Assembly: GCA_016931225.1 (NCBI GenBank)
Contig: JAFGFE010000040.1
Location: 131,149 to 188,815 of the forward strand
Direction of reading: 5' to 3'
Source of the DNA: Candidatus Zymogenaceae bacterium
GTDB lineage: Bacteria; Desulfobacterota; Zymogenia; Zymogenales; Zymogenaceae
DNA length: 57,667 nt
Below are positions 1 to 57,667 of this stretch, in pieces. Every line of letters starts with the position of its first letter. Positions within the stretch are counted from its first letter, which is position 1. Made by a program: the position numbers and the translations under genes. Under the pieces are notes generated by a model. That model ran no database searches. It had not been told where the DNA came from and saw nothing but the letters and a program-made list of their open reading frames with translations.

Positions 1-840
1 CTGAAATATCACATCTGCTGCACCGTCACCAACTCCGTGAAGCTGAATATTGGCATCCTCACCCACAAAGAGCGGATGCTCTATCATGACGACCGTCTCA
101 ACGAAAAGATCGTGGACCTTCTGGAGATGGGCTACCCGGACGTGGTTATCAGCGATGCGATACGCATCGGTCACGGCTTCGAATCCGCCCCGAAGGCCTT
201 CGACCTGGGGCTGCTTCTCTTTGCGGACAGTCCCCTGGCCGCGGATGCGGTGGCGGCGAAGATACTCGGGTTCGAGCCGACGGACGTCATTCACCTGACG
301 CTGGCGGCCGAGCGCGGCTACGGCTCCATCTCCCTTGACGATATCGAGGTGTCCGGAGATGTAACCATCGACGAGCTCTCCGAGAAAACGGCACACATTG
401 AAAGCGAATTCCAGGACATCCATCGCGTGGATACGCCGCTGAAATTCTATCCCGGCGTGGATCGGGATCGGGGGCGGTTCTGCTATGGCGGGTGCCTGGC
501 CGCCATAAAGGGATGCCTGGGAACAATCGACACCCGGCGTCCCGGCTCGCTCAAGAACTGCAAACCCGGCGCCCTGGTTACCGGAGTCTATGACGGAGAT
601 GTCATTCATCCGAACGACACCGTCCTGATGATAGGGAAATGCGCGAAAGTGACCGGGAAGCTCGAGGCGAAAAGGGTCGTACGGGTGGGCGGATGTCCCA
701 TGGGAGCCAAGGAGCTGTTCATGGTCATCCCCAGGCTGTTCGACATGCCCAGCCCCCTCTTCGACCCCCGGGATGCGACACTCTTCATCTATCATTCGAT
801 CATCAAGGCGGGGAAACGCCTGGGCGCCCGATTCGCCTGA
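1..840 (+). CDS. DUF362 family protein, 5'-truncated by window edge
   Basis: The reading frame is open to the first base of the window, so the real start lies upstream and only the C-terminal ~279 residues are seen. A GTG at 37 is the first possible internal start but has no ribosome-binding site, and the residues before it (LKYHICCTVTNSVK) read like the conserved Lys-x-His / Thr-x-x-x-K segment of DUF362 proteins. Two Cys-containing segments follow in the C-terminal half (RFCYGGCLAAIKGC near residue 160 of the visible part and GKCAKVTG...GCPMGAKE near 220-240), which could bind a metal or cluster. DUF362 proteins are often linked to iron-sulfur proteins, but their reaction is unknown; I assign no function. 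The family call is good, the role open. Confidence 0.75.
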   Translation: MKYHICCTVTNSVKLNIGILTHKERMLYHDDRLNEKIVDLLEMGYPDVVISDAIRIGHGFESAPKAFDLGLLLFADSPLAADAVAAKILGFEPTDVIHLTLAAERGYGSISLDDIEVSGDVTIDELSEKTAHIESEFQDIHRVDTPLKFYPGVDRDRGRFCYGGCLAAIKGCLGTIDTRRPGSLKNCKPGALVTGVYDGDVIHPNDTVLMIGKCAKVTGKLEAKRVVRVGGCPMGAKELFMVIPRLFDMPSPLFDPRDATLFIYHSIIKAGKRLGARFA

Positions 841-983
841 ATATGACAGGAGAGAGGGAAAACATATAACGAGAACGGATGTATTGCGTCTCGCATGTCC
901 GCCGCATCATTGCACGTACGACGGATCCTCCAGTCCCATATACACTGATCTTTCCTTACTTATATAGATACACGGATCATGTT

Positions 984-1634
984 ATGAGCGGTACTTCTCC
1001 CTTCTCAATCCGGGCGGACAGAAACCTTCCCGACGTTTCGTTTTACGATTTTATCGAAGCCCTTTCCATGGCCCTGGACGCCAGGGATCCGTACACCGCC
1101 GGTCACAGCTACCGAGTTGCGGACACGGCCGAGTTGATTGCACTGGCGATGGGATACCCGGACGAGTATGTCTCCCTGGTTCACATCGCCGGATATCTCC
1201 ACGATATCGGAAAGCTCGCCGTCAATGCAAACCTGTTCATCAAGCCGGATAAACTCACGATACAGGAATTCGCAGAGGTCCAGCGCCATCCCGGCGTCGG
1301 CAGCGAGATTATAAAAAAGGTCAGAGGGCTTGAACCCCTCGTCAACATGGTCCTTCATCACCACGAACGCTGGATCGGGATGGGCTATCCCCTGGGCATC
1401 TCGGGAGAGGATATCGACCAGGGGGCGCGCATTCTCGCCGTGGCCGATTCGCTGGATTCTCTGGTAATCCCAAAACCCTTTAGATCGGCGGTCACCATTG
1501 AAGAGGCCAGGGAGGAGATCAAGAGGTCCTCGGGCCGTATGTTCGATCCCGCCGTGGTGGACGCCTTCCTGGAAATCCCCTCCTCGGTCATCCAGGAAAT
1601 ACACAGGAAATACCGTCCGGCGGTATCGCCGTAA
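984..1634 (+). CDS. HD-GYP-like metal-dependent phosphohydrolase, single domain
   Basis: A 216-residue protein made almost entirely of one HD domain. Visible metal-binding signatures are His41 (AGHSYR), His73-Asp74 with Lys77 (YLHDIGK), His102 (RHP), His-His-Glu at 126-128 and Asp155 (ILAVAD). This is the HD-GYP arrangement that hydrolyses cyclic di-GMP, but the usual HHExxDGxGYP reads HHERWIGMGYP, so the Asp is Ile. I chose ATG 984: the frame extends to 879, yet the 35 extra residues show no conserved character. Neither start has a strong ribosome-binding site. No receiver or sensor domain is attached, so it would act as a stand-alone enzyme in the cytoplasm. It could be a cyclic di-GMP phosphodiesterase or a related HD hydrolase with another substrate. 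Confidence 0.8.
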   Translation: MSGTSPFSIRADRNLPDVSFYDFIEALSMALDARDPYTAGHSYRVADTAELIALAMGYPDEYVSLVHIAGYLHDIGKLAVNANLFIKPDKLTIQEFAEVQRHPGVGSEIIKKVRGLEPLVNMVLHHHERWIGMGYPLGISGEDIDQGARILAVADSLDSLVIPKPFRSAVTIEEAREEIKRSSGRMFDPAVVDAFLEIPSSVIQEIHRKYRPAVSP

Positions 1635-1679
1635 TCTCCATCACGCCCCCATCGATCCCGCCGGCATCGCCGGAACATG

Positions 1680-1709
1680 TTGCGTTGTACACTCCGAATC
1701 TGCTATACT
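1680..1709 (+). promoter_or_regulatory. Candidate sigma-70 promoter upstream of ychF
   Basis: TTGCGT at 1680-1685 and TATACT at 1704-1709 are separated by 18 bases, about 140 bases before the ychF ATG. The match is by eye only. Confidence 0.4.
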
Positions 1710-1850
1710 CGCCTCGGAGAGTTTCACAATGAGCGGTGCGTGTATGGATACGGCGACACGGCGAGAGAAAAATGAATACGCAAACGAGCATCATTCTGCG
1801 AGGCCGCCGCTTCGGCCTCATCACCCACATGGAACATCGGAATAACGACA

Positions 1851-2945
1851 ATGGGATTCGACTGCGGCATCATCGGGCTTCCCAACGCGGGAAAGTCCAC
1901 TATATTTAACGCACTGACCGGATCGACGGCCGCGGTGGCGGGCTACCCCTTCACCACCATTGACCCGAATACCGGAACGGTTACCCTACCGGACGAGCGG
2001 CTGCAAAAGATAGCCGCCCTCATCGACCCGAAAAAGCTCACCCCGGCAACCATGGAGTTCGTTGACGTGGCGGGGCTGGTTCGGGGCGCACACAAAGGAG
2101 AGGGCCTGGGAAACCAGTTTTTGGGCACCATCAGAAACCTTCCCGCCATGGCCCATGTGGTGCGCTGCTTCGAGGATGAAAACGTCGCCCATCCTGAGGG
2201 AGACGTAAATCCGCTCAGGGATATCGAGATCATCGAGACCGAGCTGATTCTCGCGGATATCGCCACGATCCAGCGCCGCATCGACAAGGTGAAAAAGACC
2301 GCCCAGACCGGAGATGCGGATGCAAAGCGGGCGCTGGCGGTGTATGAAAAAACCATCGACGTCCTCGACGCCGGGAAGCCGGCATCCACTCTTTCCATCG
2401 TCGCCGAGGAGCGGGCGGTGTTTGACGAGATGCAGCTTCTCTCGGCGAAGCCGGTCCTCTTTATCGCAAACCTGGACGAAGACGCGGTAATTACAGGAAA
2501 CGAGCACTCGGACCGGGTCAGGGCCGCGGCCGAGAGCCGGGGGTCGGGTTTTGTGACCATCTCCGGAAAAATCGAGGCGGAGCTTTTGGACCTGGAGGAA
2601 GACGAGCGGGCGGAATATCTCGGCGAGCTGGGCCTCTCCGAAACCGGACTCGCCCAGGTCATCAGGGCCGGGTACAGGCTGCTTCGCCTGGTGACCTTTT
2701 ATACCACGGTGGGACCGGAGCTGAGGGCCTGGTCCATCACTGAGGGGACCACCGCCCCCGCGGCAGCGGGAAAGATACATACCGACATGGAGCGGGGCTT
2801 CATCCGGGCGGAGGTATTGAGCGCAGAGGACCTGTTCGCCGCCGGGGGGGAGCACGAGGCGAAGGAATCCGGTAAGGTGAGGATCGAGGGGAAGGAGTAT
2901 GTGATCGAGGACGGGGATATCGTCCGCATCCGATTCAATGTCTGA
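1851..2945 (+). CDS. ychF: Ribosome-binding ATPase YchF (Obg family)
   Basis: A 364-residue protein, the usual length of YchF/OLA1. The P-loop GLPNAGKST is at residues 9-17, DVAGLVRGAHKGEGLGNQFL follows as the G3/switch II region, and the G4 position reads NLDED instead of NKxD, the change that gives this family ATP rather than GTP preference. The C-terminal third is the TGS domain (ends EGKEYVIEDGDIVRIRFNV). YchF binds the ribosome and is involved in translation quality and oxidative stress responses. It is cytoplasmic. ATG 1851 is used; the N-terminal sequence begins right at the family start. In many bacteria it lies beside pth; here it precedes the rpsF operon, with its own likely promoter and a 440-base gap after it. 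Confidence 0.97.
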   Translation: MGFDCGIIGLPNAGKSTIFNALTGSTAAVAGYPFTTIDPNTGTVTLPDERLQKIAALIDPKKLTPATMEFVDVAGLVRGAHKGEGLGNQFLGTIRNLPAMAHVVRCFEDENVAHPEGDVNPLRDIEIIETELILADIATIQRRIDKVKKTAQTGDADAKRALAVYEKTIDVLDAGKPASTLSIVAEERAVFDEMQLLSAKPVLFIANLDEDAVITGNEHSDRVRAAAESRGSGFVTISGKIEAELLDLEEDERAEYLGELGLSETGLAQVIRAGYRLLRLVTFYTTVGPELRAWSITEGTTAPAAAGKIHTDMERGFIRAEVLSAEDLFAAGGEHEAKESGKVRIEGKEYVIEDGDIVRIRFNV

Positions 2946-3389
2946 TGGGGGGGCGCACAGCCCACGTGAAAAAAGACGGCGCGCGCAACCGGCCCCGAAA
3001 TGTTTTTCCCATCGCGATTGTTTGCTGTTCCCCGGGTTCGTCCTGTGTCGCCGTCCGGCAGTTCGATGCTTTATAACTTCGTGGGACGCGCTCCTACATT
3101 CACAGCCCTCTTTATCATCTCATCATCTCAAGACCCCGAACGTCACCCTTCGTCCCGGGAATCCGGGTCGATCACGGAACATGATGCTCTCCGTGCCCGT
3201 TCTTCGACGGGGAAAAGAAAGTGCTTGACTTTAAAATAAAAACATATAAAATTATGTGATTATTTTGGTTTTCTCGAAACGGAAACTCATTTTCTCCTTG
3301 CTCGGAAGGGGGCAGATACGACGACACATCGCGTGAATTGTCGGCTCCCCGCTCATACCGGGCTTGAAACCCAGAAGGAGGTGTACCCC
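2946..3389. other. Intergenic region between ychF and rpsF
   Basis: 444 bases without a convincing gene. It holds the rpsF promoter at 3225-3252 and a ~135-base leader. The last part of the leader (about 3352-3375) contains GGGCTTGAAACCC, a short stem with CCG beside it. This could be part of an S6:S18-binding leader, but I cannot model the fold. No terminator for ychF is obvious. Confidence 0.5.
3225..3252 (+). promoter_or_regulatory. Sigma-70-type promoter of the rpsF-rpsR-rplI-dnaB operon
   Basis: TTGACT (3225-3230), 16-base AT-rich spacer, TAAAAT (3247-3252). It is the best promoter match in the ychF-rpsF gap and correctly placed for a ~135-base leader before rpsF. Confidence 0.65.
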
Positions 3390-3887
3390 GTGCGTACCTA
3401 CGAAACCATCTTCATCCTGGACCCGGACCTGTCCGATGAAGATACCGAAAAGTCCCTGGCGAAAATTCAGGACATCATCACCAGCCAGAACGGCACCATT
3501 GCCCTGACGGAACGCTGGGGCAAGCGCAAGCTGGCCTATCGAGTCAGAAAAAAAACAAAGGGAAATTACTTTCGCCTCGTCTATTACGCCGAAGGCAGCC
3601 TGATCGCCCCCCTCGAACGCATCCTTCGTATTACCGAGGAGGTCTACAAGTTCATCACCGTCAAGCTCGCGGACAAAGAAATGGATATCGCCTCCCTCGT
3701 GACGAGCGATGAAGAGGAGTCCAAAGACGAAGAGAAGCGGTCGACTCCAAGACGCGGTCCTTTGAAGAGAGATCGTGACGACAACGATGAAGACAAAGAC
3801 AAAAACGACGAAGATAACGACGACAAAGACGAGAAGGAAGACGTGGGGGACGACGACGAGAAGGAAGACGTGGGGGACGACGATTAA
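3390..3887 (+). CDS. rpsF: 30S ribosomal protein bS6 with long acidic C-terminal tail
   Basis: bS6 binds 16S rRNA with bS18 in the platform of the small subunit. Residues 1-105 form the normal S6 fold (MRTYETIFILDPDLSDE at the start, WGKRKLAYRVRKKTKGNYF in the middle). GTG 3390 is chosen because AAGGAGG ends 7 bases before it and the family always starts MRxYE; the frame upstream is open but unrelated. The protein is 165 residues, clearly longer than the common 95-130: residues ~107-165 are a highly charged, mostly Asp/Glu/Lys tail. The end of the tail comes from a perfect 27-base tandem duplication (3828-3854 and 3855-3881) encoding DEKEDVGDD twice. E. coli S6 carries added glutamates at its C-terminus, so an acidic S6 tail has a precedent. 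First gene of the rpsF-rpsR-rplI-dnaB operon. Confidence 0.96.
   Translation: MRTYETIFILDPDLSDEDTEKSLAKIQDIITSQNGTIALTERWGKRKLAYRVRKKTKGNYFRLVYYAEGSLIAPLERILRITEEVYKFITVKLADKEMDIASLVTSDEEESKDEEKRSTPRRGPLKRDRDDNDEDKDKNDEDNDDKDEKEDVGDDDEKEDVGDDD
3828..3881 (+). repeat. Perfect 27-bp tandem duplication at the 3' end of rpsF
   Basis: The two copies, 3828-3854 and 3855-3881, are identical and in frame, each encoding nine residues of the acidic tail. They end just before the stop codon. Confidence 0.95.
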
Positions 3888-3991
3888 GGATTCCACACGA
3901 TCCGGGAGCATCTCGATGCATGCATCCATACCCCCGGTCCTGACCCGTGAGGGCTTCCTCTCCATGCCGATCAGATGAAAGGAAACAAATC

Positions 3992-4237
3992 GTGGCAGCT
4001 TTCGTAAGAAAAAGAGGATTTCGCCGAAAAGTATGTAAGTTCTGCGCCAATCCCCAAATAAAGATCGATTATAAAGACCCGAAAAACCTCCGGTATTACG
4101 TGACGGAACGGGGCAAAATCGTACCCCGCAGGATATCCGGCAACTGCGCCAAGCACCAGAGGGAAATCACCCTCGCCGTCAAGCGGGCGCGGATCATCGC
4201 GCTGCTTCCGTTCACCTCCAGTTCGTATCACTATTAA
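3992..4237 (+). CDS. rpsR: 30S ribosomal protein bS18
   Basis: An 81-residue S18, the normal size. GTG 3992 is chosen: GAAAGG lies ~9 bases upstream, and [18 protein letters not shown] is a typical N-terminus; the in-frame ATG upstream at 3947 would add unrelated residues. The conserved core [19 protein letters not shown]...[29 protein letters not shown] is intact. Cys residues in VCKFC and GNC make this a potentially zinc-binding (C+) S18, which is inference. S18 pairs with S6 on 16S rRNA. No ssb or priB gene lies between rpsF and rpsR, unlike many Gram-positive bacteria (ssb) or E. coli (priB). Confidence 0.96.
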
Positions 4238-4322
4238 TACGAGGGGCCTTCCGCGCCCTGTGTTTTTTTTCGAACAGGGCTGTGAATGAGCGCGCCGGAG
4301 AATATGGAAAGGAAATGATTTC

Positions 4323-4775
4323 ATGGAAGTCATACTGATACAGGACGTTCCCTCCCTGGGCGATGCCGGAGACACGGCGAGCGTCGCCCCTGGGTACGCC
4401 AGGAACTACCTGATTCCGAAGAAACTGGCCCTCCCCGCCACCGCCGGAAACATCCGGCAGTGGGAGGACATGAAAAACACGAGAAAGAAGGCGAAGGAGC
4501 GGGACACGCACGCCGCCGAGGCCATCAAGGAGCACATCGAGGCCCTGAGCATCACAATCGCCAAGGCCGCCGGAGAGGAAGACAAGCTGTTCGGCTCCGT
4601 CACATCCTCGGACATCGCCCAAGCCCTCGAAGAACAGGGTGTCGAGGTCGATCGCAGAAAAATCGTCCTGAGTGAAAACATCAAGCGGCTGGGCGATTAC
4701 ACCGTATCGATCAAGCTGATGACCGAGGTGACCGCCGAGCTGAAGCTCGAAGTTGTACGGGAGGAAAAGGAGTAA
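4323..4775 (+). CDS. rplI: 50S ribosomal protein bL9
   Basis: A 150-residue L9 of normal length. The N-terminal rRNA-binding domain MEVILIQDVPSLGDAGDTASVAPGYARNYLIPKKLA is diagnostic. A long Lys/Glu-rich connecting helix (~45-75) and the C-terminal domain with KLFGSVTSSDIAQAL follow. L9 binds 23S rRNA near the L1 stalk and affects frame maintenance. GGAAAGGAAATGATTTC upstream supplies the ribosome-binding site for ATG 4323. An inverted repeat with arms GCCCTGT/ACAGGGC (about 4256-4281) lies in the rpsR-rplI spacer and could be a processing or pausing hairpin. Confidence 0.97.
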   Translation: MEVILIQDVPSLGDAGDTASVAPGYARNYLIPKKLALPATAGNIRQWEDMKNTRKKAKERDTHAAEAIKEHIEALSITIAKAAGEEDKLFGSVTSSDIAQALEEQGVEVDRRKIVLSENIKRLGDYTVSIKLMTEVTAELKLEVVREEKE

Positions 4776-4820
4776 TCCCACCCTCCCTTTGTCCGCCCGG
4801 ACGCATCCTCTCTTTTCTCA

Positions 4821-4849
4821 TAGACCCGGGTGTGCGGGTGTGATATAAT
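4821..4849 (+). promoter_or_regulatory. Possible internal promoter for dnaB
   Basis: TATAAT at 4844-4849 sits 29 bases before the dnaB ATG with TG two bases upstream. The -35 (TAGACC, 4821-4826) is poor. It would allow dnaB to be expressed apart from the ribosomal genes. Confidence 0.35.
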
Positions 4850-4877
4850 GCCCGTCGAATAAAAAGGCGCGACGGAG

Positions 4878-6254
4878 ATGGTCATGACCGTGGGGCCCCA
4901 GCGGGAAAACAAAAAGGACGAAGAACTCCTGCGGGTGCCCCCACAGAACATCGAGGCGGAGCAGTCCGTTCTCGGGGGTATTCTTCTGGAAGAGCGGGCC
5001 ATCTCCGAGGTCATGGACATCCTCACCCCCCAGGATTACTACCGCGAATCCCACAGAAAAATCTACTCCGCCATGACGGCGCTGTTCGATAAGAACGAGC
5101 CGGTGGACCTCATCACCCTGACCGACGCAATGAAGAAGGCCGGCACCCTGGAGGGATGCGGCGGCACGGCGTATATCTCGTCGCTGGTGGACAACGTCCC
5201 CACCGCGGCGAACATCGCCTATTACGCCCGCATCGTCAAGGAAAAGGCCATCCTGAGGAGCCTCATCTCCATATCGGGAGAGATCATCGCGGACAGCTAC
5301 GAAGATCAACGCAACGTCGATGAGCTGTTGGATTTGGCCGAAAGCCGCATCTTCCAGATATCCGAGGAAAAGATAAAGCCCGCCTTCATCCTCATGAAGG
5401 ACATCGTCAAGGATACCTTCAAAATCATCGAGACCCTTTACGAGAAGCAGGAGCGGATCACCGGCGTCTCCACCGGATACAAGGACCTGGACGACATGAC
5501 CGCGGGCTTTCAGCCGTCGGACCTGATCATCATCGCGGGACGCCCCGCCATGGGAAAAACCTCCCTGGCCCTGAACATCGCCCGAAATGCGGCGGTCAAC
5601 CGGGAAGTCCCGGTGGCCGTCTTCTCGCTGGAGATGAGCAAGGAACAGCTCGCCATGCGGCTTCTCTCCACCGAGGCCCGCATCGATTTTAACCGCATCA
5701 GAAACGGCCACATCCGTAAGGAGGAGTGGCCCTCCCTCATACACGCGGCGGGGGTGCTGTCGGAGGCGCCCATACTCATCGACGATACCGCGAGCCTCAA
5801 CCCCCTGGAGATGCGGGCAAAGGCGAGACGCCTGAAGGCGGACAGGAATATCGGCATGGTGGTGGTGGATTATCTCCAGCTGATGACCGGCAAGGGACGG
5901 GCGGAGCGGAGGGATTTGGAGATATCGGAGATCTCCCGATCCCTGAAAGCCATGGCCAAGGAGCTGAACATCCCGGTGGTGGCGCTCTCCCAGCTCAGCC
6001 GGGCGGTGGAAAGCCGGGAGGACAAGCGCCCGATCCTGGCGGACCTGAGGGAATCCGGGGCCATCGAACAGGACGCCGACGTGGTGGCGTTCATCTTCCG
6101 CCGGGAATTCTATAATCCGGATACCGAGGATAAGGGCATCGCCGAGGTGATCATCGGAAAACAGCGAAACGGTCCCACGGGAACGATCAAACTCTCGTTT
6201 CTCCGGGAGTATACACGGTTTGAAAACCTGGCCCGGCGGGATGATTTTCACTGA
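4878..6254 (+). CDS. dnaB: Replicative DNA helicase DnaB
   Basis: A 458-residue hexameric 5'-3' helicase that unwinds the replication fork. The N-terminal domain starts RVPPQNIEAEQSVLGGILL (about residues 14-32) and carries the DnaG/loader-interacting helices to ~150. The RecA-like ATPase begins at STGYKDLDDMTAGFQPSDLIIIAGRPAMGKT (Walker A GRPAMGKT near residue 220), with Walker B VVVDYLQLM near 325, and later SQLSRAVE and the arginine-rich DLRESGAIEQDADVV motif. No intein interrupts the conserved motifs. Two near ATGs (4878 and 4884) are possible starts; both lie downstream of CGACGGAG. Last gene of the ribosomal operon; this position next to rplI is common. Confidence 0.97.
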   Translation: MVMTVGPQRENKKDEELLRVPPQNIEAEQSVLGGILLEERAISEVMDILTPQDYYRESHRKIYSAMTALFDKNEPVDLITLTDAMKKAGTLEGCGGTAYISSLVDNVPTAANIAYYARIVKEKAILRSLISISGEIIADSYEDQRNVDELLDLAESRIFQISEEKIKPAFILMKDIVKDTFKIIETLYEKQERITGVSTGYKDLDDMTAGFQPSDLIIIAGRPAMGKTSLALNIARNAAVNREVPVAVFSLEMSKEQLAMRLLSTEARIDFNRIRNGHIRKEEWPSLIHAAGVLSEAPILIDDTASLNPLEMRAKARRLKADRNIGMVVVDYLQLMTGKGRAERRDLEISEISRSLKAMAKELNIPVVALSQLSRAVESREDKRPILADLRESGAIEQDADVVAFIFRREFYNPDTEDKGIAEVIIGKQRNGPTGTIKLSFLREYTRFENLARRDDFH

Positions 6255-6320
6255 GAAACCAACCTTTTACCATCGGCAACACAAAATTACCACCGATCAC
6301 GTTTTTTCCTTGAAAAAAAC

Positions 6321-6349
6321 TTGACATCACAATAATAATATTATATAAG
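6321..6349 (+). promoter_or_regulatory. Strong promoter of the tRNA-Lys/tRNA-Glu unit
   Basis: TTGACA (6321-6326), 17-base spacer, TATAAG (6344-6349), followed 28 bases later by the first tRNA. Confidence 0.75.
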
Positions 6350-6376
6350 CTTGGATTTGTATCGAGGAAGCACGGC

Positions 6377-6452
6377 GGGCCGTTAACTCAGTCGGTAGAG
6401 TATCTGCCTTTTAAGCAGAGAGTCGCTGGTTCGAGCCCAGCACGGCCCACCA
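6377..6452 (+). tRNA. tRNA-Lys (anticodon TTT)
   Basis: A 76-base cloverleaf. The acceptor stem GGGCCGT (6377-6383) pairs with ACGGCCC (6442-6448), and the encoded ACCA follows. The anticodon loop is CTTTTAA with TTT at the anticodon; the T-loop TTCGAGC is normal. First of three tRNAs. Confidence 0.96.
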
Positions 6453-6496
6453 GCATTTATACATTAAACGGTTTGTCTCTTTTACACGGACGCAAC

Positions 6497-6574
<78 letters not shown>

Positions 6575-6590
6575 CAGAATTTTTGAAGGG

Positions 6591-6618
6591 GCCGCATCGT
6601 TTCGATGCGGCCGCCTTT
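6591..6618 (+). terminator. Hairpin after tRNA-Glu, possible terminator
   Basis: GCCGCATCG (6591-6599) and CGATGCGGC (6603-6611) form a perfect 9-bp stem with a 3-base loop. Only a short T stretch (CCTTT) follows, so it may be a weak terminator or a processing hairpin. Confidence 0.4.
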
Positions 6619-6652
6619 CATGCGTGGGCTCTGTGGATATCCCCATAATCTC

Positions 6653-6681
6653 TTGACAAGACGGGCGGTGTCTGCTACATT
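6653..6681 (+). promoter_or_regulatory. Promoter of tRNA-Lys(CTT)
   Basis: TTGACA (6653-6658), 17-base spacer, TACATT (6676-6681), ending 20 bases before the tRNA. This tRNA therefore seems to have its own promoter. Confidence 0.65.
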
Positions 6682-6701
6682 TTTAACTCCACGGCAAAAC
6701 C

Positions 6702-6778
6702 GGGCCATTAGCTCAATTTGGTAGAGCAACTGACTCTTAATCAGCAGGTTCTAGGTTCGAGTCCTAGATGGCCCACCA
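6702..6778 (+). tRNA. tRNA-Lys (anticodon CTT)
   Basis: The acceptor GGGCCAT (6702-6708) pairs with ATGGCCC (6768-6774), with encoded ACCA. The anticodon loop CTCTTAA gives CTT. It is the second Lys isoacceptor within 330 bases. Confidence 0.96.
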
Positions 6779-6786
6779 ACTTTATA

Positions 6787-6818
6787 TAAAAACGGGACTC
6801 TTCGGAGTTCCGTTTTTC
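6787..6818 (+). terminator. Intrinsic terminator of the tRNA cluster
   Basis: The stem AAAACGGGACTC (6789-6800) / GAGTTCCGTTTT (6805-6816) has a TTCG tetraloop and ends in a T-run. It lies directly after tRNA-Lys(CTT). Confidence 0.88.
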
Positions 6819-6925
6819 GTTGTCCTTCGGCCCGGAGACAACCTGAAAGCATTAATCACTTTTCTCCGTATGTTTCCATGAACGGCCCATAGTGAACGCC
6901 CTGTATAGTATTTCTCACCCAATAC

Positions 6926-6956
6926 AAAAAAAGGCCCGGAGTATATCCGGGCCTTC
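6926..6956 (-). terminator. Intrinsic terminator of the 6992-7603 gene
   Basis: Read on the minus strand, AAGGCCCGGA-TATAC-TCCGGGCCTT is followed by a run of T (A-run at 6926-6932 on plus). It lies 36 bases past the stop codon. Confidence 0.85.
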
Positions 6957-6991
6957 CATCGGCGAATGATGAGTCGCCGCATCTGTCATTA

Positions 6992-7603
6992 CTACGGTCG
7001 GTGGCTCGCCGGTCCGACTCCCACATTACCGGGCTGCCGTCCGGCGGTAGTACCCGTACGGCCGGTGCTGGGAGTACTCGTATTGCTCGGTGTATTACCC
7101 ATGCCTACATCCACCCCCTCAAACGCGGTCTCCACGTACTCCTTGTCGAAAAGCAGTACCACGTCCCCCTCCTCTACGAAGATGGGATCATACGTCTTGA
7201 TGGTGCGCTCCTTGTAGTCGATGACTACTTCCTTGTCATACCGCTCGATGCTACCGTCGGCCTTGACCACCGCCACGTCATACTTACCGACCTCGTTGTA
7301 GTAGGGCATGGAGATGAACTCCAGTTCCTCTTTCTCTGGGTCGATGCTGCCGTGAAACTCCAACTCTGATTTATCCTGAGTCGCCTCGAAGCTCTCGATG
7401 GCGGGAAACAGCGTCGGATTCTCCGACACGGAGAGCGCCGCCAGTCTCCTCAGATCGTCATCGCCAAGATACTTCCGGTACTCGAAGGGATCCAGAGCGC
7501 TGGTATTGACGATCCTCAGGTCGTCAACGACGGTCCCGACAAACACGGGAAGAGAAATAACTACGATAAGTGCGAAAACCATAAGAAACATTCCCTTTTT
7601 CAT
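6992..7603 (-). CDS. Secreted or membrane-anchored protein of unknown function
   Basis: 203 residues, no family recognised. Residues 4-24 (GMFLMVFALIVVISLPVFVGT) form a signal peptide or N-terminal membrane anchor without a lipobox. The central part (~35-165) is acidic and predicted soluble, with a KYDVAVVKADGSIERYDKEVVIDYKERTI segment that alternates like beta strands. The last ~35 residues are a Gly/Thr/Ser/Pro-rich tail (GNTPSNTSTPSTGRTGTT). GAGGAGG seven bases before ATG 7603 fixes the start. A 7-bp inverted repeat (CATAAAA/TTTTATG, 7615-7631) lies just upstream of that ribosome-binding site. It has its own terminator, so it is a single-gene unit acting outside the cytoplasmic membrane. 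Confidence 0.75.
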   Translation of the reverse strand: MKKGMFLMVFALIVVISLPVFVGTVVDDLRIVNTSALDPFEYRKYLGDDDLRRLAALSVSENPTLFPAIESFEATQDKSELEFHGSIDPEKEELEFISMPYYNEVGKYDVAVVKADGSIERYDKEVVIDYKERTIKTYDPIFVEEGDVVLLFDKEYVETAFEGVDVGMGNTPSNTSTPSTGRTGTTAGRQPGNVGVGPASHRP

Positions 7604-7753
7604 TTCGGCCTCCTCATAAAAAGGTTTTATGAATATGTGTATGATACGGTTTCAGGATATCAAAAAAGGGAGAAGGGACTGTAACGGAGGTCAGACTCAA
7701 ATGATAAAATTTCAATATTCGTGATTTTAATTACACTTTTTAGGAAATAAATG

Positions 7754-7775
7754 CGCTTTTTTCATGAAAAAAGCG
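7754..7775. repeat. 22-base perfect palindrome overlapping a terminator
   Basis: CGCTTTTTT-CATG-AAAAAAGCG is its own reverse complement. Its right end shares four bases with the GC-rich terminator stem at 7772-7792, so the two hairpins cannot form fully at once. Confidence 0.9.
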
Positions 7776-7792
7776 GGGGAGTGACCCCCGCT
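7767..7792 (-). terminator. Intrinsic terminator of the 7973-8665 gene
   Basis: Minus strand AGCGGGGG-TCACT-CCCCCGCT followed by TTTTTT. It is ~180 bases after the stop, so the transcript would have a long 3' end. Confidence 0.8.
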
Positions 7793-7972
7793 GTATGATA
7801 TTGTCCTCCGGTAGAGAATATTTCCTATTCTTAAAACTCGATTAATCATTTTCAGTGAAGCCAAAACCAAGCCGCCTGGAGAAACACCCCGGAGACGGGA
7901 AGAATCGATTTGAATGCTATGAGAAAATCCTTCGTTTCCACACGATCTCATTCATTTCAATTTTAAACTGAT

Positions 7973-8665
7973 TCAGTGTCGGGATGAATCGCTCGGCATA
8001 TGGCTCGGAAATCGTAAAATCGTATCCCGCAGAAAATTGACGTTTACAACAAAATACGGAGTGCGTGAAATACCCCCGCCGATCCCGAACACCGTCTTTA
8101 CATCATACTTTCTCACAAAATCCTGAGCGGCGATAATTTTTCTTCCCTTGCTGTCCGTTTCGGTCTGTGCGTCCTCCACATAAAACACACCGCTCATCGA
8201 TCCAAGGGTCTTGGTGACGATATCAGAATCCCTGCTGTCGATCCAATCCAGATCCGCGCCCAGGGACTTGAGCAGTCGCGACATCATCGGGATCGCCTCG
8301 ATGAAATCGGCGGAAGCCAGGGGAATGCCCACATGGCCCTGTGATTTTCTTCGATCATTCCAGGAAACCTCCACACCGTTGGTTCCCAGGAGTGAAAGAA
8401 CGGGGGTTTGATCCTTGATAAGTTCCGTTATGTTGGTCTTTTTCGCCAGCCCCGTTACAAAATCTTTGTTTTTGTCCGGCAACTGGGCAAATGGAACTGT
8501 CACAAATATACGGGTCTGGATGATGGATTCCCTGAACGTTTTATACAGCAATTCAGTATACTTTTGTGACGCATCTTCCAGAGTGGAACTGCCCTTGACT
8601 ATGTCAGATACCATTTTCAGATTTCGAAGGAACTCCGATGATTTTTCATCTCCAATCTTTGCCAT
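7973..8665 (-). CDS. Conserved-looking cytoplasmic protein, possible GAF-like sensor fold
   Basis: 230 residues, no signal peptide or membrane segment. The first ~65 residues are helical (MAKIGDEKSSEFLRNLKMVSDIVKG...). The rest alternates strands and helices, with distinctive runs TRIFVTVPFAQLP, WNDRRKSQGHVGIPLAS and IPMMSRLLKSLGADLDWIDSRDSD. The layout, with a domain ending FFVVNVNFLRDTILRFPSH-type strands, suggests a GAF/PAS-like or DICT-like sensor domain, but I do not recognise a named family and assign no function. AGGAGG seven bases before ATG 8665 sets the start. A terminator-shaped hairpin with a T-run lies directly upstream of the ribosome-binding site (8682-8710), suggesting expression is controlled by attenuation. 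Confidence 0.7.
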   Translation of the reverse strand: MAKIGDEKSSEFLRNLKMVSDIVKGSSTLEDASQKYTELLYKTFRESIIQTRIFVTVPFAQLPDKNKDFVTGLAKKTNITELIKDQTPVLSLLGTNGVEVSWNDRRKSQGHVGIPLASADFIEAIPMMSRLLKSLGADLDWIDSRDSDIVTKTLGSMSGVFYVEDAQTETDSKGRKIIAAQDFVRKYDVKTVFGIGGGISRTPYFVVNVNFLRDTILRFPSHMPSDSSRH

Positions 8666-9183
8666 GACTTCCTCCTCTCATAAAAAAACCGCGGATATTA
8701 TTCCACGGTTACAGAAACATTATCATATGAAGAAAATAATTCGATTCGACACCCATCATCAGGTGGTTCGGGACAGTTTATCAGCAGGTATGGCTTGATG
8801 GTGTATTGAAACATACATGTACGTTTTGTGTATAACGAAAATAACATGTTTTCCACTAAAAACGTTCTCATTATGAAGCTTCATCCAAGTTATGATGGTA
8901 TTGCTGTTGTTCAACTCTTAATTAATGTATGTGAAAGAGACTCACACTCACACGACCAAATTGAAACTATTTAACTAATATAATATTGCTTTTTCAGGTA
9001 TCTGTCAAATGCTTTTCCGTTGCCGCACTGCGCCACCGGATATGCGATTACTCCTGTACATAACATTGGTAGAGCCGTTATTGGTACTTCGGCGAAAACT
9101 TCACCTGTATCCGGTTTGTAGTCGGCTATTCCCTCCGTTGTTCGGCATCCGGGTATCTCATTATTTTAATGAGCGTGAGACCT
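8666..9183. other. AT-rich intergenic region between two minus-strand genes
   Basis: About 520 bases. Apart from the attenuator-like hairpin at 8682-8710 I see no gene, tRNA or strong promoter. A short plus-strand frame at 9009-9239 has no ribosome-binding site and runs into the terminator, so I do not call it. Confidence 0.55.
8682..8710 (-). promoter_or_regulatory. Terminator-like attenuator hairpin in the leader of the 7973-8665 gene
   Basis: On the minus strand AACCGTGG (8710-8703) and CCGCGGTT (8694-8687) form an 8-pair stem with one mismatch. Seven T follow (8688-8682) and then the AGGAGG ribosome-binding site (8676-8671). A terminator here would cut the transcript before translation begins. 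Confidence 0.55.
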
Positions 9184-9216
9184 CAAAAAAAGGCGGGGGA
9201 TCCCTCCCCCGCCTTT
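9184..9216 (-). terminator. Intrinsic terminator of the 9242-10957 gene
   Basis: Minus strand AAGGCGGGGGA-GGGA-TCCCCCGCCTT followed by at least five T. It lies 26 bases past the stop. Confidence 0.88.
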
Positions 9217-9241
9217 TCGGTTTGTGTGGTGCTATTTAGTT

Positions 9242-10957
9242 TTAGAACTCGTACTTCAGCTCCAGCCGTCCGCCGTACTCCCAGGTGGTGGTGTCGTACC
9301 CGAAGCTCGCGGGGCCGTTATAGTCGAAACGACCGGAAACGCCGAGAGCCGGAATCCCGTTGTACGTGCCCCCACCGCTTCCGTCCAGCTCGTAATCGAG
9401 CCCGTCCAGGGGTATCCGCACCATGCCGCCCAGGGAGAGGGTCAGCCGGTCGACCGGCATGAAGGACACGTCCGCGGCGAGGGTCAGGTTGTGGAAGAAG
9501 TCCCTGTCGTCATAGGACGTCGTGAGGGTCGGCACCGGTGGTACATACAAAAAGGCTGATCTGTAGGAACGATCGAGGTCCATCACCCCCCAGCCGAGGT
9601 CATAGCGCATGCCGAAGGCGGCGGAAAGGGAATCCGAGAAATCCTTCTCCATCGTCACGTCCAGGGAAAAGACATTCCGCTTTTCCGAGACCGATTCATC
9701 GAATACGGCCGCGTTGCCGGGGACAAACGGGCCGAAGAGGGTGCTCGCCATGACGGTCCGGTACCAGTAGTCGTTGGCGTACTCCCAGTGGGTGTAGGAA
9801 AGGGCGAAACCGAGATCCATGGGGTCAAGGGCCAGGTCCACCCCCGCGCCCCCGGAGAGGCTCCATTCGGCATAGTCGTTCTCGTGGGCGGTGAGCCCGT
9901 CCGCCGTCGGCAGGGCCGTCAGGTACGTCGGAAAGAATAATCCAGTCCCGGTGCCGTCCAGGCTCCAGTCCATCGTCGCGTATGCGAAATCGGCGAAGAA
10001 CGGCATCGATATCGTGTCGTTCAGCGCGTATGCCACGTCCAGTCCGGTGCCGATGTCCCATCCGTCCAGGTCCCGGGAATCGAATGCGTGGGTGTGGGTT
10101 TGGAGTCCCAATACGGCCGGGATAATGGGATGGTTGCTGTAAAACCTCGCTCCCTCCTCAACCCCGCCGACGATGAATCCCATCTCCACGGACATATCCA
10201 GGCTCAGGGCGTCCGTCGGCGCGACCGAGAATCCCAGCACCGGGGCGAAGCGGTGGTAGTCCATGTCGAAGGACCGGCTCATCGTAGAGATTTCGTTGGG
10301 ATTGAAGATCGCGGCCGTCCCGGCCGATGAGAGATCGAAGTCGCTGCGGTCAATGACGTAGTCGTACTTGAAGCCGACGCCCATCGAAAAGGCCTCGGCG
10401 AGATCCAGGTCGAGCAAGAGCGCCAGAGAAATATCATTTACATCAGAATCGCTGCTGTAATCGGAGAAATGAGAGACATTGTTAATTGTCAGAGTCTGGG
10501 TGAACGTGGTATCTCCCTCCATGCCCACGTCGCCGTAGCGATACCGCAGGAAGAACCCGAAGCGCGCCGCGTCCGAGAGCCCCAGGGTGAATCCTGCGTC
10601 GGTTACCCAGTTGTTGACCTGGTATTTTTCGTCGCCGGAGATCGCCACACTCCCCGGTATAGGAGGTAAGATGATATTCCTGACCGTATAGAACCCGTCA
10701 ACGTCCACGTCGGTGGTGCTCCCCAGGTAATAGGAGCTCAGAAAAAACAGCACGTCGTTCTCGACCGCCATCAGGGCCGGGTTGGCGAGAAAATCCTTTC
10801 CGCCGAAGGACCCGTCATGATAGGGCAGGGCCTTGGGCACGCTGTAGAAATTCGCCTCTTCGACGTACAGGTAGTCCTGGGCCGTTGCGATAACCGGCGC
10901 CACCAGCAGCACCGTCGCCGCAAGCACAACAAGACTGAAAAATGTTCTTCTTCTCAT
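9242..10957 (-). CDS. Outer-membrane beta-barrel protein
   Basis: 571 residues. Residues 1-27 are a signal peptide (RRR then a hydrophobic core, cleavage near ATAQ). The rest is Asp/Gly/Tyr-rich with alternating amphipathic strands and turns, typical of large barrels, and ends LELKYEF with the C-terminal Phe of the BAM signal. Aromatic girdle residues recur. The substrate is unknown; a FadL-like transporter or a general porin are alternatives, and I see no FadL signature at the N-terminus. The start is ATG 10957, with GAGGTCC eight bases upstream. It is a monocistronic unit with its own terminator and lies next to a second barrel gene (11179-12726) of similar design. Confidence 0.8.
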   Translation of the reverse strand: MRRRTFFSLVVLAATVLLVAPVIATAQDYLYVEEANFYSVPKALPYHDGSFGGKDFLANPALMAVENDVLFFLSSYYLGSTTDVDVDGFYTVRNIILPPIPGSVAISGDEKYQVNNWVTDAGFTLGLSDAARFGFFLRYRYGDVGMEGDTTFTQTLTINNVSHFSDYSSDSDVNDISLALLLDLDLAEAFSMGVGFKYDYVIDRSDFDLSSAGTAAIFNPNEISTMSRSFDMDYHRFAPVLGFSVAPTDALSLDMSVEMGFIVGGVEEGARFYSNHPIIPAVLGLQTHTHAFDSRDLDGWDIGTGLDVAYALNDTISMPFFADFAYATMDWSLDGTGTGLFFPTYLTALPTADGLTAHENDYAEWSLSGGAGVDLALDPMDLGFALSYTHWEYANDYWYRTVMASTLFGPFVPGNAAVFDESVSEKRNVFSLDVTMEKDFSDSLSAAFGMRYDLGWGVMDLDRSYRSAFLYVPPVPTLTTSYDDRDFFHNLTLAADVSFMPVDRLTLSLGGMVRIPLDGLDYELDGSGGGTYNGIPALGVSGRFDYNGPASFGYDTTTWEYGGRLELKYEF

Positions 10958-11125
10958 GGGGACCTCATAAATAAAATAGACATTATTTCATTTTCTCAAA
11001 AAAACATTTTATGTCAAGCTATTTAGAAAAATTTTAATGGACATCTTTGAATATGCATCTTTTTCGAGAATCCTCCGGCCGGGAACAAACATATACTGCT
11101 CAGAGATGCGTATCAATACATACAT

Positions 11126-11153
11126 TAAAAAAGCGGGGGATCGCTCCCCCGCT
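11126..11153 (-). terminator. Intrinsic terminator of the 11179-12726 gene
   Basis: Minus strand AGCGGGGGA-GCGA-TCCCCCGCT followed by TTTTTT. It is 26 bases past the stop and nearly the same sequence as the terminators at 7767-7792 and 9184-9216. Confidence 0.88.
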
Positions 11154-11178
11154 TCAGTGGTTGATATGTCGTGATTTT

Positions 11179-12726
11179 TTAGAATTCGTACTGCAACGTG
11201 TTGAAGACGGACCAGATCTCGCCCCAGTCGCCCCGGGTGCCGTCGGCCTTCTCATAATCAAAGGAGTCTCCGGTAAAGAGCACCGCCCCTTCGAAGGTAT
11301 ACGTCAGGCCCTCCATGATCTCATAAGACAGCGCCAGGTCGATCTCCCAGCCCAGGTCGTCTGACACCTCCCAGGACTGGTAGGGGTAATTTACCCCGGC
11401 ATAGTATATCATCGGGTGCAGATAGGCGGGACTCTTCGCGGCAAAAAGCCCCGACCGGGTGCCCATCGTATTTATACCGATCTCCTCGGTCCACTTGGCC
11501 CAGATCACGGCGCCGCTGATGGTCAGCTTGTCCATCGGGCAGACCTCGAAGTAGCCCTTGATGGCGGTGATGTTCTCCATGGTGTTCGCCCCAAAGAGCC
11601 CCCCGGTGCCCCACACGGAGCTCAGTCCGTCGTTGTGGCCGCCGGTGATGATATGGGCGAACGAAAAATCGCCGTCGTTCGTCACGAAGTTCATGTTCAC
11701 ATGATCGACGGAGATAACGTTCATCGGAAGAGCCGGATTCAACCATAAGTGTTTCTGGCCGCTCCCCATTATAAATGCCGCACCGACCCGGAAGAGGTCG
11801 TTGTAGTAGGAGACGTCGGCGTAGACGTTCCACCCGGAAATATCGAGATCTTTTCGTGCGTTCTGGGAATAAAGCAATCCAGTAAACCCGTAATAGGGAT
11901 CAGTTGTCATCCCCTCGGTGTAGTGACCATTCGCATCGCCGAAGAGCCAGGACGCCTCCACGTTGACGTCGATCATGTCGAAGAAGGTGCCGGTGTACCC
12001 CACACCCACAAAACCGACCCAGGCGCCGTAGTCCGCGAGGGGACTGATGATCGTTCTGGAGTTGTTCAGTACGCCGCCCACGCCGCTGCTGCCGGTTGCG
12101 TCCTCATCCCACAGCACGCCGCTGTAGACCTCCAACACGTGACCCTCGATGGGCGTCACCAGGATATCCAAACCCACGAGGTCGGCGTCCCAGTTATACT
12201 CCCAGGCGTCGGGGCCGGCCGTCACCCGGTCCGAAATCTTGAAGTAGGAGAGCGATACGGTCACGGGACCCCAGGTGTTGGACCAGCGGGCGCCGTCTCC
12301 GGCGGTGTCAAACGTAAAGAGGTTGCCGTACCCCTCGAAGAACCGGCCCACGGTGAAGGTCCCCACCGGGGGAACGGTAAACTCGATAAACGCCCGATCA
12401 ATATAGTTGGCGTTATTTGCGTTGATGCGCAACGCACTTCCCCGGCCCCAGGTATCCTCGGCGATATCCAGGCGGATTACCGCTCTCAGGTACTCGCTTC
12501 TGGTGTGGGTGATCGTCAGGCGAAAACGCTGATCGAAAAAGCCGGTGTACAGGCCATCCTCGTGGCTCGGAACGTTACCGAGATCATCGTATTCCTTGTC
12601 GAAGTTCCACTCGGTGATGGACCTGACCCGATAGGCCCCTTCGAATGTCGTTTCGGCGGCGAAAACCGTTGACACGAACCCCACAACCAGGAAACCGGTG
12701 AGTATAAAAAGTAATAGCTTTTTCAT
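11179..12726 (-). CDS. Outer-membrane porin-like protein
   Basis: 515 residues. I chose ATG 12726 because GGGGGAGG lies 4-11 bases upstream; a TTG further up would only add the ribosome-binding site as codons. Residues 1-23 are a signal peptide (KKLLLFILTGFLVVGFVSTVFA|AE). The mature part has many barrel-type strands (ETTFEGAYRVRSITEWNF at its start, FRLTITHTRSEYLRAVIRLDI next) and ends WSVFNTLQYEF, a C-terminal Phe BAM signal. It resembles alginate-export or general porin barrels in style, but the substrate is unknown. A promoter (12783-12810) and a 15-base inverted repeat (12758-12772) lie just upstream, so it is probably regulated as a single gene. Confidence 0.82.
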   Translation of the reverse strand: MKKLLLFILTGFLVVGFVSTVFAAETTFEGAYRVRSITEWNFDKEYDDLGNVPSHEDGLYTGFFDQRFRLTITHTRSEYLRAVIRLDIAEDTWGRGSALRINANNANYIDRAFIEFTVPPVGTFTVGRFFEGYGNLFTFDTAGDGARWSNTWGPVTVSLSYFKISDRVTAGPDAWEYNWDADLVGLDILVTPIEGHVLEVYSGVLWDEDATGSSGVGGVLNNSRTIISPLADYGAWVGFVGVGYTGTFFDMIDVNVEASWLFGDANGHYTEGMTTDPYYGFTGLLYSQNARKDLDISGWNVYADVSYYNDLFRVGAAFIMGSGQKHLWLNPALPMNVISVDHVNMNFVTNDGDFSFAHIITGGHNDGLSSVWGTGGLFGANTMENITAIKGYFEVCPMDKLTISGAVIWAKWTEEIGINTMGTRSGLFAAKSPAYLHPMIYYAGVNYPYQSWEVSDDLGWEIDLALSYEIMEGLTYTFEGAVLFTGDSFDYEKADGTRGDWGEIWSVFNTLQYEF

Positions 12727-12757
12727 TGACCTCCCCCTAAACAATATACAAGATAAG

Positions 12758-12772
12758 AGTATTCATAATACT
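12758..12772. promoter_or_regulatory. Operator-like inverted repeat downstream of the porin promoter
   Basis: AGTATT-CAT-AATACT, a 6+3+6 inverted repeat, lies 10-25 bases downstream of the -10 of the porin promoter, where a repressor would block transcription. The regulator is unknown. Confidence 0.4.
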
Positions 12773-12782
12773 TAAGTTTAAA

Positions 12783-12810
12783 TATATAGTTTTAACAATC
12801 CCCATGTCAA
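12783..12810 (-). promoter_or_regulatory. Promoter of the 11179-12726 porin gene
   Basis: Minus strand TTGACA (12810-12805), 16-base spacer, TATATA (12788-12783), 57 bases from the ATG. Confidence 0.6.
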
Positions 12811-13141
12811 GGAAAAATTAATTTTTTTTAATGATCTGCTTTCTCTCTTTGAATACCATCTATCCATCAAAACCCTCCCCCACCGGCGCAAAACGAAATC
12901 ACCCTTTTCCAACGGCACCGCCGCAATCCCACCTTTCGGGAAAATCCATTGCCGGAACCGATTTTTTTCCGTACAATATCGCTCACACGAATCAGTGACA
13001 AATATACAAAGCCGACCGCCGTGCTGAGAACGATGTTGCCGGAAACAGTATATTTCAAGGCGGGGCGCCCCACACGCACAGGAATTTTCGTTTCAATCGG
13101 AGGGCGGCAGATAAAAAACTACAAAGTTTGTAATTTTTACC

Positions 13142-13170
13142 TTGACAGACACGACATTTGAGGCTATCGA
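13142..13170 (+). promoter_or_regulatory. Candidate promoter of the nucleotidase gene
   Basis: TTGACA (13142-13147), 17-base spacer, TATCGA (13165-13170). It would give a ~200-base leader that includes the AACCCACC/GGTGGGTT hairpin at 13281-13307. Confidence 0.4.
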
Positions 13171-13373
13171 TAAACCTGTCGAAAAAGCACCGTCGCCTAA
13201 CATGAGAACGATTCTCCCCTCCCTTTGAAAGAACGCTGAATCCTTGGTTTTACCGGACACGACATCCGACGCACTTACAAAACCCACCGTCTGATTTCTG
13301 GTGGGTTCAAAAATAGCGACATATAATGATAACATGCGGCTTTTAAACACCATAACCGAACGAGAGGTTTACA

Positions 13374-15038
13374 ATGAAAACACGGAGAGTCTGCTCCCTA
13401 ATATCGGCGATGCTGTTTATCGCCCTGATGGTGGCGGGGTGCGCCGGTGTGACGCCGGCACCGGAAGCGACCAGTCTTTCTATGGTGACCGTATCCGACA
13501 TCCACAGCAACATCCTCCCCTATGAAACCAAGGTTGAAAAGGATGGAGAAAAGGTTGAGGTTGTCGTCGGCGGGATGGATCGCATCGCCGCCCTTGCGGA
13601 AACTCAGGAGGGACTGGCCGACGGGTCGCTTCTGGTTTCCGGTGGAGACAACCTGATGGGCTTTTTTTACAAGACCTTTGACGGCGTGCCGGAGATCGAA
13701 TCCATGAACATGGCTGGATACGACATCACATGTCTGGGCAACCATGAATTCGACCTGGGGACCGAGGCGTGCGGAAAGGCCATGAAAAACGCCGAATTCG
13801 ACATCGTGTCTTCCAACCTCACCGTCACCGAGCCGGGACTCGCCTCACTGGTAAAACCGTACGTGATCAAGGAGACCGCCGGGGTGACAATCGGATTCTT
13901 CGGCCTGATGACCCCGGACCTTCATCGGGTGTCGTCGGCGGGATCCGACGTGGTGGTCGATAACGACCTGATCTCCGTCGCCACGGAAATGGTCAACGCC
14001 CTCAGAATTGAAGGGGTGGATATCATCATCGCTCTGACCCATATCGGCAAGGAGTTTGACGAGCTGGTGGCGAATAATGTCGCCGGCATTGATATTATCG
14101 TCGGCGGCCACAGCCACGATACGTTCTGCGAGACCGTCAAGGGTCCCAGAGGGTGGGAGACCATCGTGCTCCAGGCCGGCGTTAACGCCAAGGAGGTAGG
14201 AGTGCTCACCTTCGATGTGGCCGGAGGGAAAATCATCGCCTCCGAGTGGAAGACGGTCCTGATGGACGAATCGGTGGGCAGCGACGAAGAGATCGCGGCG
14301 TATCTTGCGGAGTATGATAAAAAACTGAAAAAGCAGATGGAGCGTCCCGTGGGCGAAACCCTTGTGGATCTCGACGCCCTGTCGGCCAACGTGCGCTCCC
14401 GGGAATCGAACCTGGGCAACCTCGTCACGGACGCTTGGGTGGACTGGTTCACCCGGCCCGACACCGAGAACCTCATCGCCCTCATCAACGGCGGAACCCT
14501 CCGAGGCGACCGGTACTACAAGGCGGGTCCCGTCACCTACGGAGACCTGATGGAAATACACCCCTATTCCAACTCGATCTTTGAGGTTTCCCTCTCGGGG
14601 AAGGACCTCCTGCAGGTCCTTGAAATGAGCGCGTCCGCCATAAACGTGGAGGGAGACGGCGCCGCAGAGGACGAGCGCGTCCCCGACGGCGGTTTTCTCC
14701 AGGTCAGCGGTCTGAAAATCGAGATCGATCTATCGGGGCGGCCCTACAGCGGCATATACGACGGCAGGGAGCTCGTGAAGATCATCTATCCCGGCGATCG
14801 GATCACCTCCGCCCTGGTCAAAGAGGGGGGAGAGTGGGTTCCCATCAATCCTGACAAGATGTACACGGTTCTGGTCACCTCGTGGACGGCCGCCGGCGGC
14901 GACGGCTACGCCCCGTTCATCGCCGCTGAAAAGATCGACACCACCGTCGATATCGTAGACGCCCTGTGTACCTATATCGAAAAACGTGGGCCGGTCAGCC
15001 CCGAAATCGAGGGAAGGATCGTGGTAACCGAACCCTGA
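13374..15038 (+). CDS. 5'-nucleotidase / UDP-sugar hydrolase family lipoprotein
   Basis: 554 residues. A lipoprotein signal ends ALMVAGC, with the lipid-modified Cys near residue 23. The N-terminal metallophosphatase domain has the metal motifs VTVSDIHSN (D-x-H), SGGDNLMG, CLGNHEFD, LTHIGK and GGHSHD. The C-terminal 5'-nucleotidase domain begins near residue 330 (SRESNLGNLVTDAWVDW; IALINGGTLRGD) and carries the substrate-stacking region. The length and both domains match the UshA/NutA family, which removes phosphate from nucleotides outside the cytoplasm. The lipoprotein anchor places it in the periplasm or on the outer membrane. ATG 13374 is preceded by GAGAGG. It is a single-gene unit ended by a strong terminator at 15074-15112. 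Confidence 0.93.
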   Translation: MKTRRVCSLISAMLFIALMVAGCAGVTPAPEATSLSMVTVSDIHSNILPYETKVEKDGEKVEVVVGGMDRIAALAETQEGLADGSLLVSGGDNLMGFFYKTFDGVPEIESMNMAGYDITCLGNHEFDLGTEACGKAMKNAEFDIVSSNLTVTEPGLASLVKPYVIKETAGVTIGFFGLMTPDLHRVSSAGSDVVVDNDLISVATEMVNALRIEGVDIIIALTHIGKEFDELVANNVAGIDIIVGGHSHDTFCETVKGPRGWETIVLQAGVNAKEVGVLTFDVAGGKIIASEWKTVLMDESVGSDEEIAAYLAEYDKKLKKQMERPVGETLVDLDALSANVRSRESNLGNLVTDAWVDWFTRPDTENLIALINGGTLRGDRYYKAGPVTYGDLMEIHPYSNSIFEVSLSGKDLLQVLEMSASAINVEGDGAAEDERVPDGGFLQVSGLKIEIDLSGRPYSGIYDGRELVKIIYPGDRITSALVKEGGEWVPINPDKMYTVLVTSWTAAGGDGYAPFIAAEKIDTTVDIVDALCTYIEKRGPVSPEIEGRIVVTEP

Positions 15039-15073
15039 GGATGTCCTCCGTACACGACATGATCACGACACAC

Positions 15074-15112
15074 GAACCCGGGATGGAAAATCGTTCCTCC
15101 CGGGTTCTTTTT
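15074..15112 (+). terminator. Intrinsic terminator of the nucleotidase gene
   Basis: GAACCCGGGA (15074-15083) and TCCCGGGTTC (15098-15107) form a 10-bp stem followed by TTTTT. Confidence 0.88.
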
Positions 15113-15219
15113 CATTCCGATCTCTCCAACCGCACGACACACCGCGAGGGAGTCTCATTCGGGACATATCCCACAAATACACCATTCAGTGAATGAACAC
15201 TCTTCAGCATAGGAAAAAT

Positions 15220-15248
15220 TTGCATCAAATCAAACAATCATGTATACT
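15220..15248 (+). promoter_or_regulatory. Promoter of the DUF4388/receiver gene
   Basis: TTGCAT (15220-15225), 17-base spacer, TATACT (15243-15248), 57 bases before the TTG start. Confidence 0.65.
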
Positions 15249-15304
15249 GAAACATATTTTGCATAAACGTATATCATTCTCAAACAGAATAGGCAGAGAG
15301 TCTA

Positions 15305-16861
15305 TTGAACGAGACACCTAAAAAACCGAATTTCGGTAGTTTCATATCGGGCACCCTGATCGATCTCTTGGAGGCGTTTTCCGATTCCGGACTATCCGGA
15401 ACGCTTCTCATCAGCTCGAAACTGGGTATCGGCACCATCACAATCCACCGGGGAGAGGTGATCTTCGCCTTTTCCTTCGAGTCATCACGGAGGTATGCCC
15501 ACGAAATGGTGAAGGCCGATCGTCTCCCCGAAGGGTTGGTGGAACCCTTTATCGCCCTCATCAGGAAGGGGCCGTACACGGACAACGAAGCCGATGTGCT
15601 GATCGAATCGGGCATGTCCCAAAAAAAGCTCGAGCAGGCTGTGGACATGATCAACCTCTCAACGCTGACATCTATAAACAAATGGGAGGGGGTTTATCGC
15701 TTCTACGAAGAAGATTTTAACGCCCCTCCCGTACACAAAGTGGTCGATAAAAAGCGACTCCGCACAGCCCTCACCGAATCGGGGAAGACCGAGCCGGATA
15801 TTGTCGATATAACCCTGAACGACATCATCTCCAGAGAACTCTACGATATTACACAGAATGATCAATCGCCGATGGATATCCTCTCCTCCAGCGCCCGGCA
15901 GGTGTCACTGCGACTGTCGCATTTGAAGCCGAAGGATGTGGTGATTCTCGTAGGACCGAATGACGAGTTTCGAAATAGTGTTGCGGGGAATCTTGCGGAT
16001 TTCGGCCTGTTCGTGGAGGATTTTAAAACCCCGGCGGACGCCTTCGAGCATATCACCGGCAGACAGTCGGAAGACATACCGGTTATACTCGTAACCGATA
16101 TCGGATCGCCCGAAAATCCCGCCGATTCCAAAGGGGGTGACGGTTTTCAACTACTCAGAAACGTCAAGGAGTATTACCCCCACATCCCCGTCATCATCAC
16201 CGGCGGCATGATAGACCCGAATATCCGCCTCAAGGCGCTCTTTTGGGGCGCCAGCGGCTTCATCCATACACAGGGATCCGAACCGATACTGGAAACACCC
16301 TCCCCACAGGAGATCACCCTGTTTACCGAGGAGCTGTTGTATGTCATTTGGAATATCATCAAGACCAGGGAGATACTCATCGAACGGGAGCATATGTCGT
16401 CGCTGGAACAGGAGATGATAGACACCATCATCGAGGATTTCGACGATATGCTCGACAAGCAGGGAACGCGCGCGCCATTGAAAATACTGGTCGCCGACGA
16501 CGAAAACGAAATTCGCTCGGCAATTAGGCAGTATCTTACGATGGATGGGTACAAAAATATAGACGAGGCATCAAACGGCAGAGAAGCCGTGGACCTTTTT
16601 ACGGAAAAAAAACATGATCTGATTATTCTCGATCTTGTCATGCCGGAAATAACCGGCATCCAGGTCCTGCGTCATGTACGGTCCATCTCCTCCAGGACTC
16701 AGGTAATCATCATTACCGGAAACGCGGATAAAAACTCCGCCATCATGGCGGTCAAGCTGGGGGCGTTTGACTTCATAGAAAAACCCTTTGATTTTCGGGA
16801 GCTGTCATCCTCGGTATCTAAGGCCCTGGAAAAAAATACTATGCTCCGCCGATCATTGTAA
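15305..16861 (+). CDS. DUF4388 (PATAN) - pseudo-receiver - receiver signalling protein
   Basis: 518 residues, cytoplasmic. Residues ~10-145 are a DUF4388/PATAN-type domain (GSFISGTLIDLLEAFSDSGLSGTLLISS; GTITIHRGEVIFAFS). Residues ~210-330 look like a receiver fold whose first acidic site reads VGPNDE and whose conserved Lys is lost (GFIHTQGS), so probably not phosphorylated normally. Residues ~393-510 are a complete receiver: ADDENE acidic pocket, LIILDLVMPE with the phospho-acceptor Asp, IIITGN and FIEKPF. There is no output DNA-binding or enzymatic domain, so it likely passes its state on by protein contacts. The start is a TTG at 15305 behind GGCAGAGAG; no better in-frame ATG is near, and the sequence after it reads as domain from residue ~10. 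It has its own promoter and no kinase beside it. Confidence 0.88.
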   Translation: MNETPKKPNFGSFISGTLIDLLEAFSDSGLSGTLLISSKLGIGTITIHRGEVIFAFSFESSRRYAHEMVKADRLPEGLVEPFIALIRKGPYTDNEADVLIESGMSQKKLEQAVDMINLSTLTSINKWEGVYRFYEEDFNAPPVHKVVDKKRLRTALTESGKTEPDIVDITLNDIISRELYDITQNDQSPMDILSSSARQVSLRLSHLKPKDVVILVGPNDEFRNSVAGNLADFGLFVEDFKTPADAFEHITGRQSEDIPVILVTDIGSPENPADSKGGDGFQLLRNVKEYYPHIPVIITGGMIDPNIRLKALFWGASGFIHTQGSEPILETPSPQEITLFTEELLYVIWNIIKTREILIEREHMSSLEQEMIDTIIEDFDDMLDKQGTRAPLKILVADDENEIRSAIRQYLTMDGYKNIDEASNGREAVDLFTEKKHDLIILDLVMPEITGIQVLRHVRSISSRTQVIIITGNADKNSAIMAVKLGAFDFIEKPFDFRELSSSVSKALEKNTMLRRSL

Positions 16862-17206
16862 CGATGTGTTACCATCATCCCCTCTTCCTGCAAGCCGGGA
16901 AGGGATCGGTATTAAACTCGTATATTCCGATTACAAACTCGCCCCCTTTCCTGCGAACCGCACCGATCGGCCGAGTTTTTTCTCTCGATATGTAAACGCA
17001 TCACCGGTATCGGGTGTATCGGTGAAACAAATCGGGTTCGGATTATTCTTCCACACCATATACATTAAAGACGAGGAGCGGACGTAGCGCGTTTTCTGTT
17101 GACAAAAATGCCGTCTTCAACTATATTTATACGGATATGTTATTTTTTTTAGGGACACACCACGATTATTCATCCAATTCTCCCACGATCATTCACTATC
17201 CATGAT
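16862..17206. other. Intergenic region before tRNA-Leu
   Basis: 345 bases with the promoter of tRNA-Leu/tig at 17099-17127. A short hairpin-like stretch TCACCG/CGGTGA lies near 17000-17025. No gene or clear terminator is seen. Confidence 0.5.
17099..17127 (+). promoter_or_regulatory. Strong promoter upstream of tRNA-Leu and tig
   Basis: TTGACA (17099-17104), 17-base spacer, TATATT (17122-17127). No terminator separates the tRNA from tig, so it may also serve the protease operon. Confidence 0.72.
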
Positions 17207-17292
17207 GCGAGAGTGGCGAAATTGGTAGACGCGCTGGATTTAGGATCCAGTGGATGATTTCCGTGGGGGTTCAAGTCCCCCCTCTCGCACCA
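17207..17292 (+). tRNA. tRNA-Leu (anticodon TAG)
   Basis: 86 bases with the long variable arm of class II tRNAs. The acceptor GCGAGAG (17207-17213) pairs with CTCTCGC (17282-17288), with encoded ACCA. The anticodon stem CTGGA/TCCAG with loop TTTAGGA gives TAG. Confidence 0.96.
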
Positions 17293-17426
17293 CTTTCCAT
17301 CCTGCATCACACCCCGCCCGTCGTACGAAGAAACATGAATATGCAAATAAAACAGATACACAGAACCAAAGACACAACAGATCTCCCGTATTTCGGAGGA
17401 CACACACAGCTCAAGGACAGTCAGTC

Positions 17427-18779
17427 ATGAAAGTATCCCTAGAAGACATAAGCGGCGTCACAAAAAAACTCACAGTCGTCATCCCCTGGGATGAAGTTGA
17501 AAAGGAAATGGAAAAAGCGTTCGTGGCGCTCAAGAAAAATGCGAAAATCCGTGGTTTTCGCCCGGGCAAGGCCCCGATGGATTTCATCAAGCAGCGCTTT
17601 TCCGAAGAGATTAAGAACGATGTTGCGGAAAAGCTCTTCGGCGATTCCTATCCCAAGGCCCTGGATGAGACGAAGGTGAATCCACTCACCTACCCCCAGG
17701 TCGATACCGAGGGCGTGGTTGACGGCAAGGACTTTACCTATACCGCAACAGTAGAGATCATGCCGCAACTGGAAATCGAGACCTACAGGGACGTGGAGGT
17801 GGAAAAGGAAAAGCTGAGCGTTGATAAAAAGCAGGTCGATGCGGTGCTCAATCGACTTGCCGATTCACACGCCACCCTCATTACCGTGGAATCGAAGCGC
17901 GCCGTCAAAAAGGGCGATATCACCGTTATCACCTTCTCCTCCAGCGAAGGAGAGACACCCATCGAAGGGGCCAGCGCCGAAAACTATCCCCTCGATGTAG
18001 GGGCGGAGCACTTCAGTGCGGATTTCGACAGCGCCGTCATCGGCATGAAGCCCGGGGAAGACAAAACCTTCGATGTGGTTTTCCCCGAGGATCACGATAA
18101 CGAGATATTCGCCGGAAAGCGCATCACCTTTCAGGTACATCTTGCGGAAATTAAAATCAAAGAGGTTCCGAAGATCGACGACGAGTTCGCCAAGGACCTG
18201 GGAGATTTTGAAAACCTCAAAGACCTTAAAAACAACATCACTGAAGACATCACCAAGAGGGAAGAAACCCGCATCACCAATGAATTCGAACAGCGCATGC
18301 TGGGAAAACTCCTGGAGCTCAATGAATTCGACCCGCCCAGGGCCCTGGTAGACGAACATGCCATCGATATCATCCGCGGGATGGAAATGCGTATGAGGAG
18401 CCAGGGTGCTTCCCTGGAGGCGATGGGGCTCGAGCCCGAGGTCCTCATGAATTCGGTCAGACCCCGGGCTCACTTCGAGGTGAAATCAAACCTCCTGGTG
18501 GACGCCATCGCCACCCGGGAAAACATCGATGCGACCATTGAGGAAGCCCGGGAGCGTCTGAAGACCGACGCCGAAATGTCCGGAGCGTCTTTTGAGGAAC
18601 TAGAGGAACGTTTCGAATCCCAGGAGGGCGCGTGGGATAATTTGAGGTCACGAATACGCACGGAAAAAACCCTTGATTTTCTTTCGAACGTTGTTAAAAT
18701 AAAAGAGGTGAAGAAAATTACACAACCAAAACCGAAAGAGACAGATACGGAAGAAGCGGATGGAGAACCCACGGAATGA
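17427..18779 (+). CDS. tig: Trigger factor, ribosome-associated chaperone
   Basis: 450 residues, normal for trigger factor. ATG 17427 with AAGGAC nine bases upstream is the start; the frame extends further up through the tRNA-Leu gene and is not coding there. The N-terminal ribosome-binding domain carries the signature GFRPGKAPMDFIKQRF near residue 45. A central FKBP-type PPIase domain spans ~160-245 (RAVKKGDITVITFSS; YPLDVGAEHFSADFDSAVIGMKPGEDKTFDVVFPEDH). The C-terminal helical chaperone domain runs to ~430 with a Glu/Lys/Pro-rich tail. It folds nascent chains at the exit tunnel. First gene of tig-clpP-clpX-lon. Confidence 0.97.
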   Translation: MKVSLEDISGVTKKLTVVIPWDEVEKEMEKAFVALKKNAKIRGFRPGKAPMDFIKQRFSEEIKNDVAEKLFGDSYPKALDETKVNPLTYPQVDTEGVVDGKDFTYTATVEIMPQLEIETYRDVEVEKEKLSVDKKQVDAVLNRLADSHATLITVESKRAVKKGDITVITFSSSEGETPIEGASAENYPLDVGAEHFSADFDSAVIGMKPGEDKTFDVVFPEDHDNEIFAGKRITFQVHLAEIKIKEVPKIDDEFAKDLGDFENLKDLKNNITEDITKREETRITNEFEQRMLGKLLELNEFDPPRALVDEHAIDIIRGMEMRMRSQGASLEAMGLEPEVLMNSVRPRAHFEVKSNLLVDAIATRENIDATIEEARERLKTDAEMSGASFEELEERFESQEGAWDNLRSRIRTEKTLDFLSNVVKIKEVKKITQPKPKETDTEEADGEPTE

Positions 18780-18896
18780 GGGGCGCAGACCGACCCTCAT
18801 TTCGTTTTATCGGTGTCGAAACAGCAAAAGAAAGGCAAATCCGACACCCGGAATAGCCATGCACCCTGGATGTTTCTTTGAAAAAGGACGTATACC

Positions 18897-19481
18897 ATGC
18901 CGTTGATTCCCATGGTCGTTGAACAGGATGGACGCGGAGAGCGCGCCTACGATATCTACTCCCGGCTGCTTAAGGATCGGATCGTATTTTTGGGGTGCTC
19001 CATAAATGATGAAATAGCGAATCTCATCATCGCCCAGATTCTTTTTCTGGAGGCCGAAGACCCGGATAAAGACATTTCTTTGTATATCAACTCTCCGGGC
19101 GGCGTGGTGACGGCGGGGCTGGCGATATACGACACGATGCAGTACGTCAAGCCTGCCATCGCAACCATCTGCGTGGGTCAGGCGGCGTCCATGGCCGCGA
19201 TTCTTCTCGCCGCGGGCACCCGGGGAAAGCGCTCCGCCCTTCCCCACTCCCGCATTCTGCTGCATCAACCCATGGGCGGATTCCAGGGCCAGGCGTCGGA
19301 CATAGACATCCAGGCCCGGGAAATACTCAGGATGAAAGAGGAGATCAACACCATCCTGGTAAAACATACCGGACAGGACATCGCAAAGATCACCGAGGAT
19401 ACCGATCGGGACTACTTCATGAACGGTGTCCAGGCAAAGGAGTACGGCGTGGTTGACGTCGTTGTATCCGTGAGAACGTAA
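18897..19481 (+). CDS. clpP: ATP-dependent Clp protease proteolytic subunit
   Basis: A 194-residue serine peptidase with the catalytic triad visible: Ser98 in GQAASMAA, His123 in LLHQP and Asp172 in TDRDYFM. The N-terminal [33 protein letters not shown] is the mature gate region, so little or no propeptide is expected. ClpP forms a double heptamer and degrades proteins fed by ClpX. It lies 117 bases after tig and 66 before clpX in the classical order. Confidence 0.98.
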
Positions 19482-19547
19482 GGCTCGATACTGTCACACA
19501 AACGATACGAAAGTTTTTTCGAAATACGCGCGAAGACAGGATAAGGT

Positions 19548-20789
19548 ATGGACGATCCCAAAAACAAGGAAAAGGGAATGTTTTGCTCTTTCTGCGGCAA
19601 GAGCCAGAAGGATGTCAAAAAACTGATCGCAGGACCCACAAGTTTCATCTGCGACGAATGCGTCCAGCTCTGCAACGACATCATCGCCGAAGAATATGAG
19701 CGAGAAGAACTCTCACGCAGCCGATCGGACATTCCCAAGCCGGTTGAAATCAAGACGTTCCTTGATGAATACGTCGTGGGACAGGATCGAGCCAAGAAAG
19801 TCCTCTCCGTGGCGGTGCACAACCACTACAAGCGTATCGAATCGGACAATCGCGCTGGAGACGTCGAGCTGCAAAAGAGCAATATCCTCCTTTTGGGCCC
19901 CACGGGATCAGGGAAAACGCTTCTCGCCCAGACCCTGGCTAAGTATCTCAACGTTCCCTTTACCATCGCGGACGCCACAAGCCTGACAGAGGCCGGATAT
20001 GTGGGAGAGGATGTGGAAAACATCATCCTGAATCTCCTTCAGGCCGCCGATTATGATCTAGAGAAGGCGTCACGGGGCATCATTTATATCGACGAGGTGG
20101 ATAAAATCTCCAAAAAAAGCGACAATCCGTCCATCACCCGAGACGTTTCCGGGGAAGGAGTGCAGCAGGCGCTTTTAAAAATCATCGAGGGAACCGTCGC
20201 CAACGTGCCCCCCAAGGGAGGCCGAAAGCACCCGCAACAGGAGTTTCTCCCGGTGGACACCACCAATATCCTCTTCATATGCGGAGGCGCATTCACGGGA
20301 CTTGAAAAAATCGTTGAGCGCAGGCTTCACTCCAAGGCCATGGGATTCGGCGCCGACATCAAGAAGCGCCATGAAAAGGATTTAGGGGAGCTTCTGGCCA
20401 GTGTACAGCCCGAGGACATGATCAAGTACGGACTTATTCCGGAGTTCGTCGGCCGCCTCCCGGTACACGCCACCCTCACGGAACTTTCAGAGGACGCGCT
20501 GATGAGCATCCTTACCGAGCCGAAAAACGCCCTCGTCAAGCAGTATCAGAAACTTTTCGAGTTCGAAAACGTGAAGCTTATCTTCAGCGAAGACTCTCTG
20601 AAAGCCATCTCCAGGCTGGCCATCGAGCGGGGGTCCGGAGCGCGGGGGCTTCGTTCGATCATGGAAAACATCATGGTGGATATCATGTATGAACTCCCGT
20701 CCCTTAAAAATATTAAAGAATGCATCATCAATGAAGGAGTGGTGGAAAACAAGGAGAATCCCATAATCGTCTATGACAAATCGGCCTAA
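19548..20789 (+). CDS. clpX: ClpX unfoldase, ATP-binding subunit of Clp protease
   Basis: 413 residues. The N-terminal zinc-binding domain uses Cys13, Cys16, Cys35 and Cys38 (CSFC...CDEC) and recruits substrates and adaptors. The AAA+ module has Walker A GPTGSGKT near 115-122, pore-loop AGYVGED near 148, Walker [11 protein letters not shown] near 180, the ClpP-docking region near AMGFGA, and a sensor-2 helix [15 protein letters not shown] near 365-380. It unfolds tagged proteins and feeds ClpP. AGGATAAGGT precedes ATG 19548. Confidence 0.98.
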
Positions 20790-20831
20790 TTGAATCACTC
20801 TTAAAAAAACAAAAACGGGAGATACACCCAT

Positions 20832-23285
20832 ATGTTTTTTAAAAACGAAAAAGACGATGAAATGTACGAGGGGGAACACCAAAATCTCCTTCCTCTGCTG
20901 CCATTACGGGATATCATTCTCTTTCCCCATATGGTGGTGCCGCTTTTCGTCGGAAGAAAAAAATCCATTAACGCTCTGGAGACCGCCATGGCGTCGGATA
21001 AGAGCATCCTTCTCTCCGCGCAGCTTAACGCCAAGACCGACGATCCCACACCGGATCAAATATACAGCCTTGGGACAGTGGGAGTGATTATCCAACTCTT
21101 GCGTCTGCCCGACGGCACCGTGAAGGTTCTCATGGAGGGCAAGCAGCGGGCCCTTATCAAAAACTACATCCCCAAGGACGAATACTTCCTGACCGAGGTG
21201 GAATACGTCATAGAAAACGACGAAGTCACCCCCGAGATCGAAGCGCTCATGCGCTCCATCAACAGCACGTTCGAAAACTACGCCAAGCTCAACAAGAAGA
21301 TTCCCCCGGAGATGATCATGAGCGTCTCCTCCATCACCAGCCCGTCCCGCCTGGCCGATACCATCGCCACGCACCTGAATCTGAAGCTGGAGGAGAAACA
21401 GGACATCCTCGAAATTATCGATCCGAAGGAGCGCCTGGAAAAGGTCTATACCCACATGCAGAGCGAGATCGAAATTCTCCAGATCGAGCGGCGCATCAAA
21501 AACCGGGTCAAAAAGCAGATGGAACGCACCCAGAAGGAGTATTACCTCAACGAACAGATGCGGGCCATCCAGAAGGAACTGGGGGAAAAGGACGAGTTCA
21601 AGGCGGAGCTTAAGGAACTGGAAGAAAATATTAAGAGCAAGAACCTCTCCGAAGAGGCCAGGGAACGGGCGGACAAGGAGCTGAAAAAACTCAAGATGAT
21701 GTCCCCCATGAGCGCCGAGGCGACGGTCATCAGGAATTACCTGGACTGGATATTGGCCCTCCCCTGGAACGAATACACCGACGACAAGCTCGACCTCGAC
21801 GAGGCCGAGCGCATCCTGGACGAAGACCACTACGGTCTGGAGAAACCGAAACAGCGTATCCTTGAGTACCTGGCCGTCAAGCAGCTCAAAAACGACATGA
21901 AGGGCCCGATTCTTTGTTTCGTCGGCCCTCCGGGCGTCGGGAAGACCTCCCTGGGGCGCTCCATAGCCCGAGCCACCGGAAGGAATTTCGTCCGATTGTC
22001 TCTGGGCGGCGTGCGGGACGAGGCGGAGATCCGAGGACACCGCCGCACGTATATCGGCGCACTGCCGGGGAAGATCATCCAGTACCTGAAGAAGTCGAAA
22101 TCCTCCAACCCGGTCTACCTCATGGACGAGGTGGACAAAATGAGCACCGATTTTCGGGGCGACCCGTCGGCGGCGCTCCTGGAGGTGTTGGACCCGGAAC
22201 AGAATTTCTCCTTCAACGACCATTACCTGGACCTCGATTACGACCTGTCCAAGGTGATGTTCATTACCACGGCGAACGTCCTCCACAACATTCCCAGACC
22301 CCTGCAGGACAGGATGGAGATCATTCAGCTTGACAGCTACACGGAAATCGAAAAGCTCCACATCGCCCAGCAGTTTCTGGTCAAAAAACAGCGGGATGAA
22401 AACGGCCTGAAGGAACACAACGCCGCCTTTACCGACAAGGCCATCCTTGCGGTCATCAGGAACTACACCAGGGAGAGCGGCGTCCGAAACCTCGAGCGGG
22501 AAATCGGATCGATTTGCCGCAAGGTCGCCAAGGAGGTGGTCAAAAAGGGCACCGGCCACAGCGTCAAGGTCACGCCCGCCCGGGTTCGCAAATATCTCGG
22601 TGTGCCCCGGTATCGATACGGCAAGCTTGAGGAGAGGGATTACGTGGGCATCGCCACCGGCATGGCATGGACCGAGGTGGGGGGAGAGCTGTTGACCATC
22701 GAGGTCAGCGTGTTGAGGGGAAAGGGAAAGCTCACCATCACCGGAAAGTTGGGAGAGGTAATGCAGGAGAGCGCCCACGCGGCAATGAGCTACATCAGGA
22801 GCCGGGCGGACGAGCTCGGACTCGACAGCGGTTTTTATCAGAATGTGGATCTCCACATCCATATCCCCGAGGGGGCCATCCCCAAGGACGGTCCTTCGGC
22901 GGGTATCACCATCAGCACCGCCATCGCCTCCGCCCTGGCGCGGGTACAGGTCAAGCGGGATCTGTCCATGACCGGAGAGATCACCCTCCGGGGACGGGTG
23001 CTTCCCATCGGCGGGCTCAAGGAAAAGCTCCTGGCGGCCAATCGCGGCGGCATCAAGCAGGTGATTATCCCCAGGGAAAACGAAAAGGACCTCGAGGAAA
23101 TACCGGACAAAATCAAGAAATCCCTCAAGATTCACATGGTCGATCACATGGATCAGGTGCTGCGGCAGGCCCTCATCCTGGACGACGCCGACGATTTTTT
23201 CCGAAAAAATCGGGAAGCCAAGGAGAAGGAGTTCATCGAGGAGGAGACCAAGCCCAGACAGGAATCGGGCGTTCCCGCACACTGA
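20832..23285 (+). CDS. lon: ATP-dependent protease Lon (LonA)
   Basis: 817 residues with the full LonA layout. The N-terminal substrate-binding LAN domain begins [24 protein letters not shown] (~20-43). A coiled-coil stretch (~215-290) follows, then the AAA+ module with Walker A GPPGVGKT near 364-371, and the C-terminal Ser-Lys protease with Ser689 in KDGPSAG and Lys732 in [10 protein letters not shown]. Lon removes damaged and regulatory proteins in the cytoplasm. GGGAGATACACCCAT supplies the ribosome-binding site before ATG 20832, 42 bases after clpX. I see no heat-shock operator or terminator after it. Confidence 0.98.
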
Positions 23286-23606
23286 GGGCCGAATCCGAGC
23301 ACCCCTCTTGAGACCACAGCGGGCAGGAGGAGGGGAGAGGGTGGAATATTCCAGGGTGAGCGCCAGGAAGGATACGCCGACATCACAGGGGGAAGGGAAG
23401 GAAGAGAGACGGGGGTGTCGTGGTGGTACCGTGAGCGAAACGGCCGAGGTGATATACTCGCTGTGCACGATCACCGCCTGCAACGCATGAGACATACGGG
23501 ATGTGGAAATTTTCCTCCAACCCGGTGATTTATATAATTTTTTCTTGACAAACTCCCTATTACACGTAGAATGGGAGTTCGACTGCGAGACGGGGGAAGG
23601 AAGAAG
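23286..23606. other. Intergenic region between lon and tRNA-Val
   Basis: 320 bases. It holds the tRNA-Val promoter (23545-23572) and no clear terminator for lon. A purine-rich stretch at 23320-23420 shows nothing codable. Confidence 0.5.
23545..23572 (+). promoter_or_regulatory. Promoter of tRNA-Val/tRNA-Asp, overlapped by an inverted repeat
   Basis: TTGACA (23545-23550), 16-base spacer, TAGAAT (23567-23572). AACTCCC (23551-23557) and GGGAGTT (23573-23579) form a 7-bp inverted repeat that encloses the spacer and -10. Confidence 0.65.
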
Positions 23607-23682
23607 GGGCGGATAGCTCAGTTGGGAGAGCACCGGCCTTACAAGCCGGGGGTCACAGGTTCAAGCCCTGTTCCGCCTACCA
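23607..23682 (+). tRNA. tRNA-Val (anticodon TAC)
   Basis: 76 bases. The acceptor GGGCGGA (23607-23613) pairs with TCCGCCT (23672-23678) with a terminal G-T pair; encoded ACCA follows. The anticodon loop CTTACAA gives TAC. Confidence 0.95.
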
Positions 23683-23793
23683 TTTTCCCAAAAGGGTGAG
23701 GGGCGGAGGGAGGGCAGAAAAAAGGGGGAGGGAAGGATGCGACGGTATTCCTCTTGTCACGGTCGATTTTTTTACATTCAGCAGCCAACAACC

Positions 23794-23871
23794 GGGGGCG
23801 TAGTTCAGTTTGGTTAGAACGCCGGCCTGTCACGCCGGAGGTCGCGAGTTCGAGTCTCGTCGCTCCCGCCA
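23794..23871 (+). tRNA. tRNA-Asp (anticodon GTC)
   Basis: 78 bases. The acceptor GGGGGCG (23794-23800) pairs with CGCTCCC (23861-23867) with one G-T pair; GCCA follows. The anticodon loop CTGTCAC gives GTC. Confidence 0.95.
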
Positions 23872-23882
23872 TTTGCATATCG

Positions 23883-23913
23883 AAAAGGAGCCCATCGTCG
23901 GCTCCTTTTTTTT
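23883..23913 (+). terminator. Intrinsic terminator after tRNA-Asp
   Basis: AAAAGGAGCC (23883-23892) and GGCTCCTTTT (23900-23909) form a 10-bp stem, continued by a T-run. Confidence 0.88.
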
Positions 23914-24292
23914 CGCCGGTTCGTTTCAAAACGGAAAAAGCGCGATTCGCCTTCCCAACGGAAAACGGCTCCACCCGCCTTTCTTCTGAAACGACTTCTT
24001 TCTACGTGCATATGTCCGCCCCGTTCCCTGAGAAATCGAGAAGCACATCAACTTTCGATCCATCCGCGATCGGCTGATAAGCCCGCCTGTGACGTGAACG
24101 GCCCGCCGGGTTCCGGCGCGGCGTCCACCTTGGCGTTATTGTACATCCCACAATTGGCTCTATCGCCGGTCGGCTCCCTGTGGAGCGATACCTTCCGGAT
24201 TCTCAGCCCTTCCGCCCCGATGACGATCACTCTCAGTCCCGCCGACCGATACCGTGCGAAAAAACCGGAAACAAAACTTTCACCCGAAGGTC
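23914..24292. other. Intergenic region between tRNA-Asp and the CsaA-like gene
   Basis: About 380 bases between convergent units. Short frames exist on the plus strand but lack ribosome-binding sites and family features. Nothing else is seen. Confidence 0.5.
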
Positions 24293-24655
24293 CTATTCCG
24301 CCCGGACACCATTGGGCACCGGCCGCTCCGGCACGGCCAGCACGGGAGTGATACCGTCGGAATATCCGATGTCAAAGAGCATTCCCTGAGAGATCTCGCC
24401 CGCCATCTTCTTCGGCGCCAGGTTCACCACGAACAGCGCCTGGCGGCCCACGATCTCCTCGGGGTTCTCCCGCTCCTGTTTTATGCCCGCGAGGATCTGT
24501 CTTTTGTGATCGCCGAAATTCACCGTCAACTTCAGGAGTTTCTTCGAATTCTCTACATCATCAATCGCCTCTATGGTCCCCACCCGGATGTCCAGCTTCT
24601 CCAGCACATCGATATCCACCACGGGTTTTATATTCCCCGGCGTCAACGCCTCCAT
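24293..24655 (-). CDS. CsaA-like / MetRS C-terminal-type tRNA-binding protein
   Basis: 120 residues forming a single tRNA-binding OB fold: DIDVLEKLDIRVGTIEAIDDVENSKKLLKLTVNFGDHKRQILAGI, then VGRQALFVVNLAPKKMAGEISQGMLF. Such domains occur at the C-terminus of methionyl-tRNA synthetase, as its separate beta chain, or as the stand-alone CsaA. With no synthetase catalytic domain here it is stand-alone. ATG 24655 is chosen since GGAGG lies nine bases upstream; the frame continues up to 24727 but that part is not conserved. It would bind tRNA, or act as the CsaA-type chaperone. The C-terminal segment (IGYSDGITPVLAVPERPVPNGVRAE) matches the usual end of MetRS beta domains. Confidence 0.88.
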   Translation of the reverse strand: MEALTPGNIKPVVDIDVLEKLDIRVGTIEAIDDVENSKKLLKLTVNFGDHKRQILAGIKQERENPEEIVGRQALFVVNLAPKKMAGEISQGMLFDIGYSDGITPVLAVPERPVPNGVRAE

Positions 24656-24743
24656 GTTCGTCACACCTCCATATACGAAATCAATCCTTCCCGAATCTCG
24701 GCCGCTCCCAAGTCGCTTTATGCCCAAAGCTTATAATAGACGA

Positions 24744-24765
24744 GACGCCCTTCTTGAAAGGCGTC
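24744..24765 (-). terminator. Hairpin after the nuclease-fold gene, possible terminator
   Basis: GACGCC (24744-24749) and GGCGTC (24760-24765) form a 6-bp stem with a 10-base loop. There is no clear T-run on the minus strand, so termination is uncertain. Confidence 0.3.
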
Positions 24766-24858
24766 GCGTTTCGGCGGCGGATATTATCGAATATATAAAA
24801 TACAAATACGTATTACTTACTAAACGCACACAATACGCCCCACACCGGGCGCTTCCCC

Positions 24859-25602
24859 TCAGCGATGACGGCTTGGGGTTTTCTTCTTCGGCTCGATGTC
24901 CGGCCTCGTCCGATCGGTTGCGGTGGGCGCTGTCATGTCCCTGTCTCTTTTTTTGGTCGTCGGAGTGGAATCCAGAGTTCGGTCGGTCCCGACGGGTGAC
25001 GAGGTTCCCGCGCCGCCGAATCCCTCGAACTCCGTCTCGCGTCGGGTTCTTCGCTCCTCCGACGACCACATCCCCATTTTTTGCTCTCTGGCCTGGCATT
25101 CCAATTCCCAATAGTACTCCAGCTCGGAACAGGGATATTGCCCGTAGGCCATGCCGTACCCGGCGGTCACCACCTCTACGTTCACGCACGTGCCGCCGGG
25201 CAGATAGACATACCCCATCAGCACATCACTGTCATCGTAGATTACCTCGTCGTAATAGAGGTCGATGGCGTTACCCACCAGAAGCCCCGAGAGAAACAGG
25301 ATCGCCGCCTCGCCGGCCTCGTCGATGTCGACGCCCAGCAGCCTCACCGTCTCCCCGGAATCGAGTGTGATGGTGCCGTCGTCGTTCACCTCCGTCACGG
25401 TCCCGGAATCGGGCGGCGTCTCCTCCGTCTCCCCGATCTTTTCTCCCGCGTCATCCACCACGGCGTCATCGCCGGCCTCCGCCTCGACAACGGCGTCGGA
25501 GGAATCGTCGCCGACGTCCGTATCCTCCGCCCACACGGGGGTCATCGCCCACGCCAGGAGGAGACACAACACACCACAGAGTACAAAACGGAGAGTTTTC
25601 AT
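24859..25602 (-). CDS. Secreted staphylococcal-nuclease-like (SNase/TNase) protein, probably degenerate
   Basis: 247 residues from ATG 25602; a second ATG at 25623 is equally possible. A signal peptide (MKTLRFVLCGVLCLLLAWAMTPVWA) is followed by an acidic Asp/Glu/Ala linker to ~60, an SNase-like fold (~65-180) and a basic Ser/Thr/Pro/Arg tail. Family traits are GTVTEVNDDGTITLDSGETVRLLGVD, VLMGYVYLPGGTCVNVEVVTAGYGMAY and CQAREQKMGMWS. Of the SNase catalytic set, one Arg (VRLLGVD) and an Asp are kept, but the Asp-Thr-(x)-Glu segment and the second Arg (usually D-x-x-GR-x-L-A-Y, here DDSDVLMGY) are missing. It may bind rather than cut. It is exported to the periplasm. Confidence 0.75.
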   Translation of the reverse strand: MKTLRFVLCGVLCLLLAWAMTPVWAEDTDVGDDSSDAVVEAEAGDDAVVDDAGEKIGETEETPPDSGTVTEVNDDGTITLDSGETVRLLGVDIDEAGEAAILFLSGLLVGNAIDLYYDEVIYDDSDVLMGYVYLPGGTCVNVEVVTAGYGMAYGQYPCSELEYYWELECQAREQKMGMWSSEERRTRRETEFEGFGGAGTSSPVGTDRTLDSTPTTKKRDRDMTAPTATDRTRPDIEPKKKTPSRHR

Positions 25603-25677
25603 CTCATTTTTCCCCTTTTTCATGATGCCCGGCACAAAAACCGCCCCCCGCACCCCCGCGAATCACCTGTGCGGCGT

Positions 25678-26853
25678 TCAGGACGACTTCTTTCCCCCCC
25701 TCAGAACCAGTCCCATGCACAATCCCCAAATCACGAAAACAAGCGGCCAGGCAAAGCGACCGCTTTCGCCCACGAAAAGATCCAGGATAAAAAAGAATGT
25801 CCGGTAACCGAAGATCATCGCCGCCCCGCCGACGGACACATCCACGGGCGCGGTTTGATCGATTGCAGACAAACCCTCCAGCCACCCGTGCATGACCAGC
25901 GCCTCCAGGTTGTACAGGTGCACCACGGGGCTGGTTCGGGCGGCGATGCGGATATCCGCCTCCAGGTGGGTTTCGTCCAAATACTCCTTCATATAGCTTC
26001 CGCAAGACGCCGAGGCCCCGGAAAGCTCCACGGCGTAGGAAGCCACGTTGCCGGAGCCGGTCCCCAGCCCGGAGTCCTTGAAAAAGCTTCGATAGAGCAT
26101 GTATGCATCGATGTCAGACGGGACGAAGGCGACATGAAACATCTCGGCGATTGAGTCGTCCCCGTCACGCCGATCATCGATGAGATAGGGATAGTTGAAT
26201 GTGCTCACCAGATATCCGTCGTCGTGAATTGTATCGGCCATTTCGGCATAGACGCGGACGGCGTTTTCATGAAGGTCGCCGTCTCGCCGTTTCACGAGGT
26301 ACCCCACCGCGCCGGAGATGCCGCCCTCTTTCACTACCTCCTTGAGCCGCTGGACGTCGTCGTATGTCGGCTCCATGTCGAACATGACGCCGGTGATGAT
26401 GAGGTCGTTTTCCTCCACCCACCGGGAGAATCTCCCATAGAGCCCCGGCAGCTTTTCGGCGTTGTCCGTCGCCAGCCAGTACCCGTCCTCCATCGGATGA
26501 AGGGGCCATATCCACACCGGGACCCCCGCATCGTTGAGCCGACGGATGATTCGGACGGTCGCAAGATTATCGAAATCGTCGACGGCCAGGGATATTTCGT
26601 ATCCCCTATCGGCCAGGATAGTGATGACCTCGTCGGAAAAGAGGTCCTCAACGTCCATGCCGCCGGTATCCCGTTTTTCGACCTGAAAGATGCTGCAGTT
26701 GATTTCCGTAAAGATGATGATACGCTCTATGCCTTCAGGCTCAGGGAGGTTGACCGTTCGGTACACGCACACCACCCCCGCGGCGATGATCGTCACGAGA
26801 AAAAGACAGACGACAAGCACTAAAGACAGAAAAGCTGATTTCAGGAATTTCAT
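25678..26853 (-). CDS. Membrane-anchored extracytoplasmic protein, glycosidase-like barrel suspected
   Basis: 391 residues. Membrane segments lie at ~7-31 (N-terminal anchor) and near 350-385 (FFFILDLFVG, then WPLVFVIWGLCMGLVL), with a large outside domain between. That domain has TIM-barrel-like pieces: RIIIFTEIN (~45), YEISLAVDDFDNLATVRIIRRLNDAGVPVWIWPL (~85-118), then GVMFDMEP at 155-162, which sits where glycoside hydrolases carry an acidic strand-end pair. I do not recognise the family and do not assign an enzyme. It lies between a small membrane protein gene and the SNase-like gene, all minus strand with 70-75 base gaps, so they may be one transcript devoted to the cell envelope. Confidence 0.7.
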   Translation of the reverse strand: MKFLKSAFLSLVLVVCLFLVTIIAAGVVCVYRTVNLPEPEGIERIIIFTEINCSIFQVEKRDTGGMDVEDLFSDEVITILADRGYEISLAVDDFDNLATVRIIRRLNDAGVPVWIWPLHPMEDGYWLATDNAEKLPGLYGRFSRWVEENDLIITGVMFDMEPTYDDVQRLKEVVKEGGISGAVGYLVKRRDGDLHENAVRVYAEMADTIHDDGYLVSTFNYPYLIDDRRDGDDSIAEMFHVAFVPSDIDAYMLYRSFFKDSGLGTGSGNVASYAVELSGASASCGSYMKEYLDETHLEADIRIAARTSPVVHLYNLEALVMHGWLEGLSAIDQTAPVDVSVGGAAMIFGYRTFFFILDLFVGESGRFAWPLVFVIWGLCMGLVLRGGKKSS

Positions 26854-26922
26854 GAATAACCTTCCTTACACGTTCAAAAATAATCGGGGGTTGATATCAT
26901 CCACCGCCTGCATGTCAATTGT

Positions 26923-27132
26923 CTACGCTGTTGGCGGATCATTTGGACCGGTGGGGATCCTCTCCTTCTTCCTTCCCTGGTAAATAACGGCAACATATAC
27001 AATCGCCACAATGATGCCGATAATAATAAGCAGGCCGAAAATTCCCCAGGCCTGTAGGATAAGGAGCACCAATCCTTTGAACAACTCAATCAGGCCAAGA
27101 AAAATTTTTAAGAAAAAATGAGTCCTGGACAT
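26923..27132 (-). CDS. Small membrane protein of unknown function
   Basis: 69 residues with two hydrophobic stretches (FFLKIFLGLIELFKGLVLLIL and WGIFGLLIIIGIIVAIVYVAVIY) followed by a charged QGRKKERIPTGPND tail. The composition is too protein-like to be a shadow, and no other frame here is better. The ATG at 27132 has no clear ribosome-binding site, which lowers certainty. It lies 69 bases before the barrel-like envelope gene on the same strand. Confidence 0.5.
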   Translation of the reverse strand: MSRTHFFLKIFLGLIELFKGLVLLILQAWGIFGLLIIIGIIVAIVYVAVIYQGRKKERIPTGPNDPPTA

Positions 27133-27454
27133 GGAAAAATCATGACTGAGAAATTAAAAAACACACATCGGCTGAATCCTGAGAGATTCCATTTCACCAC
27201 CCCGTTCCTGAAAAAACCGGGTATCTCGTGAATAAGCCTGGGTTCGATTTCTGTGGAAATCACGGCTCCTTTTCTCTCTGTATGCCACAGCACAGCCGTT
27301 TGCTGGCTCCGTGCCGAAGATAAAATCGATACTTATGAGGTCACGTTTCCCATCTCACAGAGAGAAACTCTCCGAGAATCCTTGCATATAGACACTCAAA
27401 GGATGAAGAAGTTGTTTGAGGCGGCGGATACCATCCGCCGCCCGCGTGTGATCT
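27133..27454. other. Intergenic region with an inverted repeat
   Basis: 322 bases without a supportable gene. The strong inverted repeat at 27420-27442 lies directly after the stop of the next minus-strand gene. Confidence 0.5.
27420..27442 (-). terminator. GC-rich hairpin after the 27455-28069 gene
   Basis: GGCGGCGGAT (27420-27429) and ATCCGCCGCC (27433-27442) form a perfect 10-bp stem with a 3-base loop, 12 bases past the stop. No long T-run follows on the minus strand. Confidence 0.4.
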
Positions 27455-28069
27455 CTATACCGTCGATGGGCCGTCGGAGCCGGCGGAAACCAGCGCCTTC
27501 TTCTTTTTCTGGCTCTTGATGATCAGCAGTATCACCACCACGATACCGCCCAAAAAGAGAATTCCCAGGACTCCGATGATGACGAAGATGATCCCCACAA
27601 ACTTGAACACCTCTCCCGGGTTCATCTTCTCGAACACGTCAGTGTGGGCTATGTAGAAATAGGGGCCGATCCGCTCGAACACAAACGTCGCCTTGAGCCC
27701 GGAGAGGTTCCAGTTCGGCGCCTCTACACTGAAGCGCCCGGTCACCTCGTATTTCACCCCCGGCTCGATCTCGGTGATCTTCTCATCGGTTAAATTCGCC
27801 TGATACTCAAAATTGATGCCGCCGGAGGCGAACCGCGAATAGAGATCGTTGGTGATGGCGTCCCGCTCCGCCTGGGGCATATTCGGGGACAACAATCCCA
27901 AAATCCCCTGCACATTTCCCTGCTCCAGATACGTTTCGAAGGAACCCAACACCCAACGAATCTGCTCCTTGTCCTGGGGGGTGAGCGGCGCGGCCGTGGA
28001 GATCACCGCCGCCGCCAGCACGCACACCAGCAGGACACCGACGACCACCATCCGTTTCATGCGAATCAT
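27455..28069 (-). CDS. Exported single-pass membrane protein of unknown function
   Basis: 204 residues. A signal peptide (~5-27, MVVVGVLLVCVLAAAVISTAA) is followed by an outside domain (~30-150) with helix-then-sheet order: KEQIRWVLGSFETYLEQGNVQGILGLLSP resembles the start of an NTF2/SnoaL-like fold. A strong membrane helix lies near 158-190 (FVGIIFVIIGVLGILFLGGIVVVILLII), with a short KSQKKKK cytoplasmic tail. ATG 28069 has AAGGAGC six bases upstream. It lies 42 bases downstream of rarA and is likely co-transcribed with it. The function is unknown; the NTF2-like idea is only pattern-based. Confidence 0.72.
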   Translation of the reverse strand: MIRMKRMVVVGVLLVCVLAAAVISTAAPLTPQDKEQIRWVLGSFETYLEQGNVQGILGLLSPNMPQAERDAITNDLYSRFASGGINFEYQANLTDEKITEIEPGVKYEVTGRFSVEAPNWNLSGLKATFVFERIGPYFYIAHTDVFEKMNPGEVFKFVGIIFVIIGVLGILFLGGIVVVILLIIKSQKKKKALVSAGSDGPSTV

Positions 28070-28111
28070 ATTCTGCTCCTTTGTGTATACAATATATCCT
28101 TTATATTACGT

Positions 28112-29464
28112 TTATTTTTTCTTCCGTTCACTTCTCGCCCGAAACTCCTCCAGCCATTCCTTGATTCTTCCCTCATATCCCCGGTCCGTCGGATGATAAT
28201 AGGTTCGATCGGCCAGGCGATCCGGCAGGCGCTGCTGCTCCACGTAGGCATCCTCGTAATCATGGGAATACTTATATCCCTTGCCGTAGCCGATGTCCTT
28301 CATGAGAGACGTGGGGGCGTTCCTGATGACCAGCGGCACCGGCAGCGCACCGTGGGCGCGCACATCGGCCTGGGCCCGCTTGAAGCCCGTATATATGGCA
28401 TTGCTCTTCGGCGTGACGGCGAGATACACCGCCGCCTCCACCAGGGCAAGCTCCCCCTCGGGGGTCCCCAGAAAGTGATAGGCATCCTTCGCCGCCACCG
28501 TCACCGACAGCGCCCGGGGATCGGCAAGGCCCACATCCTCCACCGCCATGCGGATAAGCCGCCGAGCGATGTAGAGCGGCTCCTCGCCCCCCTCTATCAT
28601 CCTGGTCACCCAGTAGAGGGCGGCGTCCGGGTCGGAATCCCGCACAGACTTGTGCAGCGCCGAGATGATGTTGTAATGCTCCTCGCCCCCCTTGTCATAC
28701 AAGAGCGCCCGCTTCTGCATCGCCTCCTCGGCCACCGCCCGGACGACATGGATTTCGCCGTTTTCATCCGCGGGAGTATTTCGCACGGCTATTTCCAGAC
28801 CCGAAAGGGCCACCCGGGCGTCACCATGGGCGTGTCCGGCGATGTGGGCCAGGGCGTCGTCATCCACCAGGATCGTCCTGTCGCCGGGAATGTCGAGGGA
28901 CATGCCCCGCTCCCTGTCCCTCAATGCCCGGCGTAGTATTTCCAGAAGGTCCTCGGTCTCCAGGGCGGCAAACACATATGTCCTGCAGCGGGAGAGAAGG
29001 GCCGAGTTGATCTCGAAGGATGGATTTTCCGTGGTGGCGCCGATAAGGGTGACGGTGCCGTCCTCCACATAGGGGAGAAACACGTCCTGCTGTGCCTTGT
29101 TGAACCGGTGGATTTCGTCCACGAAGAGTATGGTGCGTCTCTCTGAGTACTTCAGGTCCTCTTTCGCCTCGGCGATGATTTCCTTGACATCCTTTATCCC
29201 CGATGTAACCGCGGAGAACGCCACGAATCGGCTCTCCGAGCGCTCGGCGATAATCCGGGCCAGGGTGGTCTTGCCGCTTCCCGGCGGTCCCCAGAATATC
29301 AGAGAGGAGAGAGAGTCCTCCTCGATGGAGGTTCTTAGGAGCGTTCCCGGGCCGAGTATCTCCTCCTGACCGACGAATTCCGATAGGTCCCGAGGGCGCA
29401 TGCGGTCCGCCAGGGGGCTGGAGGCGCTTTTTCTCCGTGACTGAGCGTGGTCAAAAATATCCAT
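28112..29464 (-). CDS. rarA: Replication-associated recombination protein A (RarA/MgsA AAA+ ATPase)
   Basis: 450 residues. It starts with the family signature PLADRMRPRDLSEFVGQEEILGPGTLL (~18-44). Walker A GPPGSGKTTLAR is near 60-70, Walker B ILFVDEIHRFNKAQQD near 111-126, sensor GATTENPSFE near 140. The C-terminal tetramerisation region includes the characteristic HYNIISALHKSVRDSDPDAALYWVTRMIEGGEEPLYIARR and later YKYSHDYEDAYVEQQRLPD. It acts at stalled replication forks in the cytoplasm. The frame starts at ATG 29464. The gene is probably the first of a minus-strand transcript including 27455-28069. Confidence 0.97.
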   Translation of the reverse strand: MDIFDHAQSRRKSASSPLADRMRPRDLSEFVGQEEILGPGTLLRTSIEEDSLSSLIFWGPPGSGKTTLARIIAERSESRFVAFSAVTSGIKDVKEIIAEAKEDLKYSERRTILFVDEIHRFNKAQQDVFLPYVEDGTVTLIGATTENPSFEINSALLSRCRTYVFAALETEDLLEILRRALRDRERGMSLDIPGDRTILVDDDALAHIAGHAHGDARVALSGLEIAVRNTPADENGEIHVVRAVAEEAMQKRALLYDKGGEEHYNIISALHKSVRDSDPDAALYWVTRMIEGGEEPLYIARRLIRMAVEDVGLADPRALSVTVAAKDAYHFLGTPEGELALVEAAVYLAVTPKSNAIYTGFKRAQADVRAHGALPVPLVIRNAPTSLMKDIGYGKGYKYSHDYEDAYVEQQRLPDRLADRTYYHPTDRGYEGRIKEWLEEFRARSERKKK

Positions 29465-29916
29465 ACGTTTTTTTTCGAGTCGGATGTTTTATTATAGTCT
29501 TATTTTTATACCGTGGCAAGCCGGAACAAAATCGACACACAGACATCCTTGAGCCTCTTTCACCGCGAACACCGAACCGTTTACCAAAAAAGAGGGGAGG
29601 TATATGATTAAATACAGATTTCACACAGGATGAGTCCACGGGCCGGGAAGACCGAGAACATCGCTCATGCACCTGGAGGTGCACCCGGACCTGTGATGGA
29701 TCAATTGATAGGCGGATGCACACCGAGGTGTTGCCGATCACCGCATGATTGCAGATCATTCCCATATCAGTATGTATTAGGAGCCATGTAATAAGTTACT
29801 TGATTAATATGTAAAATTTTGATATAATATTTTGAAAAGCTTGGGAATTTGGTTGGAACAAGCTCTTGAAAAAGGAACATCCGCAAACAACGTGCGGATA
29901 GAAAATATTACCACAT
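29465..29916. other. Intergenic region with promoter and structured leader of the helicase gene
   Basis: About 450 bases between divergent genes. The plus-strand promoter at 29800-29828 is followed by two hairpins: AGCTTG/CAAGCT (about 29838-29862) and ATCCGCA/TGCGGAT (29879-29899). I see no gene in it. Confidence 0.55.
29800..29828 (+). promoter_or_regulatory. Promoter of the DEAD-box helicase gene
   Basis: TTGATT (29800-29805), 17-base spacer, TATAAT (29823-29828). It gives a leader of ~80 bases with two inverted repeats. Confidence 0.6.
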
Positions 29917-31215
29917 ATGACTCTACTCTCAGCGATTCAGGCCCCCGATCTTCCGCCGGATATCGAATTCAGTCCCGTAGAAGACTTTAACACACTGGAC
30001 ATCGATCCCCGTGTGCTTTCCGGCATACGCGACTGTTCATTCACACACCCCACCCCCATCCAGGCGAAATCCCTTCCCTATACCCTTGCAGGCTACGACC
30101 TGATCGGTCAGGCCCAGACCGGAACGGGGAAAACCGCCGCATTTCTCATTACGATTTTTCAAAAACTGCTGACCGAAAAACCGAAAGGGAAAAAGGCCCC
30201 CAGGGCGCTCATCATAGCACCCACCCGGGAGCTGGCGGTACAAATAGAGGATGAGGCAAAAAGGCTGGGCGCCCATACGGGGCTCTCCTGTACCGCCGTA
30301 TACGGCGGCGTGGACTACAAAAAACAGGCGGATACGGTTCGGAGCGGCATCGACATCGTGGTGGGCACCCCAGGAAGGCTCATCGATTACATGAAACAAT
30401 CGGCCCTGGCCACGAGCGGTGTGGAAATCCTCGTCATCGATGAGGCGGATCGACTGCTCGATATGGGCTTTATCCGGGATCTGCGCTTCATCATGAGGCG
30501 ACTGCCGAACTATGACACCCGCCAGACGATGCTCTTTTCGGCCACCATCAATTTCCGGGTCATCGAGGCGACCTATCACTCCATGAAGATACCGGTGGAG
30601 GTTTCGGTCACACCGGAGCAGATCACCGTCGATGAGGTTACCCAGTCTCTTTTTCATGTGGAAAAGAAAAACAAATTCAGGCTGCTGTTGGGCCTGATCG
30701 AGCGAATCAACACCGATCGCTTCCTGATATTTTCCAACACGAAACGAGGGGTAAACATGGTGGCGGAGCGCCTGAATAGAAGCGGCATCTCCGCCCAAGC
30801 CCTCTCGGGAGACGTTCCCCAACGAAAGCGACTGAAGGTGGTCGAGCGGTTCATGAAGGGTGAAATCAACGTGGTGGTCGCCACGGACGTGGCATCCCGG
30901 GGCCTTCACATCGATGATGTGGGATGCGTTATCAACTACGATCTCCCGCAGAATCCCGAGGACTACGTCCACCGGATTGGACGCACCGCCCGGGCGGGGA
31001 AAACCGGCGTCGCCGTCAGTATCGTCGGTGAAGACGACGCCTACTATCTGGAGCCGGTGGAATCATTTATCGGCGATAAAATCCCCTACAGCATTGCAAC
31101 GGCCGATGATCTGGGTGTTGAAACGGCGTCTCCGATTAAAAATAGAAAGAAAAGCGATACAAAAAAAGGGGGGCGGAGAAAATACTCCCGGAACCTCTCA
31201 CACGAAAACGCCTGA
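29917..31215 (+). CDS. DEAD-box ATP-dependent RNA helicase (RhlB/RhlE-like)
   Basis: 432 residues. All motifs are visible: Q motif FTHPTPIQAKSLP (~42-55), motif I AQTGTGKT, Ia PTRELA, GG-type VYGGVDY, Ib TPGRLIDY, motif II DEADRLLDMGFIRDLRFIMRRLP, III SAT, then ATDVASRGLHID and VI HRIGRTARAGK. The run after DEAD is closer to RhlB than to CsdA. A Lys/Arg-rich tail (NRKKSDTKKGGRRKYSRN) ends the protein. It unwinds RNA in decay or ribosome assembly. No clear ribosome-binding site stands before ATG 29917; the leader carries two hairpins. It converges with the TPR gene 31281-31637 at a shared terminator-like hairpin. Confidence 0.95.
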   Translation: MTLLSAIQAPDLPPDIEFSPVEDFNTLDIDPRVLSGIRDCSFTHPTPIQAKSLPYTLAGYDLIGQAQTGTGKTAAFLITIFQKLLTEKPKGKKAPRALIIAPTRELAVQIEDEAKRLGAHTGLSCTAVYGGVDYKKQADTVRSGIDIVVGTPGRLIDYMKQSALATSGVEILVIDEADRLLDMGFIRDLRFIMRRLPNYDTRQTMLFSATINFRVIEATYHSMKIPVEVSVTPEQITVDEVTQSLFHVEKKNKFRLLLGLIERINTDRFLIFSNTKRGVNMVAERLNRSGISAQALSGDVPQRKRLKVVERFMKGEINVVVATDVASRGLHIDDVGCVINYDLPQNPEDYVHRIGRTARAGKTGVAVSIVGEDDAYYLEPVESFIGDKIPYSIATADDLGVETASPIKNRKKSDTKKGGRRKYSRNLSHENA

Positions 31216-31241
31216 TATCCTCATCACCCAAAAAGATACGA

Positions 31242-31282
31242 AAAACGCATGTCGGCATTGAAAAACTTTCGGGATGCGTTTT
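31242..31282. terminator. Candidate bidirectional terminator between convergent genes
   Basis: AAAACGCAT (31242-31250) and ATGCGTTTT (31274-31282) pair over a 23-base loop. T-rich ends on both strands would serve the helicase and the TPR gene. The long loop makes it uncertain. Confidence 0.4.
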
Positions 31283-31637
31283 ATGTATTGCCCCTCATAC
31301 GCTTGAGCATCTCGCATGCGGGTACGCACCCCAGTTCGCATGCCTTGGTGATGTCGGCGACCGCCTTGCCCCCGTCCTTTGAGCCGAAATAATAAGCCGT
31401 TCCCCTCCGGAAAAGAGCCTCGGCGAAATCAGGCCTGAGAGAAATCGCCGTCGAGAAATTATCGAAGGCGGTCGAATAGTTTCTGGTGATCAGAAAGATG
31501 AGTCCGCGTTGAAAGTGAGCCTCTGCATATCCGGGAGACAGTTCGATGGCCTTTTCGAACAGCTTCTTCGCCTTGGCGAGCTTCCCGATATTAACAAAAT
31601 CCCTGCCGTGGATGGTCAACTCCTCAGCTGTTTTCAT
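31281..31637 (-). CDS. TPR-repeat protein
   Basis: 118 residues consisting of three tetratricopeptide repeats: GRDFVNIGKLAKAKKLFEKAIELSPGY, AEAHFQRGLIFLITRNYSTAFDNFSTAISLRPDF and AEALFRRGTAYYFGSKDGGKAVADITKACELG. The last repeat ends CELGCVPACEML, a Cys pair as in SEL1/TPR proteins. There is no signal peptide, so it is a cytoplasmic protein-protein adaptor. The partner is unknown. Its stop overlaps the shared hairpin with the helicase gene. Confidence 0.8.
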   Translation of the reverse strand: MKTAEELTIHGRDFVNIGKLAKAKKLFEKAIELSPGYAEAHFQRGLIFLITRNYSTAFDNFSTAISLRPDFAEALFRRGTAYYFGSKDGGKAVADITKACELGCVPACEMLKRMRGNT

Positions 31638-31935
31638 CGTATAATCGTCACATCCTCGAAACCGACCGGTTTATAAATGCCGGTAAATAGATACATCCAC
31701 CCATACAATACGTGCATCGCCCGTTTGTTGTCTGGGCTCTCTCCCCCCCGTTTGTGTATTGATACGCCGTAACGTCCGACGCTTAACAAGCAGAAAACTA
31801 GTGTCCCCCAAGCTTTTGACTCCCACATTCGTCACACCCCGAAGCATGCCCGGGCCTTGCGGTATCATCGGTACAACGGCGGATGCTCCAAAGGTTTCGT
31901 CTCGAACATGGGAAACGAGCCGTTGTCCGATTCTG

Positions 31936-33297
31936 TTATTTCTCCAACTCTATATTGTATGCCTTTATTTTTTTATGCAAATGGCTTCTTTCAAGACCCA
32001 GGGCCTTGGCGGTCTGGGTGATGTTGTAGTCATTCTCCGACAACTTCTTCGTAATAAAAACCTCCTCAAAATGCTCCCTGGCCTCCTTGAGGCTTTTATG
32101 ATGCAACAGATCGTCGGTGATGTCGTGATCGTCCCCGCTTCGAATCGATACGGGCAGATCACCGACGCCGATGACCTGCTCTGGAGACATGATGATGAGT
32201 CGCTCGATGAGGTTCTTCAATTCCCGGACGTTGCCGGGCCATCGATACCGGGTGAGCATTTTCATGGCGGCGTCGTTGATGCTCTTTTTTCGTCTCTTGT
32301 CCTCTCCGGCGAACTCTTCGATGAAATGCTCGGCTAAAAGCGGGATGTCCTCGAGCCTGTCCCGAAGGGGCGGCACGTACAGCGGTATGACGTTGAGTCG
32401 ATAGAAAAGGTCCTCCCTGAAGGTGCCGCTTTCAATCTTTTTCTTCAGATTCTGGTTCGTGGCGGCAAGCACCCGGACGTCGACCTTGATGGTCTTGGTG
32501 CCGCCGACTCGGGAAAACGTCTGCTCCTGGAGAATGCGGAGAATCTTCGCCTGGGTCATGACGCTCATATCCCCGATTTCGTCGAGGAGAATCGTCCCGC
32601 CGTCAGCCATGTCGAATTTGCCGACCTTCTTGCCGGTCGCACCGGTAAACGCACCCTTTTCGTATCCGAACAGCTCGCTTTCTATCAGCTCTTCCGGGAT
32701 TGCAGCGCAGTTGACATCGACGAACGGGCTGTCCTTTCGATTGCTCATGGAATACACCGCCCGGGCCACGAGCTCCTTGCCGGTGCCGTTCTCACCGTTG
32801 ATGAGCACATAGCTGTCGGTGGGCGCCGCCCGCTGAATTTCATCTTTCAGCTGCTTCATGACCGCACTCTTGCCGACAATGGTGATATCGGTATCGAAAC
32901 GCTGACGATAGAGCGACACCTGCTTTTCCAGCTTTCGCTCCTTGAGGGCGTGATCGATCGTGAGAATCACCTTCTCCAGAGACAGCGGCTTTTCAATAAA
33001 ATCATAGGCGCCCAGCTTGGTGGCGGTCACGGCGGTTTCAATATTACCGTGTCCGGATATCATGATCACCGATACGTCGTACGGTTCCGCCTTGATCCTG
33101 CGAAGCACCTCCATTCCGTCCATTTGGGGCATCCAAATATCCAGGAGGAGTAGGTGGGGTCGCTCCGTCTCCAGAAGCTCAAGGGCCGAAACGCCGTCGG
33201 CGGCGGTTAATACCTGATAGCCCTCATCGGTCAGGGCGCCGGCGAGAGACCGGCGGATGCTCTCTTCGTCATCTACTATGAGAATTCTTCGTTTCAT
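31936..33297 (-). CDS. ntrX: NtrX-like sigma-54 response regulator
   Basis: 453 residues. The receiver (1-120) has acidic IVDDEES, phospho-acceptor in LLLLDIWMPQMDG, and FIEKPLSLEKV. The AAA+ sigma-54 interaction domain (~140-370) has Walker A GENGTGKE, GAFTGA contact loop with YEKGAFTGATGKKVGKF, Walker B GTILLDEIGD and RYRWPGNVREL. The C-terminal Fis-type helix-turn-helix (~410-450) ends KALGLERSHLHKKIKAYNIELEK, the ending typical of NtrX. It activates sigma-54 promoters when phosphorylated by NtrY. It overlaps ntrY by four bases (33294-33297). Target genes are unknown. Confidence 0.95.
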   Translation of the reverse strand: MKRRILIVDDEESIRRSLAGALTDEGYQVLTAADGVSALELLETERPHLLLLDIWMPQMDGMEVLRRIKAEPYDVSVIMISGHGNIETAVTATKLGAYDFIEKPLSLEKVILTIDHALKERKLEKQVSLYRQRFDTDITIVGKSAVMKQLKDEIQRAAPTDSYVLINGENGTGKELVARAVYSMSNRKDSPFVDVNCAAIPEELIESELFGYEKGAFTGATGKKVGKFDMADGGTILLDEIGDMSVMTQAKILRILQEQTFSRVGGTKTIKVDVRVLAATNQNLKKKIESGTFREDLFYRLNVIPLYVPPLRDRLEDIPLLAEHFIEEFAGEDKRRKKSINDAAMKMLTRYRWPGNVRELKNLIERLIIMSPEQVIGVGDLPVSIRSGDDHDITDDLLHHKSLKEAREHFEEVFITKKLSENDYNITQTAKALGLERSHLHKKIKAYNIELEK

Positions 33298-35516
33298 TGT
33301 ATCGAGACAGGTAAATCAATAATAAACTTGGTGCCGTGGGGTGTATTGTCTATGACCCTGATATACCCGCGATGGTCTGATATGATCGTGTTGACGATGG
33401 TCAAACCGAGGCCGGTGCCGGTCTTTTTCGTGGAATAATAAGGCTCGAACAGGCGGTTTTTCCCCTCTCGGCTGATGCCGGGGCCTGTATCGGCGATAAC
33501 CAGCCGAGCGACGTTGAGATCCTTCATGTATTCGGTCTTGATATCTATGCTGCCGGTGCCGCTGAGGGCCTCGACGGCGTTATCCAACAGGTTGATAAGG
33601 GCCCGTTTTATTTGTTCACGATCAAGCTGCATGATCGGAAGTCCCTGGTTGGCCTGGTAATTATAGGTGATATCCTTGTAAGCGTCTTTGTACAGGTTCA
33701 GGGCCTCCCGCACGATTTCATTCAGGTCGTTGGGACGGGGACGGGCGGACGGCATGCGGGCGAAATGGGAAAACTCGTCGACCAAGCTCTTCATCTCCTC
33801 GACCTGGGTGATGATGGTATCCGTGCATTCTTCCAACACTTCCCGGTCGTCCCCGAGCATATCGAAATATTTTTTTCGTATACGCTGGGCCGAGAGCTGT
33901 ATGGGGGTGAGGGGATTCTTGATTTCATGGGCGATGCGTCGGGCCACCTCCCGCCACGCGTACATTTTCTGCGCCCGGTTGATTTCCGTCATGTCATCGA
34001 AAACTGTCACCACCCCCATGAACTTTTCATCCTCATCAAGGAGATGATTGCCCGTAGCAAGGATGGTGACATTTCGGTCCTCCAGGGGGATATCGAGCTG
34101 GCGCTGTAGGGATCGATCCGGGGAATCTCTCAAATCGTCCAGAAACTCCCTCAGCGCCCGATACTGATCCTGGGAAAGCACCTCCCCTACGGGACGATTG
34201 ATGATCCTGGCCATCTTGATGGCAAGAATCCGTTCCGCGGACTTGTTGATGGTGGTGATCATTCCATCCCTGTCAATGGAGATGACACCCGCCGCGACGT
34301 TTTTCAGGATGATTTCCATGTGCGCCCGACGGCGATCCAGCTCTATATTCGAGCGGGAGAGCTCGTTATACGCCTTCTCCAGCCTTTGGGACTGCGACTT
34401 GAGATCCTGGGTCATCTTGTTGAATGAGTCCACCAGGATACCGACCTCGTCCTTTGCATTGACGTCCACAAAGACGTCCATGTCCCCCTCAGCGACCTTT
34501 CTGGTCCCCTCGGCCAAAAGCGACAGGGGCACGGTAATCCCTTTGGCGAGATAGAATCCGAGCCACGTGGCGGTGAACACCACCAACAGCGCGATTCCCG
34601 AGAGAGTAATCAGATAGCTGATGACGATCGGCTTTTTCAAAAGCTTGTTGGTCTTGTATTCCTCAAGGAACCTGCTGATATCGGTCATTTTCGCCAGGAG
34701 AGATTTGGGAACGAACCGCGCGGTCATCACCACGCCGACCACCTCTCCCGAATCATTGGCTATCGGGAACAGCGCCCACACCACGTCCCCGTACCCGCTG
34801 TTCTGGATGGTCGCCACGGCCTTTCCTGCCAGGGCGTCGTCAAAGAGTACGATGTTCAGGTGTTCCAACGCCCCTTCCGGGATGTCATTCCCCACCGAAG
34901 AGGCGAGCTCGCGCATGTCGGGAGAAAACACCTTGACGAGCCCCAGGCCGAATCGCTCCCGGGACGAATCGACGAGACGCTTCAGGGCCGCCTCCTCAAG
35001 AGGCAGTGTCGTCAGACCCCCCACTTCCCGGGCGGCGTCGGCCACCTCGCCGGTGGCGGTGGAGTAATATGTCTGGGCGATCTCCAGGGACCCTTCAAGG
35101 GAGTTTTCCACCTGAACGTTGAAAAATTTGTCCATGCTGGCGGAGAAGAAAAAGATGGCGGCGAGAAACATCACCAGTGTGGGAAAAAGCGTCAGCCCCG
35201 CAAAGCTGAGCACCAGTTTTGTCCTGAGCCGCACCATCTGGGCGAGCTTTCGCCGCTCGAAGATCAGCTTTACGAGGTTTCTGAGAACCAGGAAGATGAC
35301 CAGCACCAGAAGTATCAGGTTGATATCCACCAGGGCGATGAGCAGGATATTTTCCCCGACGCCGATATCCAGGTCCTTCTGGGTCAGGTACGTACCCAGC
35401 CATATGATCAGGCCGATAGCGATGACCGAGATGATGATGATCGCCCGTTCCCGTCGCCACCTGGCCTCCTGGGAAGTGAGCTTTCTTTTCTTTTTGCTTC
35501 TAAACCGTATCTTCAT
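33294..35516 (-). CDS. ntrY: NtrY-like membrane sensor histidine kinase
   Basis: 740 residues. Three membrane helices near 24-45, 57-82 and 98-126 and a fourth near 300-325 enclose a ~170-residue extracytoplasmic sensor region. A HAMP domain (~325-380), PAS (~395-500) and kinase follow. The H-box RRIAHEIKNPLTPIQLSAQRIRKKY is the NtrY hallmark. The N-box LINLLDNAVEAL, G1 ADTGPGIS and G2 GTGLGLTIV are intact, so it should be active. Upstream, DUF4390 and lpxC sit 17 bases and one gene away in the same orientation. Gene order with lpxC suggests a sensor of envelope state, which is inference. Confidence 0.95.
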   Translation of the reverse strand: MKIRFRSKKKRKLTSQEARWRRERAIIIISVIAIGLIIWLGTYLTQKDLDIGVGENILLIALVDINLILLVLVIFLVLRNLVKLIFERRKLAQMVRLRTKLVLSFAGLTLFPTLVMFLAAIFFFSASMDKFFNVQVENSLEGSLEIAQTYYSTATGEVADAAREVGGLTTLPLEEAALKRLVDSSRERFGLGLVKVFSPDMRELASSVGNDIPEGALEHLNIVLFDDALAGKAVATIQNSGYGDVVWALFPIANDSGEVVGVVMTARFVPKSLLAKMTDISRFLEEYKTNKLLKKPIVISYLITLSGIALLVVFTATWLGFYLAKGITVPLSLLAEGTRKVAEGDMDVFVDVNAKDEVGILVDSFNKMTQDLKSQSQRLEKAYNELSRSNIELDRRRAHMEIILKNVAAGVISIDRDGMITTINKSAERILAIKMARIINRPVGEVLSQDQYRALREFLDDLRDSPDRSLQRQLDIPLEDRNVTILATGNHLLDEDEKFMGVVTVFDDMTEINRAQKMYAWREVARRIAHEIKNPLTPIQLSAQRIRKKYFDMLGDDREVLEECTDTIITQVEEMKSLVDEFSHFARMPSARPRPNDLNEIVREALNLYKDAYKDITYNYQANQGLPIMQLDREQIKRALINLLDNAVEALSGTGSIDIKTEYMKDLNVARLVIADTGPGISREGKNRLFEPYYSTKKTGTGLGLTIVNTIISDHRGYIRVIDNTPHGTKFIIDLPVSIQ

Positions 35517-35533
35517 GGCCCGTCAGGCAAACG

Positions 35534-36106
35534 TCAATAGATAAACTCCTCGACATACCAGCCGGTATCGAATTCCCACAAGTTCGCGAAAAACAGTACA
35601 TACCGAATCGATTCCGGCACCTCCATCTTGTCCAGCCGTGATCGTATCCGAACCTGATATCGCTCTCCCTTTTCCAATACGTTCATGGTCGTCAGCGGGT
35701 AAAAGCGCACCTGTCCCATCGCCAGTACCGCCTCCTCATAGGTATCGTAGACCAGCGGGGAGGCACGGCCCTCCTCCCGGTAGACGGTGTATTCGTCGGT
35801 AAGACTGTCGTAGGTGATGGTGTGTGTGAAGGTTTTTTTCGTTATCGTCGGATCGAACCAGAAAAACTGGCTCTTTTTCAATTCTATGATAAAAACGAAT
35901 GTGGTTGAGATACCGCTGTTTATCGCCTCTTCCATGTCCTCGGTAAAGCATTCATCGATATTGAAGTAGACATAGGTATCATTTTGAAATTTGGTAATGA
36001 TCACGTTTGTGATGCAGGGATCTTCCGCCATGACCGTTCCGGCCATGAGAACACCACAGGCTGCCATACAAAGCGCAAGGTAGATTTTTATACAGCGATG
36101 TATCAT
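35534..36106 (-). CDS. DUF4390 family exported protein
   Basis: 190 residues. A signal peptide (~1-27, ALCMAACGVLMAGTVMA) precedes a beta-rich domain: NVIITKFQNDTYVYFNIDECFTEDMEEAINSGISTTFVFIIEL fits DUF4390, whose members are typically found just before ntrY in deltaproteobacteria. It is a periplasmic protein of unknown role, possibly a sensory partner of NtrY. Its start overlaps the lpxC stop by four bases (36103-36106) and its stop lies 17 bases before ntrY, so the three genes are translationally coupled. The conserved aromatic run RYVLFFANLWEFDTGWYVEEF ends the domain. Confidence 0.85.
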   Translation of the reverse strand: MIHRCIKIYLALCMAACGVLMAGTVMAEDPCITNVIITKFQNDTYVYFNIDECFTEDMEEAINSGISTTFVFIIELKKSQFFWFDPTITKKTFTHTITYDSLTDEYTVYREEGRASPLVYDTYEEAVLAMGQVRFYPLTTMNVLEKGERYQVRIRSRLDKMEVPESIRYVLFFANLWEFDTGWYVEEFIY

Positions 36107-36960
36107 ATCGTCACAATTTCATATGCGCCGCGCCGGGAGAGTTCCTCGAGGAGCATGAGGTTCAGGCGATGCCCCGATTTTCGGGCGACGTACCGCCCCG
36201 AGAGGGGCAGGTCGAACAGGGCCATATCCCCCACGGCGTCAAGACACTTATGGCGGACACACTCGTCCGGAAAGCGAAGGCCGCCGGGATTGAGGACGCC
36301 CTCATCGCCGATGATCAGGGCCGTTTCGAAAGAGCCGCCCATCCCCCTGCCCTGCTCCAGAATCATGGACACATCCGCCTCTAGGGCGAAGGTGCGGGCC
36401 GGGGCGATCTCCCTTTTAAAGCACTCCGGGCTCACCGAACAGGCGAACCGCTGGGTCCCGATGTGCGGATTGTCATAGACGATGGTATAATCAAGCTCCA
36501 ACCCGTCACCCGTCGCCTGCCGGGGCTTGAGGGTCGCGGATTTCCCGTCTTCCGACACCGTTACCGTTTCCATAACCCGAGCGATGCGTCTTTGGGCGTC
36601 AAGGAGTGTGACTCCCGCCTCGTCAAGAAGCGCCACGATAGGACGGGCGCTTCCGTCCATGATCGGGACTTCAGGACCGTCAAGGATCACGGTCACATTA
36701 TCAATCCCCAAAGCGGAGAAACAGGCCATGAGGTGCTCCACCGTCTGTACTTCATGACCGTTTTCCTTCAGCGACGTCGCAAGCAGGGTATGGTGCACCC
36801 GGGAAAAATGCGCGGGGATACGGATATCTTTTTCACCATCTCTCCTGACAAAACCGATCCCCTCATCCGGCCCCGCCGGGATGAGGTTCGCCGTCACGGT
36901 GTTACCGGAATGGATTCCCACCCCATCGATCCGGACGGGCTGTGCGATGGTCGTTTGCAT
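36103..36960 (-). CDS. lpxC: UDP-3-O-acyl-N-acetylglucosamine deacetylase (LpxC)
   Basis: 285 residues; catalyses the committed step of lipid A synthesis. Zinc ligands His76 (QTVEHLMA), His237 and Asp241 (RHKCLDAVGD) and the general acid His264 (KSGHRL) are present. The substrate loops around VGIHSG and PIMDGSARP are normal. It is cytoplasmic. ATG 36960 starts MQTTIAQPVRIDGVGIHSG as in the family. It is the first gene of a lpxC-DUF4390-ntrY-ntrX transcript. It shows the organism has an LPS-type outer membrane. Confidence 0.97.
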   Translation of the reverse strand: MQTTIAQPVRIDGVGIHSGNTVTANLIPAGPDEGIGFVRRDGEKDIRIPAHFSRVHHTLLATSLKENGHEVQTVEHLMACFSALGIDNVTVILDGPEVPIMDGSARPIVALLDEAGVTLLDAQRRIARVMETVTVSEDGKSATLKPRQATGDGLELDYTIVYDNPHIGTQRFACSVSPECFKREIAPARTFALEADVSMILEQGRGMGGSFETALIIGDEGVLNPGGLRFPDECVRHKCLDAVGDMALFDLPLSGRYVARKSGHRLNLMLLEELSRRGAYEIVTI

Positions 36961-37009
36961 GAGATAGTATTATATTCCTCACCGAGGTGCCTTACAAGCC
37001 CTTTTTCGC

Positions 37010-37705
37010 TCATATCGGTCCGATACGGGCGGGCTCGTCGGCAAGGAGCCTCTGCTGTACCGTATAGGCGCTGACGGGATCCTTCAGATATTGTCCCTCA
37101 AGACTGAAGGGGACAAATATCAGGAGGGGGGACTGGAGCGTAACGGAGAGGGCTGATACGAACTCCGTGGAATTCTTCTTGTTTTCGGATAAAGTCGAGA
37201 TAAAAATAGTCCTGCCGTAGTTTTTGGCCGTCTTGTCCGGGAGCACCGGGCCCCAGGCGTGTCCCTTCCTTGGGCCTCCCGGTTCGAAAACGGGTTGTCT
37301 GTAGGTATATCTCTTGGAAATGTTCAGTCGCTGCGTTTCCGCACGAAGCCTGAACGCCGCGACAAACAACGTCAGGGGCCGATTTACAATTCGTTCTATC
37401 GTCTGCACAAAGGCGATGTGGCGTGCATAGGTGTGAAAATCCTCGATGTCGCCCGTCGGTGTGTGGGCTGTGAGCCGATAGGTCCAGAAGGGGAGATAGG
37501 AAGGATTGACGATGTCGGTCTGTGCGAAGAAGTACTCCCGCTGAACGAACGTGCCGTGGGCCTCCTCCCACAGGTCGTGGCAGTTGGGGCACAACAGCAC
37601 CGCGTCGCTGTCGGTCAGGCCCAGCCGGTGCCACCCGCACCGGGGACAGCGTACCGGCAAGAGCGAGAGATTCGTCACCTTATTCAATGACCACCTCCCC
37701 GTCAT
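37010..37705 (-). CDS. Zinc-ribbon protein of the SPFH operon, unknown function
   Basis: Up to 231 residues. The N-terminal zinc ribbon is C-P-R-C-G (~19-23) and CPNCHDLW (~39-46). The rest is a soluble alpha/beta domain without a clear membrane helix. ATG 37705 overlaps the preceding gene by 26 bases; a TTG at 37687 with GGGGAGG eight bases upstream, or a GTG at 37678, would nearly abut it, so the start is uncertain. It is the fifth gene of a minus-strand row (41328 down to 37010) of zinc-ribbon proteins and an SPFH protein, and likely belongs to the same complex. I recognise no named family. Confidence 0.7.
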   Translation of the reverse strand: MTGRWSLNKVTNLSLLPVRCPRCGWHRLGLTDSDAVLLCPNCHDLWEEAHGTFVQREYFFAQTDIVNPSYLPFWTYRLTAHTPTGDIEDFHTYARHIAFVQTIERIVNRPLTLFVAAFRLRAETQRLNISKRYTYRQPVFEPGGPRKGHAWGPVLPDKTAKNYGRTIFISTLSENKKNSTEFVSALSVTLQSPLLIFVPFSLEGQYLKDPVSAYTVQQRLLADEPARIGPI

Positions 37706-38693
37706 CCCAGGGCCTGACGATATGCTTGTAAAAGAACCTGGTTATCCCCGATCTGTCCGGCAGCATAAAAAAGATAAACGCACCCACTATCAACAACGGG
37801 ACGAAAAATTGTTTGAGCACGGCGATGAGAAACGCCGTCGTTCCCGCAATGAGCACCCCGGGCAGCAGGTTCACTCTGCTGCGAATCGGTATACGCGCCC
37901 TGACGATCTCGCCGCTGACGCCGTCCACCACCACGCGAACGGCATGATCCCCCATTAAAAACCTGACGACCCACAGGGGGTGGTATATCTGGGAGAGCTC
38001 TTCCGAAACCTTCTCCGCCTCAAAATAGTCAAGCGTCACATCGCTCGGCCGCGCCGCGCTCACCAGCATCGACCATGCCTCCCGAACGGCGGTTTCGGGG
38101 TCCTTCACCGGATCGAAGAACATCCCCCTGGTCTTCTGGTCCTCATCTCTCAGAACATGGAGCTTCAGGATGCTGGACTTGGTGGAGATGCCGAACCTCC
38201 CCAGGTCGCTGATGTCGACGGCGGGGCTGAAATAGGTTCCCTCCTTGACGAACACATTGTTGATCTTCTTTTTCATCGGATGGACATAGATGGGCTGTCC
38301 GTTTTCATCCACCCCCACAGACTTCGGAGCCGTTTTGGTTTCATGGGCGATGTACCACCCGCCGCCCCGCAGCTTCACCCGGAAGAAGGGGACGTAGACG
38401 AGTTTCGCGTCTATCATGCGCACGGCCATTCTCTGTCCCTCGTCGGCCAAGGATTTTTCGACGAGCCTCTTTACCGACGCAACCGCCTGGGATCGTGAGG
38501 CCCTGCGGGGGATATAGAATCGCTTGATGCCGCCCGTGCCTGAGATGATGTGGGACATCCCGCAGTGGGCGCACGCGACGGTGGTGGCCCCCTCGACGAA
38601 ATCGATGCCGGAGCCGCAGCCGGGACAGGTCACCGCGATGGTGAAGCTGTCGACCGCGGATTTACCCGATGACGGTGTGGATGTGGGATTCAA
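37680..38693 (-). CDS. Zinc-ribbon membrane protein, YdjG-like
   Basis: 337 residues. The N-terminal TFIIB-type zinc ribbon VTCPGCGSGIDFVEGATTVACAHCG spans ~22-46. It is followed by a long soluble part (VYVPFFRVKLRGGGWYIAHETKT around 100-120; IYHPLWVVRFLMGDHAVRVVVDGVSGEIVRARIP near 235-270) and membrane helices near 278-315 (LLPGVLIAGTTAFLIAVL then FVPLLIVGAFIFFML). The PLWVV-x-Y/F-x-VDG/SG-x motif is usual in TFIIB-like membrane proteins next to SPFH proteins. Size and layout resemble Bacillus YdjG, which anchors PspA/YdjI at the membrane. The homology is by pattern only. Confidence 0.72.
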   Translation of the reverse strand: MNPTSTPSSGKSAVDSFTIAVTCPGCGSGIDFVEGATTVACAHCGMSHIISGTGGIKRFYIPRRASRSQAVASVKRLVEKSLADEGQRMAVRMIDAKLVYVPFFRVKLRGGGWYIAHETKTAPKSVGVDENGQPIYVHPMKKKINNVFVKEGTYFSPAVDISDLGRFGISTKSSILKLHVLRDEDQKTRGMFFDPVKDPETAVREAWSMLVSAARPSDVTLDYFEAEKVSEELSQIYHPLWVVRFLMGDHAVRVVVDGVSGEIVRARIPIRSRVNLLPGVLIAGTTAFLIAVLKQFFVPLLIVGAFIFFMLPDRSGITRFFYKHIVRPWDDGEVVIE

Positions 38694-38756
38694 ACGATAC
38701 CTATCCTGTGATTACGTGACACCGTCGGTTGAACGCCGTCGGTTGAAAAATCCGGT

Positions 38757-39503
38757 TCAATTGTTTCTAAGCACCAGTGGCGAAGAGAGCAGAAAGACGA
38801 TCATGGCGCCGACGATGACCGAAATCTGCATCAGAAGGGATCCCGAGAAAACAAAACCGAGAATCAGGCAGACCAAAAACGTGATTATAAAAAAAACCAG
38901 GGGACGATAATTTCTTTTCTCCCTTGAAAATTCCTTCACGGCGTCGGAATAGACCCGGGCAGCGTCACCGATGATTGACGCCTTGTGCCGAACGCCGTCG
39001 ATCGTAAACGAGAAGAAATAAATCGGCAGGTATATCAACCACAACCGGACGAGGCCGTTCAACGAATCTCGATCGCCCTTGGTCCAGTGCGTGGCGGCTT
39101 CCGGCGGAATCGTGGGCTCCGCCGTCTCCCCCAGGTCGTCCTTCTCCCGGTCGTAGTATATCAGGTCACCCGCAGGGATACGGAAGGACGATATCTCCGT
39201 GTGTGTGGTATGGGCGGCCGGCTGGGTGAACGAGACGCCGTCCGAATGGGTGATGTGCCAGATGGGAAAATAGGAGAACTCTATCGCCAGGTCCTTCGGC
39301 TCATCATCGATCCCCGCATCCTTCAGTTGAGACAAAAGAAAGACTTTCGCCCAGATATCGTTTCTTTTATGTTCGAGGAAGAAACACTCAAAGGTGCGGT
39401 CCTTTTCGACAAGCAGGGAGGAGCGACAAAACGGACAGGTGATGAACCGTCTGCCGTCCTCGATGTCGATCTTGGCGCCGCACTGGGAACAGGCTACTAT
39501 CAT
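38757..39503 (-). CDS. Zinc-ribbon membrane protein, YdjH-like
   Basis: 248 residues. The N-terminal zinc ribbon is CSQCGAKIDIEDGRRFITCPFC (5-26). A soluble domain contains YFPIWHI (~79-85), SFRIPAGDLIYYD and YLPIYFFSFTIDGVRHKASIIGDAARVYSD, the same P-(I/L)-(Y/W) plus VDG-like strand motif seen in the previous gene, so the two are probably paralogous in fold. Two membrane helices near the C-terminus (YRPLVFFIITFLVCLILGFVFSG; LLMQISVIVGAMIVFLLSSPL) anchor it. Size and order relative to the SPFH gene match YdjH. The inferred role is a membrane platform for the SPFH protein. Confidence 0.72.
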   Translation of the reverse strand: MIVACSQCGAKIDIEDGRRFITCPFCRSSLLVEKDRTFECFFLEHKRNDIWAKVFLLSQLKDAGIDDEPKDLAIEFSYFPIWHITHSDGVSFTQPAAHTTHTEISSFRIPAGDLIYYDREKDDLGETAEPTIPPEAATHWTKGDRDSLNGLVRLWLIYLPIYFFSFTIDGVRHKASIIGDAARVYSDAVKEFSREKRNYRPLVFFIITFLVCLILGFVFSGSLLMQISVIVGAMIVFLLSSPLVLRNN

Positions 39504-39557
39504 GATGATCGATGATAACCGGATGCGAAGGCTGACACACAGGTCCGCCGAAAGAAT

Positions 39558-40736
39558 TTACTCAACCTTCTCCCCGCATTCGGTACAGAACTTGGCGCCC
39601 TCGGGCAGCTTTGCACCGCACTTTGGGCAGGCATGCTCCTCTCCCACCGGCTTTCCGCAGAGAGGACAAAACTTGTCCTCGGGCGAGAGGTTCTTGCCGC
39701 AGTGAGCGCACTTGTTCACCACCACAAGCTGGCTGCCACAGTTGTTGCAAAATCGTGCGTTGACCGGCACCTGGGCGTGGCACTTGGGACAGTTGGCGTA
39801 TCCCTGTTTCTGTACGTCCGCGACGGTGGAGGGTCCCTCGGCAAGGGTGCGAAAGAGCATGCCGGGCACCATCATGCCGAGACCCGCGCCCACACCCACG
39901 CCCATCCCGGCGGCGGCACTGGAGGCAACCCCTCCCTCGCCGCCCGCGGCGGCGGCTCCTCCGGCCCCCGGAACGACGCCCTCGGACCCGATCTTTCCCA
40001 GGGCCCGGGCGGCCTCGAATTTCAGGAATTCGTTCATATCGCCGATGACGCCCATGCCGGTACGCTCGTCGATGACCTTCTGGACCTCGTCGGGAGGGGT
40101 AATCTCGTTGATGAAGAAATCTATCAGCTCGATGCCGAACTTGTTGAAGTCGTCCTTGATGCGCACCTTGGCCACCACCGCCAGCTCATCGTAGTTCTGG
40201 GGCAAATCCAGGATGCTCTTCATGTGTTCGCCCAGAAGATCGTTCAGACGGCTGACAATCACATCCCGGAGATACCCGGATATCCCCTCGGTGGTCATCA
40301 TCCCCTTGGTGGCGACCAGGGTGTTGATGAAAAGGAGCGGCTGGGTGATACGTAGCGTGTAATTTCCGTATGCCCGCAGGCGCACCAGCCCGAACTCGGA
40401 ATCCCGAAAGGCCACTGGGTTCCTGGTCCCCCACTTCATGTCGGTGAAGATCTTCATGTTGACGAAGAGGACCTCGACCCGGAAGGGACTCGTCGAATCG
40501 AACGGCATTGCGATGAGCTTCGTCAACAGCGGCAGGTTCATGGTGGTCAGGGTATGCCTTCCCACGCCGAACACGTCAAGCCCCTTGCCGTCTCGAAAGA
40601 AGACCGCCGTCTGGTTTTCCCGGATGATCAACTGGGACCCCAGCTTCGTCTCCGCCGAGCCGGTCTCGGGGATACGATGAATCATCTCTGTATCGTCTTC
40701 AAAAAAGTATTCTATGACATCCAGTATCTTCGCCAT
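39558..40736 (-). CDS. SPFH-domain protein with three C-terminal zinc ribbons (YdjI-like)
   Basis: 392 residues. Residues ~5-240 form a YdjI-type SPFH (band 7) domain: SQLIIRENQTAVFFRDGKGLDVFGVGRHTL near 33-62, LFVNMKIFTDMKWGT near 89-103, and VRIKDDFNKFGIELIDFFINEITPP near 195-220. A Gly/Ala/Met-rich linker (~255-300) leads to three CxxC-CxxC zinc ribbons (NCPKC...CNNCG; KCAHCG...CPLCG; ACPKCG...CTECG). It has no membrane helix, so it is recruited by partners. SPFH proteins build membrane-associated assemblies; YdjI of Bacillus positions PspA. Here the neighbours are a coiled-coil protein and zinc-ribbon membrane proteins. Confidence 0.85.
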   Translation of the reverse strand: MAKILDVIEYFFEDDTEMIHRIPETGSAETKLGSQLIIRENQTAVFFRDGKGLDVFGVGRHTLTTMNLPLLTKLIAMPFDSTSPFRVEVLFVNMKIFTDMKWGTRNPVAFRDSEFGLVRLRAYGNYTLRITQPLLFINTLVATKGMMTTEGISGYLRDVIVSRLNDLLGEHMKSILDLPQNYDELAVVAKVRIKDDFNKFGIELIDFFINEITPPDEVQKVIDERTGMGVIGDMNEFLKFEAARALGKIGSEGVVPGAGGAAAAGGEGGVASSAAAGMGVGVGAGLGMMVPGMLFRTLAEGPSTVADVQKQGYANCPKCHAQVPVNARFCNNCGSQLVVVNKCAHCGKNLSPEDKFCPLCGKPVGEEHACPKCGAKLPEGAKFCTECGEKVE

Positions 40737-40791
40737 GTATCAATCCTCCGTGAGAATCACCCGCTCACATATGAAAATCGATTGTCTCTCT

Positions 40792-41328
40792 CTATTCGTG
40801 TCCCTTGGTGACCACATATTTCCTGTTTTCGAATATTCGCTCCATGTTGTCGATGAACGTGGAGACGGCCGCCAGCTCCTCGGTCAGCCTGTCGGGATCG
40901 TTTACGTGATCGGAAAGCGCCTCCAGGTGCTTGTCCATCTCCTCCACTTCCGCCAGCATATCGAGGTCGTAGGTGTACAACGCCTCCAACTCGGCATCGA
41001 GGATCTTCACCGGATCGAAGAATCCGGAATAGCCGTGAGAGGCATACGTGATCTCGTCCCGGAGCCGATCCAGACGTCTATTGAGGCGATCCAGTCGGTC
41101 CAGGCCCTTGAGGCGACCCGATTCGCTCAGCTCTTCCATGACACCCATCAGCGCCTTCTTCATGTGATCATAGCGCTCGGCGATATGTTCCCGAATGATC
41201 TTGTCCCGCTCCCGGGCGTTTTCCCGCTTCAGGTAGTCTCCGAAGCCGGGGACGATTTCGACGATCTCCTCGATCTTCCTGGCCAGCCCCTCGGAGATCC
41301 CCTCCCAGAATACGCCTTTTTCCGGCAT
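40792..41328 (-). CDS. Coiled-coil protein preceding the SPFH gene
   Basis: 178 residues, almost fully helical and highly charged, no signal peptide, no membrane segment. Helices such as GFGDYLKRENARERDKIIREHIAERYDHM (~28-56) and LDRLDRLNRRLDRLRDEITYASHGYSGFFDPVKI (~76-109) form a coiled coil with a marked GYSGFFD turn; LEALYTYDLDMLAEVEEMDKHLEAL follows. I recall similar proteins beside SPFH/zinc-ribbon genes in other phyla, though I cannot name a family. Size and helical nature make it a possible stand-in for PspA, a family it does not visibly match. Start ATG 41328; it lies 55 bases before the SPFH gene. Confidence 0.75.
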   Translation of the reverse strand: MPEKGVFWEGISEGLARKIEEIVEIVPGFGDYLKRENARERDKIIREHIAERYDHMKKALMGVMEELSESGRLKGLDRLDRLNRRLDRLRDEITYASHGYSGFFDPVKILDAELEALYTYDLDMLAEVEEMDKHLEALSDHVNDPDRLTEELAAVSTFIDNMERIFENRKYVVTKGHE

Positions 41329-41622
41329 GGCGTGCCTCCCGATTGTTTTGAATCAAAAAGAGATGTTATCCCAGGCTCACGGGCGCATTCCGTCGGCGTG
41401 TGCCCGTGATATGTTTGAATGTACGCGAAGACACGATTATACCGGTAAACGGCGCGAGTAGGAAAGCGTATGTCGGGAACCGGCCTCCTCCCCGATACGT
41501 GAAAATCGTGTCATTGAACCAGTACTGATATATAAATGAGGGTCGCCCCCCATATTCCCCCCCATCTCTCCCTCCTTCCCCGTTATCTTCCCCTCCCTTC
41601 CTTCCCCCCACCGGGAGAGCCG

Positions 41623-42024
41623 TCAGCGAATCCCCTCGAAGGCGACCCACCAGTCCGCATGTTCCCCCCGATGATACACCGGGATATCCACCTCATCCCA
41701 GAGGGGAAGCGGCACTACGGCAAAGAATACGCTTCCGTCAAAGTCGAAAGCGTATGCCCGCACTTCATAGGGAACCCTGCGCTGCTCGAGGGCCACCAAC
41801 ATCTTTTCACCCGGCATGAGCCGTCCCATGTATATTTCATCGATGACGATATTCAGCTCCACCGGGCCGAAATCTGTGGGGGCGATGTCCGTATCGTTAA
41901 AGATTTTCCCGGTGATGAGCTCCCCTTTGTCTTGGGAGACGGCAACCATCGGAGCGCTGGCGGCAAGGGTAAGCGCCGCGCACAGAATGATGATGCCCAG
42001 TGCGGTTTTCCTCGTATATGTCAT
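41623..42024 (-). CDS. Small exported protein of unknown function
   Basis: 133 residues. A signal peptide (~6-29, TALGIIILCAALTLAASAPMVA) is followed by a ~100-residue beta-rich domain (ELITGKIFNDTDIAPTDFGPVELNIVIDEIYMGRLMPGEKMLVALEQRRVPYEVRAYAFDFDGSVFFAVVPLPLW), with no Cys in the mature part. The start ATG overlaps the stop of queH by four bases (42021-42024), so it is translated after queH. I know no functional link to queuosine. It is likely periplasmic. Confidence 0.72.
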   Translation of the reverse strand: MTYTRKTALGIIILCAALTLAASAPMVAVSQDKGELITGKIFNDTDIAPTDFGPVELNIVIDEIYMGRLMPGEKMLVALEQRRVPYEVRAYAFDFDGSVFFAVVPLPLWDEVDIPVYHRGEHADWWVAFEGIR

Positions 42025-42596
42025 GTCGTCCTCACGGAATGCCTCAGTCGTTTTATCTTTTTTTCATATCGATTCTGCTCGCTGAAAATACAGCCGCAAT
42101 ATTTCTGTTGATACATGCCCAGGTCTCGGGAGAGACGTCGTCCCTCGTCCCACCCGGCGCGAAAATCCTCGTAGTAAAATTCTATCCCCGCATCGCGGGA
42201 GAGCTCCTCCCCCAGCGTACGGATCGCTTCATGATCCTGGTAAATGCTGAAGAGCAGCGTCGTCGAAACGGCATCGTATCCCTCCTGTGCCGCCCGCCGG
42301 ATCGTTTGCTCAAGGCGCATCCGGTAGCAGGCGAGGCATCGGGCTCCGTCGTCTATCCCCGCCTTTCGAACAAATTCGTACACGTCATAATCGAGATCGG
42401 CAGCGAAAGATGTGTTTCGCCCATCGCAGTACTCCTCCACTGCCTCGAAGCGCGTCTCAAATTCGGTGAACGGGTGTATGTTCGGATTATAGAAATAGAC
42501 GGTTACCCGCCATCCGGACTTCTCAAGACGCCCCAGGGGATAGATCGTACATGGAGCGCAGCATGCGTGCAGCAGCAGTTTTTTCTCATCGCTCAT
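42021..42596 (-). CDS. queH: Epoxyqueuosine reductase QueH
   Basis: 191 residues, typical of QueH (formerly DUF208). Conserved Cys motifs are Cys12-Cys13-x-x-Cys16 (HACCAPC), RCLACYRMRL near 85-95 and QQKYCGCIFS near 164-173; these bind the iron-sulfur cluster and metal. QueH reduces epoxyqueuosine to queuosine in tRNA Asp, Asn, His and Tyr, replacing QueG. The tRNA-Asp(GTC) at 23794 is a substrate type. It has its own promoter (42642-42670) and is followed by the overlapping secreted protein gene. Confidence 0.95.
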   Translation of the reverse strand: MSDEKKLLLHACCAPCTIYPLGRLEKSGWRVTVYFYNPNIHPFTEFETRFEAVEEYCDGRNTSFAADLDYDVYEFVRKAGIDDGARCLACYRMRLEQTIRRAAQEGYDAVSTTLLFSIYQDHEAIRTLGEELSRDAGIEFYYEDFRAGWDEGRRLSRDLGMYQQKYCGCIFSEQNRYEKKIKRLRHSVRTT

Positions 42597-42641
42597 AATA
42601 CGCGCTATCCGATCCCCGGTACGTCCGACAATCCTTTTCTT

Positions 42642-42670
42642 AGGATACCAAAAAGCGACCTGAGTGTCAA
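42642..42670 (-). promoter_or_regulatory. Promoter of queH
   Basis: Minus strand TTGACA (42670-42665), 17-base spacer, TATCCT (42647-42642), 46 bases before the ATG. Confidence 0.55.
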
Positions 42671-42866
42671 GAAAAGCAAATTCATGAAAAACGATTGCAA
42701 AACGGGCCGTTCGACCTCACATTATACATCTATCCACAAAGCATACACGCCGCGATCCCTTGGGAGCGCGGCGCGTCTCTCTTACACTATTTCCACAGAT
42801 ACAACGAAGGGTTCCCGCTTTGGTTCCCGAAAACTCTACAAACGAACAACAAAGACCCGCAACATC

Positions 42867-42897
42867 CCGATGTCGACACATCGGCCGACACCGGTGT
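42867..42897. repeat. Two adjacent palindromes after the FAD-oxidase gene
   Basis: CCGATGT-CGAC-ACATCGG (42867-42884) is followed four bases later by the perfect ACACCGGTGT (42888-42897). They lie just beyond the 42911 stop and could form stem-loops. Confidence 0.7.
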
Positions 42898-42910
42898 GCG
42901 AATCCAAGGC

Positions 42911-45900
42911 TTACCCACTCTTCCCCCGCAGGTAGTCGATCATCGGATCGGTCACCAGGGGCACCACGTCCCCGATCATGTGGGGCATGAGGTTGTCCAT
43001 CACCTTCGGCATGATCTCGGGCATTTGTTCCAGCATGTAGTCGGGCATGGGGATACGCTCGGCCACCCTCTCCAACATCACCGGCATGACCTTTGGCATC
43101 ATGAGAGGCAACAACCTCGGAAAGAGAATCGGGAACATCGGCTTCATGAGCGTAAGGGCGCCCGGGATCTTCCCCATCAGCCGCATCATCGGCCCCATGC
43201 CGAAGGGCATGGCGTCGATCAGCTCGGGCCACATGGTCCCCATCAGATCGGCGAATCCCTCGGGCGTCATCAGCGCGATCATCGCCTCGAAGACCGCCCA
43301 TTGTTTCTGCACCTCCGGGTTCGGATCGGGGAAGTCGAACCCCAGGGCCTCGGCGCAGAACCTCGCCAGGTCCACCACCTCCACGTCTATATCCTTCTTG
43401 TCGACGCTGACCCGAAGCTGGAACTCGCAACAGGGGCACAGGGCCAGGACCTTTTCGGCGCCGGCTTCCACGGCCTCATCCAGCCGGACCTTACCCACCT
43501 CCGCCGCCACCGGGGGATCCTTGATGAGCGTCAGCACGCTGCCGCAGCAATGTCCCTCCTCGCGGTTGTGCTCCATCTCGACGAAATCCACGTTCGGCAC
43601 CGCCTTGATCAGGTCCCTCGGCTCTTCATACACCCTCGAAACCCTTCCGATATGGCACGAATCGTGCCAGGTGACGGTGACTTTCTCCTTTCCGTTGGAG
43701 GGAAAGGTGAACTCGCCCGACTTGATTTTTTCTGACACCACCTCGCTGTAATGCTTCGCGGTGATGTCGTACTCGATCCCCGCTTTTTCCGCCCATTTCG
43801 GATAGACGTGACGCCACATCATGTCGCACGCGGGGCAGGACGATATGACCGTGTCGGCGCCGGCGGCCTTGACCGCGGCGATGTTTTTTCTCATGACCTC
43901 CATAAAAGAGTCCCACTTGCCGGCGACCAGCATGGGAGTACCGCAGCAGCTTTCCTTATTGCCCAAGGAACAGAAATCCACCCCCGCCGCGTCCAGGAGC
44001 CGTACCGACGCCATGCCTATGTCGTGCTCCACGTAGCTGGCGGTACAGCCGGCGAAATAGGCGTTCTTTGCCTTCTTCCCCGGACCGTGTTTTTCCTTGA
44101 GGTCCTCTGGAAACCACACGCTCCGATCACTTCGGTAGCCCGCCCAGATGTCCCCCTCTTTTCTCAACGCCGCCTCCATCATCTCGAAGGGCGGGAAGGT
44201 CATGCGCTTTTCCTCGTGGATAAGTTTTCCGCGAAGCTTCATCCAGGACTGTTCGATGGGCAGCGCCGCCGAACAGCGCAGGTTGCACAGCTCGCAGGTA
44301 GTGCACACCAAAAACGTATCCACCATCGCCTGGTCAAATTCCTCCCTCCCCTCCATATACTCCCTCAACCAGTACCATTTCCCCCGGGGGGACTGGCTCT
44401 CCCAGCCCCTGCCGTAGAACTGGTCGCACTCCTCGATGCAGTACCCGCATTGGGAGCAGCTGTAGGCATACCAGGCCACATCCGGCGGGATGTCTTTCAC
44501 CGGCTTCGTGGGCTGCTCTCCGACCCGGGTGATCACGTAGTTGCCGAAGGGGCGTGCGAAGGGCTCGAACACTCCCGCGACCTTCATGAACATCCCCACA
44601 AGACCCCCTCCCAGCACCTTCTTCGGGTTCAGGATGCCCTTTTTGTCGATCTTCTTCTTGAATCTCCTGAGCCTTTTTACCCGATCCTTTCCGAGTATCG
44701 CGTGCGCCTTCTTGGTGAAGTAGAGACCCGTCGAGTAGGCCCGCCCGCCGTGCTTTTCGGCGATGCGGATGACGGTCATTGCCAGGGCGAAGACAAAATT
44801 GAAGGTGAGCTTTCGCTGGTCTCCCGGTATGAACCCGAGGATCACCACCTCCGGTTCGCCTCCAGACCCGTTTTTGATAACCACGCCCTCCTTCACGATG
44901 GGCTGGTCCACCTTGTTCTCGATCTCCTCCATGACGCTCCCCAGCTCCCTCAGCGGCACCACCACCTCCGTGGGGATGATGCTGGGCCCCAGGCGCTTGA
45001 CGACCATCCGCTTGAAGCGGTTCTTCCACTCATGTTCGGCGATCTTTTCGCTCAAGATCTCCGCATCGCACAGCCGGGTCGCCCCCTCGAGCCACTCCCG
45101 GACACGAGTGCTCTCCCTTTTGCGAAAGGCAAGCACCAGGATGTACGACGCCGGCAGGAGCACCCGCTCCTCATCCGGGTGATCGTGATGCATCAAAAGC
45201 GGCGCCCGGTTTTTCATCTCCGCCATGCGGGGGTTGATGAATACCATGGACCAGATCGGAAGGTCCTCGGCGATGATGTTCTCGATGAGCTTCTGGGTGT
45301 CATGCGCCTCGGGACATCCCACCGCCACCACGTCCAGCTCTTCGGCCGGCATAACCCGAATCGTCACATCACTGATGAATCCGGTGATACCCTCGGCTTC
45401 GGACACCAGGTCCAGATCGTCGCCGGCGATTTCCTGTGTCGATCCATCGGGAAAGACGACCCGGGCGCTGACGACGATATCCCGAAACCACCCCGATTCA
45501 TACGAGCCGATGCCGGTCCCCCCCTGGGCCAGCCATCCGCCCACGGTGGAGCCGGGATAGCTGGTTGGATACATTCTCAGGGTCAACCCTTTCTTTTTCA
45601 ACTCCCGGTCGAGCTTCTCCCACACCACGCCCGCCTGAGCCCGGACGGTCAGGTTCTTCTCATCGATGTCGAGCACCCGGTTCATGCGGTAGAAATCGAC
45701 CACCACACCGTTGTCCACCGGCAGCACACCTCCGTATCCGGACGAGGCCTTACCCCGGGGGGTCAGGGGGATACGGTTTTTTGCCGCCCATGTGAGAAGC
45801 ATCTTCAGCTCTTCTTCGGAGCTCGGCTGCACCACCGCATCGGGGATGGTGTTTCCGATCACCGGTTTTATCATGTGCGGCATGGCGCCGATATCATGAC

Positions 45901-45991
45901 CATACAGCCTTCTCTCGGTTTTCCTGAAGGTAACGCGATCATCAAACGCTCCCTCCAGATACCGCTTGTGTGTATTGCTCAGCGATGCCAT
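42911..45991 (-). CDS. FAD-linked oxidase - FeS - double CCG fusion with Met/Pro-rich C-terminus
   Basis: 1026 residues. FAD-binding PCMH domain (~45-220) with TPRGKASSGYGG, PSYPGSTVGGWLAQGGTGIGSYESG and RVVFPDGS; FAD-oxidase C-terminal domain to ~480, ending KGILNPKKVLGGG. Two [4Fe-4S] Cys sets follow near 535-605: CSQCGYCIEECD and CTTCELCNLRC. Two CCG domains follow: FAGCTASY...SCCGTPM...SSCPACD and HDSCHIGR...CCGSV...LCPCCEFQL. This is the GlcD+GlcF / lactate-type dehydrogenase design in one chain, passing electrons from an organic acid to a membrane or heterodisulfide-like acceptor. Residues ~905-1020 are a Met/Pro-rich region with repeated MMPKVMPVM-type units. ATG 45991 has GGAGG nine bases upstream. 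Confidence 0.9.
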   Translation of the reverse strand: MASLSNTHKRYLEGAFDDRVTFRKTERRLYGHDIGAMPHMIKPVIGNTIPDAVVQPSSEEELKMLLTWAAKNRIPLTPRGKASSGYGGVLPVDNGVVVDFYRMNRVLDIDEKNLTVRAQAGVVWEKLDRELKKKGLTLRMYPTSYPGSTVGGWLAQGGTGIGSYESGWFRDIVVSARVVFPDGSTQEIAGDDLDLVSEAEGITGFISDVTIRVMPAEELDVVAVGCPEAHDTQKLIENIIAEDLPIWSMVFINPRMAEMKNRAPLLMHHDHPDEERVLLPASYILVLAFRKRESTRVREWLEGATRLCDAEILSEKIAEHEWKNRFKRMVVKRLGPSIIPTEVVVPLRELGSVMEEIENKVDQPIVKEGVVIKNGSGGEPEVVILGFIPGDQRKLTFNFVFALAMTVIRIAEKHGGRAYSTGLYFTKKAHAILGKDRVKRLRRFKKKIDKKGILNPKKVLGGGLVGMFMKVAGVFEPFARPFGNYVITRVGEQPTKPVKDIPPDVAWYAYSCSQCGYCIEECDQFYGRGWESQSPRGKWYWLREYMEGREEFDQAMVDTFLVCTTCELCNLRCSAALPIEQSWMKLRGKLIHEEKRMTFPPFEMMEAALRKEGDIWAGYRSDRSVWFPEDLKEKHGPGKKAKNAYFAGCTASYVEHDIGMASVRLLDAAGVDFCSLGNKESCCGTPMLVAGKWDSFMEVMRKNIAAVKAAGADTVISSCPACDMMWRHVYPKWAEKAGIEYDITAKHYSEVVSEKIKSGEFTFPSNGKEKVTVTWHDSCHIGRVSRVYEEPRDLIKAVPNVDFVEMEHNREEGHCCGSVLTLIKDPPVAAEVGKVRLDEAVEAGAEKVLALCPCCEFQLRVSVDKKDIDVEVVDLARFCAEALGFDFPDPNPEVQKQWAVFEAMIALMTPEGFADLMGTMWPELIDAMPFGMGPMMRLMGKIPGALTLMKPMFPILFPRLLPLMMPKVMPVMLERVAERIPMPDYMLEQMPEIMPKVMDNLMPHMIGDVVPLVTDPMIDYLRGKSG

Positions 45992-46010
45992 GCAGAGCCT
46001 CCTGTATTCA

Positions 46011-46040
46011 ATGTATACGGATTTTCCTGTTTTTATACAT
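46011..46040. promoter_or_regulatory. Inverted repeat upstream of the FAD-oxidase gene
   Basis: ATGTATA and TATACAT, 7-bp arms with a 16-base gap, 20-49 bases before the minus-strand start codon. It could be an operator. Confidence 0.35.
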
Positions 46041-46282
46041 GATGTTTTTTATCTTAGTTGATAGCTTTTATATAATATTATAGCACAGCAAATCCATTCA
46101 AGTCGTTTTCTTGCGGTTACAGGATTACCGGCGTGTCAATATAATATGAGATTCCGCTTGTCGTTCGATTATCAGGAAGTTACGTGACGTTGTGCGCCTT
46201 AAAACAGGTGAGAACATCCGAAACAGCATGTACGGCTCGGCCGGAATTCCCGGAACAAAAGCATTTTGATATGAAGCAATAC

Positions 46283-46311
46283 TTTACAACACGGACATGT
46301 ATCGCTATAAT
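46283..46311 (+). promoter_or_regulatory. Promoter of uvrA
   Basis: TTTACA (46283-46288), 17-base spacer, TATAAT (46306-46311), 86 bases before ATG 46397. Confidence 0.6.
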
Positions 46312-46396
46312 ATAGATTTAATCTGGTGCGAATCGATTCAAGAAATCGACACATCAAAGCTTTCTTCTTCCACCGAATAACGTGCGTACCAAACAC

Positions 46397-49240
<2,844 letters not shown>

Positions 49241-49334
49241 AACCGACTGAAGAGCCTTTGGACAATTTCTGTATGCAATACTTCTCCTGAAACCGCGTCT
49301 TAAGGAAAAAGACAACGAACATCAGGAGTTTTAC

Positions 49335-49880
49335 ATGGAACACAGAGAAAACAACGCGAGAAAGGGCCGTTTCAAAGCCATGGCGGCGGCGTTCGCCGTC
49401 AGGGACTTTCTGGCGCCCCGGGGGAAGATTCTCGAAGAGATCGACATCAGGCCGGGGGATGTGATACTCGACTTTGGATGCGGCCCGGGGGGATACTGCC
49501 TGGCGGCGGCTGACCGTGTGGGTGAATCGGGTCGCATCATCGCCCTGGATATCAACCCCGCCGCCCTGGCCCATGTACAGAAGCGGGCGGAGAAACGTAA
49601 CATCGAAATCATCGAGACGATGCTCTCCAACGGAGGGATTGATCTTCCGGACCAACAGGTTAACGTCGTGTTCCTGTTCGATGTGATGCACAGCCTAAAG
49701 AACTGGAATATCATCGTTACCGAGATTCGCCGGGTCTTGACATCAGACGGCGTTCTTGCGGTCTCCGATCACCACATGGAGGACCAGGACGTCATCGACG
49801 CCGTGACCGAATCCGGCCGATTCCGATATGAGGGCATCACGAAGCACGCCTTTCGCTTCAGGCCGATTTTAAACATGTAA
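49335..49880 (+). CDS. SAM-dependent methyltransferase, class I
   Basis: 181 residues. Rossmann motif [19 protein letters not shown] is near 44-61, motif II acidic end [12 protein letters not shown] near 69-80, then [14 protein letters not shown] and [23 protein letters not shown]. It resembles the UbiE/small-molecule methyltransferase group; a substrate cannot be read. The protein is short, lacking C-terminal extra domains. ATG 49335 has CAGGAG ten bases upstream. It lies between uvrA and a LysE-type exporter on the same strand. Confidence 0.85.
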
Positions 49881-49938
49881 CCACAATTCCGCCCGACCAG
49901 AGGGAACAGATCCCCGGGAGTGCTGTCCGATATCGATT

Positions 49939-50577
49939 ATGGAAAAGCTCATCCTGACGCTCCTGAAAAACATCGTCCTGGGGATCTCCCTGGCGGCGCC
50001 CATCGGCCCGGTGAGCGCCGCGGCCATCAAGAACGGCATGAAGGGCGGCTTTTCCCCCGCCTTCTCCACCGGCCTGGGGGCGGCTTCGGCGGACACCACC
50101 ATCCTCCTTCTCATCTACCTGGGGCTGGCCCGCTTCATGGAAATCCCCGCTGTGCAGCTCGCAATCTATATCGCAGGCTCCGCCGTTCTCATCTATCTGG
50201 GCGTGACGACGATGCTGGAAAAACCGATCGAACTGAATCCAGAAACGGGCACACGCACGGCCCTGACCGGCGCCTTCGCCTCGGGGTACGTCATCGCCAT
50301 TTCAAGCCCCATCACCATCGTCTGGTGGCTGGGGGTGTTCGGCGCCATCCTGGCCGACACGGTGCGTAACGCCACAAAACTCGAGGCGCTCCTTTCCAGC
50401 CTGACCATCGTTATCGGGGTTGTCCTTTGGTTCGTATTTCTTGCGGTGGTACTCCATGCCGGAAAGCGCTTCGTGAATGAAAAGACCTTTCGGGCCGTCT
50501 CCGCCACCGCCGGAATCGTGATCATCGGCTTCGGTGTCTACTTCGCCTGGCGGGCGGTAACGGAGCTGATGGGATAG
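49939..50577 (+). CDS. LysE/RhtB-family exporter
   Basis: 212 residues with six hydrophobic segments typical of LysE translocators. The N-terminal GISLAAPIGPVSAAAIKNGMKGGFSPAFSTGLGAASADTTILLLIYLGL carries the family PGP-like and G-G-x-x-D pattern (here PIGPVS and GLGAASADT). The middle has FASGYVIAISSPITIVWWLGVF, matching the ISNPxxxxxW family stretch. It exports amino acids or similar small metabolites across the inner membrane; the substrate is unknown. It starts at ATG 49939, 58 bases after the methyltransferase. Confidence 0.88.
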   Translation: MEKLILTLLKNIVLGISLAAPIGPVSAAAIKNGMKGGFSPAFSTGLGAASADTTILLLIYLGLARFMEIPAVQLAIYIAGSAVLIYLGVTTMLEKPIELNPETGTRTALTGAFASGYVIAISSPITIVWWLGVFGAILADTVRNATKLEALLSSLTIVIGVVLWFVFLAVVLHAGKRFVNEKTFRAVSATAGIVIIGFGVYFAWRAVTELMG

Positions 50578-51003
50578 GATTCTTCCCGGCCGTGGACCGC
50601 TCCTCCCGCCGTCCCCTCCACGCACATTCAACAAACACACCGCATGTGCATGAGGCTGTCCATCATTCACCCTGTACCGCCCCTTCGTCACCATCGAAAC
50701 ATCGACGATCTCGGCCGTTTTGTACATGCCCACCATGCGACGTCCACACAGCAGAAGGGCCGATGTGAAACGGCGGCGGGGGCGTTCCGGGCCGGGGGGT
50801 GAGCCCATGTATGTTCCGGCGGAAAGACAAAATGGGGTGACGGACTGAATGAGGCGGGTCGACCAAAAGCCGATATTGGAATGCTTTACACAATAGAACG
50901 ACACACACGAAATTCCCGGAGTCCATCCGGTCGTTTCCTTCCGTGACGGACGTTTTGATGCGGCCAACCTAAAAAGGAGCGTGTGCATCCCGCCCCTGGA
51001 CCG
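50578..51003. other. Intergenic region between convergent genes
   Basis: 426 bases. I see no gene, RNA or strong hairpin. Short frames lack ribosome-binding sites. Confidence 0.5.
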
Positions 51004-52587
51004 CTATTCCTTGAACGCCTCCGGGTCGATGTCGTACTTTCCGATCTTGTAGTTGATCATCCGGGGGGTGATGCCCAAAAGCATTGCCGCCCTGGTACGG
51101 TTGCCCCTCGTCTCCTTGAGGGCGTCGGTTATCATGCCCCGCTCGAGGCTTTCCACCGAATCCTCCAGATTTCCTGTACCGGCGATGCGCGGCGTGGAAA
51201 TCCTGCCCGATGGACCGTTTTTCTCCCCGCCGATACTGGGGGGAAGATGTTCCTCGGTGATAACATCGCCCGTGACGAGAATCATGGCCCGCTCGACGGC
51301 GTTTTCCAACTCACGGACGTTTCCGGGCCAGGTGTGGCCCATCAGGAGGTCCGCGGCCCGGGCCGAGAGCCGGGCCGTGGGCTTATCGATGGCGGCGGCG
51401 TACTTTTCGATGAAATGGTTGGCGAGAAGGATGATGTCGGTCTGTCGCTCCCTGAGGGGAGGCATGTAGATGGGGAACACGTTGAGACGGAAATAGAGGT
51501 CTTCCCGAAACTTGTTTTCGGCCATCAGCGCCTCCAGGTTTCGATTCGTGGCGGCGATGATGCGCACATCCACCTTGACGGTCTCGGTGCCGCCCACAAG
51601 CTCGAACTCCCGTTCCTGGATGACCCTCAGGATTTTTACCTGCAGCGACAGGGGGAGATCGCCGATCTCGTCGAGAAAGATCGTCCCACCGTTTGCCGCC
51701 TGAAACCTTCCCGCCTTCCTCCCCAGGGCGCCGGTGAACGCACCCCGCTCATGTCCAAACAATTCGCTTTCCAGAAGCGCCTCCGGCAGCGCGGCCAGGC
51801 TCACCTTGATGAGCGGCTTTGCCGACCGGGTGCTGTTGTAGTGAATGGCATGGGCCACCAGCTCCTTCCCTGTGCCGGACTCCCCTCGGATGAGTACGGT
51901 GGTGGGGGTCTTCGCCACCTGGTCGATCATGGTGTAGACCTGGTGCATCTTGTTGCAGCTGCCGATGATATTCTCGAAGCTGTATTTTTTCTTCAGCTCC
52001 CCCTTGAGCCGTACATTTTCCGAGATCAGCCGCGCCCGCTCCTCCTCCTGAATCTGCATATGACGCACCGCCTGGGCGATGATGGAGGAGATGATGGTTA
52101 ATAGTCTGACGTCCTCCTCCAGGGACACCGCCTGGTCGAACAGGCAGTCCACACTCAGGGCGCCGATGGCCCGGGGACCCACCTTGATGGGGACGCAAAT
52201 GAAGCTGATGTCGTCCTTGTTGATGTCCTTCCTGGAGCCGGTGCGGTCCAGGAACATCGGCTCCTTCCCCACCTGGGGGATGACCATCGGCTCGCCGGAC
52301 TCCACGACCCGTCCGGTGATCCCCTCGCCCACCCGGTAGACGCCCCGGCGCATCTCGCTTGTCGAAAGCCCCGAGGCGACCTCGATCTGAAGCTCGGTGG
52401 TGGTCGGATTCAGCACGGTGATGGTGCCCCGGTTCATCCCCAGGTCCCGCTGGAGAATGTCCAGGACGTCGGTGAGGGATGTTTCCAGGTCGCTGGAAAA
52501 AGAGACCGCCCGGGCGATCTCGTAGAGGACCGAGAACTCCCTGTATCGCCTGTCATTCTCTGTTGATCTGTGTAATTGGTGCATCAT
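51004..52587 (-). CDS. NifA-like sigma-54-dependent activator with N-terminal GAF domain
   Basis: 527 residues from ATG 52587; the frame extends ten codons further to a GTG, and neither has a convincing ribosome-binding site. The GAF domain (~15-180) starts REFSVLYEIARAVSFSSDLETSLTDVLDIL. The AAA+ domain (~205-440) has GESGTGKE, ESELFGHERGAFTGALGRKAGRF, GTIFLDEIGD and GHTWPGNVRELENAVERAM. The Fis-type helix-turn-helix ends LGITPRMINYKIGKYDIDPEAF, close to NifA's C-terminus. There is no receiver domain, so it senses through GAF rather than by phosphorylation. No nif genes are nearby, and the neighbour upstream on this strand is a trans-sulfuration enzyme. The regulated genes are unknown. Confidence 0.9.
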   Translation of the reverse strand: MMHQLHRSTENDRRYREFSVLYEIARAVSFSSDLETSLTDVLDILQRDLGMNRGTITVLNPTTTELQIEVASGLSTSEMRRGVYRVGEGITGRVVESGEPMVIPQVGKEPMFLDRTGSRKDINKDDISFICVPIKVGPRAIGALSVDCLFDQAVSLEEDVRLLTIISSIIAQAVRHMQIQEEERARLISENVRLKGELKKKYSFENIIGSCNKMHQVYTMIDQVAKTPTTVLIRGESGTGKELVAHAIHYNSTRSAKPLIKVSLAALPEALLESELFGHERGAFTGALGRKAGRFQAANGGTIFLDEIGDLPLSLQVKILRVIQEREFELVGGTETVKVDVRIIAATNRNLEALMAENKFREDLYFRLNVFPIYMPPLRERQTDIILLANHFIEKYAAAIDKPTARLSARAADLLMGHTWPGNVRELENAVERAMILVTGDVITEEHLPPSIGGEKNGPSGRISTPRIAGTGNLEDSVESLERGMITDALKETRGNRTRAAMLLGITPRMINYKIGKYDIDPEAFKE

Positions 52588-52667
52588 GAAATCAATAGTA
52601 CCTGAGGACCGCCGCACGGAAGAGACAAAAACGATGTGCGGCGGAACCGATACCCCAGAGATATCGT

Positions 52668-53879
52668 CTACTTTACCCTGACCTTGACCAGCGCCCGGGA
52701 GAGGTCCGTGATCAGGTCGTCCGCATCCTCGATCCCCATGCTCAGCCGAAACAGCCCGTCTCCCATGAGGTTGGTATATTTTTCCTGCTGGGCTTCGGAA
52801 AAGACCACCATGTCCTGGAAGAAAAACGCCGTGGGGAGATAAAATATCAGGCTCTGGTCGTGCCCCAGCGAGACGGCGTGTGTGATGATATCAAGGTGTT
52901 CCAGAAACTCAAAGTGATCCATCAGGTCCGCCTTCAGATTGAAGTTGATCATTGCCGGCGGCGCCGTCATCTGCTTTTTCGCGACCTCATGATGGGAGTG
53001 ACTGGGAAGCCAGGGGAAGCGCACCATGTTCACCTTGTCGTGGGATTCCAGGAACCGGGCCACCTTCAGGGCGTTCTCGGAATGTTTCTGCATCCTCATC
53101 GGGAGCGTCACCGATCCCCTCATGATCAGCCAGGCGTTGAACGGGCTGATGCAGGCCCCCAGGTGGACGATGCCCGCCTCCCTGACCTCCTTGAGGAACT
53201 CCTTACTGCCCAGGGCGGCGCCGCCCAGGCTGTCGCCGTGACCGTTGATGTATTTCGTGGCACTGTGGATGACCACATCGGCCCCCAGCTCCAGGGGCTT
53301 CTGGGTGACCATGCCGGACCAGGTGCTGTCCACCACCATCGTCGCCCCCACCCCGTGGGCCATCTTCGCGATTTCCTCTATGTCGGAGATCAACACAATG
53401 GGATTTCCCGGCGTTTCCACGTACACCACCTTCGTGTCCGGCCGGATGGCGGCCTTCACCTCGTCGAGATCCGTGGTGTCCACCAGGGATACGTCCACGC
53501 CGAACTTCGGGAAGTAGACCCCCAAGAGCTTCTGGGTGCCGGTGTAGCAGACCTCAGAGGCCACGATATGGGAGCCCTTTTCCAATAGTGTCCACAACAC
53601 AGCGGAGATGATACCCATGCCGCTGGCGGCCACCACGCAGTCCTCCGCCCCCTCCATCGCCATCAGGCGCTCCTCCAGGTGTCGGGGTGTGGCGCTGTGC
53701 TCCCGGGTGTAGTTGTATTTATCCAGGTTATCCCAGTCGAGGACCTGGAGTAACTCCTCGACGTCCGTGGGGAGCTCGTAGGAATTCGCCATGTGTATGG
53801 GCCGTCGTATGGCCCGGGTGTCCGTATCCACCCCCTCTCCCGCGTGCACGCAGATGGTATCGAGCTTCCATTGGGACAT
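52668..53879 (-). CDS. Trans-sulfuration family PLP enzyme (Cys/Met metabolism)
   Basis: 403 residues from ATG 53879 (AAGGAGAG upstream); a GTG at 53894 with GGAGG is an equal alternative. The PLP lysine is Lys209 in HSATKYINGHGD. Other family marks are VHAGEGVDTDTRAIRRPIH at the start, SGMGIISAVLWTLLEKG (phosphate-binding), VYVETPGNP and VVDSTWSGM. The usual substrate-site YxRxxNPT reads YNYTREHSATP, and the DNTFxSP motif reads DSTWSGMV, so it departs from classical cystathionine gamma-synthase or beta-lyase. It likely cleaves or forms C-S bonds in methionine or cysteine metabolism; the exact reaction is not determinable here. It ends 80 bases before the NifA-like gene start. Confidence 0.85.
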   Translation of the reverse strand: MSQWKLDTICVHAGEGVDTDTRAIRRPIHMANSYELPTDVEELLQVLDWDNLDKYNYTREHSATPRHLEERLMAMEGAEDCVVAASGMGIISAVLWTLLEKGSHIVASEVCYTGTQKLLGVYFPKFGVDVSLVDTTDLDEVKAAIRPDTKVVYVETPGNPIVLISDIEEIAKMAHGVGATMVVDSTWSGMVTQKPLELGADVVIHSATKYINGHGDSLGGAALGSKEFLKEVREAGIVHLGACISPFNAWLIMRGSVTLPMRMQKHSENALKVARFLESHDKVNMVRFPWLPSHSHHEVAKKQMTAPPAMINFNLKADLMDHFEFLEHLDIITHAVSLGHDQSLIFYLPTAFFFQDMVVFSEAQQEKYTNLMGDGLFRLSMGIEDADDLITDLSRALVKVRVK

Positions 53880-54280
53880 GTCTCTCTCCTTCACGATCGC
53901 CTCCTGTCTATCGATTGGATGTTCGTATCGTTTGTATCCGCCGGGATTTCCATCTCACATCGGTCGTACACCCACCGTCATTAGGATGAAATCATCCATC
54001 CCAAAAGGATACATGACAACGGATACATACTCAAGACATTTTTGTAACTTTTATCGCATCCGACTCACCTTTTTCCGTTCCCACCCCGCCTGGTGGGGGG
54101 CGCTCACCCGAAATAACAACAAGGAGCGTGGAAAGCCGACTCCGGATCGTTCTTCGTGCGCCGAAATCCATATGGCATCCCGCATGTCCGAAAGCCCGTG
54201 TCTTTCGGCGCCCCCCATGATATAATATAAAATTGATATTTAAAAAAACACCGAATTTCTAAAAACACAGAGGAGCGTGC
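53880..54280. other. Divergent intergenic region
   Basis: About 400 bases between the PLP-enzyme gene and the small membrane protein gene. A plus-strand TATAAT (54221-54226) lies 55 bases before the small gene, with no good -35. No SAM-riboswitch-like conserved elements are seen upstream of the PLP-enzyme gene. Confidence 0.5.
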
Positions 54281-54562
54281 ATGAACCTGCTTCAGATATT
54301 ATTGCTGATTCTCATCGCCGCCGTCTGCGGCTCCCTGGGCATGGCCATCTCTGGATTCCGCCGGGGGGGATGCCTGATCTCCGTGGTGATGGGCTTTATC
54401 GGGGCGATGGTGGGGACGTACCTTTCGGGGCTGGTGGGCCTGCCGGATATCCTGACCATCAAGGTCGGCGGCGCCAATTTCCCAGTGATCTGGTCGATCA
54501 TCGGTGCGGTGATCTTCTCCCTGCCGCTGAGTCTCCTGGTGGGGGGAAGGAAAAGAAAATAG
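54281..54562 (+). CDS. GlsB/YeaQ/YmgE-type small membrane protein
   Basis: 93 residues with three hydrophobic helices (~4-24, ~30-52, ~68-87) and the Gly-rich membrane pattern of transglycosylase-associated/YeaQ proteins: IAAVCGSLGMAISGFRRGGCLISVVMGFIGAMVGTYLSGLVG, then NFPVIWSIIGAVIFSLPLSLLVGGRKRK. The family is linked to general stress responses; molecular action is unknown. GAGGAG lies nine bases before ATG 54281. It is monocistronic with a strong terminator. Confidence 0.88.
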   Translation: MNLLQILLLILIAAVCGSLGMAISGFRRGGCLISVVMGFIGAMVGTYLSGLVGLPDILTIKVGGANFPVIWSIIGAVIFSLPLSLLVGGRKRK

Positions 54563-54969
54563 ACCGTACCTCTCCTCACTATTGCTCCACACACACCGGT
54601 CGACGATTTCGTCGGCCGTTTTTTAATGGGGATGATTCAAGAAACGCAGGGAAGATTCTCATCAGCCGACACGTCGACACAACGTACCATCGCCCCGGGT
54701 GGTGATCCGCTTGAATGTGGACGGACTTCTGCGTGATTGTCATTCGATCTCACCGGTGTAGTGTCTGATTTTCAGCCGTGTTACAGATGAAATCGGGAGG
54801 ACGTGAAGGAGAATACGGCGATTTCATCCGCGGGAGAGTAAAGAACTTCTTGGAAAGCCTCTCAGTTTTTCGTTTAATATTTTTTTCTATCCATGATACC
54901 CTTACATCAAGATTTTTTTAGAGCAGTTCATAATGATGTCAGTAAATATGTTCTAAATATGAAATTCAT
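54563..54969. other. Intergenic region upstream of the MBOAT gene
   Basis: 407 bases. The first 62 hold the terminator of the small membrane protein gene. The rest becomes AT-rich toward the MBOAT start; no gene or clean promoter is seen. Confidence 0.5.
54597..54624 (+). terminator. Intrinsic terminator of the GlsB-type gene
   Basis: CGGTCGAC (54597-54604) and GTCGGCCG (54611-54618) form an 8-bp stem with one G-T pair, followed by TTTTTT (54619-54624). Confidence 0.88.
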
Positions 54970-56406
54970 ATGATCTTCACATCTATTCTTTATATCGCGT
55001 TCTTCACGCTTGCAGTCACCATCTACTTTGCCCTGCCGTATACGCTCAGATGGATTTTTCTTCTGCTCGCAAGCCTGCTGTTTTACTGTTTCGGTAACCC
55101 GCAATATATATGGCTCCTTCCGACAATAATCATCATCAACTATCTCGGGGCGATCATAATCGCACGGTCAAAAAAAGACCTCCACAAGCGAGCTGTTTTA
55201 TTTCTCACTGCCCTCTCCTCCCTCGGATTTCTTCTGTATTATAAATATGCGGTCTATTTCAGCGAAATTGCTTTTGTCTCACTCAACCTGTTCGGCGTCT
55301 CGGTGTTTCAGAGATTATATGACATAGCTCTGCCTCTCGGGATATCCTTCTTTACGTTCAAGGCAATCGGGTATACCATCGATGTGTACAGGGGAGAAAC
55401 GGCGCCGGAGTATCATATCGGAAGATACAGCCTGTTTGTCGCGATGTTTCCTCAACTGCTCGCCGGCCCCATAGACAGGGCCGGTTACCTGCTGCCGCAG
55501 ATCAGGGAAAACAGCGATTTTGATTACGAACGTGTTTCTTGGGGGCTCTCAAGAATATTCTGGGGATTATTTAAAAAAATCGTTATCGCGGATCGACTTG
55601 CCCTCTATGTGAATCAGGTATACGGAAGCCCCGAGGAACATATCCCGCTTGCGCTGATTATCGCGGTCTACTTCTATTCATTCCAGATATATCTGGATTT
55701 TTCCGCGTATACCGATATCGCCGTCGGAAGCGCCAGGGTGTTTGGCTTCAAGATAATGGAGAATTTCACCTATCCGTACTTCGCCGTCTCCATCCCCGAT
55801 TTCTGGCGCCGCTGGCACATCTCCCTCTCCACATGGTTTCGGGATTACGTATATATTCCCCTGGGGGGAAACCGGGTGCCGAAATATCGATGGTTCCTGA
55901 ATCTTTTTATCACCTTTTTCCTTATCGGACTGTGGCACGGATCGAATCCGACGTTCATCTTCTGGGGGATTCTCAACTGCCTGTATTATTATGTCTCACA
56001 GTTAAAAAGGGGAGTGAGCGCACAAATCGAACATTATCTCGGGGCGGATTCCACCCTTCTCAGGGCATCGAGGATTCTTATTACATTTCATCTGGTGAGT
56101 TTTGCATGGATCTTCTTTCGAGCGGAAAGCATCGATGAGGCGTTCGTGTATCTTTCTCTCATGTTTCGGAATGTATCCGTACCATGCGGGATTGATGCCG
56201 GCCTCGGTGTTTTCAACCTCATCTTTTCCATTGTGCTTGTCGGCGGGTATGTGTGTGTCGAGAGTCTTGCATGTCGAGAAAAAATGAAGGAGAGGATTGC
56301 TCGTATCCCGTTCATCGTAAAAGCGATCGTCTTCACATTTCTATTAGGTTTCATGCTTTTTTTCGGTGTCTTCGAAGAAACCGATTTCATATATTTCAGG
56401 TTTTAG
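54970..56406 (+). CDS. MBOAT-family O-acyltransferase (AlgI-like)
   Basis: 478 residues, about ten membrane helices. Family landmarks are MIFTSILYIAFFTLAVTIYFALP at the start, LPLGISFFTFKAIGYTIDVYRGE (~130-152), FPQLLAGPIDRAGYLLPQI, DFWRRWHISLSTWFRDYVYIPLGGNR (~277-302) and GLWHGSNPTFIFWG near 325, with the catalytic His in LWHGS. It moves acetyl groups across the inner membrane for transfer to a polysaccharide outside. ATG 54970 lacks a strong ribosome-binding site. It lies 13 bases before an SGNH gene, which is the usual AlgI-AlgJ pairing. No alginate or other polymer synthesis genes are in the window. Confidence 0.95.
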   Translation: MIFTSILYIAFFTLAVTIYFALPYTLRWIFLLLASLLFYCFGNPQYIWLLPTIIIINYLGAIIIARSKKDLHKRAVLFLTALSSLGFLLYYKYAVYFSEIAFVSLNLFGVSVFQRLYDIALPLGISFFTFKAIGYTIDVYRGETAPEYHIGRYSLFVAMFPQLLAGPIDRAGYLLPQIRENSDFDYERVSWGLSRIFWGLFKKIVIADRLALYVNQVYGSPEEHIPLALIIAVYFYSFQIYLDFSAYTDIAVGSARVFGFKIMENFTYPYFAVSIPDFWRRWHISLSTWFRDYVYIPLGGNRVPKYRWFLNLFITFFLIGLWHGSNPTFIFWGILNCLYYYVSQLKRGVSAQIEHYLGADSTLLRASRILITFHLVSFAWIFFRAESIDEAFVYLSLMFRNVSVPCGIDAGLGVFNLIFSIVLVGGYVCVESLACREKMKERIARIPFIVKAIVFTFLLGFMLFFGVFEETDFIYFRF

Positions 56407-56419
56407 TCCAGGTTCCCGC

Positions 56420-57487
56420 ATGGATTTTCACAAAAAAACGAAAAAAATGATCGTATACGGCCTCTTTGTCGCCGCGTCAGCCTATTTTCTGTTCATTTTC
56501 ATTCTCAGCAGGTTTGAGTTTTCACGATCGATCCTGTTTCAACAATATCAATACGGCGACCTGTATGAAATGGCGCTCGTGAGGGATTTCAGGTTTCCCC
56601 GCTCGTCAATACCGACACATTACAGTGATGTTGTTTTAGACGACATCGACGAGGCCGACATCATCTGTTTCGGCGACAGCTTTTTCGTCGTTCATGGAGA
56701 CCTCTTTGCCCGAATGCTCAAGGAGAAAACCGGCAAAAAGGTGGCATCGGTCAATCCATTGGATGTGGTCGAGGAATCGAACAACCCTATCGTGATGCTC
56801 ACCGAGTTTGGATATGAACCGCAGGAACATCCGACGATCATGATATGGGAACGGGTCGAGCGCGGCATCACTCCACTCTTCGTAGATCCCAAAATCGAAC
56901 GTGACGAAATCTTCGACAAAATTGAAGCGGCGAAAACGGAGACCATATCAACATCAGACATCAGAGAGGATCTGACGTTTGTTTACACGAAAAATATTTC
57001 CACTGTATTCGTCCAATCCCTGATTAAAACCGGCAAGTTTCGAGTCTTCGGTGAAATCTCACCCCTGACGCCTGAATACTCACTCGAACCGGAGATGCTG
57101 TTTTATTACCGGGCGGTGGAAGGATACAAAAGAAAGATGACGGAAAGCTTCATACAAAAAACAGCGGATAACATCGCCCTCACATCCGAAAGGGTAAAAG
57201 AGACCTTCGGTATAACAACGGTTTTCATGGCGTGCCCGAACAAGTATACGGTATATGGAGATTTCGCGGCGGCCCCCGACTATAACGAGCTGATACCGCT
57301 GCTCGTGGAAGCCCTGGAGGAACGTGGTGTGATCACCGTCGATCTCACAAAAACATACGACGATTATCGAAAAGAACACGGTGACACATCGTTCTTATAC
57401 TACCAGAGCGATACGCACTGGAACGAATTAGGGACACGTATCGCCGTCGATGAAATCGTGCGGGTTTTGGAGGCCGTTGAGGAGTAG
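56420..57487 (+). CDS. AlgJ/AlgX-like SGNH acetyltransferase partner
   Basis: 355 residues from ATG 56420 (the open frame extends upstream into the MBOAT gene and is not used). One N-terminal membrane anchor near 10-31 (IVYGLFVAASAYFLFIFILSR) is followed by a periplasmic SGNH-like domain: IICFGDSFFVVHG with the Ser nucleophile near 92, and the closing DTHWNELGTRIAVDEIV motif with the Asp-His pair near 331-334. Together with the MBOAT protein it should acetylate an exported polymer. There is no carbohydrate-binding module at the C-terminus, so it is closer to AlgJ/DltD-type than to AlgX. The substrate is unknown. Confidence 0.87.
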   Translation: MDFHKKTKKMIVYGLFVAASAYFLFIFILSRFEFSRSILFQQYQYGDLYEMALVRDFRFPRSSIPTHYSDVVLDDIDEADIICFGDSFFVVHGDLFARMLKEKTGKKVASVNPLDVVEESNNPIVMLTEFGYEPQEHPTIMIWERVERGITPLFVDPKIERDEIFDKIEAAKTETISTSDIREDLTFVYTKNISTVFVQSLIKTGKFRVFGEISPLTPEYSLEPEMLFYYRAVEGYKRKMTESFIQKTADNIALTSERVKETFGITTVFMACPNKYTVYGDFAAAPDYNELIPLLVEALEERGVITVDLTKTYDDYRKEHGDTSFLYYQSDTHWNELGTRIAVDEIVRVLEAVEE

Positions 57488-57667
57488 GGCGACGGTGGGA
57501 AACGTGCTTCGGGATGGATATCATGGACACGACTACATTTGGGGATGAGCCGGAGGAGAACGTATCTGTCTTCCCCAGGAATTTGTCCTGAACGAGACTT
57601 GAGTTGACAGTGGCCGTACCTCCCGGCATGTCAATGGCGGTTACACAGTCATAACCTGCCGATCCAG
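57488..57667. other. Window end, no gene seen
   Basis: 180 bases after the SGNH gene. No terminator, ribosome-binding site plus start, or RNA gene could be supported; a gene may begin beyond the edge. Confidence 0.4.

Follow-up and report, generated by a model that had tools for sequence, protein, structure and literature searches.

Five neighbouring minus-strand genes in a Candidatus Zymogenaceae genome form a single operon, CC-SPFH-C-D-E, and this operon probably encodes an SPFH scaffold at the cytoplasmic face of the membrane that serves to maintain the envelope and whose membrane anchors were rearranged in Zymogenaceae. To our knowledge SPFH proteins are universal; their domains oligomerise, and the way they recruit partners is poorly understood. 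The window, i.e. the whole stretch of DNA analysed, is 57,667 nucleotides long; the proteins are labelled CC (the 178-residue helical protein), SPFH, C, D and E, and phylum counts refer to Desulfobacterota. All five Open Reading Frames (ORFs) given by the first-pass annotation were found, filling 37010-41328. Together with their neighbours they are, in gene order:

41623..42024, minus strand: Z, 133 aa, N-terminal hydrophobic signal-like segment (hydropathy; present in 4 of 4 family genomes)
40792..41328, minus strand: CC, 178 aa, all-helical (ORF; AlphaFold2 model, pLDDT 78)
39558..40736, minus strand: SPFH, 392 aa, Band_7_1 domain, Gly/Ala-rich linker and three C-terminal zinc ribbons (Pfam)
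38757..39503, minus strand: C, 248 aa, zinc ribbon and C-terminal hydrophobic hairpin (alignment, hhalign, hydropathy)
37680..38693, minus strand: D, 337 aa, zinc ribbon, beta-rich domain and transmembrane hairpin, TTG start (hhalign, hydropathy; AlphaFold2 model, pLDDT 72)
37010..37687, minus strand: E, about 225 aa, zinc ribbon, likely TTG start (hhalign, conserved overlap)
35534..36960, minus strand: LpxC and DUF4390, downstream neighbours given as context only (Pfam, conserved order)

The genes are closely packed, with gaps of 55 bp (CC-SPFH), 54 bp (SPFH-C) and 63 bp (C-D) and an overlap of D and E. All Ca. Zymogenaceae genomes examined (4 of 4) share this order of five genes, with QueH-Z lying upstream and LpxC-DUF4390-NtrY downstream, a recurrence well beyond chance. 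In the window, LpxC-DUF4390 is followed by a NtrY-like kinase and then a NtrX-like regulator. Z is a conserved upstream neighbour, and its membership of the operon is uncertain. The promoter scan gave no site upstream of CC and a single promoter-like site ahead of LpxC, which is not above chance, and the gap upstream of CC contains no sigma-54 or ECF motif.

The SPFH protein matches Band_7_1 strongly (E 3e-61; score 207 bits, cut-off 24) and carries the three C-terminal ribbons described earlier, while the hydropathy scan found no transmembrane segment in it. B. subtilis YdjI is likewise characterised by the lack of a transmembrane segment, a low-complexity region and a C-terminal zinc ribbon (PMC8581546), and all these traits are present in the window protein. 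In a tree that does not include B. subtilis YdjI, the window-type SPFH proteins stand apart from a YdjI-like Desulfobacterota group (40 versus 10 rows, 100/99).

The CC gene adjoins an SPFH gene in 18 of the 23 CC-bearing Desulfobacterota genomes, a count drawn from related and hence non-independent genomes, and the first-pass annotation's proviso that the homologues might rarely occur together is not borne out. The same adjacency exists in Acidobacteriota, Planctomycetota and Chloroflexota MAGs. In an independent collection, SPFH lies beside CC at 20 of 22 loci; of the two exceptions, one ends at CC and the other is a 3.5-kb low-coverage contig. Moreover, one genome retains a deletion scar in which CC residues 1-35 are joined to residues 424-473 of DE, a double-zinc-ribbon protein described below, and therefore the locus was lost there as one unit. 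CC thus appears to be co-inherited with the SPFH scaffold gene in several bacterial phyla, and this gene linkage marks it as a dedicated partner for SPFH proteins of this subfamily. DE-only systems without CC and CC-SPFH pairs without DE both persist, so no single set of subunits is obligatory.

CC is predicted by AlphaFold2 to consist of an amphipathic N-terminal helix (residues 13-25) followed by helices 29-69, 76-94, 111-140 and 145-175. The conserved loop A-S-H-G-Y-S-G-F-F-D includes the GYSGFFD turn singled out in the first reading. Conservation of the protein is highest here: A96, G99, Y100 and G102 do not vary among 27 relatives. In Pfam nothing rises above the cut-off for CC. NCBIfam NF047596 (LIMLP_15305 family, Leptospira) aligns with residues 18-175 (E 1e-16) and is matched by all 27 CC family members. 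The similarity is significant over nearly the whole length, but the score of 61 bits is under the curated equivalog cut-off of 210, so we place CC in the same superfamily, as a distant member of the uncharacterised LIMLP_15305 family and not as an equivalog. One paper names the LIMLP_15305 locus, and does so just in a table that lists non-coding RNAs. No PDB entry matches the CC model at E <= 0.001. Sequence searches of the PDB with the CC and DE profiles returned chiefly coiled-coil proteins that are designed or unrelated, along with ribbons from ribosomal proteins or polymerases.

According to the first-pass annotation, CC takes the position of PspA in a YdjI-like SPFH/zinc-ribbon complex without PspA. 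The gene content does fit the general YdjI kind, and the window's genome contains no PspA (PF04012) and no PspC gene. A PspA/ESCRT-III identity of CC itself is ruled out by the profile comparison (hhalign probability 0.4%) and the fold search, in which PspA/Vipp1 is not among the 50 structure matches listed. CC could still be a functional counterpart of PspA, that is, an unrelated helical membrane binder held by SPFH and zinc-ribbon proteins and released under envelope stress. Its place as first gene of the operon, beside a YdjI-like SPFH gene, and the missing PspA and PspC are compatible with this idea, as is the N-terminal helix, which is amphipathic and cationic in most members. However, CC resembles PspA neither in sequence nor in fold, and the helix is anionic in Zymogenaceae (z -3), including the window, a charge that speaks against its binding anionic membranes unaided in that family. 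In addition, of 12 further genomes with CC, 6 encode PspA elsewhere, so CC is not simply its replacement, and the absence of PspA is the norm in the phylum, where it is rare (30 of 247 genomes). No PspA gene adjoins any of these SPFH genes, and the association between PspA and CC by genome is not significant. Replacement of PspA by CC as a general, genome-wide rule is ruled out by these counts, the occupied "PspA position" cannot be upheld, and we regard the functional counterpart as a tentative and rather unlikely possibility.

In both C and D, a four-cysteine ribbon at the N-terminus is combined with a predicted hydrophobic hairpin at the C-terminus, consistent with the two zinc-ribbon membrane proteins of the earlier description, while E has a ribbon and no convincing transmembrane segment. 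E had been described as a fifth zinc-ribbon gene that overlaps the fourth; the ribbon and the overlap hold, and the start is most likely TTG 37687 instead of ATG 37705, a choice that restores the 8-bp D/E overlap kept in all three relatives (L011, L012, L013). In profile comparisons, D matches the N-terminal half of DE (hhalign 99.5%, E 2e-22) and E matches the C-terminal half (99.7%, E 4e-25), and a comparison of E with D, made to see whether they arose by internal duplication, aligned just the ribbon (40%). C matches D at 95% and the N-terminal half of DE at 98%. From these homologies, D and E are the split halves of one soluble double-zinc-ribbon protein, D being the N-terminal half plus a membrane anchor and C a paralogue of D with its own hairpin. 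Four independent zinc-ribbon subunits are thereby ruled out, and the "fourth subunit" proposed before dissolves into the two halves of DE and a paralogue.

DE itself is closely tied to SPFH. Of 86 Desulfobacterota SPFH places, 65 have DE behind the SPFH gene, within 2.6 kb, and 71 genomes have both DE and SPFH while 2 have DE without SPFH; these counts, too, are drawn from related and hence non-independent genomes. The arrangement of SPFH followed by both DE halves recurs in the window as SPFH-C-D-E. Hydropathy found a transmembrane hairpin in none of 15 fused DE proteins, whereas DE is split in 4 of 4 Ca. Zymogenaceae genomes, with a hydrophobic C-terminal hairpin on each of D and C. The Desulfobacterota pairs of SPFH with fused DE, identified in this analysis, belong to the same SPFH clade and differ from the window operon in that DE is one soluble chain, mostly without CC, and no C paralogue is present.

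SPFH-linked zinc-ribbon membrane proteins were also found in Vibrio, Paracoccus and Tsukamurella, as well as in several Desulfobacterota, where SPFH is followed by a protein with TFIIB-type ribbons, a beta domain and a C-terminal transmembrane segment. They are remote homologues of the N-terminal half of DE (96%) and of D (84.9%, in a comparison that did not take in YdjG itself), so that D is distantly related to the zinc-ribbon membrane protein paired with SPFH in many bacteria. Unlike the window proteins, they have two N-terminal ribbons and one transmembrane segment, and both the E half and CC are missing. The AlphaFold model of D (pLDDT 72, 10 sequences) has no relative among solved structures; a weak match to YpeB (E 0.29) was disregarded.

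The best-studied comparison is B. subtilis ydjFGHI (PspA-YdjG-YdjH-YdjI), in which YdjI holds PspA at the membrane only with the integral partners YdjG/H (PMC8581546). Both systems have an SPFH protein without transmembrane segment, a low-complexity linker, a C-terminal zinc ribbon, and integral membrane partners encoded alongside, one of them with zinc ribbons (PMC8581546, PMC11237479). The window operon differs in having an unrelated helical partner and neither PspA nor a YdjH-type protein, a three-ribbon SPFH protein that probably belongs to another subfamily, and a split double-ribbon D/E plus the D paralogue C. The earlier equation of the zinc-ribbon pair with YdjG/H fails at YdjH, which has a TPM-phosphatase domain and not a zinc ribbon (PMC11237479); no TPM-phosphatase protein (PF04536) is encoded in the window's genome. 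Archaeal Meth_adaptin ESCRT loci also combine SPFH, coiled coil and zinc ribbon in a membrane-remodelling setting, but there the coiled coil is fused to SPFH and ESCRT and adaptin genes are present (PMC10936438); no ESCRT or adaptin genes were seen at the window locus.

An envelope role for the operon is suggested by analogy with such systems and by the neighbouring genes. In the scaffold that we favour, the SPFH protein, having no membrane segment of its own, would oligomerise, and its zinc-ribbon tail together with the genetically linked CC and double-zinc-ribbon protein would complete the complex. In most relatives the latter partner would be the single soluble chain DE. In Zymogenaceae, where DE is split, the scaffold may be tethered by integral subunits, since D and its paralogue C each supply a hairpin. 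The likely task would be maintenance of the envelope or inner membrane, with CC and client proteins held at membrane patches.

The same parts could instead build a protein-quality-control scaffold of HflK/C type that is not primarily a safeguard against membrane stress. Its SPFH ring would enclose a protease or client, the ribbons would be adaptors for clients or partners, and CC would act as a lid or adaptor. Zinc ribbons in tandem typically mediate interactions, and a bacterial SPFH homologue is quoted in a passage of PMC10936438 as an enclosed 24-mer compartment. However, none of the neighbourhoods seen links a protease gene to the locus, the window's Lon gene lies about 14 kb off, and we consider this reading doubtful. 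An anti-phage or conflict system is very improbable: some SPFH/zinc-ribbon genes are plasmid-borne and have genes of conflict type nearby, such as a TIR gene in Vibrio or, in Butyrivibrio, restriction and toxin-antitoxin genes, but none of the five proteins has a useful PADLOC family match, and in four genomes the gene order has been kept by vertical descent next to housekeeping genes. No CC gene was found on a plasmid.

A bolder reading, to which we give little credence at present, is that CC defines a new family of helical proteins that bind membranes, are tethered by SPFH, arose independently of ESCRT-III/PspA and serve membrane repair or scaffolding in several phyla, and that in Zymogenaceae integral zinc-ribbon subunits took over the anchoring from a peripheral helix.

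In summary, one SPFH subfamily probably has a dedicated helical partner unrelated to PspA. Its double-ribbon partner is fused and soluble in most species, and split and membrane-anchored in one family, which would be a natural experiment on scaffold tethering. For SPFH/zinc-ribbon modules in general, this suggests that PspA is just one of several helical partners, i.e. PspA in Bacillus, CC here and possibly TelA in Paracoccus.

QueH/Z and LpxC bracket five co-directional ORFs in the window:

40792-41328, minus strand: CC, helical protein of 178 aa
39558-40736, minus strand: SPFH protein
38757-39503, minus strand: C, zinc-ribbon protein
37680-38693, minus strand: D, zinc-ribbon protein
37010-37687 or 37705, minus strand: E, zinc-ribbon protein with two candidate starts

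The five-gene row described in the first-pass annotation is real and well conserved, as the gene order QueH-Z-CC-SPFH-C-D-E-LpxC-DUF4390-NtrY is common to all four Ca. Zymogenaceae genomes (3.7 Mb for that of the window), with NtrX seen after NtrY wherever the sequence covered extends so far. The intergenic gaps are 55, 54 and 63 bp. With TTG 37687 as start, E overlaps D by 8 bp, and since the identical overlap is kept in all three relatives examined, this TTG is likely the start of E, and coupled translation of D and E is suggested. Because lipid A synthesis begins with LpxC, the operon neighbourhood is partly envelope-related. An NtrY-like kinase and an NtrX-like sigma-54 regulator (31936-35516, same strand) follow LpxC-DUF4390, a position kept in the relatives. 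Z (41623-42024; 133 aa), which separates QueH from CC in each of the four genomes, has a signal-like N-terminus and no Pfam match.

In an alignment of 27 relatives, CC has an invariant core of Y32, R39, D42, R46, A96, G99, Y100, G102, L114, D121 and R169, and its AlphaFold2 model is a five-helix protein (mean pLDDT 78). Using Foldseek against PDB, nothing was matched at E <= 0.001. That CC differs from PspA, as first proposed, agrees with both structure and profile checks: PspA/Vipp1 is absent from the 50 Foldseek matches listed, and profile comparison with ten PspA proteins of the same phylum gives a probability of 0.4%, so that CC being PspA is ruled out. Each of the 27 relatives has a match to NCBIfam NF047596 (LIMLP_15305 family), whose name derives from an uncharacterised gene of Leptospira; the window's CC scores far under the equivalog cut-off. 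The family was found in 0 of 14 control genomes, B. subtilis among them.

Scanning GTDB genomes, we found 22 CC loci; the genomes carry the labels Deltaproteobacteria/Desulfobacterota, Acidobacteriota, Phycisphaerae, Chloroflexi and CSSED10-310. SPFH is the next same-strand gene at 20 of them; of the two exceptions, L035 ends at CC and L024 is a 3.5-kb low-coverage contig. In the phylum sample, 23 of 247 genomes contain CC, with SPFH adjacent in 18. The other five comprise L024, three members of a single family whose CC is a divergent orphan, and a deletion scar (L138:3376-3613; G221:C46), in which CC residues 1-35 are closely followed by residues 424-473 (about the last 50 codons) of DE, a fused double-zinc-ribbon protein, and SPFH is gone. 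A deletion extending from CC to DE would leave such a remnant, so the whole locus went in one piece. By gene adjacency, CC is a partner of the SPFH gene.

Directly upstream of CC, a DUF2905 gene (small two-TM protein) occurs in two Zymogenaceae genomes (L011:6443-6661, L013:5834-6067) and in three genomes of one other family whose CC has no SPFH neighbour (L121:6297-6509, L122:3-200, L123:5487-5837); none exists in the window's genome. Another helical protein, TelA, adjoins an SPFH/zinc-ribbon pair on Paracoccus ferrooxidans plasmid pFER4 (L149:1695-6413), in the row TelA - DUF2927 - SPFH - zinc-ribbon membrane protein.

The SPFH protein contains a Band_7_1 domain (E 3e-61) and three zinc ribbons, as first annotated, placed C-terminally; hydropathy scanning detected no membrane segment in it. 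C and D each combine an N-terminal ribbon with a hydrophobic C-terminal hairpin. E has one ribbon and no convincing membrane segment by hydropathy, the single marginal hit being in the window's copy and absent from relatives. Across most Desulfobacterota, SPFH is followed by the gene for DE (400-500 residues, two zinc-ribbon domains). By profile comparison, D corresponds to the N-half of DE (99.5%, E 2e-22) and E to the C-half (99.7%, E 4e-25), while C likewise matches the N-half (98%); D and E are the two halves of this single chain, and the fourth zinc-ribbon subunit first proposed was given up. Of 86 SPFH places in the phylum sample, 65 have DE no more than 2.6 kb away, and at least 3 of the others sit at contig ends. 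Both genes are present in 71 genomes and 2 carry DE but lack SPFH, these genomes being non-independent. By hydropathy, 0 of 15 fused DE proteins have a TM hairpin, unlike C and D, which carry one in each of the four family genomes; the anchor was either gained by D at splitting or lost by DE at fusing, and the tree fits both. Moreover, the DE N-half has remote homology to zinc-ribbon membrane proteins adjoining SPFH genes in other Desulfobacterota, Vibrio, Paracoccus and Tsukamurella. Within the phylum, certain YdjI-like SPFH genes are followed by a zinc-ribbon partner of another type, with no DE-profile match (L109:4114-4845, containing PF13453; L110:5605-6303; L111:5497-6090; L143:4839-5519).

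In a midpoint-rooted maximum-likelihood tree of 50 SPFH proteins (B. subtilis YdjI left out; some long branches), CC/DE-associated proteins form a single group (support 100/99, one long-branch outlier within), separate from the YdjI-like proteins of the phylum. Those with DE only fall into one clade (100/100), which lies within the CC-bearing proteins. The simplest reading would be that the CC-SPFH pair is older, DE was added later and CC was lost once.

Profile searches found no PspA, PspC or TPM-phosphatase in the window's genome, and in the phylum sample 30 of 247 genomes have a PspA match above the cut-off. In the seven PspA genomes with a strong SPFH match, PspA and SPFH are on separate contigs, so the CC/DE-type systems are independent of PspA by gene order. 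The idea that a different helical protein takes the PspA position stood only as to the protein being different: 6 of 12 CC-bearing genomes reached via other loci have PspA, and therefore CC is not a general PspA substitute.

In B. subtilis, membrane localisation of YdjI requires integral YdjG and YdjH, and YdjI in turn retains PspA there (PMC8581546); enclosed compartments on membranes are built by SPFH assemblies, for example the 24-mer that PMC10936438 cites. By analogy, C and D would tether the window's SPFH protein to the membrane, E would complete the DE unit of the tethered assembly, and CC would be its associated helical component; complex formation and function are proposed on this likeness. 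Most CC proteins have an amphipathic N-terminal helix. The helix is cationic in the majority of Desulfobacterota relatives whose DE is soluble, but anionic in Zymogenaceae, the group with integral subunits; as a single lineage, this is weakly suggestive of the membrane anchor having moved from CC to C/D.

Compared with ydjFGHI, the window operon has a different helical partner and differently made-up zinc-ribbon subunits, and it is a real, conserved operon distinct from that system. Its most interesting part is CC, an uncharacterised protein family.
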